A stretch of 51,191 nt of DNA from an uncultured Myxococcales bacterium (GTDB taxonomy: Bacteria > Myxococcota_A > UBA9042), in the NCBI GenBank assembly GCA_903842345.1, contig CAIMLR010000029.1:1-51191 (forward strand), written 5' to 3'. Below the pieces are notes generated by a model. It did not search any database and was not told the DNA's origin. It saw only the letters and a program-made list of their open reading frames with translations. Position 1 is the first letter of the stretch. Each line of letters starts with the position of its first letter. This document shows, piece after piece, positions 1 to 51,191 of the stretch. Made by a program: the position numbers and the translations under genes.

Positions 1-71
1 ATGTCCTCCAGCTCCGGCCGGACGGTGTCAGGGATGAACAGTGGCAGCGGCGATGGACCTGTTTTGCGCAT
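1..71 (-). CDS. Possible N-terminus of an unidentified protein, cut by the window edge
   Basis: An ATG at 71 on the reverse strand opens 23 codons that run off the left edge, reading MRKTGPSPLPLFIPDTVRPE and then a few acidic residues. No strong ribosome binding site is visible. It lies just past the point where the neighbouring hsdR loses homology, so it may belong to whatever DNA interrupted hsdR. It is too short to assign to a family and could be a chance ORF. Confidence 0.2.
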   Translation of the reverse strand, partial: MRKTGPSPLPLFIPDTVRPELED

Positions 72-95
72 GCACTGAAGATCTCACGGGATCTA

Positions 96-1082
96 TCAGG
101 CGGCAAGAATGCGGTGCGGACTTCGGGCTTGGCGTACTAGGTGGATGGCCGGGCTGAAGTACGTGAGAATTTCCCGCCACGAACTGTCGTCGCGGGCGCT
201 GCCACGGTGACATTCGTCAATGACGATGAGGTCGAAGAAGTCTGGGCTGAACTGCCTGTAGATGTTGTCTTCTTCTTCGGATCCGGTGACTGCTTGGTAC
301 AGGGCAAGGTAGACCTCAAAGGACTTGTCCACCTTGCCGTTGCTGACCTTGGTCATCGCGGGACCGAACGGCTTGAAGTCGCCGGTCTTGGTCTGGTCCG
401 TCAAAATGTTCCGGTCCGCCAAGAACAGCACCCGCTTGACCGCCTTGAACTTCCAGAGCCGCCAGATGATTTGGAACGCCGTGTAGGTTTTGCCGGTGCC
501 AGTGGCCATCGTCAGCAGGATGCGTCGCTCCCCTCGGGCAACGGCTTCCACGGCACGCTGAATAGCAATTCGCTGGTAGTAGCGAGGTTCGCGGCCCTTG
601 CCGTCGTCGTGATACGCAGATCGGGCCAGCTTGTCCGTTTCGTCGTTCAGGCCCTTCCACTTGCGGTACATCGACCACAAAATTGCAGGCGACGGGAACT
701 GCTCCAATGTCAGTACCTGCTCCTTGGGCGTGGACTGGCCGGTCCTGTCGTGGAAGATGAACCCGTCGCCGTTGCTACTGAAGACGAACGGCACGTCCAA
801 CGTCACCGCGTAGTCGATGGCTTGCCCAGTGCCTCCACCAATTGGGTGGTTGTTGTCCTTGGCCTCGACGACTGCGAGGGGCAAATTTGCTTGGTAGAAC
901 AAGACGTAATCCGCACGCTTGCCCTTGCCCCGTTTGGCAATTTTGCCACGGACGATGACCTTGCCGTCGGTGAAGTAGTGTTCACGGCGGATCTGCGTGG
1001 TCTTGTCCCAGCCCGCCGTCACGATGGCAGGCGTGATGAACTGGTCGCAGATGTCGGTTTCTGTCAGCAACTTCTTGGACAT
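96..1082 (-). pseudogene. hsdR: Type I restriction HsdR subunit, 3'-truncated
   Basis: HsdR subunits cleave and translocate DNA in type I restriction-modification complexes. The ATG at 1082 gives the family-typical start ([20 protein letters not shown], then AGWD); the ATG at 1109 is less likely. Visible parts are an N-terminal PD-(D/E)xK nuclease (about D58, E73 and K75, in RADYVLFY and VVEAKD), a linker, Walker A TGTGKT near 194-199 and the Walker B/DEAD-type box DECH near 289-292. Complete members have roughly 800-1,000 residues; this one has 328. Homology stops after FSPAIHL at about nt 138, where the family normally continues with the TATP helicase motif. The last 13 residues before the stop look foreign. 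It is the last gene of the operon and starts 41 nt after the RT stop. No hsdS is visible. As it stands it lacks most of the helicase and is probably inactive. Confidence 0.85.
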
Positions 1083-1123
1083 CGCCCCGCCGAGACCAGT
1101 GCCTGCCACCGGTGGCGTCGGTT

Positions 1124-3559
1124 CTACTCTGCGGCGGATGACGGGTCAACGCGAGGTCCGGTGACGTGAACGACGGCAGGCGGAAGGCATGATGGTACTG
1201 CGGGTTGCATGACCGCTGGCTTCGTACTTGAAAGCGGAAGCGGCACGCCGACCACGTAGCGCCCCTGAACCGCCCATGACCAATTGGCAGTCAGCTCCTC
1301 CACGGCATCGTGCATCAGCACCAGACGCGGATTCGTCCTTTCCGCCAGAAGCTTGGCGACATGAAGCAGCCCAATGGCTTTGACGGCAACTGTGCTCTCG
1401 CGGTGGCCTTGCAGAGCCCATGCCAGTCCCGCAAGCACACCCGCAACGTCCGAAGGCCCCGCAACAGGCACGCGGGCGTTGTATGCGCCGTCACGGTTGT
1501 TCAGCCGAAATCGGTACTGGCCCAGTGCCCGGCTTGTCCGTGTCCCGGACAGCACGACGACACCGGCGTCAGGTTTAGCCGACGGAATGCCTTGCCTTCT
1601 GGACCGCAACGCCACGACACGCTTCAACACCACCTGCACGGAGCCGTCATCCAGCCCCCGATCGGCTTCACGCAGGTACAGCTTGTCGTTTGCACCGCCA
1701 AGGATCGCGGTGCTGGCCATGGCGGCAGACATCGGGTTGAAGATGACCGTGGCACGGTTCCGCTGCCGAACCAATCGCACCAGTCCGTTCACCGTGCCGT
1801 TGACCACCGCCATGTTGTCCTTGGCAGCGCCCAGCGCCGTGTCCAGCTCACGCAAGTCCAAGATGCTGCCTTTGTAGCTGTCGCCCAGCCTAAAACCCTT
1901 GTTGCCCTGAAGGGCTTCTTGGACGCGGGCATCAAGAAGTGACAGTCGGTCGGGCGGGTGGAATTTCCCCGCCCGACCGCTGACACAGGGTGTGTTACGC
2001 CCTTCGGCTTCGGTGTTCTTCCTTGCTTTTGTACTTGGAATTTTACCGGCCTGTTTGCCAAGGGAAGGCACTGCAACGAAGGAAGAAACAACCAACGGTT
2101 CACCAAGGACACCGTCAGTAGGTTCATTATCGTCACGGGAAGGGTATAGAACGACATGGAGTTCGTCTTTGTCCCCATCCACGTAGTAGCAGGTGCCAGT
2201 AGTAGCCACATCAAGCCCAAGGTCAGGCTTATCGCCCAGACCGTGGAACCCTCGGTGTTGCTCACCTTCCAGACGGAAGGTGAGCTGGCTGTCATCAGGA
2301 CCATCACCCAAGCGGGGAAGGCCCACGTCCCCGGTGGAGAGGCGGTGATCACGCACCGCACGCCCAACGGTGGCGTTCGTGTCCGGGCTCTTCATCGGTT
2401 GCAGCCGAATCAGCCCAGCGTTCTTTTTGCGATTTGCAGACTTAGTCAGGGCCTGACAGCCCACGGCGTCACGTAGTTTGCCGATGGTCATGCCTTGGTG
2501 GATGACCTTCTCGTCCATGGCGGCGACGACCTTTGCAGGTTTCAGAGCGATGCCGGTGCGGTTGATCAGGTAGGTCTTCAGCACCGGCACGAACTCGACA
2601 TCGGTATTGATGATGCGGCTTGCCTTGCTGTCTGTGTCCCCGTCCAGCATCAGGGGGCGGACGTTGTCGAACCCACGGGAATTCGCCGATTGGCAGAAAG
2701 TTCCAAACGCCTTCCGTGCCTTTTCGTCCGTACTTGCAAGTAGATAGATGTCATCCAGATAGGCAATGGCGATGACCTGACCGTCGCCCGCAGCCGTCTT
2801 CAGCACCGGGGCCAAAACCAAGTTCATGACCGAGGCGGACAACTGGTTGCCCTGTTCGATGCCCTTACCGGCTTGGGTGCGGATCGGACCGTTCCTGTCG
2901 ATGGCGTCGATTCGCACCAATCGCAACACCCAACGTGCAGCCGCCATGTCCAAGCCGATGTCCTGCATTGCCTTGACGACTGCCTTGTGCGGCACCTGCC
3001 CAAACGCGTCGGCAAGGTCTGTCAGCACGACATGCCGGTGTCCGGTCCAAATTCCGTCGTAGATGGCCCGTGCCGTATGATCCTGTGAAGTTGCACCTTC
3101 CTTGTCGCAGGTCTTCTTGATCTTGTCCGCGTTGCGACCACCGTATTGGCCGGTGGTCAGATTCGCTTCGATGCGGGCGTCCAGTAGACGCCGGACATGT
3201 AGCAAGAGCAGACGCTTGAACTCGCACGGGTCGTCAATTGGGCGGGTGCCCTTGCTGGGGTCAAGTTCGTCTTTTTGGACCAAACTTCGCCAGCTTGGCG
3301 GGATCTGAAAGGGGTCAGCCCATGCCCTTGCAGCGAACGCATCGAAGAAGGCCACGCCCTTGTCGAAATCAAGCAATTGGGCTTGGTTCTGGATGAGCCG
3401 CTTGGACAGCCCTTCAGCGTCACGGCGATCCGGATTCCGGCGTCCGTGTATGCCGAACGACCGCATGGCGGGGTCACCAGACGTGCTGCCGTAGGCGACC
3501 TGCTGCAGGTCCTTCGCAGAAGGCAACAGGTCACCGATCGTGAGCAAGGGCGGCTTCAT
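1124..3559 (-). CDS. Reverse transcriptase with long C-terminal extension
   Basis: An 811-aa protein. RT hallmarks are visible: finger motif [13 protein letters not shown] near 106-118, catalytic motif A TDLADAF with Asp near 181, motif [12 protein letters not shown] near 233-243, and motif C YLDD near 267-270 in place of the commoner YADD or YMDD. A thumb-like stretch follows to about 340. The remaining roughly 450 residues match no domain I can name; alternating strand/helix character is seen near 590-760 (for example [18 protein letters not shown]). The ATG at 3559 overlaps the upstream gene's stop by 4 nt (ATGA), implying translational coupling. It has no maturase domain that I can see, no retron-like ncRNA could fit at its 5' side, and it is about twice the length of diversity-generating RTs. 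RT activity is well supported. A defence role is inferred from the neighbouring hsdR and methyltransferase-like genes. Confidence 0.85.
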
Positions 3560-4827
3560 ACGGGCGCTCCGTCAACGTGACGCCAAACGGTCAAGATCCG
3601 TTCGGTTGGCCGGACGCAGCCGTAGACGCCCCAGACCTTGCTGTCGTAGCCGAAGCTGGCGTGGGGGAGCCGACGATCGGGATCGACATCGACCTGTTGG
3701 AGCTGGTCACCGATGGCATCTTTGGCGACGTGGAACTGCCCGGAAGCCACGTCCGTCAGCAGCACCAGTACGCCACCGGGCTTCAGCTTGTCGATCCCGT
3801 ACTGGACCGCACGCACACAGTCCTTTCCATCGTTTGGGGTTGACCAGTTCCAGTACACGTCGTTTTCCTTGCGGTTCATCGTGGGCAGATTCTGCAAGTG
3901 CCGCTGCACATTGTCCCAAACAAAGGCACCTGCGGCGGGGCCGGGGACGTTGACCACGACGGCGTCAAATTGGGCGGGCCGGTTGTCGGCGATGTTGCAG
4001 GGGCCGTGGAACTGCGAGGTCGTGAACACCCGGAACTCTGGCAAAAAGACGGACAGTGCCTGTGCGGCAACGCTGTGTCCCAGATCCACGCCAAGCAGAG
4101 TGGGCTTGTCCTGTTCTGCGAGCAGAATCTGCCGGAACCGGCCACGTTCAACAGCGTTGTCGATGATGCTGGCTGCAGTGCGAACAGCGGCGACTGGTGG
4201 GCGAAGCGGGTCCATCGCCCACGGGTAGGTCAGTGTCAGCCCGCAGTATGGCTCGGTGCTGCTGTAGTTGGCCACGAACTTGAGGTCGTACTTGTCCGTG
4301 TTGATCCGGAGCTGGTCAAGATCACGGACGCGGATCGGCAGGTTGAATCCGTCCGGGCACGGATAGCAGCGCTGCCCAGTGCCCTTCCAGTCCCAGACAG
4401 TGGGGGCCGGGGTCACGATCGCCGCCGCAACCTTGAACCGGAAGACGCGGTCAAAGGCCACTTCAACGGCAGTTCTGGCAACCACAGCGGGGTTGCGTTC
4501 CTGAGACCCGTTGATCACGCCGACGGCATGGCCCATTGCGATCTCCAACAATATCCATCGGTCCAACCCGTTCTGGTCCACGGTGCCTGACCACCGTGGC
4601 GGGAACACGCGTTGGGCTTCTCGCTGCATGTCGGCCTTGACCAAGTCCACAACCCTTGCAGATGACTGGTCATCCACATGGAACGCAGCCATGAAACCCG
4701 TGCCGCGCAAGCAATCCATGGCGTCGTGGGCGGCACGCCAGATGTTGTCGTTGACCTTGCTGTCGTCGCCAATTGGGCCATCTCCCTTGTAGTACGAGGG
4801 GTTGGGCGCGGTCGGAATGCTAAGCAT
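3556..4827 (-). CDS. Putative SAM-dependent methyltransferase-like protein
   Basis: A 423-aa protein. The second half has a Rossmann methyltransferase pattern: TLLGVDLGHS (motif I region) near 240-250, FDAVVVNVPGP at the position of the NPPY-type catalytic motif, and LKPGGVLVLLTD as a late strand/turn. NVPGP is a poor match to NPPY/DPPY, so catalysis or target base is uncertain. The N-terminal 200 residues are unassigned. It sits second in the operon, overlapping the HTH gene by 8 nt and the RT gene by 4 nt. In an R-M setting it would be the self-marking enzyme, but it does not look like a classical HsdM and no HsdS follows. The fold call is reasonable; function is inferred. Confidence 0.55.
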   Translation of the reverse strand: MLSIPTAPNPSYYKGDGPIGDDSKVNDNIWRAAHDAMDCLRGTGFMAAFHVDDQSSARVVDLVKADMQREAQRVFPPRWSGTVDQNGLDRWILLEIAMGHAVGVINGSQERNPAVVARTAVEVAFDRVFRFKVAAAIVTPAPTVWDWKGTGQRCYPCPDGFNLPIRVRDLDQLRINTDKYDLKFVANYSSTEPYCGLTLTYPWAMDPLRPPVAAVRTAASIIDNAVERGRFRQILLAEQDKPTLLGVDLGHSVAAQALSVFLPEFRVFTTSQFHGPCNIADNRPAQFDAVVVNVPGPAAGAFVWDNVQRHLQNLPTMNRKENDVYWNWSTPNDGKDCVRAVQYGIDKLKPGGVLVLLTDVASGQFHVAKDAIGDQLQQVDVDPDRRLPHASFGYDSKVWGVYGCVRPTERILTVWRHVDGAPV

Positions 4828-5032
4828 GGGACGCCCCCAGTTCAGCCAATGCTTCCACGACCTGAACAGCGTTGTAGCGGGGCAGCCGCCCCACCCAGAT
4901 GGTGGGAATCGTCGCGGACGCGGTCAGCCGCTGAACCGTTTTGCGGGAAACCCCAAGATGTTCAGCAAGCTGGGTCTGGGACATCAACCTGTTGCTGTTG
5001 TCGTCGTGGCAGTGAGTCTGGTTGTTCTTCAT
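4820..5032 (-). CDS. Small helix-turn-helix DNA-binding protein, first gene of the RT operon
   Basis: A 70-aa protein with one helix-turn-helix: QTQLAEHLGVSRKTVQRLTA followed by the wing-like IPTIWVGRLPRYN. This is the MerR/excisionase-like pattern. An AGGAG sequence lies about 8 nt before the ATG at 5032. Its stop overlaps the start of the methyltransferase-like gene, so it leads the four-gene operon and is the obvious candidate for its autoregulator. It faces a second small HTH gene (5509-5718) across a 476-nt intergenic region. An alternative role is as a recombination directionality factor for the island. Confidence 0.8.
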   Translation of the reverse strand: MKNNQTHCHDDNSNRLMSQTQLAEHLGVSRKTVQRLTASATIPTIWVGRLPRYNAVQVVEALAELGASHA

Positions 5033-5508
5033 GTGGCATCTCCTGCAGGTACATGTCGTATAGGGTCATTAGCGGACTCGCGGCATCAGGTGCGGACGGG
5101 CTTGGCAGGGCGACGACAAGTCACCCGTGGAACCTATTACGCATGCTGGCGGGGAAACCCACTTAGCCAAAGTGCCGTCGCAACCAAGAATTGGTTGGTT
5201 GGGTGACGGGGCTGGTGTGCCTGAACGTCGTCTGGACAAGGAAGACTCTTTGCGATATCGACAGGTTGCGTGGTTGTGGGGCCGTGACTGACTTCGTGAA
5301 TCTGTCACGCGGGGCCACCGGCCTATCGCCGTCACCGAACAGGACTCAGGAGATTCATCAGCGACATTGCATGCTTGCAAAATAGTCTTGAGTCTTGGCA
5401 AAATAATCACGCAAGACGTGTTGACAAGCATCCATGCAAGTTCTACCTTGGATTTACCGGGCAGACGACCTGTGTGTTTTGGATCATTCAAACAACACGG
5501 GGACTGCC
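5033..5508. promoter_or_regulatory. Divergent regulatory region between two HTH genes
   Basis: No convincing gene lies here. Two imperfect direct repeats, CTTGCAAAATAGTC at 5374-5387 and CTTGGCAAAATAATC at 5394-5408, are spaced about one helical repeat pair apart and could be operators. TTGACA at 5421-5426 with TACCTT 17 nt later at 5444-5449 is a candidate promoter for the plus-strand HTH gene. The region must also contain the promoter of the leftward RT operon, which I cannot place. Confidence 0.4.
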
Positions 5509-5718
5509 ATGGACCACGACTGGGTCACCATCGGTGACGCTGCGAAAGCGCTAAACATCGGATACTCAAGGGCTTACTTCCTTGCCATGACCGGCAAGCT
5601 GAAGGTCGCCCCGGAGAAGCTGGGCGGCGTCTGGCTCGTCAGCCGGGTATCCGTTCAAGTATATCTGCAAGCAAAAAATGATCAAAATGGCGACTCACAT
5701 TCTGACGAAGTCGCGTAG
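5509..5718 (+). CDS. Small HTH (excisionase-like) protein
   Basis: A 69-aa protein, started at the ATG at 5509 (MDHDWVTIGDAAKALNIG). The reading frame is open further upstream but without recognisable sequence. It has a helix-turn-helix of the AlpA/excisionase type, WVTIGDAAKALNIGYSRAYF, then a short wing ending VWLVSRVSVQVYL. It is divergent from the RT-operon HTH gene and precedes phage/plasmid-like small genes. Likely roles are repressor or excisionase of the island. Confidence 0.65.
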   Translation: MDHDWVTIGDAAKALNIGYSRAYFLAMTGKLKVAPEKLGGVWLVSRVSVQVYLQAKNDQNGDSHSDEVA

Positions 5719-5794
5719 ATAGCGCAGTACTTCCTGCGTTATCGGTTGTCGACAGTAAGTAGCTAAACACCTAGAGGTTTCAGGAGGATGGGGA

Positions 5795-6112
5795 ATGTAT
5801 TACAAAAATGGACGTCAAGCGGTGGTCGGAGATCACGTTATCGGTAAAACCGCCAGCCGCGCAGGTGTGACCGCAGGAACGCTGCTGTCGGTAACGCCCG
5901 GCCAATACGCTTGCGAGGCATCGGTCGGATTCATTGAAACTGCTGGATTTAACGACGTAAAGCGGTCAGGCGGTTTTGCGTCAGCCCATATTCACGGCAG
6001 TCAAGACGCAGGTTTTTCCGGTCCAATCATGGTGTCTGGGTTCGCCTATGACTACGCGACGTGTGGCGATCTGCTGCACGCCGACGATGCAATCCCTGTC
6101 GGCAACCGGTAA
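5795..6112 (+). CDS. Conserved phage/plasmid-type hypothetical protein
   Basis: A 105-aa protein preceded by a good AGGAGG ribosome binding site. The start MYYKNGRQAVVGDHVIG and the late motif CGDLLHADDA resemble a family of small all-beta proteins common in phage and mobile DNA (a YYKNGREA...GD...LHADD pattern). I know of no assigned function. It follows the HTH gene and is followed by two further small plus-strand genes. Confidence 0.6.
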   Translation: MYYKNGRQAVVGDHVIGKTASRAGVTAGTLLSVTPGQYACEASVGFIETAGFNDVKRSGGFASAHIHGSQDAGFSGPIMVSGFAYDYATCGDLLHADDAIPVGNR

Positions 6113-6185
6113 CGCAGGCAGTGCTTGGTCTGACAAATCACAAACGCAGAAGGCCCCTGCAATCTGGGCTGAGTGGGAGTCGGTA

Positions 6186-6473
6186 ATGACGAGAATATTC
6201 TATGCATTTGAACGCATACCGGAGGATGAGCCGACGGTACATGTATTTCTGTCCAGAAAGCAGCGCAACGTTTGGGTCACCTCGAACCCCGCCAACGGCG
6301 AAGCAGTGCGGGCGGATATTGCCCGTTGGTTTGGCTCTTGCACCTTTGTTGAACATGCACCGGAAGGTGGACAAACGGCGTGGTCTTCAGCGATCCGGAA
6401 ATGGCCTGCACCGAGGCAGGGCACGCCGTCAGGCGTTGGGCCAAGTGCGGAAGGTACCACAGGAACACGCTGA
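6186..6473 (+). CDS. Small hypothetical protein
   Basis: A 95-aa protein from the ATG at 6186 (MTRIFYAFERIPEDEPTVHV), with GGGAGT just upstream. The first 65 residues look like an authentic alpha/beta protein. The last 25 (PAPRQGTPSGVGPSAEG) are low-complexity and may result from a frameshift. No family is recognised. The adjacent frame is also open, so confidence is moderate. Confidence 0.45.
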   Translation: MTRIFYAFERIPEDEPTVHVFLSRKQRNVWVTSNPANGEAVRADIARWFGSCTFVEHAPEGGQTAWSSAIRKWPAPRQGTPSGVGPSAEGTTGTR

Positions 6474-6620
6474 GCGCCCTGCAGGGACCTCAGGCCGTGA
6501 GAATAGAGGGCTGAAGCACAGCGCAGAGGCGTGAAGTCTACTGGTAACCGTGCCAGCAGATGGTCGAAAGTGTCTGGACATGAGACGGCAGGCCAAAGTG
6601 GCCGCAAAGGACAGTGGAAC

Positions 6621-7193
6621 ATGGGTTCAATCGACATAGACAGCTTAATCAAGACTGGAATGATTGACAATTTAGATCGGGACAAGGTCGTGGCCAAGAC
6701 TGAACTCCAGCCCGGCATGCAGATTTCTGTACAGGAATGTTGGTCGCGGGGTAAGTCCGTCTTGGCTCCAGAAGTCGAGATCGTGACCGATGGCGACGAT
6801 TTCTTCATCCTCTCTTGGCAGGAGGCCCCGGACCTTGTGGTCGAGTTGAACGCTCTTGAGGCCAAGCTTGATGCCATGATTGAGGCCGTCCCGGAAGGCG
6901 AGCGCTGGAACTGGAACCTGCTCCCCCCTGCAGACGCAGAACGTGTGGGCGTGTTGCAGGACACCGCTCGGACCCTTGTCGCCCAGCCGATTTCACGGCA
7001 GGAATTGCTCAAGTGCCTACCTGCCCCGTGGGAGAACGAAGAGGTCCGTCTCCCAATGGCAGCAGCGAAGGCCGGGTTCACGAGCCTTTGGGCCTATCAG
7101 CAGAAAATGAAGGATGACGCCAAGGCAGCAGCCCGCAAGGCCCGAGCCCTTGCCAATGCGGAAGCCAAGGTTGCAGAGCTGAAGGCAACCTGA
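6621..7193 (+). CDS. Hypothetical protein with C-terminal Ala/Lys-rich helix
   Basis: A 190-aa protein from the ATG at 6621 (MGSIDIDSLIKTGMIDNLDR). An N-terminal stretch is beta-like, the middle is acidic with VVELNALEAKLDAMIEAVPE, and the end is an Ala-rich helix (DDAKAAARKARALANAEAK) likely to form a coiled coil. No family is recognised. A hairpin 25 nt past the stop suggests it ends its transcription unit. Confidence 0.6.
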   Translation: MGSIDIDSLIKTGMIDNLDRDKVVAKTELQPGMQISVQECWSRGKSVLAPEVEIVTDGDDFFILSWQEAPDLVVELNALEAKLDAMIEAVPEGERWNWNLLPPADAERVGVLQDTARTLVAQPISRQELLKCLPAPWENEEVRLPMAAAKAGFTSLWAYQQKMKDDAKAAARKARALANAEAKVAELKAT

Positions 7194-7217
7194 CGCCCAA
7201 AGCGCCCCACGCCTGTC

Positions 7218-7238
7218 TGCCCCCTGAAATAGGGGGCA
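7218..7238 (+). terminator. Terminator-like hairpin
   Basis: Perfect 8-bp inverted repeat TGCCCCCT / AGGGGGCA with the 5-nt loop GAAAT, 25 nt after the stop at 7193. It has no U-tract, so intrinsic termination is uncertain. The remaining intergenic sequence to 7456 shows no gene. Confidence 0.5.
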
Positions 7239-7456
7239 CCGCCCGGGGGCCGTGTACGGGGAACTGGTCAAACCGGACCAGACAACCGGGGGGATTCCGA
7301 CCGTTTCCTGTCGCGGACGACCCGGATTCCGGCTTCAACGACGACGGCGACAACTACCAGCAGCGCGGTTTCAGCCCAATTGTGTTGAACCTGCGCGCAA
7401 AATCTGGCGTTGTCCACGCTGCGGATTTGGAAACGGTCAAACCCCCAAAAAACCGG

Positions 7457-8392
7457 CTACCGTTCCGGCCCCGTCAGCAACGACGCCAAGACGTGCGTTG
7501 CCGGATTTGCCAACGATTGCCGATGGCTGTCATACCTGCGGGTAGTTCGGGGATCGGCGTGACGGGCAAAATCCTGAACAAGATGAAGAGCTACACCGCC
7601 CTTCAGGGCCTCCGTGACCGCCGTGTGCCGCAAGAGGTGCGGGTGAATCTTGCGGACGATGTCTGCCTGAAGTGCCAGTCGTTGCAATCGCTTCCACGCA
7701 GCTTGCTGCGAAATCGCACTCCCGTGAACTGCGACATCTCCCTTGTTGACGCCGATGAAGATCGGGCCGGAGCTGATGTTGGCAGCAGTCATCCAAGTCT
7801 GCACGGCTGTCCATGTCGGTGCAGCCAACGGCACGCGAGCAGTCTTGCGGCCCTTGCCGACAATTGTGGCGACCTTGTGACCGCCTTCTTCCGCAAGGTC
7901 ATGGACCTGAAGACCAAGTGCCTCGGAAATTCTCCAACCTTGCAACGCCAAGCACGTCATCAGCGCCCGATCCCGAAGTCCGGACAGGGTCGTGGCGTCC
8001 GGGGCGTCAATCAACAACCGCACTTCGTTGGCAGTCAGGGCCAACCGGGGCGACACGTCCGACACTTTCGGCCTGCGTGCCCGTGCCGCCGGGTTCTTGT
8101 CCAGCTTGTCGTCATCGACGGCGAAATCGTAGAAGCCGTTCAAGGCAGAAAGCACCTTGGCGATGGTGGAAGGCTTGCGGCCCGCAGCCTCAAGATGTGC
8201 CCGGTACGCTTCAACGTCACGGCGGCTCACGGCAAGCAGATCCATCGTGCCGATGAAATCGTCGAACGCGGCAATCGCCTGACGGTAGACGGTGCGGGTG
8301 GCGATGGACGGCAGCCCCTGCAGGTAGGCATCCACGACGGACACCAGCTCCTGCGGGAAGCTGACGATTTGGGCGTTCTTGGAGCTGGTCAT
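7457..8392 (-). CDS. Tyrosine recombinase (XerC/XerD-like integrase)
   Basis: A 311-aa protein from the ATG at 8392 (MTSSKNAQIVSF); a TTG at 8443 would add 17 residues. The N-terminal SAM-like core-binding domain spans about 15-105 and the catalytic domain about 110-311. Catalytic residues are visible: Arg near 154 in GWRISEALG, Lys near 181 in GKGRK, HLLR near 252-255, His near 278 in ARHADPRTT, and nucleophile Tyr near 287 in RRYD. The set is complete, so it is probably active. It performs site-specific strand exchange, presumably integration or excision of this island or an embedded element. Its location well inside the island means it need not be the enzyme that used the tRNA-Arg site. 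Confidence 0.9.
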   Translation of the reverse strand: MTSSKNAQIVSFPQELVSVVDAYLQGLPSIATRTVYRQAIAAFDDFIGTMDLLAVSRRDVEAYRAHLEAAGRKPSTIAKVLSALNGFYDFAVDDDKLDKNPAARARRPKVSDVSPRLALTANEVRLLIDAPDATTLSGLRDRALMTCLALQGWRISEALGLQVHDLAEEGGHKVATIVGKGRKTARVPLAAPTWTAVQTWMTAANISSGPIFIGVNKGDVAVHGSAISQQAAWKRLQRLALQADIVRKIHPHLLRHTAVTEALKGGVALHLVQDFARHADPRTTRRYDSHRQSLANPATHVLASLLTGPER

Positions 8393-8725
8393 CTTGGGCA
8401 CCGGCGTCTGAGGTTGCGGTTGTTGGAACTGGCATTCCAACAACCCTATCTACGCCCGGATCCGGGGATGTAAGTCGGGCTTTCCGGACGGGGCAAACCG
8501 GCTTGACGGCGACTGACCGCCGGGAGGATCTTGGAGCTGGCCAATTGGGGGGCCTCCTGAAACCGTGCCAGCATCGAAAACAGCAGATGTCGTCGGAGAC
8601 CTACTTGCGACATCGATCGCCGGGGCCAACGACGTTGCCGCCAGCACCCTTGCCAATCGGTATCCGTTCCGGCCAGTGGCTCATGAAGCACGTGTTCAGA
8701 TGTGACGCCGGCCTCCGTTCACCGT
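8393..8725. other. Intergenic, no gene seen
   Basis: This lies between the start of the recombinase and the end of the next minus-strand gene. I see no credible coding sequence, tRNA or clear repeat. It should contain the recombinase promoter and possibly recombinase binding sites, which cannot be located by eye. Confidence 0.4.
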
Positions 8726-9193
8726 TCACGGGCGCAGAAACTTCACTGACATCAGCGTGCCGGCCCGTCGCGGACCTGCCGGTGTCGGTCTCACGTCGGG
8801 ACTGGGCTGGATGGTCGGCAGGAAGAAGCAGTTGCTTTGCACGTCCTCTCTGAACGGCATGAAGCCCATTCTAACCAGCCCTTCGCAGAACTGCTGAGTT
8901 TCGACGCACTCCGTTTGGATTCCGGCGTCCGGGTAGGTTTCCCGCAGGTAAGCGACCAGCTTGCGGAATGTCCCCTTGCCGGTCACCTTGGCTTCGATGT
9001 TCGCCAAGGTGATCACGCCATCGACGTAGGCACCGTCCTTGTAGATGCGTCCATAACGGACGTACAGCCGACGCCAACCCGGAAAGGTCACGTCTTCGGA
9101 CCGATCCACCGGTTGTGCAGCACGGTGGGCCGTCAGAAATTCGTCCAGCGTATGCAGCCGTTGGCGTTCACGCTTTGCAGTTGTAGTTGCCAT
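8726..9193 (-). CDS. Hypothetical protein, weakly GNAT-like
   Basis: A 155-aa protein with GAAGGAC before the ATG at 9193. The order ANIEAKVTGKGTFRKLVAYL, then a strand near IQTECV and ending VRMGFMPFRED...CFFL, recalls the cofactor-binding and final strand of GNAT acetyltransferases (a G-x-G-x-(F)-x-x-L helix followed by a GF turn). The N-terminal half reads WRRLYVRYGRIYKDG. No catalytic residue can be named. Small proteins of this kind are common in phage DNA. Family assignment is tentative. Confidence 0.5.
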   Translation of the reverse strand: MATTTAKRERQRLHTLDEFLTAHRAAQPVDRSEDVTFPGWRRLYVRYGRIYKDGAYVDGVITLANIEAKVTGKGTFRKLVAYLRETYPDAGIQTECVETQQFCEGLVRMGFMPFREDVQSNCFFLPTIQPSPDVRPTPAGPRRAGTLMSVKFLRP

Positions 9194-9422
9194 GGTCGTT
9201 GTCCTTCGCCCAAGTGGGCTGTTGTTGTTGTCGTGGCATCGTTGCCCCCTTCATCTACTTCGGGCGTTGACAGCTAGAAGTAAGTCGCCGCAGATCAACA
9301 AAGTGCTGATCCCTTGATTTTCAGATGGTTGTACTCAAAGCTACCGGCTGTCGTGGCCGAAGTGGCCGAACACGACGACGGCGAGATGGCCGTATTCGAG
9401 ACGTGAATATGATGATTCAAGC

Positions 9423-9974
9423 ATGAAATCAGTAGGTTTAGTGATAGTACAGGACACCAACAAGCCGATCTTACTGACGATGGCCGACCTTGCCCGGAAG
9501 CTTGGCGTGACGAAGCGGACCATTGCCCGCTGGGTGCTGGATGGTCAGGCGAAGCCGGGCCGTGTGACGGGAGATGTTCGGGCCGGGACGTGGATCCCGA
9601 AGCCAGACGGCAAGCTCGGTCGCACCTGCTTTTGGTTGAAGTCCAAGGACTTGGACAGGCACCTTGCGAAAATCAAGGCACGGCAGAACCGGCGAAACGA
9701 GGACAAGGCGATCTACGGCACTGCAACCATGACCACTGCGGAAATCGCCAGCTACTTGGGGGTGTCAGGCAAGTCGATCCAGCGGTACGTGCTCAAAGGG
9801 CAGGAACGCCTGCTATGGGAACCGGCTTTCCGGGACAATCCCCGCCTACGCTGGTTGCCCGAACCTGACCATCGAACGCCGACAGGCAACCTTTGGGACG
9901 TGGTCCCTGAACTCCGCAACCAGCTTGCGGTGTTGAAGGCGTTGCTGAATGCCGATCTTGTGAAGTCGACGTAG
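9423..9974 (+). CDS. Regulator with two helix-turn-helix units
   Basis: A 183-aa protein containing two separate MerR/excisionase-type HTH units: LTMADLARKLGVTKRTIARW near 18-37 and MTTAEIASYLGVSGKSIQRY near 100-119, each followed by a basic or aromatic wing. The repeat suggests internal duplication, so one chain could bind a bipartite operator. No strong ribosome binding site precedes the ATG at 9423. It is transcribed away from the minus-strand GNAT-like gene. Likely a DNA-binding regulator of the island; the target is unknown. Confidence 0.7.
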   Translation: MKSVGLVIVQDTNKPILLTMADLARKLGVTKRTIARWVLDGQAKPGRVTGDVRAGTWIPKPDGKLGRTCFWLKSKDLDRHLAKIKARQNRRNEDKAIYGTATMTTAEIASYLGVSGKSIQRYVLKGQERLLWEPAFRDNPRLRWLPEPDHRTPTGNLWDVVPELRNQLAVLKALLNADLVKST

Positions 9975-10159
9975 CCTCAGCGGCTGGCACGACGTTGCCG
10001 CCGCCCAGCCAACCGGTCGAACCGTATGGTAATCGTTTCAGTTCGGGACCCGCTGCCGGAATTCGGCCATACGGTACGGCGCGGAAAACTTCAGCTCACG
10101 TTGGAAACGGGGCGGCACTGCAACGGCAGGCAAACTGAGTTGGGGGGGGGCTCTACTGC

Positions 10160-11254
10160 TTACGGGTTGCCTTGGTCACTGGCCGGTCCATGCCGACGAA
10201 ATCGTGCAACTTCCGCCTTCAGCATCGCAGTCACGGCGGGGTCGTCCGTCAGCCGGGGCGGGTCACGCACAGCCTCGATGATGCGGAACTCCTTATGTGA
10301 GACGGCCATCTGCTGCACGGGAATCCCACGTTCCCCAGCAATTTCGCCTATTTTTGCTGCATCGGCGGCAGAGATTCTGGCCCCAAGCAGCACCCGCGAC
10401 GGTTTGGGAACGCCCCAGAAGCCTTCATGTTGAATGCCGGGCGGCATGATGTACCGCCACTCCCGTTCATAGGACCAGTGGTGCGATTTGGTCATCGCGG
10501 CAACGATCATATGAATCCCGTCGCCGACGCTCGGGAAACTGTCGTCATCGGCTGAAGCGTGAATTTCTTTTTCAATCGCCTCTGAGATGAACCGCGTCGC
10601 GTCAAACAGCGAGTCCGTGTAGGCCACAGGGAACAGGACCTTCCTCTGCATGTGGCTGCGGTCCACCGTTCCGAACGGGTACTCGACGCAGAAGCCAGTG
10701 TGCCTGTCGGCGTAGTGTCCCCACATCAAGGCGTTGTCTGCTTCCGGCGTGAATGAGCAGATCCGAGTCTGTTGTTGAAGCAGTCTGGACCAGCGCAGAA
10801 CTTCTGGGCCCGCGAGCCCGTTCATGATCGTTCGAACGAAATCAACTGGATCGGCGTCCCAGTCGGGAACTTTGGCGATCATCAGGCGGGCAGCCGCCGC
10901 CATGGGGTCGGCCTCCTGTCTGCACGAGTTTACTTCGTCCGCCGTCAGGTACTGCCCGATTCCTTTCGCCATGACGGTGTCAAAATGACGAGTGATCAAC
11001 GGTCTCGTAACATCATGTACTGAATACGTAAATGCAGAATCAAACGGGTCGTTGTACCTCTCCGGCGAAGTCAGCCACACATGGTCGCCGCCGAGGGTTG
11101 CCAGCGACTCGCCTGAAACCTTGTAATATCTATAGAGATTGTCCGGAATTTTCGAATCTTTCAACAGGAGGGCACGCCCGATGTCTACCGCCTCGCCCCG
11201 TACGGGCAGCAGGCAGGAAATCAACTCGCCAATCCACGGCTCGGGAACGCCCAT
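10160..11254 (-). CDS. DUF2971 family protein
   Basis: A 364-aa protein. DUF2971 signatures appear in order: LYRYYKVS near 39-46, WLTSPERYNDPFDSAF near 59-74, ICSFTPEADNALMWGHYAD near 165-183, FCVEYPF, and YEREWRYI near 260. The family is common near phage-defence and mobile loci; its biochemical role is not established. It converges on the double-HTH gene, with a G-run near 10142-10150 between the two stops. Membership is secure, function open. Confidence 0.8.
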   Translation of the reverse strand: MGVPEPWIGELISCLLPVRGEAVDIGRALLLKDSKIPDNLYRYYKVSGESLATLGGDHVWLTSPERYNDPFDSAFTYSVHDVTRPLITRHFDTVMAKGIGQYLTADEVNSCRQEADPMAAAARLMIAKVPDWDADPVDFVRTIMNGLAGPEVLRWSRLLQQQTRICSFTPEADNALMWGHYADRHTGFCVEYPFGTVDRSHMQRKVLFPVAYTDSLFDATRFISEAIEKEIHASADDDSFPSVGDGIHMIVAAMTKSHHWSYEREWRYIMPPGIQHEGFWGVPKPSRVLLGARISAADAAKIGEIAGERGIPVQQMAVSHKEFRIIEAVRDPPRLTDDPAVTAMLKAEVARFRRHGPASDQGNP

Positions 11255-11404
11255 CTGATTCGGCCCATCGGCAGATTGCCGCCGCTTGCAGCGTAGCCGC
11301 CCGCCTTGCCCTCAGCAACTGCAGGCAGACGGACACCGCAAAAACGACGGCACTTGGGAGCTGGCCAAGTGCCGGTCGTGGACAGCCCGAACCGACCTGC
11401 GCGG

Positions 11405-11956
11405 CTACTCAACCACTTTCAGCCCCGTGAAGTGCAACGGAGCCTTGTTGTCAATCCGCTTGACCGTGCCCTTGCTGAGGTTGCCGCCAGCAACGGTGAA
11501 TGTTCTGGCCTCACCCGGTTCGAGCGCCCCTTCGACCGAGAAGTCAGAGGACATGGCGACAAGAAAGTCGCTGGTCCGAGGATAGTCGATCCACGTCAAC
11601 TTCCCCTTGATGTCCTTGACCTTATAGGGCGACTTGTTCTCAATCCTGATCTCTGAAAGCGTTCCGTACTCGCCGCCGCGACCGTCAGCGAGCACGTCAC
11701 TGTAGGTCAGGTACTTGTCCGGGTTCTCGGCCATGTCCTTCTTGACGACGGCCCCGCTGGCTGCCTCTTTCTTCGCCTTGTCGGCTGCCGCTGCATCGAT
11801 TTCGGCGTGAACGCGTGCAGCGATGCTGGATTCCAGCTCAGCACGGGACTTTGCCTCTGCGGCTGCTTTGGCTTGCTGGTCAGCACGTTCCTTGGCTTCG
11901 TCCTTGCAGCCGGTCGTGAGGACAAAGATGAACAGGGTTGCGAGGATTCGCTGCAT
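11405..11956 (-). CDS. Putative lipoprotein with FxLYD-like domain
   Basis: A 183-aa protein started at the ATG at 11956, with GGAAG upstream; the frame continues upstream without sense. Residues 1-17 form a lipoprotein signal with lipobox LTTGC (Cys17). Residues 20-75 are an Ala/Glu/Lys-rich helix or coiled coil. The C-terminal 80 residues are beta-rich, with IRIENKSPYKVKDIKGKLT and a later LEPGEARTF, a pattern seen in FxLYD-type domains. It should be envelope-anchored. It is divergent from the following membrane/coiled-coil gene. Confidence 0.7.
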   Translation of the reverse strand: MQRILATLFIFVLTTGCKDEAKERADQQAKAAAEAKSRAELESSIAARVHAEIDAAAADKAKKEAASGAVVKKDMAENPDKYLTYSDVLADGRGGEYGTLSEIRIENKSPYKVKDIKGKLTWIDYPRTSDFLVAMSSDFSVEGALEPGEARTFTVAGGNLSKGTVKRIDNKAPLHFTGLKVVE

Positions 11957-12128
11957 GTCACTTCCTTCGGCCTCAGTCAAAATCTGGGCTGCCGCAACGA
12001 AGGCTACCCTGCCGTCCCGAACCGGGCAAGCGACGTAGTGGTCGGGATTCGCGCAGTTGACCGTCATCCAACGCCGTGGCTGAATGGCTGGCATTGCCTA
12101 CCGCTTGCCGAGGCAAGAAGGCTCGCTC

Positions 12129-12941
12129 ATGTCCTGCCCGATCCCTGACGCCGTGCTGCACGTTCTAATTGACGGTGTCGTCCTTGCCGGGCTCACTTTG
12201 TGGTTCAACAAGAAGCTGAAGGCCCATGAAGGCGCTATCCGCCTGAAAGTCGAAGCCCAGTTGAAGGACAAGCAGGGGGAGATCGATCAGAAGGTCCAGC
12301 AGCACAAGCACGAATTGGACAAGGCCGTTGCCGCCGCTGCGCTCAAGGCCAATCACGTCTTTGAGATCGTGCCGCAGGTCTGGATCGCGGTATTGGACGC
12401 CTACCTTTCCGTCACGATGACTGACCCCGGTGTCTCACCGGACCTTGCCAACGCGACGAACGAGGAAATCGCTGACTTCCTAACCAAGGAATTTCCTTAC
12501 ATGGTCCGCAGTGGCCTTGACAAGGTGTTCGCAGACATCGAGGGGAAGCCCTTCGGCGAACGATTCGGAAAACTCTGCATGGCGGTGCGGCCGTTGAAGA
12601 TCGGCAAAAAGATGACCAGCCTGTCCGAGGCGAACGGCCTCGTTCAGCGGAATCGGGTCTTTCTGAATGCCGACGTGTTCAGCTTGGCCACGGGGATACT
12701 GAACGACCTGTCCTTCAGCGTGAACGCGGAGCAGGCGGCCTACGAGGAGCGCATTCACGAAGAGGCTGCCTTTCGTCGATCCGAGACGTTCAACTCCTTG
12801 GCGGCAAAACAGCTTCCCGCATTGCATGACGCGATTTGCGTGCAAATTGACCAGCCCGCAATCCGCTTGCGAGCGCCACCCACGGCAGCATCCTTTGACA
12901 TGGGCACGGCAGCCGCGACAGGTCAACCGGACAAACCCTAG
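12129..12941 (+). CDS. Membrane-anchored coiled-coil protein
   Basis: A 270-aa protein from the ATG at 12129 (MSCPIPDAVLHVLIDG). One hydrophobic segment, VLHVLIDGVVLAGLTLWF, covers about residues 9-26. It is followed by a charged coiled coil (residues 28-75, EAQLKDKQGEIDQKVQQHKH) and a mostly helical C-terminal part with no recognised domain. First gene of a plus-strand run continuing with 12951, 13183, 13929 and 14414. Single-TM coiled-coil proteins are frequent in defence islands; here that role is inference only. Confidence 0.65.
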   Translation: MSCPIPDAVLHVLIDGVVLAGLTLWFNKKLKAHEGAIRLKVEAQLKDKQGEIDQKVQQHKHELDKAVAAAALKANHVFEIVPQVWIAVLDAYLSVTMTDPGVSPDLANATNEEIADFLTKEFPYMVRSGLDKVFADIEGKPFGERFGKLCMAVRPLKIGKKMTSLSEANGLVQRNRVFLNADVFSLATGILNDLSFSVNAEQAAYEERIHEEAAFRRSETFNSLAAKQLPALHDAICVQIDQPAIRLRAPPTAASFDMGTAAATGQPDKP

Positions 12942-12950
12942 GAGACACGC

Positions 12951-13175
12951 ATGCCGACTTTCAGTCACAGGACCACGCTGGGGCTCTTGGAGCTAAGACC
13001 TCAGGAAGGTGGGCGTTACGGCCTCTGGCTGGCAGGTGAACCGATCGGTTCATACTCCACGGCTGCGATGGCAGCCGACGATGTTGCCCAAAGAGTGACC
13101 GGGTCAGCTTTGGACCTGAACTCACTGGTACCGGTGCCTACAGACCTGACGGAGTGGACCAAGGCTGGACGGTGA
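12951..13175 (+). CDS. Small hypothetical protein
   Basis: A 74-aa protein (MPTFSHRTTLGLLELRPQEG) starting 9 nt after the previous stop, preceded by GGAGA. The AMAADDVAQRVTG segment and the start look like a compact alpha/beta domain. No family is recognised. Tight spacing on both sides (the next start is 7 nt away) places it in the same operon. Confidence 0.6.
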   Translation: MPTFSHRTTLGLLELRPQEGGRYGLWLAGEPIGSYSTAAMAADDVAQRVTGSALDLNSLVPVPTDLTEWTKAGR

Positions 13176-13182
13176 GGGCTTC

Positions 13183-13803
13183 ATGAACTTCGACGCACTG
13201 GACTTTGCTGCCATCGCCTACGGCAACGATCCCCATGCCTACCGGGAGGATGTTCACCGCAAGTTGCAGCTCGCGGGCCTGTACCTGCTCGGCTACCAAT
13301 TGGTCGAACTCGCGGTTGTCCAAGGCACCAAGGACTTCTTCGTGGAGGATCCGTCACCCAGCTACCAGAAGTTGTTGGGAAAAGTCCCGAAAGATGCCAA
13401 GAACAAGCCGTTCAGGGCAGGGCTTCTGTTCCTGACTGAGTGCGACGGCCTCACACAGGGGGAAGCCAGCGAATTGGTGGAGCTGCTGAACCACAGGAAC
13501 GACATCAGCCACAGGATGCCGCAGATCATTTTCGATGCCCTGAAGCCCGATGCCTCCAATCTGACGCTGGACTTGGGCAAGCTGCACAAGGTACCGATGT
13601 ACCTGTACAAGCTGTCGAACTTCTGGGTCAACGTGGACATGGACACGCACGGTGTTGAATACGACGCAGACGCCCGGCAGGGGGCAATCACGCCAGCGGC
13701 GCTGATGTTCGGGGCCTTATACTTCCGGCTGACCGGCAACATGCCAGATGTTCCGGTCACATGGCACGGGGCGATCACCGGCGTCGATGACGCCACCACC
13801 TGA
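13183..13803 (+). CDS. HEPN-like protein, putative
   Basis: A 206-aa, mainly helical protein. The segment ELVELLNHRNDISHRMP near 98-113 contains an R-x4-H motif (Arg105, His110) embedded in a helix, as in HEPN ribonucleases. The rest (LQLAGLYLLGYQLVELAVVQ near 29-48) would form the preceding helices of the bundle. HEPN proteins are common toxins or RNA-cleaving effectors in defence systems. The motif is short and could be coincidental. It sits in an operon with membrane/coiled-coil genes, and no cognate MNT antitoxin is seen next to it. Confidence 0.5.
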   Translation: MNFDALDFAAIAYGNDPHAYREDVHRKLQLAGLYLLGYQLVELAVVQGTKDFFVEDPSPSYQKLLGKVPKDAKNKPFRAGLLFLTECDGLTQGEASELVELLNHRNDISHRMPQIIFDALKPDASNLTLDLGKLHKVPMYLYKLSNFWVNVDMDTHGVEYDADARQGAITPAALMFGALYFRLTGNMPDVPVTWHGAITGVDDATT

Positions 13804-13928
13804 GCCGCTCTTCGCCCCACCGACGACGTTGACGGCAGGTGGGCTGCCGTGGCCAACTCAGTCGTGGCGGTGTGTTTGGGATCTCCGGATCCGGTTTCAC
13901 TCGGCGATTTGGGGTAGGAGGAGCCTTC

Positions 13929-14411
13929 ATGTGCGGGCAAGTGGATTCGGCAACCTGTGCAACTTGGGTCGCGGCACTGGGAACGGTGATTGCCGCCATC
14001 GGCACGATTGCTGCGGTCGCCGTGACCGTGAGACAGAACCGGGACTTTCACAGGCAACGCCAGCAGGAACTGGAAGTTGAACAAGCCAAGCGGGTGTTTG
14101 TCCGGTTCACGTCGGACAGTCGGGAGTCACAGGCCATCGTTGTGAATCCAAGCGCAGAGCCAATTTACGACGTGACCGTCTGGTTCGAAAACCACATGCA
14201 GAGCATGGGGGACACGATCCGAATGCGTTTGGGCGGCAATGCGATCCGCCCAAGCGGTGACCACAGCTTCCCGATTGGCGGGCTGGGTACGGCATGGTTC
14301 GGGTCCGCCATCGCGGTGACCTTCAGGGACAACGCTGGCCTGTGGTGGCGAAAAACGCTGGACGGCACGTTGACAAAGTTGCCGGGGAAGCCAGACAACG
14401 AGGGGGCGTAA
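13929..14411 (+). CDS. Membrane-anchored beta-rich protein A (paralogue pair)
   Basis: A 160-aa protein from the ATG at 13929 with a strong AGGAGG upstream. One TM segment lies about residues 12-33 (TWVAALGTVIAAIGTIAAVA), followed by a short basic coiled coil (RQNRDFHRQRQQELEVEQAK) and a beta-rich tail with IVVNPSAEPIYDVTVWFEN and ending GLWWRKTLDGTLTKLPG. The layout and several motifs recur in the next gene, so the two are paralogues. The N-terminus should lie outside or in the membrane with the beta domain on the other side; orientation is unresolved. Confidence 0.7.
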   Translation: MCGQVDSATCATWVAALGTVIAAIGTIAAVAVTVRQNRDFHRQRQQELEVEQAKRVFVRFTSDSRESQAIVVNPSAEPIYDVTVWFENHMQSMGDTIRMRLGGNAIRPSGDHSFPIGGLGTAWFGSAIAVTFRDNAGLWWRKTLDGTLTKLPGKPDNEGA

Positions 14412-14413
14412 TA

Positions 14414-14905
14414 GTGGACCTTCATTTTGGCTGCCAGCTGGACTGGAACGCCTTGGGGACGTGGGCTGGTTCGATCGGCACCGTCGGGACGTTGGGCTTC
14501 ATGGCGCACCAGTGGTTTGAACTCCGCGTGGCAAAGGAACGTGAACAAGCACGTCAAGTGTGCTTCTGGGTTCACGCTGATGGTCACCGCGAAGGCTTGG
14601 GGGCGTTGTTCGTGCAGAACGCCAGTCAGGAACCGGTGTTCGGTCTGTCGATCGCCTACGAAGTTCGGGACCACAAGAAAGATCCGATGCTGATTGGCCC
14701 GAAGACGTTCGTACACTTTGGCCCAAACCACACCGAACAGGTCTCCAGCGCGCTCGTCTACCCCAGAAGCGTCACCATGCACTTCATGGATTCGGCCGGG
14801 GTCTACTGGCATCGGCGTTGGGATGGGCGACTCACCAAAACGGGGACACAAGGCGGGCAGGGCAAACCTGACCAAAATCCAACTCTCAAAGCAGCCACGC
14901 CCTGA
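14414..14905 (+). CDS. Membrane-anchored beta-rich protein B (paralogue pair)
   Basis: A 163-aa protein read from GTG at 14414, just after the upstream stop, with GAGGGGG upstream. It has one TM segment (TWAGSIGTVGTLGFMAHQWF, residues 16-35), a short charged linker, then a beta-rich domain with LFVQNASQEPVFGLSIAYE and ending GVYWHRRWDGRLTKTG. TM onset (TWxxxxGTV), the VxNxSxEPxxxxxI segment and the G-x-W-x-R-x-x-DGxLTK tail match protein A. Tandem duplication is clear from sequence; function is not. The two may form a hetero-oligomer. Confidence 0.7.
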   Translation: MDLHFGCQLDWNALGTWAGSIGTVGTLGFMAHQWFELRVAKEREQARQVCFWVHADGHREGLGALFVQNASQEPVFGLSIAYEVRDHKKDPMLIGPKTFVHFGPNHTEQVSSALVYPRSVTMHFMDSAGVYWHRRWDGRLTKTGTQGGQGKPDQNPTLKAATP

Positions 14906-15107
14906 CCCGCGAGTCGTGAAAGCAGAAGTGCTGTCGGGGGATTCACATGGAGTGCCTTGGGCGGCAGGTACGGCACGCCGGTCTGCCGCCAATTTTCGGG
15001 CATAGTCGGAGTCGCCCCCATCAATCCTTCGTTGCGTTTGCTTCGTTTGATCGCTACCTTGGTGGCTCCGGCGGCTACGATGCGACCAGCGGCGGACAGG
15101 TGAACCC

Positions 15108-15557
15108 ATGGCAACAGTTGCACTTTACGACGGGCGGCCCCGCAGGGGCCACGGCGACATCGGCAAGACCGCCACAGACGCCCAGCGGACCATGGCAGCG
15201 CTGGGCGATGCCAAGGACGTGCGCCTAGTCTTTGCTGAGCACACGGAAGTCCCTTTGCCTGCTGCCGTTTTTGAAGTGTTGGTTGCCGCGCTGAAGCAGT
15301 TTGCGAAGGGCAAGCAGGTGTCTGTCGTCGCGGACGAATCGGAGATGACGACACAGCAAGCCGCCGACCTACTTCAGGTTTCCCGCCCATACCTCATTGG
15401 GCTGCTGGAAGCCGGGAAGATCCCTTACCGCAAGGTCGGGACCAAACGTCGCCTTCTGGCTTCTCACGTGTTGGCGTACAAGGCGAAGGAACGTGACCGC
15501 AGGCGCAAGCTGTTGGACGAGCTTTCCGCAGAATCACAGCGACTTGGCCTGTGCTAG
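15108..15557 (+). CDS. Excisionase-type HTH antitoxin of a PIN toxin module
   Basis: A 149-aa protein. The C-terminal half carries HTH MTTQQAADLLQVSRPYLIGL near 84-103, then PYRKVGTKRRLLASHVLAYK and LDELSAESQRLGL, the layout of antitoxins paired with PIN-domain RNases. The N-terminal half is alpha/beta. It is intact. The following gene, starting 4 nt after its stop, is the remnant of the cognate toxin. As an antitoxin it would bind its toxin and repress its own promoter. Confidence 0.75.
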   Translation: MATVALYDGRPRRGHGDIGKTATDAQRTMAALGDAKDVRLVFAEHTEVPLPAAVFEVLVAALKQFAKGKQVSVVADESEMTTQQAADLLQVSRPYLIGLLEAGKIPYRKVGTKRRLLASHVLAYKAKERDRRRKLLDELSAESQRLGLC

Positions 15558-15560
15558 ACG

Positions 15561-15713
15561 GTGCCAGAGACGCCAGCCCAGATAGCGGTCTTGGATGCAC
15601 GTGTGCTGTGCCCGGCGACGTTGCGGATTCGCTTGGCATTGGTTCGTCTGGTTTCGCCGGAACTGGGGGTGACGATGACCTCTCTATGCTTTCGGCTTCC
15701 GGCTCTGCTGTAA
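15561..15713 (+). pseudogene. Truncated PIN-domain toxin
   Basis: GTG at 15561 opens 50 codons. Residues 8-31 read IAVLDARVLCPATLR and IRLALVRLV, the characteristic N-terminus of PIN toxins (strand, first catalytic Asp at about 12, then VLYP-like and LRD-like segments). Homology ends around SPELG near 15660; the next residues are unrelated and a stop follows. Full-length toxins have roughly 130-190 residues, so most catalytic acids are missing. The 3' end overlaps the convergent SLATT-like gene, so a recombination event probably replaced the rest. Confidence 0.65.
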
Positions 15714-16229
15714 CCGGCTTGGGAGGAGATCAACGCCAAGCAATACAGCAACTTCCTGCCACCACGCGACGGAAACCATCCGCTCACCGCCAAACGCCGC
15801 CGTTGCTTCGTTATGGCAAATGGCCTCAAGCACCCGAAGTTCAGGCGGCTCCTGCCTTTCGATTTCCCGTCTCTCCCCGGCGAGCTTTCGGATTTCCTCT
15901 TCCGTGATTCCAGTTCCCGCCCGTTCGAATTTTGCGTCGAGATCGATGAACCGCCCCCGCAACTCCGCGTGGAGCTTCGCCTTGTGAGATGGCTTTGTGA
16001 CCATTTCAACAGCTTGTGCAAGTGCTGCCACGATTGACAGACCGGCAGCAATCCGGTTGTTCACGCTCATCGTCGTCAAAAATGAGGCCGCAGCACCGGA
16101 GCTTCCTACGATAGTGACGACGCCGAAGAGCGTATCAAGCGCCTCGTAGTAGCGTTGGCGTTTCCCGTGGTATCGGACCGATATCTCGATGCCAAAGCGC
16201 AACACCCTGAGTTCATTGGATCCAGCCAC
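15684..16229 (-). CDS. SLATT-like two-TM membrane protein
   Basis: A 181-aa protein from GTG at 16229, 2 nt past the upstream stop. It has an N-terminal RYHGKRQRYYEALDTLF helix, two TM segments at about 31-51 (LFGVVTIVGSSGAAASF) and 58-77 (RIAAGLSIVAALAQAVEMV), then a long helical cytoplasmic region with EIERQEPPELRVLEAICHNE. This matches SLATT-type 2-TM effectors, predicted pore-forming proteins often paired with nucleotide-signal or other sensors in conflict systems. The partner here is a small acidic protein. Assignment rests on topology and motifs only. Confidence 0.6.
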   Translation of the reverse strand: MAGSNELRVLRFGIEISVRYHGKRQRYYEALDTLFGVVTIVGSSGAAASFLTTMSVNNRIAAGLSIVAALAQAVEMVTKPSHKAKLHAELRGRFIDLDAKFERAGTGITEEEIRKLAGERREIERQEPPELRVLEAICHNEATAAFGGERMVSVAWWQEVAVLLGVDLLPSRLQQSRKPKA

Positions 16230-16231
16230 AA

Positions 16232-16429
16232 CTAGTTACCGTTCGACTTGTCGTCGTCAGGCGGATCCCAGCTGTTGCGGATGTAATTGCCGTCGTTGTG
16301 ATCGATGAGCGGGCGGTCGTCGTCCCGATTCCCATTCGTCGGATCGTACTGTCCGCCTTTCTCAAACGGTTCATGTTCTTCGTCAATTTCATGAGTTGGC
16401 TTCTTCGGCTTGTCAAAATCCCAGACCAT
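16232..16429 (-). CDS. Small acidic hypothetical protein upstream of SLATT-like gene
   Basis: A 65-aa, highly charged protein rich in Asp, Asn and Pro (for example DDDRPLIDHNDGNYIRNSWD), likely disordered. GGGGAA precedes the ATG at 16429. The stop is 2 nt from the next start, so the two genes are co-transcribed and probably co-translated. It could be a regulator or neutraliser of the membrane protein; no homologue is recognised. Confidence 0.5.
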   Translation of the reverse strand: MVWDFDKPKKPTHEIDEEHEPFEKGGQYDPTNGNRDDDRPLIDHNDGNYIRNSWDPPDDDKSNGN

Positions 16430-16534
16430 TCGTTCCCCGCCCGGCGACTGCTGCGTGTCGCCGACACGTATCTACCAGCTAGGGGTTCCGGCGTCCACAC
16501 CTTCCGGTCCATGTTGACGCCGCAACCTGATCCT

Positions 16535-16939
16535 TCAGGTCCGCTGCCAGAATTCTTCAACCTGCACCAATGTCTGCGGCTTCTGCCTGATCAACGCCAG
16601 CAACGCCACCAACGCCTCGCTGGGGGCCTTTGTGCCCTTGCGGAGCCGGGACAGGTAGCCACGCGACAGGCCCAAATCCCGTTCCACCCGGTCGGCGTCT
16701 TTGGGCGACGGCAACACAGCCTGCACCCGGCGCACCAGTTCTTGCCGGTAGACGACCTCCATGGCGGCGTCGATCCGCTTGGCGTCAGCGGGCGAAAACC
16801 ATACTTCGCCACAGTGGTTGCACGTGGGCATGACCAGATCCTCCGGCACCGGCAGGTTCTGAATCGCCTTGTATCGGCTGGTCCTGCCCGCCCCGGTCGT
16901 CGGCACGACTTCGCCTTGGAAACAAGCGTGGCATTTCAT
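16535..16939 (-). CDS. mqsA: MqsA-type antitoxin
   Basis: A 134-aa protein. An N-terminal zinc-binding domain has two CxxC pairs (MKCHACFQGE at 1-10 and MPTCNHCGEVWFS near 37-49), and a C-terminal HTH (VERDLGLSRGYLSRLRKGTK, near 85-104) follows, as in Escherichia coli MqsA. It neutralises MqsR and represses the operon. The ATG overlaps the toxin stop by 4 nt, and the order toxin then antitoxin is that of mqsRA. Confidence 0.85.
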   Translation of the reverse strand: MKCHACFQGEVVPTTGAGRTSRYKAIQNLPVPEDLVMPTCNHCGEVWFSPADAKRIDAAMEVVYRQELVRRVQAVLPSPKDADRVERDLGLSRGYLSRLRKGTKAPSEALVALLALIRQKPQTLVQVEEFWQRT

Positions 16940-17274
16940 GGCATCACCATCCCCGTGTTGGTCTTCATCGGTCGTGCAAGCGGGTGCAAAGACACGACAA
17001 TCAGTTCGTCCTCAGGATCAGGGTCGATCGTCACCTTCAGGTACCAACCCTTGCTGTTCCACTTCACGCCGTACACGTCACACATCGTCGTCTGTGCCAA
17101 TGTTTCCGAGAAGATGCCCGGATGTAACCCCGCGATGACCGTCGCGGCGGCGTGGGTCGCGGCCTCAAACGTTGGGAACGAAGCCAACGCCTTGGTTGCC
17201 GACAAGATCATCTTGCCGTTCGCCGCCAACTCCTTCACCTTGTCGATGTCCCAGTGCGGCGTCTTGGCCTTCAT
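16936..17274 (-). CDS. mqsR: MqsR-type toxin
   Basis: A 112-aa protein from the ATG at 17274 (MKAKTPHWDIDKVKELA) with AGGAGG upstream. MqsR signatures are seen: TPHxxxxxVKxL at the start, CDVYGVKWNSKGWYLKVTI near 70-88 and LIVVSLHPL near the end, matching the QDVY...YLKI...LIVSF core of E. coli MqsR. MqsR is a sequence-specific mRNA endonuclease. It appears full length apart from a short C-terminal extension. Confidence 0.8.
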   Translation of the reverse strand: MKAKTPHWDIDKVKELAANGKMILSATKALASFPTFEAATHAAATVIAGLHPGIFSETLAQTTMCDVYGVKWNSKGWYLKVTIDPDPEDELIVVSLHPLARPMKTNTGMVMP

Positions 17275-17349
17275 ACGGCCTCCTGAATCCCAAAGTATGT
17301 GAACTCGGTTCACACGTCAAGAACGGAGTGACGCGAAAGGGGAACCGGC

Positions 17350-18225
17350 TCAGAACGGCAAGTCATCATCCCGAAGTAAGTCCACGGGTTCAACGGCTCG
17401 AACGGTTGGCTCGGCTCGATTCGGACCGGGCGGGAACACGAAGTCATCGAAGGTGTCGAAGACACCGCCGTGTTCCCGCACCACCTTGGCCTTGGCGACA
17501 AGCTGGACGCATTGCAGCCCGTAGTTGCTGTAGTCCTGCAAGTGCCAGAACCCGTCGCCGCCGAAGTCCAAGAAAACTGGCCTTGTTGCGTCGTACCAGA
17601 CACTTCGGGGGCGAACCCAGTCGTACAGGTGGTGGCCCCAGTACGTCCGACGGACTGCATCCTCGATTTCGTGTCCGCCGTGGATACGCACGAGATCCCC
17701 CGGTTTCCGATTGGGGTCGTCGGACGGTCGCATGAACATCAGCTGCCGCCTCGTGAAATGCCGCCGGTTCGGGAAGAACCTGATGTCGTCGTTGCCAGAC
17801 CAGTCGGGCGATGGCAGCCGCTCCAGCACGTGGAACTGCCCGATGAACGGCAACCCATTCACGATCCAGATCATCTTGCCGTAGAATGCCTCTCGGCTTC
17901 GCAGCTCATCCGCCGACATCGCAGAGTTCTGGAACTCGACGACAACACCGGTATCCGTCTTCACGTCTGCGATGTGCTTCTCGCCCGTGATGGCGTCGAA
18001 GTTGACGACCTCCCGCCATGCTGCTGGGAATCGCGACTTCCACGCCCGGTGCCAGTCGGTTTCGTTTTCCCACCACGGATCACAGTGGCGGCGGCCTCTA
18101 TGTGCCCAATGCCAAAGGATTTTCTCTCCGCACTTCGCCAAGGTCGCGTTCATGCACAAGGGGCAGTGCCCTTTCAGCCCCGGGTGGGCCTCGACTCGTT
18201 CTCCTTGGAACATGGCGAATTGCAT
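17350..18225 (-). CDS. CoiA-like competence/nuclease family protein
   Basis: A 291-aa protein from the ATG at 18225 (MQFAMFQGERVEAHPGLKGH). Family features run in order: CPLCMNATLAKCG zinc-type knuckle near 21-33, WHWAHRGRRHCDPWWENET near 38-56, DWHRAWK, and a PD-(D/E)xK core GEKHIADVKTD (Asp near 88) then VVVEFQNSAMS with Glu-x-Gln near 97-99. CoiA was named for competence, but such proteins are widespread on mobile DNA and are predicted nucleases. The C-terminal 150 residues are unassigned and end acidic. It stands alone, divergent from the next small gene. Confidence 0.7.
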   Translation of the reverse strand: MQFAMFQGERVEAHPGLKGHCPLCMNATLAKCGEKILWHWAHRGRRHCDPWWENETDWHRAWKSRFPAAWREVVNFDAITGEKHIADVKTDTGVVVEFQNSAMSADELRSREAFYGKMIWIVNGLPFIGQFHVLERLPSPDWSGNDDIRFFPNRRHFTRRQLMFMRPSDDPNRKPGDLVRIHGGHEIEDAVRRTYWGHHLYDWVRPRSVWYDATRPVFLDFGGDGFWHLQDYSNYGLQCVQLVAKAKVVREHGGVFDTFDDFVFPPGPNRAEPTVRAVEPVDLLRDDDLPF

Positions 18226-18350
18226 GTGATTCCTTGCTCGGGGGTGCTGTGCCGGTTCCGCCCAGTGCCAGCGTAGACCATAAACCCTGCCTTCTGCTAC
18301 AAGAGCGTCGGTTGCTCGGGCCAACGCCAACAAGGCGGAGAGGAGCCGCA

Positions 18351-18560
18351 ATGCTGGAACCGCTTGATGTCATGAAGGTACAGGAGATCCTTGCTGCGGC
18401 AAAGCGGCAGAAACGGCGCGTGACGGGCCGACGAACGGATGGTTCTGTCTTCACCGGCATTCCGGACTACGCAGAAGGTGACGGCAGTTGGTGGCTAATC
18501 GCAGGGCGTGAAGACCCGTTGGTTCAAATCAACAACGAGGAAGTTGCCGAAATCCGGTAA
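18351..18560 (+). CDS. Small hypothetical protein
   Basis: A 69-aa protein (MLEPLDVMKVQEILAAAKRQ) preceded by AGAGGAGCC. An N-terminal helix is followed by a predicted beta region (RVTGRRTDGSVFTGIPD, DGSWWLIAG, PLVQINNEEVAEIR) that resembles a small SH3-like fold. No function is known. It is 47 nt upstream of the AbiJ-like gene and may share its operon. Confidence 0.6.
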   Translation: MLEPLDVMKVQEILAAAKRQKRRVTGRRTDGSVFTGIPDYAEGDGSWWLIAGREDPLVQINNEEVAEIR

Positions 18561-18607
18561 CGGACACGGTAAAGCTCCTCAGCGCGGGATCGGCAGGATA
18601 GTAAGCA

Positions 18608-19435
18608 ATGTCATCGCTGACCCCAGTTGAAAAACGAATGGTGGAGCAACTGCTCGGGATGGGCAGTGGATACGTTTTCGACTTCAATGACCGGAGCTTC
18701 TCGGCGTTCTTCCGCGAAGTGGCCAACCTCGACATCAACGAGAACGTGTACCACCGGGACGGCAACTCCAAGGCGAAGCGGATGCGGGTGTTTTGGGAAG
18801 TTGAGCCCGATGCGATTGTCGGGCTGGTGCTGAGCGAACTTCTGAAGCTCAAGGCCATCGACCTGAAGGACGATGAGCAGCTCGTTTTCACGGCCTGCCA
18901 AGTGGCTGCCGACCGGCTTCTAGGCAAGAAGCCGAAGCCGACTCAAACCGTTCAATCTGAAGCCGAACTTCTGCGACTGGACTTTGGGGCTGCATCCATT
19001 GCAGCCCTGCCGATCGAAGCGTTGTTGATCCCCATACTTGAACTCAGGCTTGCTGAGGCTGAACGGTGCATGCGGGCGGATGCGTGGTTGTCCGTGGTCA
19101 TCCTGTGCGGTAGCGTGCTTGAAGCCGCTCTGCTTGGCACCGCCCTTCAACACCCGAAGGACTTCAACGAATCGGCGGTCAGCCCGAAGGACAGATCGGG
19201 AAAGGTCTTGCCGCTCCACGACTGGAAGCTGGCTCACCTTGTCGATGTTGCCCACGATTGCCGGTTCTTGAAGGTGGATGTCAGGAAATTCAGTCATGTT
19301 CTTCGAGAATTCCGAAACCATGTGCATCCATGGGAGCAGTTGGCGTCCCGGTTCAGCCCAGACAAGCACACCGCGTTGATCTGCATACAGGTGCTCAAGG
19401 CTGCCATCGCTGACTTGGCCCGCGAGCGGGCGTAA
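18608..19435 (+). CDS. AbiJ-like putative abortive infection protein
   Basis: A 275-aa protein. The N-terminal ~100 residues (VEQLLGMGSGYVFDFNDRSF, then SKAKRMRVFWE and VGLVLSELL) match the N-terminal domain found in AbiJ-type proteins. The C-terminal part (AWLSVVILCGSVLEAALLG near 159-177, FSHVLREFRNHVHPWEQL near 228-245) is helical with RNxxH as in HEPN folds (Arg236, His240). AbiJ-family proteins are reported to abort phage infection. Active-site identity is inferred. Confidence 0.65.
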   Translation: MSSLTPVEKRMVEQLLGMGSGYVFDFNDRSFSAFFREVANLDINENVYHRDGNSKAKRMRVFWEVEPDAIVGLVLSELLKLKAIDLKDDEQLVFTACQVAADRLLGKKPKPTQTVQSEAELLRLDFGAASIAALPIEALLIPILELRLAEAERCMRADAWLSVVILCGSVLEAALLGTALQHPKDFNESAVSPKDRSGKVLPLHDWKLAHLVDVAHDCRFLKVDVRKFSHVLREFRNHVHPWEQLASRFSPDKHTALICIQVLKAAIADLARERA

Positions 19436-19487
19436 CCGGATCTTGCGGGCCACCGCATCCATCACGAACCAAGGAAGTTGAGACTCG

Positions 19488-19718
19488 ATGGAAAGGAGCC
19501 CAAAGAATTCAGCACCAACAGGTTCATGCGTAGTCGTGGCCGAGAGCGGCACGGCTGCGCAAGCCGTGCATTCACCAGCCGAGTACGACGCCGTGACTGA
19601 ACAGGCCCGATTCGTTGCAGCGGTGGACGCCGGGCTGGCTGATGCCGACGCCGGGCGTGTGCATCGGTCTGACGCCGTGCTGGCCCGTGTGCGTCAACGC
19701 CACAGGCCACGGGATTGA
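19488..19718 (+). CDS. Small antitoxin-like protein
   Basis: A 76-aa protein. The C-terminal part VAAVDAGLADADAGRVHRSD and the following AVLARVRQRH resemble the tail of short antitoxins in which a GLADADAG-hinge precedes a helix, but the N-terminal DNA-binding strand is not obvious. AAGGAAG lies about 10 nt before the ATG. No toxin gene follows; 230 nt later the island ends. It could be a solitary antitoxin or a spurious ORF. Confidence 0.35.
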   Translation: MERSPKNSAPTGSCVVVAESGTAAQAVHSPAEYDAVTEQARFVAAVDAGLADADAGRVHRSDAVLARVRQRHRPRD

Positions 19719-19829
19719 CCGCCCATGGCGCTAACTTAAGTTATTGGTATTACAAGACATGTGTGGCGTTGTGACAATGCCAAAAGTTCACCGATCACGT
19801 TTCAACCGGATTCGTCATCAGCAGAACCG

Positions 19830-19862
19830 GGGGGCAACAACGGGGGGCAACGTTGCCCCCCG
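19830..19862. repeat. Direct repeat plus perfect palindrome near island border
   Basis: GGGGGGCAACA at 19830-19840 is followed by GGGGGGCAACGTTGCCCCCC at 19843-19862, a perfect 20-bp palindrome. It could form a strong hairpin or serve as a dimer or recombinase binding site. It lies about 85 nt from the tRNA-Arg fragment. Confidence 0.7.
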
Positions 19863-19946
19863 GAGCCACCGCCAAATGGTGGTGCGCAACGATAAAGTCA
19901 TTGAAATATTTGGACTGTCTTACTCCCCCAAGGGGCCATCAGAGCC

Positions 19947-19991
19947 CTTCTAAGCCGACGGTCACAGGTTCGAATCCTGTTGGGCGCGCCA
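19947..19991 (+). other. 3' fragment of tRNA-Arg(UCU), island attachment site
   Basis: The sequence begins in an anticodon loop CTTCTAA (anticodon UCU) and continues through a T-arm ACAGG-TTCGAAT-CCTGT to the acceptor strand TGGGCGCG and an encoded CCA. No D-arm or 5' acceptor strand (expected near GCGCCCA) is present upstream, so it is not a complete tRNA gene. Such 3' fragments are left when an integrative element inserts into a tRNA gene. The intact copy should be at the other end of the island, outside the window. Confidence 0.75.
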
Positions 19992-20065
19992 GTAGTTAGC
20001 TCGGGTCTGTCGGGTAGGGTACTAGGTTTATGGCACTAGGTTTGGGCCGGCCCCCTGCGCTCCGG

Positions 20066-20470
20066 CTAGTTGACGTCCTGAGCAGACTGCGCAAGGCGCG
20101 GACGGATCCGGCGAATGGCGTCAGCCTTGGCGGCGTCGCCAATGCCAGCGTATTGCTCCGTCATCGGTTCAGAGGTGTGGCCCATGATGGCGCGCAGGGT
20201 GATTCGGTCGACGCCCTCGGCCAGCATCATCGTGTTCAAGCTGCGGCGCATGACCTGCGGACCGATCCACTGACCGATCTTGCCTGGCACCGACTCAAAC
20301 ACCAACTCGGTCTCCAGTCCCTTCGCCTCGTCGTCGATCTGCTGTTTCGCGTGCGCCTGCAGGATCGGCGCCACGTCTCCGGTCAGCGGCACCACGCGCT
20401 GCTGCTGGGGCTTGGCGCGCTGCAGCGGGATGCCGCGGGACACCGCGCGCTTGATCGTGGTGACATTTGC
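20066..20470 (-). pseudogene. C-terminal half of a second tyrosine recombinase
   Basis: About 130 residues align in style to the catalytic domain of tRNA-associated integrases: RVVPLTGDVAPILQAH, LETELVFES, then VMRRSLNTMMLAEGVDRI, MGHTSEPMT and EQYAG with the presumed nucleophile Tyr. The N-terminal domain and first catalytic Arg are absent. The frame stays open to the right only as antisense of the next gene. It is unlike the recombinase at 7457-8392. It lies 75 nt beyond the tRNA fragment, in the place an integrase of an older element would occupy. Confidence 0.7.
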
Positions 20471-20610
20471 GCTTGGTGCTGTGGCGAGTTTTTCAGGCAT
20501 TTGCGGCGTCAACACCTGCGTCCAGCAGTGCTCTGGGGACGTCACTCCGCGGAATGCACGAACTGCCTCGCCATGAACCGAGACGCGCAAGTCAATGAAT
20601 CCAAATTGCA

Positions 20611-23600
20611 CTACGGCGCGTGCAGCGTGTACAGCGCCTGGATCTCTGAAGCGGTCAACGCAACGTTCCAGATGGCGACGTCGTCGATCGAACCCTGAAA
20701 GAACTCGGTCCCGGCCGTCTTGCCGATGGCGAAGTTCTGCAGCGTGAAGTTGGCAGGGGCGGCTGCTGTGAGGCCACCAATGAAGTTGCCATCCACGTAA
20801 ATCGCCTTGCCGAGCGTCGCGGCGTCGTAGGTCGTCACGACGAAGTGCCACGCGTTGACCAGCGAGAAGCCGGTGTGGACGTCCAAGTCGGATGCCCACC
20901 AGTAGTCGATGACTTCGTCGTTGGCCGCGCCGAGGCGGAAGCCGTTGCACGCATAGCCCGTGCCCCAGTTGCCGTAGCCGACGATACCGCCGTTGTTCGT
21001 AGCCGTGGGAAAGATCCAAGCTGCGATCGTGTAGCCGGTGGTTTGCGGGATGCCGACCGGGGAATCGACGTACATCGCGCCCGGCGTGTTTGGCCCGGCG
21101 AAGGTGGCCGCAGCGGAGCCGACCTTGGCCACGGCCGTGAAGCCGATTCCAGTGTCTGCGTGCGTCGTGCCGTCGTTGCTGCCAACGCTGTCGGTCCAAG
21201 CGTTGTCCAACGGCCAGTAGGCTACGAGGTTATCCGGATCGGGCGCCCAAGCCGGAGCCTTGGTGCAAATCGCGCCCACGGCGTTGTAGCCGCCCGGGCA
21301 CGCGCACGCCGTGGCTTGGCCGGTCTGCGTGCACGTCGCTTCCGCCGCGCAGCCGCCGCTGTTGACGCCGCAGTCGGCGAGCGTGTGGTAGCGACTGTTC
21401 AGCACGGCCTGGACGGCTTGGCGGTCAGCGTCGCTCATCACGCCGGTGTAGACGCGAATTTCCGCGATTTCCGCGTCCGTCCACTCGCCGGTCAGGTAGC
21501 CGCCGACGCACAGGCCATTGGGCCCCGCCACGCCGCCGTTGCCGTTCAGGATCAGTTGGCCGTTGCGGTACACCTTGGACACGCTGCCCGACATCGTCGA
21601 TGCGTACAGGATCGGGTTTGTCGTGGCAGGTGTGCCGGAGCCCAACGCACCTTCAAAGTACGCAGCGTCCTCATTTCCCGCCCACCAGCCGAGCACCCAG
21701 TCATTGCCGGTTGGGTAGGGCGCCGTCAGGATCCGGCCGTGGAGCAAGCCTTTTTGACGGGCGACCACGAAGACGGTCACCGGCGCGGGGAAATTCGTGA
21801 AAGTGCAAACCTGCTTGCCAGCGGTGGTGACGATGGACGCGTAGTGGGCGAGGCCGTCCGTCGTCACCGTGGGCTGCTTGGTCGGGTCGCTCTGGAACAT
21901 GTCGTTGCCGTTGCCACTCTGGTCTTGCCACGTCGCGACGTTGCTGCCGTTCATCACGATGCCCAGGTCCGCGCGCAGCCGCAGGAGCAGTCCGCTCGTG
22001 ATGTCGGCGACGCACGAGAAGCTGCCGGCAGAATTGAGGCACGTGAGGATTGTGCCGCATCCGCCGTTGCTGGTCGTGCACTCGTCGATGTCGACGCAGC
22101 TCGTCGTGCTCGTTCCCGTGTAGCCGGGCGGACAAGCGCCGCAGGAGAACGACCCTGCGGTGTTGTTGCACACCGTCAGCGCGTCGCAGCCGCCGTTGGC
22201 CGTCGCGCACTCGTCGATGTCCGTGCACGTGAAGCCGTCGCCGCCAAAGCCGCTGTGGCACGTGCAGGTGAAGCTGCCGATCGTGTTGGTGCAGTCCGCG
22301 CTCAGGCTGCAGCCGCCGCTGTTGGTCGCGCACTCGTCGATATCCGTGCACGTGAAGCCGTTCCCGTTGTAGCCGCTGCCGCACGCGCAGCCCACGGTGG
22401 GCGAGACGCAAGAGCCGCTCGCGTCACAACCGATGCCTGGCACGCAACTGCCGCCCTGGCACGTGTCCGCTTGGGTGCACGCTGTGCCGTCGCTGCAAGC
22501 GCCGCTGTTGGCGAGGTGCGTGCAGCCAGCCGTCAAGTCGCACGCGTCGTCCGTGCAAATGTTGCCGTCATTGCAGTTGGCGCTGGCGCCAGCCAGGCAC
22601 GCGCTGCTGACGCAGACATCGCCGACTGTGCAGGCGTTGCCGTCGCTGCACGTCGCCGAGTTGGCGCTGGAGGTGCACCCGACGTTGGCCACGCAGGTGT
22701 CGTCCGTGCACGGATTGGCGTCGTCGCACAGCGCGAGAGTTCCGCCCACGCACGCGCCCTGTTGGCACGCGTCGACCGTCGTGCATGGGTCGCTGTCGTT
22801 GCAGGCGCCAGCACTGGGCGTGCTGTTGCACTTGTTGGCCGCGCAGGCATCCGCGGTACACGGGTTGCCGTCGTCGCACGAGGTCGCGCCGCTGCCCGCG
22901 CACGCGCCGTTCTGGCACGAGTCGCTGTTGGTGCAGTAGTCGCCGTCGTTGCATAAAGTGCCGTTGGTCACAGGCGCGTAGACGCAGCCCGTGCTCGGGT
23001 CGCAGCTTTCCGTGGTGCAGGCGTTCTTGTCGTCGCAGGGCAGGAGTGTCCCGGACACGCAGGCCCCGCCGCTGCACCCATCGCCAATCGTACAGACGTC
23101 GCCGTCGCTGCACACGGCCGTCGAGTTGACATGGCTGCAGCCGGTCTGCGTGGAACAGTCGTCGGTGGTGCATGGGTTGTTGTCGTCGCATAAGGTCGCC
23201 GGCCCGCCGTTGCATTGCCCGTTCTGGCACGTGTCGCCGCTGGTGCAAGCGTTGTCGTCGGAGCAGGTCGCGGCGCCGGGGAGGAACGAGCAGCCGCTGG
23301 CGGGCAAGCACGTGTCGACGGTGCACGGGTCGCCGTCCGCGCAGGTCGTCTGGGCTCCGGACAAGCAGACGCCGCCGCCACAAATGTCGCCAACTGTGCA
23401 GACGCTGCCGTCTACGCAAGGTGCCTGGTTGTTGGTCGCCGTGCAGCCGCCCGCGATATCACACACTTCCGTCGTGCAAGGGTTGCCGTCGTCACAGGTA
23501 ACCGGCGTCTGCGACTTGCACGTGCCACCGCCACAGACCTCGTCCGTCGTGCAGGAGTTCTGGTCGTTGCAGGGCGCTGTGTTGTTGGTGAACGTGCAGC

Positions 23601-26421
23601 CCGCGGCCAGGTCGCACGCGTCGTCCGTGCAAGGGTTGCCGTCGTTGCAGGAGAGCGCGTTGCCGGAGCCGCAGGTCGCGTTGGTGCAGGCGTCGGCGAC
23701 CGTACACGCGTTGCCGTCGCTGCAAGGCTGGCTGGTCGCGACGTTTTCACATGCCGAGCTGGTGCACACGTCCGCAGTGCAGTCATTGCCGTCGTCGCAG
23801 TTCTTGGCGCCGCCGCCGGTGCACGCGCCGGACGCGCAGACGTCGTTCGTCGTACAGCCGTTGCCGTCGTCGCACGGCGTGCCGTCGGCCGCGGGTGAGA
23901 CGCTGCAGCCCGTCGCGGTGTCACAGGCGTCGGTGGTGCAGGGGTTGCCGTCGTTGCAGACCTTGGCCGATCCGCCCGCGCAACTGCCAGCCGAGCACAT
24001 GTCGTTCTCGGTGCAGGAGCTACCGTCGTCGCAAGGCGCGCTGTTGTTTGTGTGGACGCAGCCGCTCGTCGCGTTGCAGCTGTCGTCGGTGCACGGGTTG
24101 TTGTCGTCGCAGTTGGTGGCGGTGCCGGCGCCGCACTGGCTGCTGGCGCACGCATCGCCCGTCGTGCAGGGGGCGCCGTCGCTGCACGAGGCGGCGTTGG
24201 CCGCGTGCGAACAGCCGGACTTGCTGTCACACGCGTCATCGGTGCACGCATTGCCGTCGTCGCAAGCAGATGTCGTGCCTTTGCACGCGCCGTCCACGCA
24301 AGCGTCCGCGGAGGTGCAAGCGTTGCCGTCGTCGCAGGTCGCCGTGGCGCTCGCGCTCTTGCAGCCCGTCGCGGCGGCGCAGGTGTCGTCCGTGCACGGA
24401 TTGCCATCGTCGCACATCTTGGTGCCGCTGCTGGTGCACTTGCCGGCCGCGCAGGTGTCGCTCGTCGTGCACGCATCGCCGTCGTCGCATGCGCTGGCAT
24501 CGGCCGCGCCCACGGTGCTGCAGGTGCCGTCGGCATTGCATTTGCTGACCTTGCAGCTGTTGCTCGAGGTCGTCGGGCAGTCGCCGTCCGCCTTGCAAAT
24601 CGCGCCCAGGCCACAGCCGTAGGTAATCTTTGGGTTGTGATCGTCGCAGTCGTGCGTGCCGGGCACGCCGTCGCCGTCGACATCGGGATCGCACGCGTCG
24701 CCAGTGCCGTCGCCGTCCATGTCCGCCTGATCGGGGTTGTTCACGTTGGGGCAGTTGTCCATGGCGTCGGGCACGATGTCGCTGTCACCTTGGGGTGGCG
24801 TGCAATTCGGGTCCTGATCGCAAGGCAGGATGGTCACGGTCTTCTTGCTGCCATCGCTGCTCGTGATGTCCGCCTGCATGGGATCGCCGTTCTTGTGCGA
24901 GTCGATCTGCAGGCCGACCGAATCGCCCGGCTGGACCGAGACGCTGCCGCTGAACGTCGATGACTGGTCGCCAGAAGTGACCGAGACCGTGATCTGAACG
25001 GTGCCGCCCTTGGACGACGTGACCGAGGCGTTGCCGGTGTCCTTGGCCAAGCTGATGCCACAATCGGCTCCGCCCGTGACGCCGGTGACCGACACGGAAA
25101 GGGAAACGGCCGTGCCGTCGGCCTTGGTAATCGCCACCATGACCGGGCCAGGATTGTCGGTGTTGGTCTTGTAGGTCACTTTGCCGTCGGGCGATGCTCC
25201 GAGCGCGTGACTGCCGCCGAGCGCTTTGCCTTCCACCGATGCCAGCGTGCCGTCGGCGCCGTAGACCGCAATGGAAAGAAGATCGTCCGGCGTCGCCACC
25301 TTGGGCAGGCCGGTCGCTTCAACTGTCACGCCGCCCGTACCGGGGACGCTGTAGATGAGCGGCGCGTCGTCTGCGTAGAAGCCCACCGAGAACGTGGGGC
25401 GGTAGCTTGCGCCGGGAATGTCTGTGGCAAAACCCTTGGTTGTGCGGCCGATTTTGTGGCCGCTTGCGTCGGAAACCGCGAACTGTGCGGTACCCATCGG
25501 AACGACCGTGACTTGGCCTTTGACGTCGTCTGCCTTGCCCGCGCCGCAGAACGAGCAAGGATGTACGCCCGCGCGCACGCCGTTGGGTGCGAGGTACATG
25601 GCGTTCGCGTCGCCTGGGCCACCCGAGTAGATGCCCTCGGGCTCGTCCGGATTGGTCGCGGCGACATATTTCCAAGTGTCGGCGGCGCTGTCGATGTCAA
25701 TCGCCCGCTCTTCGCCCGGGTGATTGCTGTCGTAGACCATGATTTTCCACTTGGCGTCGCCATTCGCTTTGACCGCGTACGGCGTCAACGCGTGACCGCC
25801 GGATGGCTGGCCTTGGTCGTTCAAGCGCACAATACCGATGCGCCACGTGTCGCCGTCCTTGCCCTTGGCGAATGCGTCAGCGAGTACGGCTGCAGTGACG
25901 GTTGGCCGGTAGCGCTTGGTCGCGTCATTCACTTCCGGCAACAGCTGCGTGCCGAACCAGTACGCGAGTTCCCTGTCGATCGCGGCGTTCTTGGTCCGAT
26001 CGACGTCGCCCAGAGTGCCGGCGACACCGATCGTCGACAAGTCGACCTTGCCCTGCCAGTCCAAGCCGCTGAGGACAGCGAAGCCCTCACACAACCCACC
26101 TTTGGTCATGGAATTGACCTGTTGCGCCCATTTCTTTGCTTCTGGTCGCAGCTCGCAGGCGCCGGAAGTCTTTGTGATACACACAGAATCGCCGAAGCCG
26201 CGGACCATCGCCGCGTTGTCGTAGATCGCCGATTTCACGTAGCCAGCAAAGTTCGCGAACTTCAGACCGTTGGTTGCCGGTTTGAAGCCGCTGTCGGCCT
26301 CATGCACTGTCGTGGGCGTGTTGTCCTGCGCAGCCGGTGCGCTGTCGGCCTTGCCGCCACAGGCCGTCATGACCGCAAAATGCGCAGCGACAAGCGCAGC
26401 GGGTCGAAGGTTCAAGTGCAT
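20611..26421 (-). CDS. Giant secreted lipoprotein: papain-like domain, TSP3, Cys-rich repeats, EGF and LamG domains
   Basis: A 1,936-aa protein. The signal peptide has a lipobox-like MTAC (Cys21). Residues about 50-250 look like a papain/transglutaminase-fold peptidase: GGLCEGFAV (Cys111), SGGHALTPY (His210) and MVYDSNHPG (Asp231/Asn233). Beta-rich, Ig-like sequence follows to about 540, and calcium-binding thrombospondin type 3 repeats at about 546-600 (DMDGDGTGDACDPDVDGDG). About thirty CxDGNxCTxDxC repeats then run to about 1330; these resemble the Dictyostelium CTDC repeat. Calcium-binding EGF modules (DIDECATNSGGC) lie at about 1345-1465, then a LamG/concanavalin-like domain, another EGF-like unit and a final LamG-like domain (about 1725-1936). 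It is probably a surface or released adhesin or protease. Peptidase activity is inferred from the triad pattern. Confidence 0.85.
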   Translation of the reverse strand: MHLNLRPAALVAAHFAVMTACGGKADSAPAAQDNTPTTVHEADSGFKPATNGLKFANFAGYVKSAIYDNAAMVRGFGDSVCITKTSGACELRPEAKKWAQQVNSMTKGGLCEGFAVLSGLDWQGKVDLSTIGVAGTLGDVDRTKNAAIDRELAYWFGTQLLPEVNDATKRYRPTVTAAVLADAFAKGKDGDTWRIGIVRLNDQGQPSGGHALTPYAVKANGDAKWKIMVYDSNHPGEERAIDIDSAADTWKYVAATNPDEPEGIYSGGPGDANAMYLAPNGVRAGVHPCSFCGAGKADDVKGQVTVVPMGTAQFAVSDASGHKIGRTTKGFATDIPGASYRPTFSVGFYADDAPLIYSVPGTGGVTVEATGLPKVATPDDLLSIAVYGADGTLASVEGKALGGSHALGASPDGKVTYKTNTDNPGPVMVAITKADGTAVSLSVSVTGVTGGADCGISLAKDTGNASVTSSKGGTVQITVSVTSGDQSSTFSGSVSVQPGDSVGLQIDSHKNGDPMQADITSSDGSKKTVTILPCDQDPNCTPPQGDSDIVPDAMDNCPNVNNPDQADMDGDGTGDACDPDVDGDGVPGTHDCDDHNPKITYGCGLGAICKADGDCPTTSSNSCKVSKCNADGTCSTVGAADASACDDGDACTTSDTCAAGKCTSSGTKMCDDGNPCTDDTCAAATGCKSASATATCDDGNACTSADACVDGACKGTTSACDDGNACTDDACDSKSGCSHAANAASCSDGAPCTTGDACASSQCGAGTATNCDDNNPCTDDSCNATSGCVHTNNSAPCDDGSSCTENDMCSAGSCAGGSAKVCNDGNPCTTDACDTATGCSVSPAADGTPCDDGNGCTTNDVCASGACTGGGAKNCDDGNDCTADVCTSSACENVATSQPCSDGNACTVADACTNATCGSGNALSCNDGNPCTDDACDLAAGCTFTNNTAPCNDQNSCTTDEVCGGGTCKSQTPVTCDDGNPCTTEVCDIAGGCTATNNQAPCVDGSVCTVGDICGGGVCLSGAQTTCADGDPCTVDTCLPASGCSFLPGAATCSDDNACTSGDTCQNGQCNGGPATLCDDNNPCTTDDCSTQTGCSHVNSTAVCSDGDVCTIGDGCSGGACVSGTLLPCDDKNACTTESCDPSTGCVYAPVTNGTLCNDGDYCTNSDSCQNGACAGSGATSCDDGNPCTADACAANKCNSTPSAGACNDSDPCTTVDACQQGACVGGTLALCDDANPCTDDTCVANVGCTSSANSATCSDGNACTVGDVCVSSACLAGASANCNDGNICTDDACDLTAGCTHLANSGACSDGTACTQADTCQGGSCVPGIGCDASGSCVSPTVGCACGSGYNGNGFTCTDIDECATNSGGCSLSADCTNTIGSFTCTCHSGFGGDGFTCTDIDECATANGGCDALTVCNNTAGSFSCGACPPGYTGTSTTSCVDIDECTTSNGGCGTILTCLNSAGSFSCVADITSGLLLRLRADLGIVMNGSNVATWQDQSGNGNDMFQSDPTKQPTVTTDGLAHYASIVTTAGKQVCTFTNFPAPVTVFVVARQKGLLHGRILTAPYPTGNDWVLGWWAGNEDAAYFEGALGSGTPATTNPILYASTMSGSVSKVYRNGQLILNGNGGVAGPNGLCVGGYLTGEWTDAEIAEIRVYTGVMSDADRQAVQAVLNSRYHTLADCGVNSGGCAAEATCTQTGQATACACPGGYNAVGAICTKAPAWAPDPDNLVAYWPLDNAWTDSVGSNDGTTHADTGIGFTAVAKVGSAAATFAGPNTPGAMYVDSPVGIPQTTGYTIAAWIFPTATNNGGIVGYGNWGTGYACNGFRLGAANDEVIDYWWASDLDVHTGFSLVNAWHFVVTTYDAATLGKAIYVDGNFIGGLTAAAPANFTLQNFAIGKTAGTEFFQGSIDDVAIWNVALTASEIQALYTLHAP

Positions 26422-26847
26422 GTTCGACCACTCGCCGGCAAGGGAGGTGGCCGTGCCGCAACGCAGCCACCAAATCCGCCGACGTGAGTCTCCGACCGCA
26501 TTCGGAACCCACCGTCTCAGCGCCCGAGATTGTTCAGCACGGGACGCGAATCGTTAAACCTAAGGACTATTTCGTCAAGGTCAATTTTTGCAAGCCTGGG
26601 AACGTCGCCGGATTGTCACGTCGCAACGTGGCGGATGGTTGGTGAAACACTGTAATAACGATAACATGTCGATATTTGTGGATCGTTGGTGATTTTTTCA
26701 GTTCTTAGCGATTGCCCTTGACCTGTGGACACTAGGGAGATAGCGTGCAGTTTTTTTTTTGGGCGCGAAATGCGGGCGTACCCATGGTCGATCGAGAGAT
26801 CGCTCCGCCATTCTAGTATCAAAAAAATCAATGATTACGGGGCTGGA
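26422..26847. promoter_or_regulatory. Divergent promoter region between two lipoprotein genes
   Basis: 426 nt without a credible gene, visibly more AT-rich than its surroundings from about 26560 to 26840, with an uninterrupted T-tract near 26750-26760. It must carry promoters for the leftward giant gene and the rightward lipoprotein gene. TTGACC at 26718-26723 is a possible -35 element, but no good -10 is visible. Confidence 0.4.
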
Positions 26848-29802
26848 ATGAACTTCAGAATGCGAACTATTGCGCTGGTGCTTGGCACCGCGGCGCTGCT
26901 ACCGGCGCTCGGGTGTGCCGGAGCCAAACCGGCGACGACGTCGACAACCGGCGCCACCTTCAACTACGTGCCCCTGAACGATGATAGCTGCGCGCTTGCC
27001 GCCGGTGACACGCCTGCGGTAGCTGCGGGTGTCAAGCTCGCGTCGCTGAGTTTCACCTACACCAATGCGGCAGCCATCAACTTGAAGCTGTGCGACACCT
27101 GCACGGACAACAAGCTGCTCGACCTGCTGAAGTCAGTCAAAGGCAGCGTCAACATCGCGGGTACAGACACGGACAAGCCGCTGGCTGACCTCGTGAACGA
27201 CTCGCTCGCCTACCCGTTTCGCGAGTTGCTGGTGTCGTGGAAGGACGGCGACGCCGCCGCGCTGGAAGTCGTGCTGAGCCAGGGCATCCTGCGCGGCAAC
27301 AAGGATGACCGGTTGTACGATGTGCAGCCCGAGAGCCTGGACAAGGCCTGCGCCGAATTCAACAACAAGATCAGCGCGACCCAGACGACGACGACGGCGA
27401 GCGACGGTTCTTCGAGCACCGTCGTGACCACCGCGCAGCCGGGCGACGCGCCGTTTGGCATTGATGTGCCGATCGTGCTCCCCGACCTGACCGACGATCC
27501 GGCGGAGGTTGCGGGTGCGTTGTTTGCTGCGCCGGCGCTGAAAATCCACATCAGCAAGCCGGAAATCGCCTTCACGGCTGACGGCAGGGGCGCGGGCACG
27601 GGCACGCTGTCCGGCTGGGTAGACCCCAATGATCTGCAGGTGTTCGGCGCTGATGCCGCCGCGCTTGCTCCGTACCTGGATGACGCGTCGGGCCAGATTC
27701 GCGCCGTGCTGAGCTTCACGCTCGCGCCGGCCACGGTCAACTCCGGCGTGGACGCCGACGCCATCCGCCATGCGCCGTCAACCGACCCCGAGTTTGCCAG
27801 CGTCGATGCGCCGTTGGTCTCGGGCGACATCCTGGCGGCGCGGGTGTACGACGCGTACTACGCGGATTCGTTCAACTTTGATTGCTCGGGCTCGTGCAAG
27901 CGTCTCGGCATCAAGCCGGGTCCGTCCTCCTCCTCCTGCTCCGACGTGGCGCAGTTCCGCAACGTCGTCCTGTTCAGCGGTTCGACGGCATCGGTTTCCC
28001 TGGGGGCCATGCCAGACATGGCCTTTGTCAACGATTCGCTCAAGGCCAAGACGCCAATTGCCTGGGGCCTGCCGTCGTTTGGCGTGACAGCGGACACCAC
28101 CCCGAACGTGACCTACTCGATGAAGCCGGTCGTCGGCACCGAAGCCGATGGCGTACGCTCGACGCTGACCGTCACTCGCCCATGGCGTTCGGACTTCACC
28201 CTTCCCGTCAAGCCGGCGTGCGTGGACCTCATCGCCGAGGCGGAGAACAAAGACAAGTCGCTGTTCAGCGTCATCAAGCTTCACTATCCAACTTTGACAA
28301 CTTTGATGCCGACGCTGTCGGAGCTGGGCATGTTCGCGGTCTCCGTGGTCGGCACCGAGGGCCAGTTCAGCTCCAGCGCCCGCCAGATTTGGTTTTGCCA
28401 GCAGTTCACGGCCGCGCAGGTTTGCGGGAAGGACCCGAACAAGCAGTTGGACGCGGCCAGCGGCGCCTGCGTCTGCAAGGACGGCTACGCGCTCGCCAAT
28501 GGCGTCTGCTTCAGCCTTGCGACGCTGGGCTGCCCGGCGGACGTGAAGTCGCTGGTTTGGGATTCGGTTGCCAGGACCGCGAACTGCCTCTGCGACGTGG
28601 GCAGCGTCTTTGACGTGACGAGCAAGACATGCGTGCCGCCCCCGTGCACCGAGGCGCACGGCAACGGCAGTTGCTCCGTCGGCACCACGTGCAGGGCCGC
28701 CACGGTGTCAACCGAAGCGTGCGACCCGATTGCGTGCTACGACAAGGTCGGCAAGTGCAAGGGCGGCTTTGCCTGCCAGGTCCTGAGCTCGACCACTGAG
28801 CAGTGCAACCCGATCCCGTGCTACAACCACGGCGGCCAGGGCGCGTGCAAGGTCAGCGAGACGTGCTCTACCTCGGACGGTGTGAACGAAGTCTGCACCA
28901 CCAAGGCGCCGTGCAGCTACAACAACGGCCTTGGCAGCTGTGTTGCGCCGGCGACCTGCGCGCCTTCCGCCAACAACCTGTCGGAAGTTTGCACCGCGCC
29001 GGCGCCGTGCTCGGCCAACAGCGGCAAGGGCAAATGCACGGGGACGGACGACTGCCAGCCGGACATCACCGGCAAGCTGGAAGTCTGCATGCCCATGCAG
29101 CTTCACACCCCGCACGCGCAGATGAGCCTGGCGGACTACAACAAGATGTACGACGCGACGGTCGCCGGCGTCTGGACCGCGATGGGCAACTCCGGAAGCC
29201 CGGTCGATGACGGCAACAGCTTCACCAGCGTCGGTACGATCCTCGACGGCGCTGCCGTCCTTGTTCCGCCGCCGCCGCCGCCGACGCTCGCCATCGATCC
29301 GGTCATGATCAATTTCCCGGCGCTTAACTTCCAAGGCGGTGCGAGCACTCCGATGTTCTGGCCGGCCCAACCGCGCGCGATCGGCAGCGACGGCAACACC
29401 GTTGACGTCGGGATGGTCATCGCGTCCATGCGTTCCTTCCGGAGCATCGTGTTCGACCTCACAGCCTCCCTGTCCGATGTTCAAGCCGACAAGCTCGTTA
29501 CCCAACTGGCTTCCGCCACGGGCCTTGGCCGTCAGCTCTGCTGGCTCGCATCAAACCCTGTTGTGATCTGGAAGTTTGCGTCGGACGGGAAGCCGTACGT
29601 TGCGTATGCTCTGTCGAGCCCGAGGCCTTGCTTCGACGTCATCGCCGTTCGCCTGATCCCCGTTGTCCAGGCCGTGCCCAAAGCGAACCATACCGTGAGC
29701 CTGATTTTGCGTGGCCAGCCAAACATCTGGATACCCTTCATCGGGACGGCGACCTCGGCATCCCTCCCCACCCAATTGGACACGCGCCTCCTGAAATTCT
29801 AG
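26848..29802 (+). CDS. Large Cys-rich lipoprotein
   Basis: A 984-aa protein from the ATG at 26848 (MNFRMRTIALVLGTAALLPA). The lipobox ALGC gives Cys23. The first ~590 residues are a non-repetitive, mostly beta region with an FNFDCSGSCKRLG segment. About 595-750 holds five or six short Cys units of the form C-x-NGxGxCxxxxxC (CTEAHGNGSCSVGTTC, CSYNNGLGSCVAPATC). A C-terminal ~230-residue domain lacks Cys repeats and begins after a Pro-rich run (VPPPPPPPTL). It is outer-surface or periplasmic. No enzymatic motif is seen. It is divergent from the giant gene. Confidence 0.75.
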   Translation: MNFRMRTIALVLGTAALLPALGCAGAKPATTSTTGATFNYVPLNDDSCALAAGDTPAVAAGVKLASLSFTYTNAAAINLKLCDTCTDNKLLDLLKSVKGSVNIAGTDTDKPLADLVNDSLAYPFRELLVSWKDGDAAALEVVLSQGILRGNKDDRLYDVQPESLDKACAEFNNKISATQTTTTASDGSSSTVVTTAQPGDAPFGIDVPIVLPDLTDDPAEVAGALFAAPALKIHISKPEIAFTADGRGAGTGTLSGWVDPNDLQVFGADAAALAPYLDDASGQIRAVLSFTLAPATVNSGVDADAIRHAPSTDPEFASVDAPLVSGDILAARVYDAYYADSFNFDCSGSCKRLGIKPGPSSSSCSDVAQFRNVVLFSGSTASVSLGAMPDMAFVNDSLKAKTPIAWGLPSFGVTADTTPNVTYSMKPVVGTEADGVRSTLTVTRPWRSDFTLPVKPACVDLIAEAENKDKSLFSVIKLHYPTLTTLMPTLSELGMFAVSVVGTEGQFSSSARQIWFCQQFTAAQVCGKDPNKQLDAASGACVCKDGYALANGVCFSLATLGCPADVKSLVWDSVARTANCLCDVGSVFDVTSKTCVPPPCTEAHGNGSCSVGTTCRAATVSTEACDPIACYDKVGKCKGGFACQVLSSTTEQCNPIPCYNHGGQGACKVSETCSTSDGVNEVCTTKAPCSYNNGLGSCVAPATCAPSANNLSEVCTAPAPCSANSGKGKCTGTDDCQPDITGKLEVCMPMQLHTPHAQMSLADYNKMYDATVAGVWTAMGNSGSPVDDGNSFTSVGTILDGAAVLVPPPPPPTLAIDPVMINFPALNFQGGASTPMFWPAQPRAIGSDGNTVDVGMVIASMRSFRSIVFDLTASLSDVQADKLVTQLASATGLGRQLCWLASNPVVIWKFASDGKPYVAYALSSPRPCFDVIAVRLIPVVQAVPKANHTVSLILRGQPNIWIPFIGTATSASLPTQLDTRLLKF

Positions 29803-29828
29803 GTCCCTGACCAGGTCGCCCAGCCGTC

Positions 29829-29873
29829 GCCGGCTCCGCCACTGCGCCTCCCTCGCGCGGGGACGGAGCCGGC
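29829..29873. terminator. Hairpin between convergent genes
   Basis: Inverted repeat GCCGGCTCCG (29829-29838) and CGGAGCCGGC (29864-29873) with a 25-nt spacer that is itself GC-rich. It starts 27 nt past the stop at 29802 and lies between convergent genes, so it could act as a bidirectional terminator. No U-tract. Confidence 0.45.
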
Positions 29874-30015
29874 TCGGCCCGGGCACCCGGTTTCAACGCT
29901 CGTTCCCATTGACGGGCAACGCGCTGTTTCAGGGGCTGCCGTTGACGCGCGCTGATAGGCGCACCCACAGCGCAGGCCAGACCCATCACATGAATTTGCG
30001 CGGCAAGCGTCGCAC

Positions 30016-31716
30016 TTACTGCGGCGGCAGGATCGTCTGAAGGTATGGCCAGTCGACCTCGCCCCAGATCTGCGGCAGCGCGCCCGGAAGCGCGGCCCGC
30101 TCAGCAAAGCCACGCGCCGTCCCAGCGTCCATGATCCAGCCCGGGTTGTCGCCGGCGTGGTGATAGAGATTCGGCGCAGCTGCGAGGCCGAGGGCATGCC
30201 CCGTCTCGTGCGTCACCTCGCACGCGATGAGCTGCGCCACGGCTTCGATGGCGGCTGTCGGTGGACTCGCACGCGTCGCCGACAGCCCTCCAAGCTCCGG
30301 CGCGTACGGGCCGAACAGCGCGTCAAACTGCGGCGACGCCACGGGACCACCCGGATTCAGTTGCGCGGAAAACAGCAGCAGGCCTTTGAGAAAGACCCCG
30401 CCGTACGCGTTTGAGCCCGCCCGTTGGCCTGCGCGGTTGAAGCCGGCCAGCCGCTCGTCCAGCAGCAGATTGCCGACGTCCTTGCCGGGCGAGTTGTCAT
30501 TGCCGAGCAAATCCTTGCCGTTGGGGTCGACGTCGATCACAGCGAGCACAAGGTACTCGGCCAGCGTCGCCGGCGGGAGCAGCCCCACCTGCACCGACAG
30601 CCCGACGAAATGCTGCTGGGCCAACTCCACCACACGCTCCCTGATTTCCGACGCAAACGCGCTGAGGCCCAAGTGCGACAGCCCGGCCACGAAATCTTCG
30701 TCCATCTGCACAACGATGCCCTGAATCGTCGGCGCGAGCGTCCACTGTACGTCCACCGGCGGACCCAGCCACACCTGTGCGCCGTCCACCATCTGGACCT
30801 GGACCTGGCCGTGCAACGTTGGATGCGGCCCGAGCTGCGGCAGAAGCGGCGCGATGTGGGCAAAATACCAGACAGAATGCAGGGCGACTCGGCCCAGTCG
30901 GTGATCCAGTTCGCCGTCCAGTTGCAGCGGCGCTGGCAGCGGCGGCGCGTCGTCCCATCGTCCCGTCAGCAGCAGTTGCCAGCCCTGATCCGGGACGCCG
31001 CGCACGGTCACGGGCAGCCAGCCACCGCGGCGAACGGCTGTCTGCGGCAGCACCTGCAGATCCGGCGGCAGCAGCGTCAGCGTCCACGGCTGGCTCCACG
31101 GCCCCACGACGGTCTGGCCGTGCGCGGTCTGGCGGATGCGCATCTTGCACGTTCGTGGCCCCGGCAGCTGCCCCAGCCAGTCGGCCGTGGCCCGCACCGT
31201 CGCGAACTTTCGCCCTGTCTCGAGCCGGGTCAGCAGCGGCTGGGTCGAAAGTGTCTGCTCGACGGCCATATCAACCTGCAGTTCGCCCTCGCCCGGCAGC
31301 AGCAACTCCGTGGTCGTCAGGCTCACGTCCTCACCCAGCCAGATTTGCTTCGACCCCGAGAGCACTTCCGCGGCGGGCAGCGTCAGGTCCCACGTTGCCT
31401 GGATCGGCAAACAGCGCTCGGCGTGATTTGGCGTCTGCACGCAGCTGAGGCGAAGCGGCTTGCCTTGCGGCCACTGGGTCGCCGGCATTTGCCCATCGGC
31501 CACCTCGAGCGAACCGGTGGTGTCGAGCGTCGGCAGCGGCGCACGCACATCGTCCAGGCGAATTTGTGCGCCGGCGAGATCGTGTCCGTGCGCGCGCAGC
31601 GGCGTGCCCGGGCGCAGGATCGCCGGGACGTCGAGCACGACGACGTCGGTCTCAGGCAGCCCAGGTCCGCAACCTGCCAGCAGGCCGAACAGCGGTAGGA
31701 CGGTGCGGATGGTCAT
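30016..31716 (-). CDS. Lipoprotein zinc metalloprotease (metzincin-like)
   Basis: A 566-aa protein from the ATG at 31716. Signal and lipobox LLAGC place Cys near 15. The N-terminal half is beta-rich, possibly Ig-like. The C-terminal part holds HETGHALGL near 510 (HExxHxxG zinc site), followed by NLYHH with a candidate third ligand and a Met-turn-like WIMDAG about 20 residues on. This is the metzincin layout, though the third ligand spacing is looser than HExxHxxGxxH. It is probably an outer-envelope peptidase. The matrixin-like gene lies 79 nt upstream on the same strand, so the two may be co-expressed. Confidence 0.7.
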   Translation of the reverse strand: MTIRTVLPLFGLLAGCGPGLPETDVVVLDVPAILRPGTPLRAHGHDLAGAQIRLDDVRAPLPTLDTTGSLEVADGQMPATQWPQGKPLRLSCVQTPNHAERCLPIQATWDLTLPAAEVLSGSKQIWLGEDVSLTTTELLLPGEGELQVDMAVEQTLSTQPLLTRLETGRKFATVRATADWLGQLPGPRTCKMRIRQTAHGQTVVGPWSQPWTLTLLPPDLQVLPQTAVRRGGWLPVTVRGVPDQGWQLLLTGRWDDAPPLPAPLQLDGELDHRLGRVALHSVWYFAHIAPLLPQLGPHPTLHGQVQVQMVDGAQVWLGPPVDVQWTLAPTIQGIVVQMDEDFVAGLSHLGLSAFASEIRERVVELAQQHFVGLSVQVGLLPPATLAEYLVLAVIDVDPNGKDLLGNDNSPGKDVGNLLLDERLAGFNRAGQRAGSNAYGGVFLKGLLLFSAQLNPGGPVASPQFDALFGPYAPELGGLSATRASPPTAAIEAVAQLIACEVTHETGHALGLAAAPNLYHHAGDNPGWIMDAGTARGFAERAALPGALPQIWGEVDWPYLQTILPPQ

Positions 31717-31795
31717 CACAATCAGCGTTCCTGCCCGCAGCAAGTCGAGCCGTGATTCTTGCGCCAGGTTCTCATGGACGCAGCAGAAGCATCCG

Positions 31796-32740
31796 TCAAG
31801 CCCTGAAGAACCGACGGCGCAGTGCGAATGCCAACGCGATGGCGAGCAGCGCCGCGGTGGAGCGGGATCCCGGCGCGCGCGCACTCGCGCAACCGGAAGC
31901 CCCGCGCGGCGGCTCACCGCTGGGGGCCGGCGCCGTGCAAACAGTTGGCGTCTGCGCCGCTGGAAAGACGGCACAAATACCGGCGACATCGTCAGGCATC
32001 AGCGCTCCCATCGACTGGCGTTCGACCGGCCGCTGCGCATACATGACCGCGTCCGCCTCATCGCTGTGATCCAGACCCAGAAAATGGCCGGCTTCGTGCA
32101 AAACGACGGCGCCCAGCTGGGCCTGACCGGGACCGCAGTCGTCGACGCAGAAGCTGAACCCGGCCGCGTTGAGGGTGACATCCGCGTCGACGATCTCGCT
32201 GTCGTTCGCTTTGACTGAGACAACGGTCATCGCGATAACGTGGCGGCCAAATGGCCAAGCGCTCGCGTCGTGGATGAAAAGCACTTGATTGCCATCGGGC
32301 ATGGGGTCGCACAGGCCAGCACTGGTCGGCGAGCAGGCCATGCCGATCGGGCCAGGTGCGTGCGGCCCCAGGTCGCTGATTCGGACGCCGATCGGCATGT
32401 TACCACACGCGTTTTCCGACGTGCACGGCGCGCCGTCGGTGCTCGTGGCGCAGATTGCGCATGCGACGGCTTGCCAGCTTGCGAACGCCGCATCGACAGC
32501 GTCCGTGACGGCGCTCGTCGTGAGGCCGTACTCCGGGAGCCCGCTCGCGTCAATCGCATAATTCAGCTGCTGCAGAGCGGAGTTCGACCAATGGACCGGC
32601 GCGCCGTTGGCCGCCAGGATCCGTCGCCACGACAGCGCGTTGCGGGCAGGAACCAGGCCGATGACCACCACCGCGGCCAGAAGCCCCACGCGTCGCAGCG
32701 CATGGCTGCTGTGGACCAGCCTTCCGTGCCGTTCGATCAC
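31796..32740 (-). CDS. Matrixin-like zinc metalloprotease with MYXO-CTERM-type tail
   Basis: A 314-aa protein taken from GTG at 32740, with AAGGGG just upstream and a signal peptide (GLLAAVVVIGLVPARNALSW) next. It has a classic HEAGHFLGLDH zinc motif (His215, Glu216, His219, His225) and a Met-turn VMYAQRP. Several Cys residues lie in the catalytic domain. The end has SGCASARAPG, then a hydrophobic stretch (AALLAIALAFAL) and RRRFFRA, the form of a MYXO-CTERM sorting signal, in which Cys is processed after export. Secreted or surface-anchored protease. Confidence 0.8.
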   Translation of the reverse strand: MIERHGRLVHSSHALRRVGLLAAVVVIGLVPARNALSWRRILAANGAPVHWSNSALQQLNYAIDASGLPEYGLTTSAVTDAVDAAFASWQAVACAICATSTDGAPCTSENACGNMPIGVRISDLGPHAPGPIGMACSPTSAGLCDPMPDGNQVLFIHDASAWPFGRHVIAMTVVSVKANDSEIVDADVTLNAAGFSFCVDDCGPGQAQLGAVVLHEAGHFLGLDHSDEADAVMYAQRPVERQSMGALMPDDVAGICAVFPAAQTPTVCTAPAPSGEPPRGASGCASARAPGSRSTAALLAIALAFALRRRFFRA

Positions 32741-33136
32741 AACCGTTGCCCCTTCGCTCGACCGGCGCTGAGGGCGAATTTTCCCGGCGCAAATACCTGG
32801 GTGTCGCTGCATCCAGCCCACCGCCACCGTCATTTTGCACAGTTCTGCTGGGTTGTACATCGCAGATCGCGGCCGCGGTTGACTGGAACTGCGGCATGTA
32901 GCAAGGCCTACGCAACGAGCCTGGGCGTGATTCCGTGACAAGACGAGATGGATCCTGTGGTTGCGCCCTCGGTGCAGATGCGCCGCACCGCGTGCAACCT
33001 GGGGACGGCGTGACGCGCCCAGCAACTTCAAATGCCCATCCCGCCTGAACTTCCCGTCCACATCCAGCCCGTCGGCAGCGTCGGCCCGTCCGATCTGCCG
33101 GCCGACCCTCAGTTTGCCCCATGCTGCTGCAGCCGC

Positions 33137-33313
33137 CACTTTGCACTGCAGGCACCCGTTGACCACGATGGTGTCAACATCCACTTGTCCATATTCAACA
33201 TGAAGTCCGTCACTCCTGCGGTGCATCAGTCAGGTGGACGACCAGGTTTGAGCGGCTCGCGCTGGTCGGGGGTGCATGGCTGTCCCTGAACACCTGAAAA
33301 TGACGCGATTCTG
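33137..33313 (+). repeat. Dispersed intergenic repeat, copy A
   Basis: The core runs from CACTTTGCACTGCAGGCAC through CGATGGTGTCAAC and CACTTGTCC to AACATGAAGTCC, with a conserved distal part CTGAACACCTGAAAATGACG ending CGATTCTGG at 33313. It is copy A of a six-member family (others near 36761, 38236, 39800, 43490 and 47570), all in plus orientation. The reverse strand reads LHVEYGQVDVDTIVV then GCLQCKV. The preceding ~400 nt (32741-33136), upstream of the matrixin gene, show no gene. Confidence 0.7.
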
Positions 33314-33420
33314 GCCGGTGCTCGGCCCGTCGGACCGGGTCGCTTGACGCTGTGCCCTGACGGCGCAGACTGGCTCCGGCAAGTGCCCAAGTGGGTCGGG
33401 TGCGAAGCCGGGAGAAGCGG

Positions 33421-35391
33421 ATGTTTCGTCTGCGATTGCAGGTATCGAGTCGAATCAGCAGGCGCGCACTTGCCAGCCACGCCATCGTTCTGGTTGGAGT
33501 CCTCGCGCTTTGTGCCTGCCGCGAGCCGTCAGCCATTTCGGCCGCAGGCACCCTAGACGTTGCGCCGGATGCCACCGCAAGCGATCTCGACGTCTCGCCG
33601 GATGCCTCCGCAAGCGAACTCGATGTCTCGCCGGATGCCATGGCAGACGAAGATGCAGGCGATGCTGAATCGAGCGAGGGCGGTGCGCAAGATGGCGACG
33701 CAGCGAACGATGGACCGGAGGACGCCTTACCGGCTGACGGCAATCTGGCAGATGCAGAGATTTCCCAGCCCGACGTCTTGCCCAAACCCTGCACTTCGAC
33801 TGATAACTGCGACGACGGCCAGTTCTGCACGATTGACAGTTGCACGCCGCTCGGGTGCCAACACACCGTGAACCCGGCGTGCCAGAACAAGCTGCTGCCG
33901 TGCAACGATTCGAATCCATGCGAACCGGGTTTCTGCGACCCTGCTTCGAACGCCTGCGTCGAGTGCCTGAAGCATTCCGATTGTGGGTTGGGGCACGTTT
34001 GCCAGGATCACCAGTGCCTGCCGGGCCAATACTGCAAATTCGACAGCGATTGCAAGAAACTGGGCAAGGTTTGCCTGTTCCCGGCGGTTTGCGTCGACTG
34101 CCGCACCAACGCGGACTGCGCCTCAGGCGAGGTCTGTATCGATTCGACCTGTGCGCAAGCGACGCCGTGCAAGGTGGACGCCGATTGCCCGAAAGCTTGC
34201 GATCTTGCCAGCGGGGTTTGCGTGGCCTGTTTGCACTCCAGCGACTGCGCCGCCAACCAATTCTGCGACACGACGCATCGCTGCCGGCCTGACGTGTGCG
34301 ACGCGCCGGTGTGCGGTAACTCCGCGGAGGTCTTTGCCTGTAAACCCGACGGCAGCGGCTACCTGCCAGCCGCGGCGTGCGAAGACGGCAATCCATGCAC
34401 GACAGGCAGTTGCCTGAACGGCGCCTGTGGTCAGGACCCGACGCCTGGCAGTTGCGACGACGCCAACCCCTGCACCGTGTCTGACGCTTGCGCCAACGGA
34501 GCCTGTTCGGGTTCGCCCAAGAGCTGCGATGACGCCAATCCGTGCACCAACGACGGCTGTGCCGGAACCATTGGCTGCGTGCACGCTCCCAAGAAAAAGG
34601 GCTTCCCGTGCGATGACGGCAACGGCTGTACCACGAACGATGCGTGCTCCAACGAGGTATGCGTCGGCACCGGCTTGAATTGCGATGACGGCAATTTGTG
34701 CACGGACGATTCTTGCACGCTCGACAAAGGCTGCGCCAACGTTGCGAACGGGCTGTCATGCGCGGGCGATACCCTCTGCACCGCAGTCGCGACGTGCACG
34801 GGCGGCGATTGTGTCATCAAGTCCTTCATGGAGTGCGACGACGGCAATGCGTGCACCGACGACACTTGCACAGGCGGGTGCATCCACGCAGCCGTGAAGG
34901 ACGGCATCAACTGCACCGACGGAAACGTCTGCACGTTCGGCGATACTTGCCAAAAAGGCTCGTGCAAACCGGGAGCGACTCCTGGCGGCTGCGATGACTG
35001 GAACCCGTGCACTGTCGATGCCTGCGTCCCAGCGAATGGCTACTGCGTCTCCACGCCCGCCAACCTGTCTTGCGACGACGGCGATGCCTGCACGGAACTT
35101 GACGTCTGCCAAGGCGGCGTTTGCAAGCCGGGGCCGCCGACGAATTGCGACGATGGGAACCCCTGCACCGCCGACGGCCCATGTGAAAAGGCGAAGGGCG
35201 GCTGCGCGTTTTCAGCCAATGACAAAGCGAGTTGCGTGACGAACAGCGCATGCACCGTCGGTGACCACTGCCAATCGGGAGTGTGTGTTGGCATAGCCGT
35301 GGCTTGCGATGATAAGAATGCTTGTACGGTCGACTGGTGCGATTGGATTTGGGGCTGTCAACACCACGGTGTCCCGAATTGCCAGCCCTGA
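33421..35391 (+). CDS. Cys-rich repeat lipoprotein
   Basis: A 656-aa protein from the ATG at 33421 with GGGAGAAG upstream. The lipobox ALCAC puts Cys at 33. An acidic linker follows (about 40-130) that includes three near-identical short units (LDVAPDATA, LDVSPDASA, LDVSPDAMA). The rest is Cys-rich: first units of the kind DCxxGxVCxxxxC, then about ten CDDGNxCTxDxC (Dictyostelium CTDC-like) repeats. It ends CDWIWGCQHHG. It is probably anchored in the outer membrane, with the acidic linker spacing the repeat domain from the lipid. Convergent with the next gene. Confidence 0.8.
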   Translation: MFRLRLQVSSRISRRALASHAIVLVGVLALCACREPSAISAAGTLDVAPDATASDLDVSPDASASELDVSPDAMADEDAGDAESSEGGAQDGDAANDGPEDALPADGNLADAEISQPDVLPKPCTSTDNCDDGQFCTIDSCTPLGCQHTVNPACQNKLLPCNDSNPCEPGFCDPASNACVECLKHSDCGLGHVCQDHQCLPGQYCKFDSDCKKLGKVCLFPAVCVDCRTNADCASGEVCIDSTCAQATPCKVDADCPKACDLASGVCVACLHSSDCAANQFCDTTHRCRPDVCDAPVCGNSAEVFACKPDGSGYLPAAACEDGNPCTTGSCLNGACGQDPTPGSCDDANPCTVSDACANGACSGSPKSCDDANPCTNDGCAGTIGCVHAPKKKGFPCDDGNGCTTNDACSNEVCVGTGLNCDDGNLCTDDSCTLDKGCANVANGLSCAGDTLCTAVATCTGGDCVIKSFMECDDGNACTDDTCTGGCIHAAVKDGINCTDGNVCTFGDTCQKGSCKPGATPGGCDDWNPCTVDACVPANGYCVSTPANLSCDDGDACTELDVCQGGVCKPGPPTNCDDGNPCTADGPCEKAKGGCAFSANDKASCVTNSACTVGDHCQSGVCVGIAVACDDKNACTVDWCDWIWGCQHHGVPNCQP

Positions 35392-35528
35392 AGCGAGGCT
35401 GGCGGGACGTAGATGGCTCGGAATTCCTGCACGGTGCGCCATGGCCGCGAACGACAAATGCCTGAATGGAGCAGCCATGCCGATAGGCGTTCCGGGCATG
35501 CCCCCGGCCTTTCTTGGCGGTTTGACGC

Positions 35529-36650
35529 TCACGGCGCGACGCACGCGTCCTGATTCTTGGTCCCGCATTGGCTGTACGCGATGAATTCCGCCTTGCCGTT
35601 GCCCATCGCGTTGTTCAGGCAGTCGCTCTGGCAGGTCGTGTTGCCGCTGGGGCATTTCAGGGTGCAGCCAAAGACGTTCATGCAGTCGGTGTCGGCTTCG
35701 CACGCACTCAAGAAGTCGCCGCAGTTGTTGAATGCGCCGCAGGACGACTTGCAGAGCGAGATAATGATCGAGTTGCTGCTGCTGGCGCAGTCCAGGCAGG
35801 CGCCGATCGCGCACTGTTCGAACACCTGATTGAGCGCCACCGCCACTCCGGTCGCCTGCGTCTCGCAGATGCGGTAGCAATACGTTTGGGTGTCTTCGCC
35901 CGGCAGCTGCTGCACTGGAGTCGTTTGCGGTGGCATCTTGAGCGGCGTCGAGCCGCAGCCCAGCTCGCAATCGAAGTAGCTGGCGCACTCGGCGGACGAG
36001 TTGCATTGGGCGTAAGCGTCGCTGCATTCGCTTTGCATGCACTGGGACGTGCAGCCCGCGGCGTTGATCTGGCAACTGCCCCAAGTCGGCTTCACGGTCG
36101 GCAAGTCGGACTTGGAGCTGTCTTTGCCGACGTCGTAGGCCTGAACGTCATAGGCGATATCCTTGATTCCACTGTCCTTCTGGACGTCGGAGATCAGCGC
36201 ACTGTCTGCCTTCACGTCTTCCGGCGGCGGGCCGATGTCGACCACGATGGGGACGTCCTCAACCGCGTCCGAGCCTTCTTGGCTGGCGTCGGTCAAGCCA
36301 TAACTGTCGGAGCTGCCGTCGTTTTGGCCACCCGCATCGCCATCGCTGGTGCTGGTGACGTCGACGCCAGAGATCGCTGCGCACGCTGTCACTTTGCCAG
36401 GCTGCCCGGGTGAGACGATGGATTCGGTGCAGGTCGTGCCGGTCGCGCATGTGCTGATCGCGAACCAAACGTCGTTGGTGCAGGTCATTCGCGTTGTGCC
36501 GTAGCACGTTTCGCCGATTGCCCCGTGGCAGGCCCCGCCGGGAATTGCGGCAAGTCCGCCGCCCCCACCGCCCGTCGTCGTGCCGCAACCGGCGATGAAC
36601 CCTGCGCACGCGAGCGCGAGGCTGCGCCTTGTGTGGAAGCCAAAAAACAT
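35529..36650 (-). CDS. Cys-rich lipoprotein
   Basis: A 373-aa protein from the ATG at 36650 with GGGAGG upstream. Signal peptide and lipobox IAGC (Cys22) are followed by a Gly-rich GGGGGGL stretch, a small Cys domain (CHGAIGETCYG), a long acidic linker (DGDAGGQNDGSSDSYG), then a C-terminal domain with about 20 Cys in two similar halves (CMQSECSDAYAQCNSSAEC and CLDCASSSNS...CEADTDC). These are not CTDC repeats. It is probably a surface lipoprotein. Its start abuts copy B of the intergenic repeat. Confidence 0.75.
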   Translation of the reverse strand: MFFGFHTRRSLALACAGFIAGCGTTTGGGGGGLAAIPGGACHGAIGETCYGTTRMTCTNDVWFAISTCATGTTCTESIVSPGQPGKVTACAAISGVDVTSTSDGDAGGQNDGSSDSYGLTDASQEGSDAVEDVPIVVDIGPPPEDVKADSALISDVQKDSGIKDIAYDVQAYDVGKDSSKSDLPTVKPTWGSCQINAAGCTSQCMQSECSDAYAQCNSSAECASYFDCELGCGSTPLKMPPQTTPVQQLPGEDTQTYCYRICETQATGVAVALNQVFEQCAIGACLDCASSSNSIIISLCKSSCGAFNNCGDFLSACEADTDCMNVFGCTLKCPSGNTTCQSDCLNNAMGNGKAEFIAYSQCGTKNQDACVAP

Positions 36651-36760
36651 GACCAACCTCCCGCAAGCGCGGACCTGACTGCGCCGATCGTCCAGGACGC
36701 CCTGGACGATGCAGCCTAGCTGACGCGCGACAAGACACGCAACGTCTAGACCGGCAGATC

Positions 36761-36930
36761 GGGGCCGGCACTTCGCAGTGCGGACACCAGTTGACCAGGA
36801 TGGTGTCAACGCCGACTTGTCCAAAAGCAACATGAAGTGCGCCGATCGTCCTGCGTGGAAGTCAGATCGCCGTTACTGCCGGCCGCGGGTGCACGCCTGC
36901 GCCTGAACACGCTAAAATGACGCGATTCTG
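36761..36930 (+). repeat. Dispersed intergenic repeat, copy B
   Basis: Contains GGCCGGCACTTCGCAGTGCG, GATGGTGTCAACGCCGACTT, GTCC, CAACATGAAGTGC and the distal CTGAACACGCTAAAATGACG plus CGATTCTGG. The reverse strand reads LHVAFGQVGVDTILV, then NWCPHCEVPAPICRS. It lies in the divergent region between a minus-strand lipoprotein gene and a plus-strand gene. Confidence 0.7.
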
Positions 36931-37086
36931 GACCTTGACGGGGACGTTGGGCGGTCACATGCTCGGCTTCAGAGTCAGGCGCAGCTCAGGACGGTCCTAC
37001 GCTGCCAAGAGTTCGATGTGGGTGGCGAATGGCAAAGCGAGACCCCATCGGAGCGCCTTGGCTCGGAGTTGCGCACTGAGGTCGCG

Positions 37087-38097
37087 ATGGAACGCCTGAT
37101 TGTGGCAATGGACGTGTCAGCGGCGGGGCACCTGAAGTTTGCGCGCATCGCGGACCGGGTGCTGAACGTCGAACACCGCCTGGTTTGTGGTCCGGTTCCG
37201 TACGTGGACGATCCCGCGGACTACTTTGAGGCCCTCGCTGCGATGCCGGCGGTGGGCGCGGATTCCGCGCTCGACAACGCGGCCGTCTACCCTGAGCAGT
37301 GGGCTGATTGCGACCGCGCGTGGCGGGAATTGCCCAGCCAGCTCGCGGAGTTTTCACGCGTCGAGCTGTGGGTCGATCCCGTGCCGAACACGCAGCTCAT
37401 CCTTGTGCAGCTCCTCGACTGGCTGGGGCGGCGGCAGGAGCTGGTCGACAAGCTGCACATCGTTCACGCGGAGACGCCCTTGGGCAGACGCAGTGAGGGC
37501 GACCTGGCGACCCTGCAGCCGCATGTCCAACCGGTCGGGACCTGGGAATTGACACTGGCGACGCGCACGTGGCGTGCCCTGACGGCGTCGACCCCGGAGC
37601 CGTGGCGCGACCTGCTGGCGAGCGACCTCGACGCGCTGCCCAATCTTCGGCAAACAGTGGTGGCGCGGCTGCGGGAACTGCCCGATACGCAGACAGGGCT
37701 TGGGCGTACTGCGCGGCTGTTGCTCACGCAGGTGGCGGCGGGTGAGGTGTCGGTGCTGGACGTGCTACGCCGATATTTGCAGGTCGAGCCGCCGGAGATC
37801 TACCAGTACTGGGAAGCGGGACGTGCGCTGGAAGAGCTGGCAGGCGGACCGCAGCCGGCGATTGTCGGGCTGGCCGACGGGCCGTTCGATCTCGCGCTGC
37901 ATGACGATCGGGCGCGGTTTGCGCTCTACCGGCAAAGCCGACTCTCCCTCTTGCCGCTGGGACACGCGCTCTTGGCGGGGCGTGCGGACCTTGTGCGGGA
38001 GAATCCGCGGCGTCGTTGGTGGGGCGGCACGCAACTGGACGCGCAGCGTCCGTGGCGATGGGACAATGCGCAGGGTCTGCTGGTCGCGCCGCGATGA
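37087..38097 (+). CDS. DUF1835-like protein
   Basis: A 336-aa protein from the ATG at 37087 (MERLIVAMDVSAAGHLKFAR). The start of the type HVxxGDSAAGxL, then VCGPVPYVDDPADYF, ELWVDPVPNTQLILVQLLDW near 95-114 and a later HIVHAE segment, follow the DUF1835 pattern (two alpha/beta halves, the second with DUF3658-like RRYL). It has no signal peptide, so it is cytoplasmic, unlike most neighbours. Function is unknown in the family. Confidence 0.6.
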   Translation: MERLIVAMDVSAAGHLKFARIADRVLNVEHRLVCGPVPYVDDPADYFEALAAMPAVGADSALDNAAVYPEQWADCDRAWRELPSQLAEFSRVELWVDPVPNTQLILVQLLDWLGRRQELVDKLHIVHAETPLGRRSEGDLATLQPHVQPVGTWELTLATRTWRALTASTPEPWRDLLASDLDALPNLRQTVVARLRELPDTQTGLGRTARLLLTQVAAGEVSVLDVLRRYLQVEPPEIYQYWEAGRALEELAGGPQPAIVGLADGPFDLALHDDRARFALYRQSRLSLLPLGHALLAGRADLVRENPRRRWWGGTQLDAQRPWRWDNAQGLLVAPR

Positions 38098-38129
38098 CAT
38101 GACATGCGCCACGACCGTGGATCGCCGCC

Positions 38130-38330
38130 TTACTGGGTCTTGACGCAGTCGGTGCTGTACTCGCCGTCCAGCGTGAACGCCCCGACGCCTGAACTGCGCA
38201 AGTAGCCATCCAGCAGGCTCTGGCGGCAGCGAAGCTGACGCGCGACCGACTGCGCAACGGGTGGACCGGCAGATTGGGGCCGGCTCTTCGCACTGCGGAC
38301 ACCACTTCAACAGCGTGGCGAAATGCACTC
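38130..38330 (-). repeat. Dispersed repeat copy C with decayed reverse-strand reading frame
   Basis: This copy keeps GGCCGGCTCTTCGCACTGCG and GACACCACTT but loses the GATGGTGTCAAC core. On the reverse strand one frame gives HFATLLKWCPQCEEPAPICR. After an apparent one-base shift another gives VARQLRCRQSLLDGYLRSSG and ends GEYSTDCVKTQ with a stop at 38130-38132. Copy B shows the related CLVARQLGCI. This suggests a small decayed gene underlies the repeat. From 38331 to 38686 I see no gene. Confidence 0.45.
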
Positions 38331-38686
38331 GTGCGCTCGGGGGATGCTTTTCCATCGGCTGATTGGACCAGGCTGTGAATCTCGGCCCCGCGACATAAGC
38401 TGACATCGTCGTCAGCAAGTCATTGGAATATGAAGATTCAAGCCCCAGCTCAAGTGGTTGAGCGAAGTGGATAGCCCAATTTCCGTGGTATGCTTCTACC
38501 CCTGGGGCGTGTGTGCCGCGTCACCTGCCGCGTCACCTGCTGCGACGGCAGCGTGTTTGGCGAGACCGGCGAGTCGGACTGGGCGCCTCGCTGACGCTTG
38601 TCCCGCCGGGGCGAACAGCCTAAGGTTCCCGGTCGGAGCGTGCTTGCACTGGGCAGCACCCAAATACGTTCGTTTGGAGGCCCGCC

Positions 38687-39637
38687 TTGCCCTTCGCTCG
38701 CCTGACCATTTCGCAGTTGTCCGTGCTGGTGCTTTGCGTGCACGCGCTGCTCTGCGTGCCGGCCCGTTGTGCGCCGCGTGAACGCAAAGCTGCTGAACGT
38801 TTTGAGATTCTGCTCGACCGACCGACCGTCGTCGGCGCGCGTGCGCATGTGGATGCCAAGGGCGAGGTGCACGGACTGACCAAGGTCACCGTCCGTGTAC
38901 CGGGCTCGCAGCCGACGTCGCAAAAGACGGATCGCAACGCCCATCTGACTGCGGTGGAACGAGTGATTTCGCTCGATCGCACTGGGCGTAGCGCTGCGGT
39001 GGAATGGACCGTGGAACAGTTCGAGTCGACCGAAAAGGACGGGGTGCACGTGTGGGCCAAACCCGGCGACATCGTTCAGTTGATCATGGGCAACGACGTG
39101 GACGAAGCGCACGCGACGCTCAATGGCGAGACGGCGTCCGCCGAACTGCTCAGCGCGCTGGGCGTGGTGACGACCTTACGTCACTCGGAAACGCCGGACG
39201 ACGCGATTTTTGGAACGACGGAACGGCAGGCGGTGGGCGCCAGTTGGCCGGTCCACGCAGACGTTGCGTCGCGCGAGTTGAGCAAAGCCGCGCAATTCGA
39301 CCTGGCGGTGACGGGCTCAACGACGGTCAAGCGCAAGCTCGTGCTCAGCGGCGTTGAAAGCCTTGAGATCCAATCGGCTATGACGGCAAAGTCGCTGCCC
39401 AATGCTACGCTGCCCGATGGCAGCAAGATGGTGTCCGGCAACGTGAAAGCCTCCGCTCGCGTCGTCCTTCCGGTGGATATCAAGCGACTCAATCTGTTTC
39501 AAGCTCTGGATATGACGCTGGAACTTGACGCCGAGACCGTCGTCCCCAACTCTCCCGACAAGGTCCAGGTCCAGCTGCAAAACCGCGAGCACCATGAATG
39601 GACGCGCACGACGCTGGCTCCAGCCACGGTACCATGA
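38687..39637 (+). CDS. Exported protein of unknown function
   Basis: A 316-aa protein read from TTG at 38687 with TTTGGAGG 9 nt upstream. The signal peptide is ISQLSVLVLCVHALLCVPAR with cleavage probable after ARCA. The remainder is beta-rich without Cys repeats (AHVDAKGEVHGLTKVTVRVP, VHVWAKPGDIVQLIMG), ending LQNREHHEWTRTTLAPATVP. It may be two beta-sandwich domains. No family is recognised. A short inverted repeat at 39681-39695 (TGCCCGCGGCGGGCA) follows the stop. Confidence 0.6.
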   Translation: MPFARLTISQLSVLVLCVHALLCVPARCAPRERKAAERFEILLDRPTVVGARAHVDAKGEVHGLTKVTVRVPGSQPTSQKTDRNAHLTAVERVISLDRTGRSAAVEWTVEQFESTEKDGVHVWAKPGDIVQLIMGNDVDEAHATLNGETASAELLSALGVVTTLRHSETPDDAIFGTTERQAVGASWPVHADVASRELSKAAQFDLAVTGSTTVKRKLVLSGVESLEIQSAMTAKSLPNATLPDGSKMVSGNVKASARVVLPVDIKRLNLFQALDMTLELDAETVVPNSPDKVQVQLQNREHHEWTRTTLAPATVP

Positions 39638-39799
39638 CCGCCGCCGATCCTGTCCGCCCGCGTGCGCCTGAACACTTGAATGCCCGCGGCGGGCAGGCGT
39701 GCGCTGTTGCACCTGCTGCTGCTGACTTGGACGCCCTGAACGACGCAGCGTGGACTTGATGCCCTAGCATGAGCGCAACATGTGGACCTACGCCACGTC

Positions 39800-39945
39800 G
39801 GGCACTTCGCACTGCCGACGCCCGATGACGAGGATGGTGTCAACGCGCACTTGTCCGAATTCAACGTGAGGCCCGTCAGCAGGCGGTCTGCGGCGACCCG
39901 CCCCGTCCGCGGACACCTGACTTGACACACTTCTAGGTTCTGGCG
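39800..39945 (+). repeat. Dispersed intergenic repeat, copy D
   Basis: Contains GGGCACTTCGCACTGCCGAC, GATGGTGTCAACGCGCACTT, GTCCGAATTCAACGTGAG and a diverged distal part (GGACACCTGACTTGACACAC). The reverse strand reads VEFGQVRVDTILV, then GRRQCEVPDVA and a stop. Located 75 nt before the TPR gene. Confidence 0.6.
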
Positions 39946-40019
39946 ATAAGAGTTGCCACGCTCGTCGTGATCAGAGCACGCGCCGCGAATCCTCGCACCT
40001 TGAGTCGCTGGAGTTGCAC

Positions 40020-41075
40020 ATGCGGGATGCTGCCTGCCACCGAACACGTGGCTTCTTGATCGTCGTGGCGTTGCAAGCGCTCGCGATCGGACCCGTCTAT
40101 GGGCTCGACAAGACCAAGGTTGCGGACGCCAATGCGCGCCGTGCGACCGTGGCGCTGGAACAGGGCGATCACGAACAGGCCGCGCGGTTGTTCCACGAAG
40201 CGTTTAAGCTTGATCCGGCGCATTCTGAGTACCTGTATGGCGCCGCGCGCGAGACGCTGTCTGCCGGCAAGATGACTTCCGCCGAGGAGTTGTTTCGGAC
40301 TTTCTTGGCGTTGCCGGACATCGACCCGGCGCGGGCGGCGAAGGCCAAGGGCTACGTTCGGGAGCTGCGCGCGAACGCGAAAGCGCAGGAAGCGGATGCA
40401 GCGCGTGCGCGTGGCGATGGCGCGCTGGCGGCGAGCCTGTACCGGGAAGCGGCGACACTGGATCCGTCGAAGCCGGTTTATCGCCTGCGGGCAGCGCGTG
40501 CATCGCAGGATGTCGGGCAGAACGCCGATTCGGTGGAGAGCTTGCGCGCGTTTCTGGCCACGGCGCCCCCGACGGATCCGGACCGGCCGGAGGCCGAGAC
40601 GCGGCTCAAGGCGCTAACCAATCCGACGCCAGTCAAGAACCCGCAGCCGTCCGTCAGTGCCGTGGCAGCTGGCGCGCCGGCAAGCGCCGCCAAGGCTGCA
40701 CCCGTCGCGGTTGTCACTATGGCACCCAGGTCGACCGGCGGAGGGCGAACCGCGGGCATCGTCACGACCGTCATCGGCGCAGCGGTTCTGGCGACTGGCG
40801 CCGTCGTCTGGGGTCTCGCGCGATCCGATGAAGCCGCGTATGAGGCCTCGATCGCCGCCAGCGCGGCCGATGGCAAGATTCACGGCACGACCTATGACGC
40901 GGCTGCCGCGGCGCGCCAGGCAGTGGCGAACAAGCAAATGGTCGGGCAGGTACTCGTTGGTGTCGGCGGTGCGGCCGCGCTGGCCGGCGCGATCGTCTGG
41001 GCGATTGCCGACAAGCCCAGCCCAGTGACAGTGGCGCCGACTTTGAGTGGTATGCAAATGGCTTGGCAGTTCTAG
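40020..41075 (+). CDS. TPR protein with two C-terminal membrane segments
   Basis: A 351-aa protein from the ATG at 40020 (MRDAACHRTRGFLIVVALQA), with GGAG 7 nt upstream. An N-terminal signal sequence or anchor is followed by tetratricopeptide-like helices (RATVALEQGDHEQAARLFHE near 41-60, RARGDGALAASLYREAATLD near 130), an Ala/Pro-rich linker, then two TM segments (TAGIVTTVIGAAVLATGAVV and VGQVLVGVGGAAALAGAIVW). This architecture is typical of myxobacterial proteins that scaffold envelope complexes. First gene of a likely four-gene operon reaching 43048. Confidence 0.75.
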   Translation: MRDAACHRTRGFLIVVALQALAIGPVYGLDKTKVADANARRATVALEQGDHEQAARLFHEAFKLDPAHSEYLYGAARETLSAGKMTSAEELFRTFLALPDIDPARAAKAKGYVRELRANAKAQEADAARARGDGALAASLYREAATLDPSKPVYRLRAARASQDVGQNADSVESLRAFLATAPPTDPDRPEAETRLKALTNPTPVKNPQPSVSAVAAGAPASAAKAAPVAVVTMAPRSTGGGRTAGIVTTVIGAAVLATGAVVWGLARSDEAAYEASIAASAADGKIHGTTYDAAAAARQAVANKQMVGQVLVGVGGAAALAGAIVWAIADKPSPVTVAPTLSGMQMAWQF

Positions 41076-41084
41076 GAGGTTTAG

Positions 41085-41441
41085 ATGCGGATCGCACTCC
41101 TTGTGCTGATGCTGGCGCAGCTTGGTGGCTGCAAAATTGCCGACTTGCCAACGCCGGATCAGTTCGCTCCGGATGTCGATGCGACTGTCGGCGATGTCGA
41201 TACGGTCAACGACCCGGATGTCGCGAAGCAGGATGCCGACGGACAAACGACCGACACGCCGGATCAGCTCACCAGCGATGGTGATACGGTTGCCGACGTG
41301 GATGCGGCAACAGTCGACGCCGACGTGCAGGTGCCGGACACGACCCAGGACGCGGATGCGCAGACGGCGGACGTGAAGTCGGACGCAGTGAGCACATGCG
41401 TTATTGGCGTGTCGTTTCTGGACAACTGCACGCTGAAATAG
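41085..41441 (+). CDS. Small Asp-rich lipoprotein
   Basis: A 118-aa protein with AGGAGG before its ATG. The lipobox LGGC gives Cys16. The mature part is almost wholly a disordered Asp/Thr/Val-rich linker (DVDATVGDVDTVNDPDVAKQ) and ends with a short CVIGVSFLDNCTLK. It resembles the N-terminal linkers of the larger Cys-rich lipoproteins without their repeat domain, so it may be a spacer-type surface protein or a remnant. Stop-to-start spacing to its neighbours is short (9 and 21 nt). Confidence 0.7.
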   Translation: MRIALLVLMLAQLGGCKIADLPTPDQFAPDVDATVGDVDTVNDPDVAKQDADGQTTDTPDQLTSDGDTVADVDAATVDADVQVPDTTQDADAQTADVKSDAVSTCVIGVSFLDNCTLK

Positions 41442-41462
41442 TTGGAACGCCGGAGGCCCATC

Positions 41463-42326
41463 ATGAAAATTGAGATCATCGTCCCCGACCACCTGCCCGC
41501 CCGCCTGCGGCGCGTGCTGCCGTTGATTGGGCTCCTGGCGTCGAGTCTGGCGTTTGCGGCGGCGGATACGACGTGGATCGTCAAGGGTGCTGAGCTGACG
41601 GCGGATCAGCTCAAGTCCACGCTGGATAGCATCGCCGGCGGGATGGTGCCTACAGGTACGGTGCAAGCCTTTGCCGGGGTCGTCGATGCGACCCACCCGG
41701 CGCCGAACGGCTGGGTCTTGTGCAACGGCACGCTGCTGGACGGCGCGAACGCGCAGAATGCCCCGCTGTTTGGCGTGATTGGCCAAACGTACATCAAGCC
41801 CGGCGGCGGCGCGGGTGGAACGAAGTTCAACGTGCCGGATCTGCGCGGGCGTGTCATTGCCGGTGTGGACGGCATGGGTGGCACGACTGCCGCGGGTGTG
41901 TTGACGACCGTCGGCGGCATGAACGGAACCGCGCTCGCGGCAACAGGTGGCTCAGAGACGGCGACCCTGACGAGCCCCGACCAGTTGCCGGCGCACGGTC
42001 ATGCCGGCTCGTTTGCGCCAGCCACACACACACACCCGAGCAAGGACCTCGCGACGCACTTGCGGATGAGCGCGAGCGCAGGCCTGGTCATGGAGTTCGT
42101 CAACACGCCCACATGGATTGACACCCATACAGCGAACGCCGACACCAACCCGACGTGGTCGGCGCCGACCGACACCGGACCGAACGGATCCGGCATGGGC
42201 ATCGCGGTTACCGGCAATACCGACAAGCCCGAAGAGGCTGGCGCCGGCGTCAGCTCGACTGGCAAGAGCGCGCCCTTTTCCCAGCTCCAGCCGACCATCG
42301 TGCTCAACTACATCATCAAGCTTTAA
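41463..42326 (+). CDS. Exported phage-tail-collar domain protein 1
   Basis: A 287-aa protein from the ATG at 41463 with CGGAGG upstream. The leader IEIIVPDHLPARLRRVLPLI leads into a hydrophobic segment (GLLASSLAFA). Mature residues 65-287 are a tail-collar (microcystin-dependent-protein-like) domain: PTGTVQAFAG, PNGWVLCNGTLLDG, FGVIGQTYI, FNVPDLRGRVIAG, LPAHGHAG, and the end LQPTIVLNYIIKL. In phages this domain lies at the tail-fibre base or tip. Here, with a signal sequence and no other tail genes, a surface appendage or adhesin is more likely. Confidence 0.8.
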   Translation: MKIEIIVPDHLPARLRRVLPLIGLLASSLAFAAADTTWIVKGAELTADQLKSTLDSIAGGMVPTGTVQAFAGVVDATHPAPNGWVLCNGTLLDGANAQNAPLFGVIGQTYIKPGGGAGGTKFNVPDLRGRVIAGVDGMGGTTAAGVLTTVGGMNGTALAATGGSETATLTSPDQLPAHGHAGSFAPATHTHPSKDLATHLRMSASAGLVMEFVNTPTWIDTHTANADTNPTWSAPTDTGPNGSGMGIAVTGNTDKPEEAGAGVSSTGKSAPFSQLQPTIVLNYIIKL

Positions 42327-42346
42327 CCGGAACGCGGAGATCGACC

Positions 42347-43048
42347 ATGGACATCCACATCCACGTTCCGGACCACGTGCCCGCGCGTCTCCGTCGTTTC
42401 ATGGTCGTCGCAGGTCTGCTGGTTTCCTCCGCGGCGCTGGCCTTCACGTACAACGACTGGAAGTGGGTCTCAGCGGGCGCGCCACTCACGGCCAGTGATC
42501 TGCAAAATACGTTCAAGAGCATCAGCGATGGCATCGATCAGGCGGCGCCGAAGGGCGTGATCGTCATGTGGTCGGGTACGGCGGCGACCGTGCCCAACGG
42601 CTGGGCGCTATGCGATGGCACGCAAGGCACGCCGGACTTGGCCAATCGATTTGTCGTCGGCGCCACCAAGACCTACTTGCCGGGGGCATCCGGCGGCAGT
42701 GTCACGTCCGGCGGAATGAGCCCGCTGAAGGACAGCTCGACCGCCGTAAAGGGCGCCTCGTTCACTACACCGAACCACCACCACCAGATCGGCCACGTCT
42801 CCGCGTCGGGCGGGACGTTCTACGCGTATGACGCCGCTGGGAGCTTGCTCCTGCTCCTTTCATCACCCAGTAATGCGGTAATCTCGTCTGGAACGACGGC
42901 CATCGCTGGTGTCGCTTGGGAAAGCACCTACGACATTTACTCGGCCATCGACGGCGGCGGCGGCGCGCTGAGTGGCGTGGTCGAGATCGGCCACACGCAC
43001 GCGGTCCTGCCGCCGTATTACGCGCTCTGCTTCATCATGAAGATCTGA
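42347..43048 (+). CDS. Exported phage-tail-collar domain protein 2
   Basis: A 233-aa protein from the ATG at 42347. The leader IHIHVPDHVPARLRRFMVVA is clearly homologous to that of the previous gene (VPDHxPARLRR then GLL). The mature part has PKGVIVMWSG, VPNGWALCDGTQGTPDLANR, FTTPNHHHQIGH and the end VLPPYYALCFIMKI, all collar-domain features, but with a shorter and different centre. It starts 21 nt after the previous stop. The two proteins may assemble together. Confidence 0.8.
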   Translation: MDIHIHVPDHVPARLRRFMVVAGLLVSSAALAFTYNDWKWVSAGAPLTASDLQNTFKSISDGIDQAAPKGVIVMWSGTAATVPNGWALCDGTQGTPDLANRFVVGATKTYLPGASGGSVTSGGMSPLKDSSTAVKGASFTTPNHHHQIGHVSASGGTFYAYDAAGSLLLLLSSPSNAVISSGTTAIAGVAWESTYDIYSAIDGGGGALSGVVEIGHTHAVLPPYYALCFIMKI

Positions 43049-43489
43049 GCCAACTGCGGTATTGCGCGGGGCGCCAACACATCCGTGCACAGCGTTTTCC
43101 GACCGCTCCACGCTTGTGAGTCCCGGCCCAAACTGGCCAGAATCTCCAGCGGGAGTGCCACCACCAGGATTGGCGCCGTGACGACCGAGCGGCCTTGCCA
43201 ATGGTGAAACGCGGCACTGCCGGTCGACGGGGAGGGCTTTGTACCCAGCAGCGTGTCGCGACTCCCTTCTCGAGGCAGCGTTCGCGGGCGTTGATGCCAG
43301 CAGCGACGACGACCCGGGCGAGGAACTGTGCTCTTTGACGACGAAACCGCGTAGAAGCGCGCCCAGGCGCGGTAGGATCTGCAGCGTCACGCCGAGGAGG
43401 ACCGCGGGTGCACTGCGCCAGTAGCCTCCCGAGGCCCCAGCGGCGTGGTTGGCGCGAGACGGGATGAGCGACGTGTGAACTGGCGCATT
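43049..43489. other. Intergenic, no gene seen
   Basis: About 440 nt after the second collar gene with no convincing coding sequence on either strand. Open frames on the reverse strand are Arg/Pro-rich and lack start signals. It leads directly into copy E of the dispersed repeat. Confidence 0.4.
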
Positions 43490-43672
43490 GGGCCGGCACT
43501 TCACACTGCAGACACCAGATGACGACGATGGTGTCAACGCCGACTTGTCCTATTTCAACGTGAAGTCCTTCGCACCTGCGCCGCAGCTGTCAGGGGACCT
43601 TTGCGCGACTCGTCCTGGCTGCGGGCGGACTGGTGCGCTTGAGTGGCGCGAAAATGAAGCGATTTTGGGCCT
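43490..43672 (+). repeat. Dispersed intergenic repeat, copy E
   Basis: Contains GGCCGGCACTTCACACTGCA, GATGGTGTCAACGCCGACTT, GTCC, TTTCAACGTGAAGTCC, and distally GCGCGAAAATGAAGCGATTT followed by TGGGCCTTGACC, matching the end of copy B. The reverse strand reads FHVEIGQVGVDTIVV, then IWCLQCEVPAQC. The start of the next gene is about 140 nt further on. Confidence 0.7.
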
Positions 43673-43811
43673 TGACCGCCACGCCAGATCGGGCAAAGTG
43701 ACGATGACGCAAGAAAACCGGGTGGCCCGGGTGCTGCGAGGCGCTCGATGGAGCCGGCGATTGGCGAAGTGGGACCCTACCGGACCGGCTTGTATGGACG
43801 AAGGTATGCGG

Positions 43812-46800
43812 ATGACGAGGTTAAGCTTCGGGTTTCTTGTCTTTTCGTTGGCTGCCCTAGCCAGTTGCGGGGATCAGGCCGCGGGGGCAAAAGCAGGCTT
43901 GGCTGATCAGGACGCCTCCGACGCCGATGCGATGGTAAGCGCCGCTGATGCCGATGCAGGCATGGAAACAAGCGGCGACGTCCAGGACGCCGAAGGACCC
44001 GACGGGGACGGCGCTGCCGTCGCGCAATCGGACATCACAGCCGACCTTGAGATCGACGCAGACGTTGGCGCGGATCTCGGGGCCGACGTAGACCTGTTGG
44101 CAGGTGATTCTGACGTCGGATCTGGGTCCGACGGCGCTACGACGACGGACGGCGGTGAAGACGCCCCTGACGTTTTTGACGCCACCCTCGACGTCGCAGG
44201 GCAGCAGGACGTGGATGCCGGAACGCCCTGTCCGCTATCCTGTGACGACGGCAACGGCTGCACCATCGACGCGTGCGTTCCGGGCTTGGGCTGTCAGCAC
44301 GTCAACGGCAGCGGCAACTGCGATGACGACAACGCTTGCACCGTAGTGGACGTGTGCGTCGGCGGCACCTGCGTCCCCGGGCTGGTGGCGACCTGCAACG
44401 ACGGGCAGATTTGTACGGACGACTCCTGCCTGCCCGCCAGCGGCTGCGTGCATCTCGCCAATGGAGCGACGTGCAGCGATGGAAACGTGTGTACGGTCGG
44501 GGATGCCTGCACGGCCGGCGGGTGCCAGCTTGGCACGCCGATGGATTGCGACGACGGCAATCTCTGCACTGTCGACTTTTGCGCGCCCTACGCGGGTTGC
44601 GTGCATCTCGCCATCGCCGTTACCTGCGACGACGGCAGCGCATGCACGCAAGGCGACATCTGCAAGGGCACGGCGTGCAGTGGCTCGACCATCAGCTGTG
44701 ACGACGCGAATCCATGCACATCGGACAGCTGCGACTTGGCACAAGGCTGCAAGCACACACCCAGTTCAGCGGCGTGCAGCGACAACGACGCGTGCACGCT
44801 GGCGGACGCCTGCACGGACGGCGCGTGCGTCGGGGGCGCGACCCTGGACTGCACGGACGGCAATGTCTGTACCGATGACAGCTGCAGCGCCGCGACCGGT
44901 TGCGTGCATCTGACCAACAGCGTCACCTGCGACGACGGCAACGCGTGCACCGCCGGAGACGCCTGCGCAGACGCCAAGTGCAGCGGCGCGGCGGTCAACT
45001 GCGACGACCAGAACCCGTGCACGATGGACAGCTGCGATTTGCCGCAAGGCTGCACGCACACTGCCAATTCCGGGCCATGCAGCGACGGCAACTCGTGCAC
45101 GCTCGTGGACATCTGTGCGCAAGGCGGCTGTGTGCCAGGCGCGCTGCAGAACTGCGCAGACGGCAATCCGTGCACAGACGACGCCTGCGTGTCCGCGAGT
45201 GGCTGCCAACATCTCGCGAACGACCAAAACTCTTGCAGTGACAATAACAATTGCACGGTCGGCGACCATTGTGGCGGTGGGCTCTGCGTCGCCACCGGGC
45301 CCAGCAACTGCGACGACGGCAACGCGTGCACGACGGAATCATGCGGCGGCGGCGGATGCGTCGTGGCCAACAACTCGTCGGCGTGTGATGACGGCTCGGT
45401 CTGCACGGCCAACGACATCTGCAGCGGTGGGGCGTGCCACTCAGGTGCAGCCATCAACTGCAGCGACGGCCTCGCGTGCACTGATGACGCCTGTTCGGCA
45501 AAGAGCGGCTGCGTCCACGCGCCCAACAGCGCGCCTTGCACCGACGGCAATGCCTGCACGGTCGGGGACGGCTGCATCGGCGGTGTTTGCCTGCCCGGCA
45601 CGCCAACGAGTTGCGACGATGGCAACTTCTGCACACTCGACTTGTGCGCGTCCGGACCCGGCTGCTCGCACACGGCCAACGCGAGCGCGTGCAACGACGG
45701 CAATCCGTGCACTGACGACGGCTGTGACGCGAGCGGCAACTGCGCACATGCCGCCAATTCAGGCGCTTGCAACGACGGCAACCTGTGCACGAGCGGTGAC
45801 AAGTGCGTAGCCGGCGCGTGCGTCTCCGGAGTGACGAAGGACTGCAACGACAACAACCTGTGCACCCAGGATTTTTGCAGCAACGGCGGCTGCGTGCACG
45901 TACAAAGCGTCGCGTGCATCGATGGCAACCCTTGCACGACCGAAGTCTGCGACCCGATCCTGGGCTGCGTCGTCACCGGTGCGGGCGACTGCAACGACGG
46001 CAACCCCTGCACGGACGACGCCTGTGCGACCAACGGCTGCAGCCACACGTCCAACGAGTTGACGTGCAGCGACGGCAGCGTGTGCACACCGGTCGACACG
46101 TGTTTTGGCGGCACTTGCCACGGCGGCGCGCCGCTCAACTGCAGCGACGGCAGCTCGTGCACGGACGACGCCTGCGATCCTGTGCTCGGCTGCATGCACG
46201 CACCGCGCGGTGACGGCAGCGGCTGCAATGGCGAGAACACCTGCTCGAGCGGCGGCACGTGCACAAGCGGCGTCTGTTCCGCACCCGAAACGTCGTGGTT
46301 CTACAAGACCTACGGCGGCGCAGGCACCGACGTGGCGCACGCCATCACCGCCATCGGCGACGGCTACGCGCTGGCCGGCGAGACGAACTCCAAGGGCTCG
46401 GGCAACAACGACATTTGGGTAGTCCGCACGGCCCATGACGGGGCGCTGTTGTGGGACAAATCGCTCGGCGACGGTGGCCCCGACACCGCGGCGGCCATCT
46501 TCACGTCGCCGCGTGGCCTCGCGGTCTTTGGTACGCACTACACCGTCTACGACACGCCGCAAGTCGGCTTCGGCGCTCGCGATTACTGGATGACCGAGCT
46601 GGACGACGGCGGCAACATCCTCGCACAACGGCTCTATGGGACCGCGCAGGACGAGACGCTTGCCGCCGTGCTTCAGCTCAGCGACGGCTACTGGCTTAAC
46701 GGTGCCGGCGGCACGGTTGGTGCGTGGAACATGCGCACGGACATCGCCGGTAACGTGCTCTGGCAGCATTGGGGCAACGACATGTACGGTCGGCCCATGC

Positions 46801-47501
46801 TGACGCCCGGCGGCGTGCTGTTCATCTCGTCGACGACCCTGGCGATGTTCGACCTGAACGGCAACGCGCTGTGGAGCAAGAGTTGGACCGGGCAAACGAT
46901 TCTTCAGGCGACGTTTCTCGAAAGCAGCGGCTTCGGCGTGTTTACAAGCATGTGCTTGGGCTCCTGCCAGACGTACGTTGAGAACTTTTCAGCCACCGGC
47001 ACCCTGTCGGGCATCAAACCAACCCTGACAAAAGGGGACAGCAACACTGTCTTCGGCGCGGCCCAGCGCGCGGACGGCATCCTGCTCGCCGGGTCGCTCC
47101 CCGGGCCTTCTGGCAACGGCGAGGACATCTGGTTGTTGCACGTCTCGCCAATCGGCATGCTCACGGGCGAATTGACCTGGGGGGGCACCGGCAGCGACAT
47201 GGCGCACGCGGCGATCGGCGATGGCAACGCGGTCGTCATCGCCGGCGAGACGACTTCGTTTGGCGCGGCAGGCACCGACTTCCTGCTCGTCCGAACGGAC
47301 CCGTGGGCCACGACGTCCTGCGCAGCCACCGGGCCATGTGTCAACACCGCGATGAACGCCTGCGACGACGCCAACGACTGCACGAATGATCTGTGCGACG
47401 CTGCCCACAACGGCTGCTACCACACTGTGGTCGCGACCGCGGCTTACTGCCAGAAGACCCCGACGACGCTGGGACTTTGTATGGCCGGCGTGTGCAAGTA
47501 G
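43812..47501 (+). CDS. Large Cys-rich lipoprotein with beta-propeller-like C-terminal region
   Basis: A 1,229-aa protein. The ATG at 43812 is chosen because AAGG lies 7 nt upstream; 43806 is possible. The lipobox LASC gives Cys19. An Asp/Ala-rich linker (to about 135) is followed by roughly 28 CDDGNxCTxDxC repeats to about 830. Next come ~350 residues with YGGAGTDVAHAITAIGDGYA, NNDIWVVRTAHDGALLWDKS and later WGGTGSDMAHAAIGDGNAVV, the GG-x-x-D...GY...W...GxxLW pattern of SBBP-type beta-propeller repeats. A last Cys unit (CDDANDCTNDLC) closes the protein. Probably a surface-anchored binding protein. Confidence 0.8.
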   Translation: MTRLSFGFLVFSLAALASCGDQAAGAKAGLADQDASDADAMVSAADADAGMETSGDVQDAEGPDGDGAAVAQSDITADLEIDADVGADLGADVDLLAGDSDVGSGSDGATTTDGGEDAPDVFDATLDVAGQQDVDAGTPCPLSCDDGNGCTIDACVPGLGCQHVNGSGNCDDDNACTVVDVCVGGTCVPGLVATCNDGQICTDDSCLPASGCVHLANGATCSDGNVCTVGDACTAGGCQLGTPMDCDDGNLCTVDFCAPYAGCVHLAIAVTCDDGSACTQGDICKGTACSGSTISCDDANPCTSDSCDLAQGCKHTPSSAACSDNDACTLADACTDGACVGGATLDCTDGNVCTDDSCSAATGCVHLTNSVTCDDGNACTAGDACADAKCSGAAVNCDDQNPCTMDSCDLPQGCTHTANSGPCSDGNSCTLVDICAQGGCVPGALQNCADGNPCTDDACVSASGCQHLANDQNSCSDNNNCTVGDHCGGGLCVATGPSNCDDGNACTTESCGGGGCVVANNSSACDDGSVCTANDICSGGACHSGAAINCSDGLACTDDACSAKSGCVHAPNSAPCTDGNACTVGDGCIGGVCLPGTPTSCDDGNFCTLDLCASGPGCSHTANASACNDGNPCTDDGCDASGNCAHAANSGACNDGNLCTSGDKCVAGACVSGVTKDCNDNNLCTQDFCSNGGCVHVQSVACIDGNPCTTEVCDPILGCVVTGAGDCNDGNPCTDDACATNGCSHTSNELTCSDGSVCTPVDTCFGGTCHGGAPLNCSDGSSCTDDACDPVLGCMHAPRGDGSGCNGENTCSSGGTCTSGVCSAPETSWFYKTYGGAGTDVAHAITAIGDGYALAGETNSKGSGNNDIWVVRTAHDGALLWDKSLGDGGPDTAAAIFTSPRGLAVFGTHYTVYDTPQVGFGARDYWMTELDDGGNILAQRLYGTAQDETLAAVLQLSDGYWLNGAGGTVGAWNMRTDIAGNVLWQHWGNDMYGRPMLTPGGVLFISSTTLAMFDLNGNALWSKSWTGQTILQATFLESSGFGVFTSMCLGSCQTYVENFSATGTLSGIKPTLTKGDSNTVFGAAQRADGILLAGSLPGPSGNGEDIWLLHVSPIGMLTGELTWGGTGSDMAHAAIGDGNAVVIAGETTSFGAAGTDFLLVRTDPWATTSCAATGPCVNTAMNACDDANDCTNDLCDAAHNGCYHTVVATAAYCQKTPTTLGLCMAGVCK

Positions 47502-47569
47502 TTGGTAGAAGGTGGTCCCGGCCCTTGCATGAGGAGGCCACCTGCGGTTCGGGCTGGACCCGCGCTGCT

Positions 47570-47720
47570 GCCGGCACTTCGCACCGCGGCCACCAGACGA
47601 CCACGATGGTGTCAACGGGGACTTGTCCGGAAGCAAAATGAAGTGCGCCTGCAGATCACCATTGCCGCCGGACACGAGTATCGACGTGAGCCCGAACACC
47701 TGAAAATAGAGCGCTTCTAA
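47570..47720 (+). repeat. Dispersed intergenic repeat, copy F
   Basis: Contains GCCGGCACTTCGCACCGCGG, GATGGTGTCAACGGGGACTT, GTCC, AAAATGAAGTGCG and distally CCGAACACCTGAAAATAGAG. The reverse strand reads LHFASGQVPVDTIVV, then VWWPRCEVPAAA. It lies between two Cys-rich lipoprotein genes; the other intergenic sequence from 47502 to 47848 shows no gene. Confidence 0.65.
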
Positions 47721-47848
47721 CCTCTCATCACTTCACGAGACTCCCTTGACTTTGCGGTCCGCGCGACCGATGCTGCCGCTCAATCAGCTTGAACCGGTAA
47801 ACACTCGACGGCCCCCCCCGTTCCGTGGACACTTCTCAGGAGTAACGG

Positions 47849-50203
47849 ATGTCGACGCGAAAGCCCTCCTCGCCTGCCCATTTGGTCAGACTCTCCCTTT
47901 TCCTCACCGTTGTACTCGCCTCCTGCGGTGGCGCCGCAGGTACAAGTTCAGGCGGACCCGCAGACGCGGAGGCCGACGCACCATTTGATGTAGCCGACTT
48001 GGCTCAGGAGCAGGATGCGATCAACGATTCGGGCATCGACAGCTCTACACCGGGCTCGGACGTGGTCACAGCCGACGCGACCACGACCGATGCAACACCA
48101 ACCGACGCAATCTGGATCGACACGGCGAGCGACGTAGCTGGGCCGGATATCGAGGTCACTGCGCCCGCCTGCACGAGCGCCAAGGACTGCGACGACAGCG
48201 ACGCCTGCACGACGGACGACTGCAATGCCAGCGGCAACTGTACGCATGTCGCCAAGTCGTGCGACGACGGCGTCACATGCACGACCGACGCTTGCACGGG
48301 TGGCACGTGCAAGCACGTTGCGATCGAATGCGACGACGGAAATCCGTGCACTGACGACAGCTGTGACACCGCCGCCAACGCCTGTGTGCACGCTCCAAAC
48401 ACGATCGCGTGCAACGACGCCAACGCATGCACCGTTGGCGACGTCTGCGCCAAGGGCGTCTGCACTGGCAACGGCAAGAACTGCGACGATGGCAATGTCT
48501 GCACCGACGACTCCTGCACGGCCGGCACCGGTGACTGCACGCACACTGTCAAAGCTGGGTGCGTCGCGGCGCTCAAGCCGTGCAGTTCGTCGTCGGACTG
48601 TACGACTGGCGTTTGCGACCCGAAGAACCACGTCTGCTTGGCGTGCCTGACCAGCGGCGATTGCGGCAAGACGGGCTATGCTTGCCTCAAGAACAGCTGC
48701 GTCGCGTCGACGGTTTGCACTTCGGGCGCCGACTGCAAAGCGACCAATCAGGTCTGCTGGAAGGCCTCAAGTGTATGCGTTGACTGCGTGGCCGACGCCG
48801 ACTGCGCGACCGGCGAGGCCTGTGTTGAGCACAAGTGCATCGCGGCGCCTGCGTGCAAGTCGGACAACGCCTGCCCGGCAGTGTGTGACATCGGCAAAGG
48901 CATGTGTGTGGGCTGCGTGGTTAATGCGGACTGCAAGGGCGGGACATACTGCGCGCCATGGCAGCAATGCGTGCCGACTGCCTGTTCCGGGCAGGCGTGT
49001 TTGGGCACAGAGCTGTTTACCTGTGCGGTCGGAGGTGCGGGCTACGCCGTCGGAGTGTCGTGCACCGATTCGAAGCTGTGTACGGTTGACGCTTGCGATG
49101 CATCGAACGGCTGCACCCACGCCAATAACCCAGTGAGTTGCGACGACAAGAGCGTCTGCACATTGGGCGATACGTGTGTAAACGGGTCATGCCAGGGCGC
49201 GTCGGCGCTGATTTGCGACGACAAGAACCCATGCACGATCGACAGCTGCGACTCGACAACGGGCTGTGTCTACGATGGGGCTGGGGCTCAGTGGTACAAC
49301 TGCGATGACGGCAATCCATGCACACAGAACGAGGTTTGTGACGGCAACGGAGTCTGCAACGGTGATGGAAGTGCCGACAAGACGTACTGCGACGACGGCA
49401 ATGCGTGCACGAACGATTCGTGCGCCCTGAAGACCGGATGCACCCACACGCCGAACAGCGCGCCATGCGACGACGGCAACCTGTGCACGTACGACGATGC
49501 CTGTGGTGGCGGCGTCTGCCTACCGGGCGTGCCGACCGCGGACACCTGCGACGACGGGAATCCGTGCACTATTGGCGATGCCTGCGCATCGGGTGTCTGC
49601 AAGCCAGGGGCCGGCACCTGTGACGACGGCAATTCGTGTACGGCGGACGCTTGCGATCCGATCGCTGGTTGCACCCACACCGGCCCCATGTTCACCTGTG
49701 GCACTGCGGCCACTTTCAGCTGCGCGCAACCGGCCTGCGGCTGTGGCGACGGTTACCTTGCGTTCGACGTCGACGGCGCGAACATCTGCGCCCCCGATTA
49801 CCCAGTCTGGGGCATCCGCGGCGACAGTCCGAACACCGCGTGGTTCACCGACAGCGGCGACGGCACCATCAGCGACAGCAACAGCAAGCTGCTGTGGCAG
49901 GCTGGTGACAACGGCAGCGGCACCTCGTGGAGCGATGCCACGACCTACTGCCAGACGCTCACGCTGGCCGGCCACAGCGATTGGCGGTTGCCGACCGAGG
50001 CTGAGTTGCAGACGGTCATCGACTACGCCGCACCAGCTCCGACCGTGACGGCCGTGTTTCAGGCGAACACGGCAAGCGAATCGTACTGGTCTGCCAGTCC
50101 GCTCCAAGGCGACGCCTATAGCGCCTGGTTCGTTCACTTCAACGACGGCAACGCAGGAAGCGACAGCGTTAGCAGCAACTACCGCGCGCGATGTGTGCGT
50201 TGA
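47849..50203 (+). CDS. Cys-rich lipoprotein with C-terminal DUF1566 domain
   Basis: A 784-aa protein with AGGAGT upstream. Signal and lipobox LASC place Cys near 26. An acidic linker follows to about 105, then CDDGNxCTxDxC repeats interrupted in the middle by DCxxGxxC units like those of the 33421 gene. From about 640 there is a DUF1566 (Lcl C-terminal-like) domain: DGTISDSNSKLLWQ, WSDATTYCQTLTLAGHSDWR, LPTEAEL, SYWSASPLQGDAYSAWFVHF and a final RARCVR. DUF1566 folds are C-type-lectin-like. This is a fusion of stalk repeats with a presumed ligand-binding tip. The C-terminus is related to that of the next gene. Confidence 0.85.
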   Translation: MSTRKPSSPAHLVRLSLFLTVVLASCGGAAGTSSGGPADAEADAPFDVADLAQEQDAINDSGIDSSTPGSDVVTADATTTDATPTDAIWIDTASDVAGPDIEVTAPACTSAKDCDDSDACTTDDCNASGNCTHVAKSCDDGVTCTTDACTGGTCKHVAIECDDGNPCTDDSCDTAANACVHAPNTIACNDANACTVGDVCAKGVCTGNGKNCDDGNVCTDDSCTAGTGDCTHTVKAGCVAALKPCSSSSDCTTGVCDPKNHVCLACLTSGDCGKTGYACLKNSCVASTVCTSGADCKATNQVCWKASSVCVDCVADADCATGEACVEHKCIAAPACKSDNACPAVCDIGKGMCVGCVVNADCKGGTYCAPWQQCVPTACSGQACLGTELFTCAVGGAGYAVGVSCTDSKLCTVDACDASNGCTHANNPVSCDDKSVCTLGDTCVNGSCQGASALICDDKNPCTIDSCDSTTGCVYDGAGAQWYNCDDGNPCTQNEVCDGNGVCNGDGSADKTYCDDGNACTNDSCALKTGCTHTPNSAPCDDGNLCTYDDACGGGVCLPGVPTADTCDDGNPCTIGDACASGVCKPGAGTCDDGNSCTADACDPIAGCTHTGPMFTCGTAATFSCAQPACGCGDGYLAFDVDGANICAPDYPVWGIRGDSPNTAWFTDSGDGTISDSNSKLLWQAGDNGSGTSWSDATTYCQTLTLAGHSDWRLPTEAELQTVIDYAAPAPTVTAVFQANTASESYWSASPLQGDAYSAWFVHFNDGNAGSDSVSSNYRARCVR

Positions 50204-50369
50204 GGGCGTCGGCGACGGGGGCGTTTGGACTTCATGACGGTTTTGGCCTTGGCCTCGGTTCAAATTGTTTGGAGAATCTGGCCATGGGATCAACGCTCCG
50301 CCTTTTACGAAGCTTGCATGTCTACGAAACGGTGACTAATTTCAAATCCTTCAATGATAAGGAGCTCTT

Positions 50370-50822
50370 GTGAAGCATCCCATTCTGCCAGTCATCCTCC
50401 TCATCGCTGCCGTCGCTCTGCCGTCGCAGGTTCAGGCCAAGGCCCCCGCTGGTCGCTTCATGGTGGACGCGGCGGGGGCGACCGTCTACGACAACGCGAC
50501 CAAGCTGACGTGGCAACGCGACGTGCCAAGCACGTACTACCAATGGGGCTACGCGAAGTATTACTGCCAGAACCTTCTTCTCGCCGGCGGCGGCTGGCGC
50601 CTACCGTGGGTGAGCGAACTGCTCGGCATCGTCGATCGTCAGCAAGTCACCCCAACCATCGATCCGACGGCATTTCCGAATACGCCGGCGACTCATTTTT
50701 GGTCTGCCAGTCCGGTTCAGGGCTATGCCTACTACGCTTGGTTTGTGGATTTCTACAACGGCAGCACCACGTCCGACCAATATGTCAGCAACTACTCCCC
50801 TGGTGTGCGGTGTGTGCGTTGA
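50370..50822 (+). CDS. Small exported DUF1566 protein
   Basis: A 150-aa protein from GTG at 50370, with AAGGAG 5 nt upstream. The signal peptide ends near SQVQA (about 23). The mature protein is one DUF1566 domain: VYDNATKLTWQRDVPSTYY, WRLPWVSELLGIVD, FWSASPVQGYAYYAWFVDFY, ending VRCVR. It lacks Cys repeats and a lipobox. The last ~45 residues parallel those of the preceding gene, with many differences confined to N/D/S/Y/H positions. The 166-nt gap upstream holds no gene. Confidence 0.8.
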   Translation: MKHPILPVILLIAAVALPSQVQAKAPAGRFMVDAAGATVYDNATKLTWQRDVPSTYYQWGYAKYYCQNLLLAGGGWRLPWVSELLGIVDRQQVTPTIDPTAFPNTPATHFWSASPVQGYAYYAWFVDFYNGSTTSDQYVSNYSPGVRCVR

Positions 50823-50969
50823 GGGCATAGTCAACTGAGACATCTGGACTTCTGACGTTTTGCTGGGATTGAACGTCTGCCGATGACCCGACTGTCGGCG
50901 GACCGTGCGTGATTGTCACGGGTGCAGTGTTGGGCTGCACAAGAGTTCGGGCAGGCGTCTGGTTGCTCC

Positions 50970-51191
50970 GTAACCACCCGCTGACCGCCGCACTGACCGC
51001 CTCGCCGGTCTGACCGACACTTCGTCCCGGAGGTGTCCCCATGCTCGAGTTCAGCCCAATCCCCGACTTCAAACCGCGCAAATCCACCCGCCGCGACCCG
51101 TGGACCGAGGACGAAGCCCGCGCCGTCCTCTCCGCCGCCAGCCGCAGCGGCCTTTCCCTCGCCGCCTTCGCGCGCCGCCACGGCCTGCTGG
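50970..51191 (+). mobile_element. Left end of an IS66-family insertion sequence (partial)
   Basis: The final gene encodes an IS66 accessory protein, so an IS66-type element runs off the right edge. A GTAACCACCCGCTGACCG sequence starting at 50970, about 70 nt before the ORF, is a plausible terminal inverted repeat (IS66 ends commonly begin GTAA). The second end is not available for comparison, so the boundary is tentative. Confidence 0.5.
51041..51191 (+). CDS. tnpA: IS66 family TnpA accessory protein (5' part)
   Basis: The ATG at 51041 has CGGAGG upstream; 50 codons are seen before the window ends. The segment PWTEDEARAVLSAASRSGLS followed by LAAFARRHGLL is the HTH of IS66 TnpA (the usual form is a Trp, acidic residues, then GLSxAAFARRHGL). 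The expected neighbours tnpB and the tnpC transposase would lie to the right. Confidence 0.8.
   Translation, partial: MLEFSPIPDFKPRKSTRRDPWTEDEARAVLSAASRSGLSLAAFARRHGLL

What the first reader, a model, noticed from the sequence alone, without database searches (positions are those of the whole stretch)
1124..2540. RT with about 450 unassigned C-terminal residues
After the RT palm and thumb (to about residue 340) the protein continues with a long region of mixed alpha/beta character that matches neither maturase, HNH, nitrilase nor other partners that I can recognise. Fused effector domains define many RT defence subtypes.
Basis: partly seen in the sequence, partly recalled or inferred. Interest (0 to 1): 0.6.

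Follow-up and report, generated by a model that had tools for sequence, protein, structure and literature searches.

The report
Reverse transcriptase gene with embedded RNA
This bacterial reverse transcriptase belongs to a rare, apparently undescribed three-gene system in which the enzyme's own gene seems to carry, in frame between its polymerase and a new tail domain, a folded RNA element that may serve as the enzyme's guide or template.

Summary
The RT gene (1124-3559, minus strand, 811 aa) is real, and residues 340-811 match no known domain. They are not one domain. Residues ~386-538 are a hypervariable, predicted-disordered linker. Residues 539-~770 are a conserved alpha/beta domain of unknown family. 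The RT is the last gene of an overlapping operon: small DNA-binding protein, methyltransferase-fold protein, RT. I found four further loci with this order, all in Myxococcota. Three are full relatives; one is a distant branch whose second and tail proteins do not match by sequence. In all five the linker is the odd part: third-codon GC collapses, the frame stays open (120-540 codons), and it folds more strongly as RNA than every synonymous-codon shuffle, while the tail parts (and four of five RT parts) look ordinary. A GC-rich hairpin sits just before the tail domain in 5/5 (shuffle-significant in four). Best reading: an RT-RNA system, probably anti-phage, whose structured RNA is embedded inside the RT coding sequence rather than encoded beside it. 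That the RNA acts as a unit or template, and the defence role, are inferred. Only five members were found, so covariation could not be tested.

The parts
2405..3559 (-). RT domain (fingers, palm, thumb), residues 1-385; catalytic aspartates D181 (3017-3019), D269/D270 (2750-2755)
   Evidence: RVT_1 E 4.9e-12; VIA-align Z 17.4 (rmsd 3.9, 268 aligned) to DGR RT 8ub7 and Z 16.9 to group II intron RT 5hhj, tied; aspartates invariant in five relatives; coordinates
1946..2404 (-). In-frame linker, residues 386-538: predicted disordered, hypervariable, proposed embedded structured RNA
   Evidence: GC3 drop; pLDDT mostly <31; fold energy below all 100 synonymous shuffles and beyond the lowest of 81 control segments; no second copy in the genome
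1947..1979 (-). Terminal hairpin CGGTCGGGCGGG-GAAATTCCA-CCCGCCCGACCG (12 bp perfect; 18 bp with mismatches), ending 1 nt before the C-terminal domain
   Evidence: (0 of 300 synonymous shuffles as strong)
2260..2285 (-). Internal perfect 11-bp hairpin GCTCACCTTCC-GTCT-GGAAGGTGAGC in the linker
1127..1945 (-). C-terminal domain (conserved part residues 539-~770), alpha/beta, no known family
   Evidence: alignment A5; AF2 secondary structure; no convincing Pfam match in any member (best 0.069 in one of four); no PDB sequence relative
3556..4827 (-). Methyltransferase-fold protein, 423 aa; stop overlaps the RT start by 4 bp (ATGA)
   Evidence: conserved upstream of the RT in L008, L009, L010; AF2 plus VIA-align Z 11.3, nearly all top rows SAM methyltransferases
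4820..5032 (-). Small HTH_17 DNA-binding protein, 70 aa; overlaps the methyltransferase start
   Evidence: Pfam HTH_17 E 5.8e-7; same position in L008 and L009; RHH_3 weakly in L048; RHH-like by eye in L010

Best explanation
This is a three-gene RT system: a small DNA-binding autoregulator, a methyltransferase-fold partner, and an RT fused to a new C-terminal domain. The segment of the mRNA between the RT and C-terminal codons folds into a structured RNA ending in a GC hairpin. Proposed mechanism: the RT (perhaps with its C-terminal domain) binds this RNA, in cis or after processing of the transcript, and uses it as scaffold and/or template for a cDNA. The RNA-cDNA-protein complex works with the methyltransferase-fold protein as sensor or modifier, most likely in anti-phage defence in the manner of retrons and ncRNA-templated DRTs. 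Shown here by computation: the operon, the domain layout, intact RT catalytic residues, RNA structure in the linker beyond synonymous expectation, and an open frame through it. Inferred: that the RNA is an RT ligand or template, that cDNA is made, what the partner does, and the defence role.
For: Gene order small DNA-binding protein / methyltransferase-like / RT, with short overlaps, in five loci. RT rows form one group, support 97/97, in a small tree with group II, Cas and retron RTs. The linker sense strand folds below 100/100 synonymous shuffles in the window, L008, L009 and L018 and below 50/50 in L010 (z -2.8, -2.7, -5.2, -2.6, -5.5). RT and tail parts of the four closer genes lie between z -1.2 and +0.9; L018 RT -2.2, tail +0.6. 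81 control coding segments: mean -0.2, minimum -2.7. Across the five operons the linker is the structured hotspot (mean z -1.76 against -0.14, -0.70 and -0.09 for MT, RT and tail). Sense z is lower than antisense in all five. GC3 falls in the linker. A terminal hairpin abuts the tail domain. Frames stay open: expected stops 5.3, 4.1, 3.8, 22.4, 5.7, observed 0. In L010 a 7-nt motif occurs 11 times, in all three frames, against 2.4 in synonymous shuffles.
Against: Only five members, too diverged in the linker for covariation. Window, L008 and L018 are individually modest, near the lowest control. No common fold beyond the terminal hairpin was established, and that hairpin is imperfect in L010 (75 of 300 shuffles have a perfect hairpin as strong as its best). 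The L048 methyltransferase-like and tail proteins are not detectably homologous to the others. No transcript or cDNA data. An RNA cut from its own mRNA would cost the message.
Confidence: 0.5

Rival explanations
1. The linker RNA structure is cis-regulatory only: it paces or represses translation between two domains, or lets the RT autoregulate its own mRNA. The RT acts on some other template.
For: Structure lies exactly between two folded domains, with a strong hairpin at the domain boundary, as a ribosome-pausing element would.
Against: The segment is 360-1620 nt long (120-540 codons) with many hairpins and, in L010, repeated nucleotide motifs, more than a pause needs. An RT-primase gene with an inter-domain linker (L059) shows neither the GC3 drop nor the folding signal in its linker.
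Confidence: 0.25
2. An ordinary two-domain RT protein with a fast-evolving disordered linker; the RNA signal is a by-product of odd composition or of small palindromic insertions.
For: Linker is disordered and unconserved; low-complexity linkers may lose codon bias; three of five z-scores are modest.
Against: Synonymous shuffles keep amino acids and codon usage, and no shuffle reaches the observed energy in any of five genes. No other copy of the linker or its hairpins in the window's genome, against a palindromic repeat family. Same pattern in a distant branch.
Confidence: 0.2
3. The linker is the template repeat of a diversity-generating retroelement or a self-splicing intron.
For: RT core is closest in fold to DGR and group II RTs.
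Against: No second copy (variable repeat) in the genome, which is ~96% complete; no Rfam intron match in window or relatives; the frame stays open in all five, which splicing would not require.
Confidence: 0.03

Closest known systems
DRT2, DRT9 and DRT10 (class 2 UG RTs with ncRNA templates; PMC12632851, PMC12483538)
   Same: RT paired with a structured RNA; likely cDNA product; defence-like setting
   Different: There the RNA is a noncoding RNA partner; here it lies inside the RT coding frame. PADLOC UG models match only the RT core.
Retrons
   Same: RT plus structured RNA plus partner protein
   Different: Tree places the clade away from the one retron RT included; retron models match weakly or not at all; no structured RNA common to the regions upstream of the operons
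Group II intron and CRISPR-associated RTs
   Same: Closest by sequence profile: GsI-IIC RT E 2.9e-10, Cas6-RT-Cas1 E 3.7e-8
   Different: No maturase or HNH domain found, no intron RNA found, no cas genes seen beside it; operon with methyltransferase-fold protein
Mad2 of MADS and other methyltransferases
   Same: The partner has the same general fold (PADLOC mad2 E 3e-4 for the window protein only; VIA Z ~11)
   Different: No classical DNA-methyltransferase catalytic motif is conserved; no Pfam match; may be a non-catalytic SAM-fold protein

Membership tests
Reverse transcriptase | RVT_1 core with catalytic aspartates | tested here: met
   E 4.9e-12; D181, D269, D270 invariant in five
DRT / UG RT (types modelled in PADLOC 2023) | Whole-protein match to a UG-type model | tested here: not met
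   Best UG4 E 9e-9 covers only residues 153-298; same for relatives. Types described after 2023 not tested
DRT / UG RT | Anti-phage activity | not testable with these tools
   Needs a plaque assay in a laboratory strain
Retron | msr-msd ncRNA upstream of the RT | tested here: inconclusive
   No shared structured region upstream of the operons; no Rfam match, which does not exclude an unmodelled one
Retron | Retron-clade RT | tested here: inconclusive
   Separate from the single retron RT in a 26-row tree; few references
Group II intron maturase | X/maturase domain and intron RNA | tested here: not met
   No Pfam maturase match; no intron RNA in Rfam search
Diversity-generating retroelement | Template repeat (here: the linker) with a variable repeat copy | tested here: not met
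   No second copy of the linker in the genome; template repeats elsewhere not tested
RT-ncRNA system | Structured RNA genetically linked to the RT | tested here: met
   Synonymous-shuffle and control tests; statistical, not experimental
RT-ncRNA system | RNA binds the RT and templates DNA | not testable with these tools
   Needs RNA and cDNA sequencing of the complex
SAM methyltransferase | Class I Rossmann methyltransferase fold | tested here: met
   AF2 (mean pLDDT 51.7; C-terminal core up to 87) and VIA-align Z 11.3, rmsd 3.1, 147 aligned
SAM methyltransferase | Conserved catalytic motif | tested here: inconclusive
   N-[VLI]-[PA] after strand 4 with invariant N293, no classical NPPY

The most novel reading that the evidence does not exclude
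A class of bacterial RT systems in which the template RNA is encoded inside the RT's own open reading frame, so that one transcript is both message and reverse-transcription template, partnered with a methyltransferase-fold protein.
Probability: 0.35. Interest if true: 0.9.

Novelty: new variant of a known kind. Interest (0 to 1): 0.7.

Why it matters
In the RT-RNA immune systems I know of, the RNA is encoded beside the RT gene. A template built into the RT's own reading frame would be a new genetic layout, would explain why ncRNA searches in intergenic regions could miss the RNA of some orphan RTs, and gives a simple search rule: an in-frame, low-GC3, strongly folded linker between RT and tail domains. 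It also adds a methyltransferase-fold protein as a conserved RT partner.

Tried and rejected
Searches with the single RT sequence in genome contigs, viral contigs, phages and plasmids found no full relative; searching with the partner protein did. Viral scans with the partner, branch B and merged RT alignments were empty. Two searches of 318 genomes each, centred on G188 and G109 (apparently one and the same further Myxococcota class), gave no member. The hits L002, L003 and L059 are CRISPR-type RT-primase proteins, and most of L019-L023, L054-L057 and L060 look like group II type RTs; those read lack a low-GC3 folded linker (some of them, as intron-borne genes, show scattered folding signals elsewhere). 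DGR template repeat rejected for the linker. Rfam gave nothing usable. HsdR downstream is not conserved as a partner. A broad RT tree with all described RT classes was not possible.

Full report
OBSERVATION. The minus-strand ORF 1124-3559 encodes 811 aa. Pfam finds only RVT_1 (residues 122-296, E 4.9e-12). NCBIfam, PHROGs and PADLOC match only the RT core.

FINDING RELATIVES. The RT alone found no full relative in genome, viral, phage or plasmid collections. The gene directly upstream (3556-4827, 423 aa, overlapping the RT start by 4 bp) did: in 379 genomes of the phylum it matched three others, and each has an RT of this type directly downstream (L008 E 2.5e-104, L010 1.1e-45, L009 4.8e-26). 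A profile of the four RT domains recovered the same three in the GTDB genome contigs, all titled Myxococcota or Myxococcales. The same profile gave a weaker hit, L018/L048 (hmmsearch 2e-20; hhalign probability 97.6, E 4e-12), which I call branch B. In a 26-row tree with group II, Cas and retron RTs the five form one group (97/97), though branches are long and references few.

OPERON. Upstream of the methyltransferase-like gene lies a small DNA-binding protein: HTH_17 in the window (4820-5032), L008 and L009. L010 has a small protein at 9641-9829 that looks ribbon-helix-helix by eye (no Pfam match). L048 has a weak RHH_3 match (E 5e-4). In L048 the order is RHH, a 290-aa protein, RT, with 4-bp overlaps. 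The middle protein of the window family has a class I methyltransferase fold (AF2; VIA-align Z 11.3 and nearly all top rows methyltransferases). The L048 protein is not detectably homologous by profile; I regard it as methyltransferase-like from its apparent strand pattern and a matching FDLIHLHLPCPG / FDAVVVNVPGPA motif, which is inference. HsdR downstream in the window is not conserved elsewhere. Every locus has a site-specific recombinase within ~1-7 kb, and several have restriction or effector-like genes nearby, so a mobile, defence-rich setting is likely.

ANATOMY OF THE C-TERMINAL REGION. Alignment of the four full relatives and the AF2 model (low overall confidence) divide it in two: a linker (386-538) that varies from ~150 to ~540 aa and has no predicted structure, and a conserved alpha/beta domain (539-~770) without Pfam or PDB sequence relatives. 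The RT core is closest in fold to DGR and group II intron RTs (Z ~17, tied) and by profile to group II, Cas6-RT-Cas1 and R2 RTs.

RNA IN THE LINKER. Four tests agree. (1) Codon bias: GC3 falls from roughly 0.65-1.0 to roughly 0.3-0.75 in the linker in all four, and in branch B from ~0.56 to 0.24-0.40. (2) Local fold energy compared with synonymous-codon shuffles, which keep protein and codon usage: with 100 shuffles (50 for L010) the linker lies below every shuffle in all five genes, z -2.8 (window), -2.7 (L008), -5.2 (L009), -5.5 (L010), -2.6 (L018), and sense is always lower than antisense. With 30 shuffles the first four gave -3.15, -3.15, -5.77 and -6.18, and their RT and tail parts gave -1.2 to +0.9; L018 gave -5.26 over a slightly longer segment, RT -2.2, tail +0.55. 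81 control 480-nt coding segments from the same loci: mean -0.22, sd 1.16, minimum -2.69. So L009 and L010 are clear outliers; window, L008 and L018 sit at the control extreme. (3) Dinucleotide-shuffle scan of the whole operons: linker mean z -1.76 against -0.14 (MT), -0.70 (RT), -0.09 (tail), Mann-Whitney p 1.4e-10 (windows overlap, so this overstates); the upstream region has no comparable shared signal. (4) A GC-rich hairpin directly before the tail domain: window 12 bp perfect, L009 13 bp, L008 8 bp, L018 9 bp, reached by 0, 0, 1 and 4 of 300 shuffles; L010 has an imperfect 13-bp hairpin there that the perfect-stem test does not score (75 of 300). Loops are 9-12 nt and the G-rich strand is 5' in all. 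The linker boundaries were set by me from the alignment before the shuffle tests, but the idea was prompted by the same data, so an independent set of relatives is needed.

THE LINKER IS STILL IN FRAME. No stop occurs in any of the five linkers although composition predicts 4-22 (chance of openness 2e-2 to 1e-10 each). So it is very probably translated, and RNA and protein functions overlap. In L010 the motif GAAYTRT occurs 11 times, in all three frames, against 2.4 in synonymous shuffles, a nucleotide-level repeat.

MECHANISM. I propose that the RT (and perhaps its tail domain) binds the linker RNA and uses it as scaffold or template, and that the complex works with the methyltransferase-fold protein, probably in defence. 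Supporting facts: intact RT catalytic aspartates, tight operon, RNA structure fixed next to the RT domain, defence-rich setting. What is not shown: transcription of a discrete RNA, RT binding, cDNA, partner chemistry, phenotype. The main rival is a purely cis-regulatory structure in the mRNA.

NOVELTY. Described ncRNA-templated DRTs use a noncoding RNA partner (PMC12632851, PMC12483538). I found no description of an RT whose RNA lies inside its own frame in the papers searched, but the library is partial and I searched by words only. I file it as a new variant of the RT-ncRNA kind; if the embedded RNA proves to be the template it would be more than that.

Noticed in passing
window 96-1109 (-): N-terminal part of an EcoAI-type HsdR (E 1e-146) starts 14 nt after the RT stop. 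The homology breaks near position 140 and no reading frame continues it to the contig edge, so the gene is interrupted.
   Followed up: partly
window 10160-11254 (-): DUF2971 protein matching the PADLOC candidate defence family PDC-S31 (E 2.7e-42).
   Followed up: no
window 7457-8443 (-); L008 5957-6571; L009 3827-4456; L010 16319-18451; L048 11344-12324: A site-specific recombinase lies within about 1-7 kb of the RT operon in all five loci (L009 one judged from sequence only).
   Followed up: partly
L010 5915-7490 (-): Linker of 540 codons with 11 copies of GAAYTRT often followed by GGAGRNGA, read in different frames; looks like an expanded nucleotide-level repeat.
   Followed up: partly
L043 (G000:C15:6672-7277): The same genome also carries a retron type II-A RT (PADLOC E 8e-84).
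   Followed up: no
L008 6592-7488 (-): HNH effector-like protein (CBASS-type effector models) near the RT operon of L008.
   Followed up: no
L003 463-1077: Apparent CRISPR-like repeat array beside an RT-primase type protein in a related genome (repeating SQSPLHRGGSS in translation).
   Followed up: no
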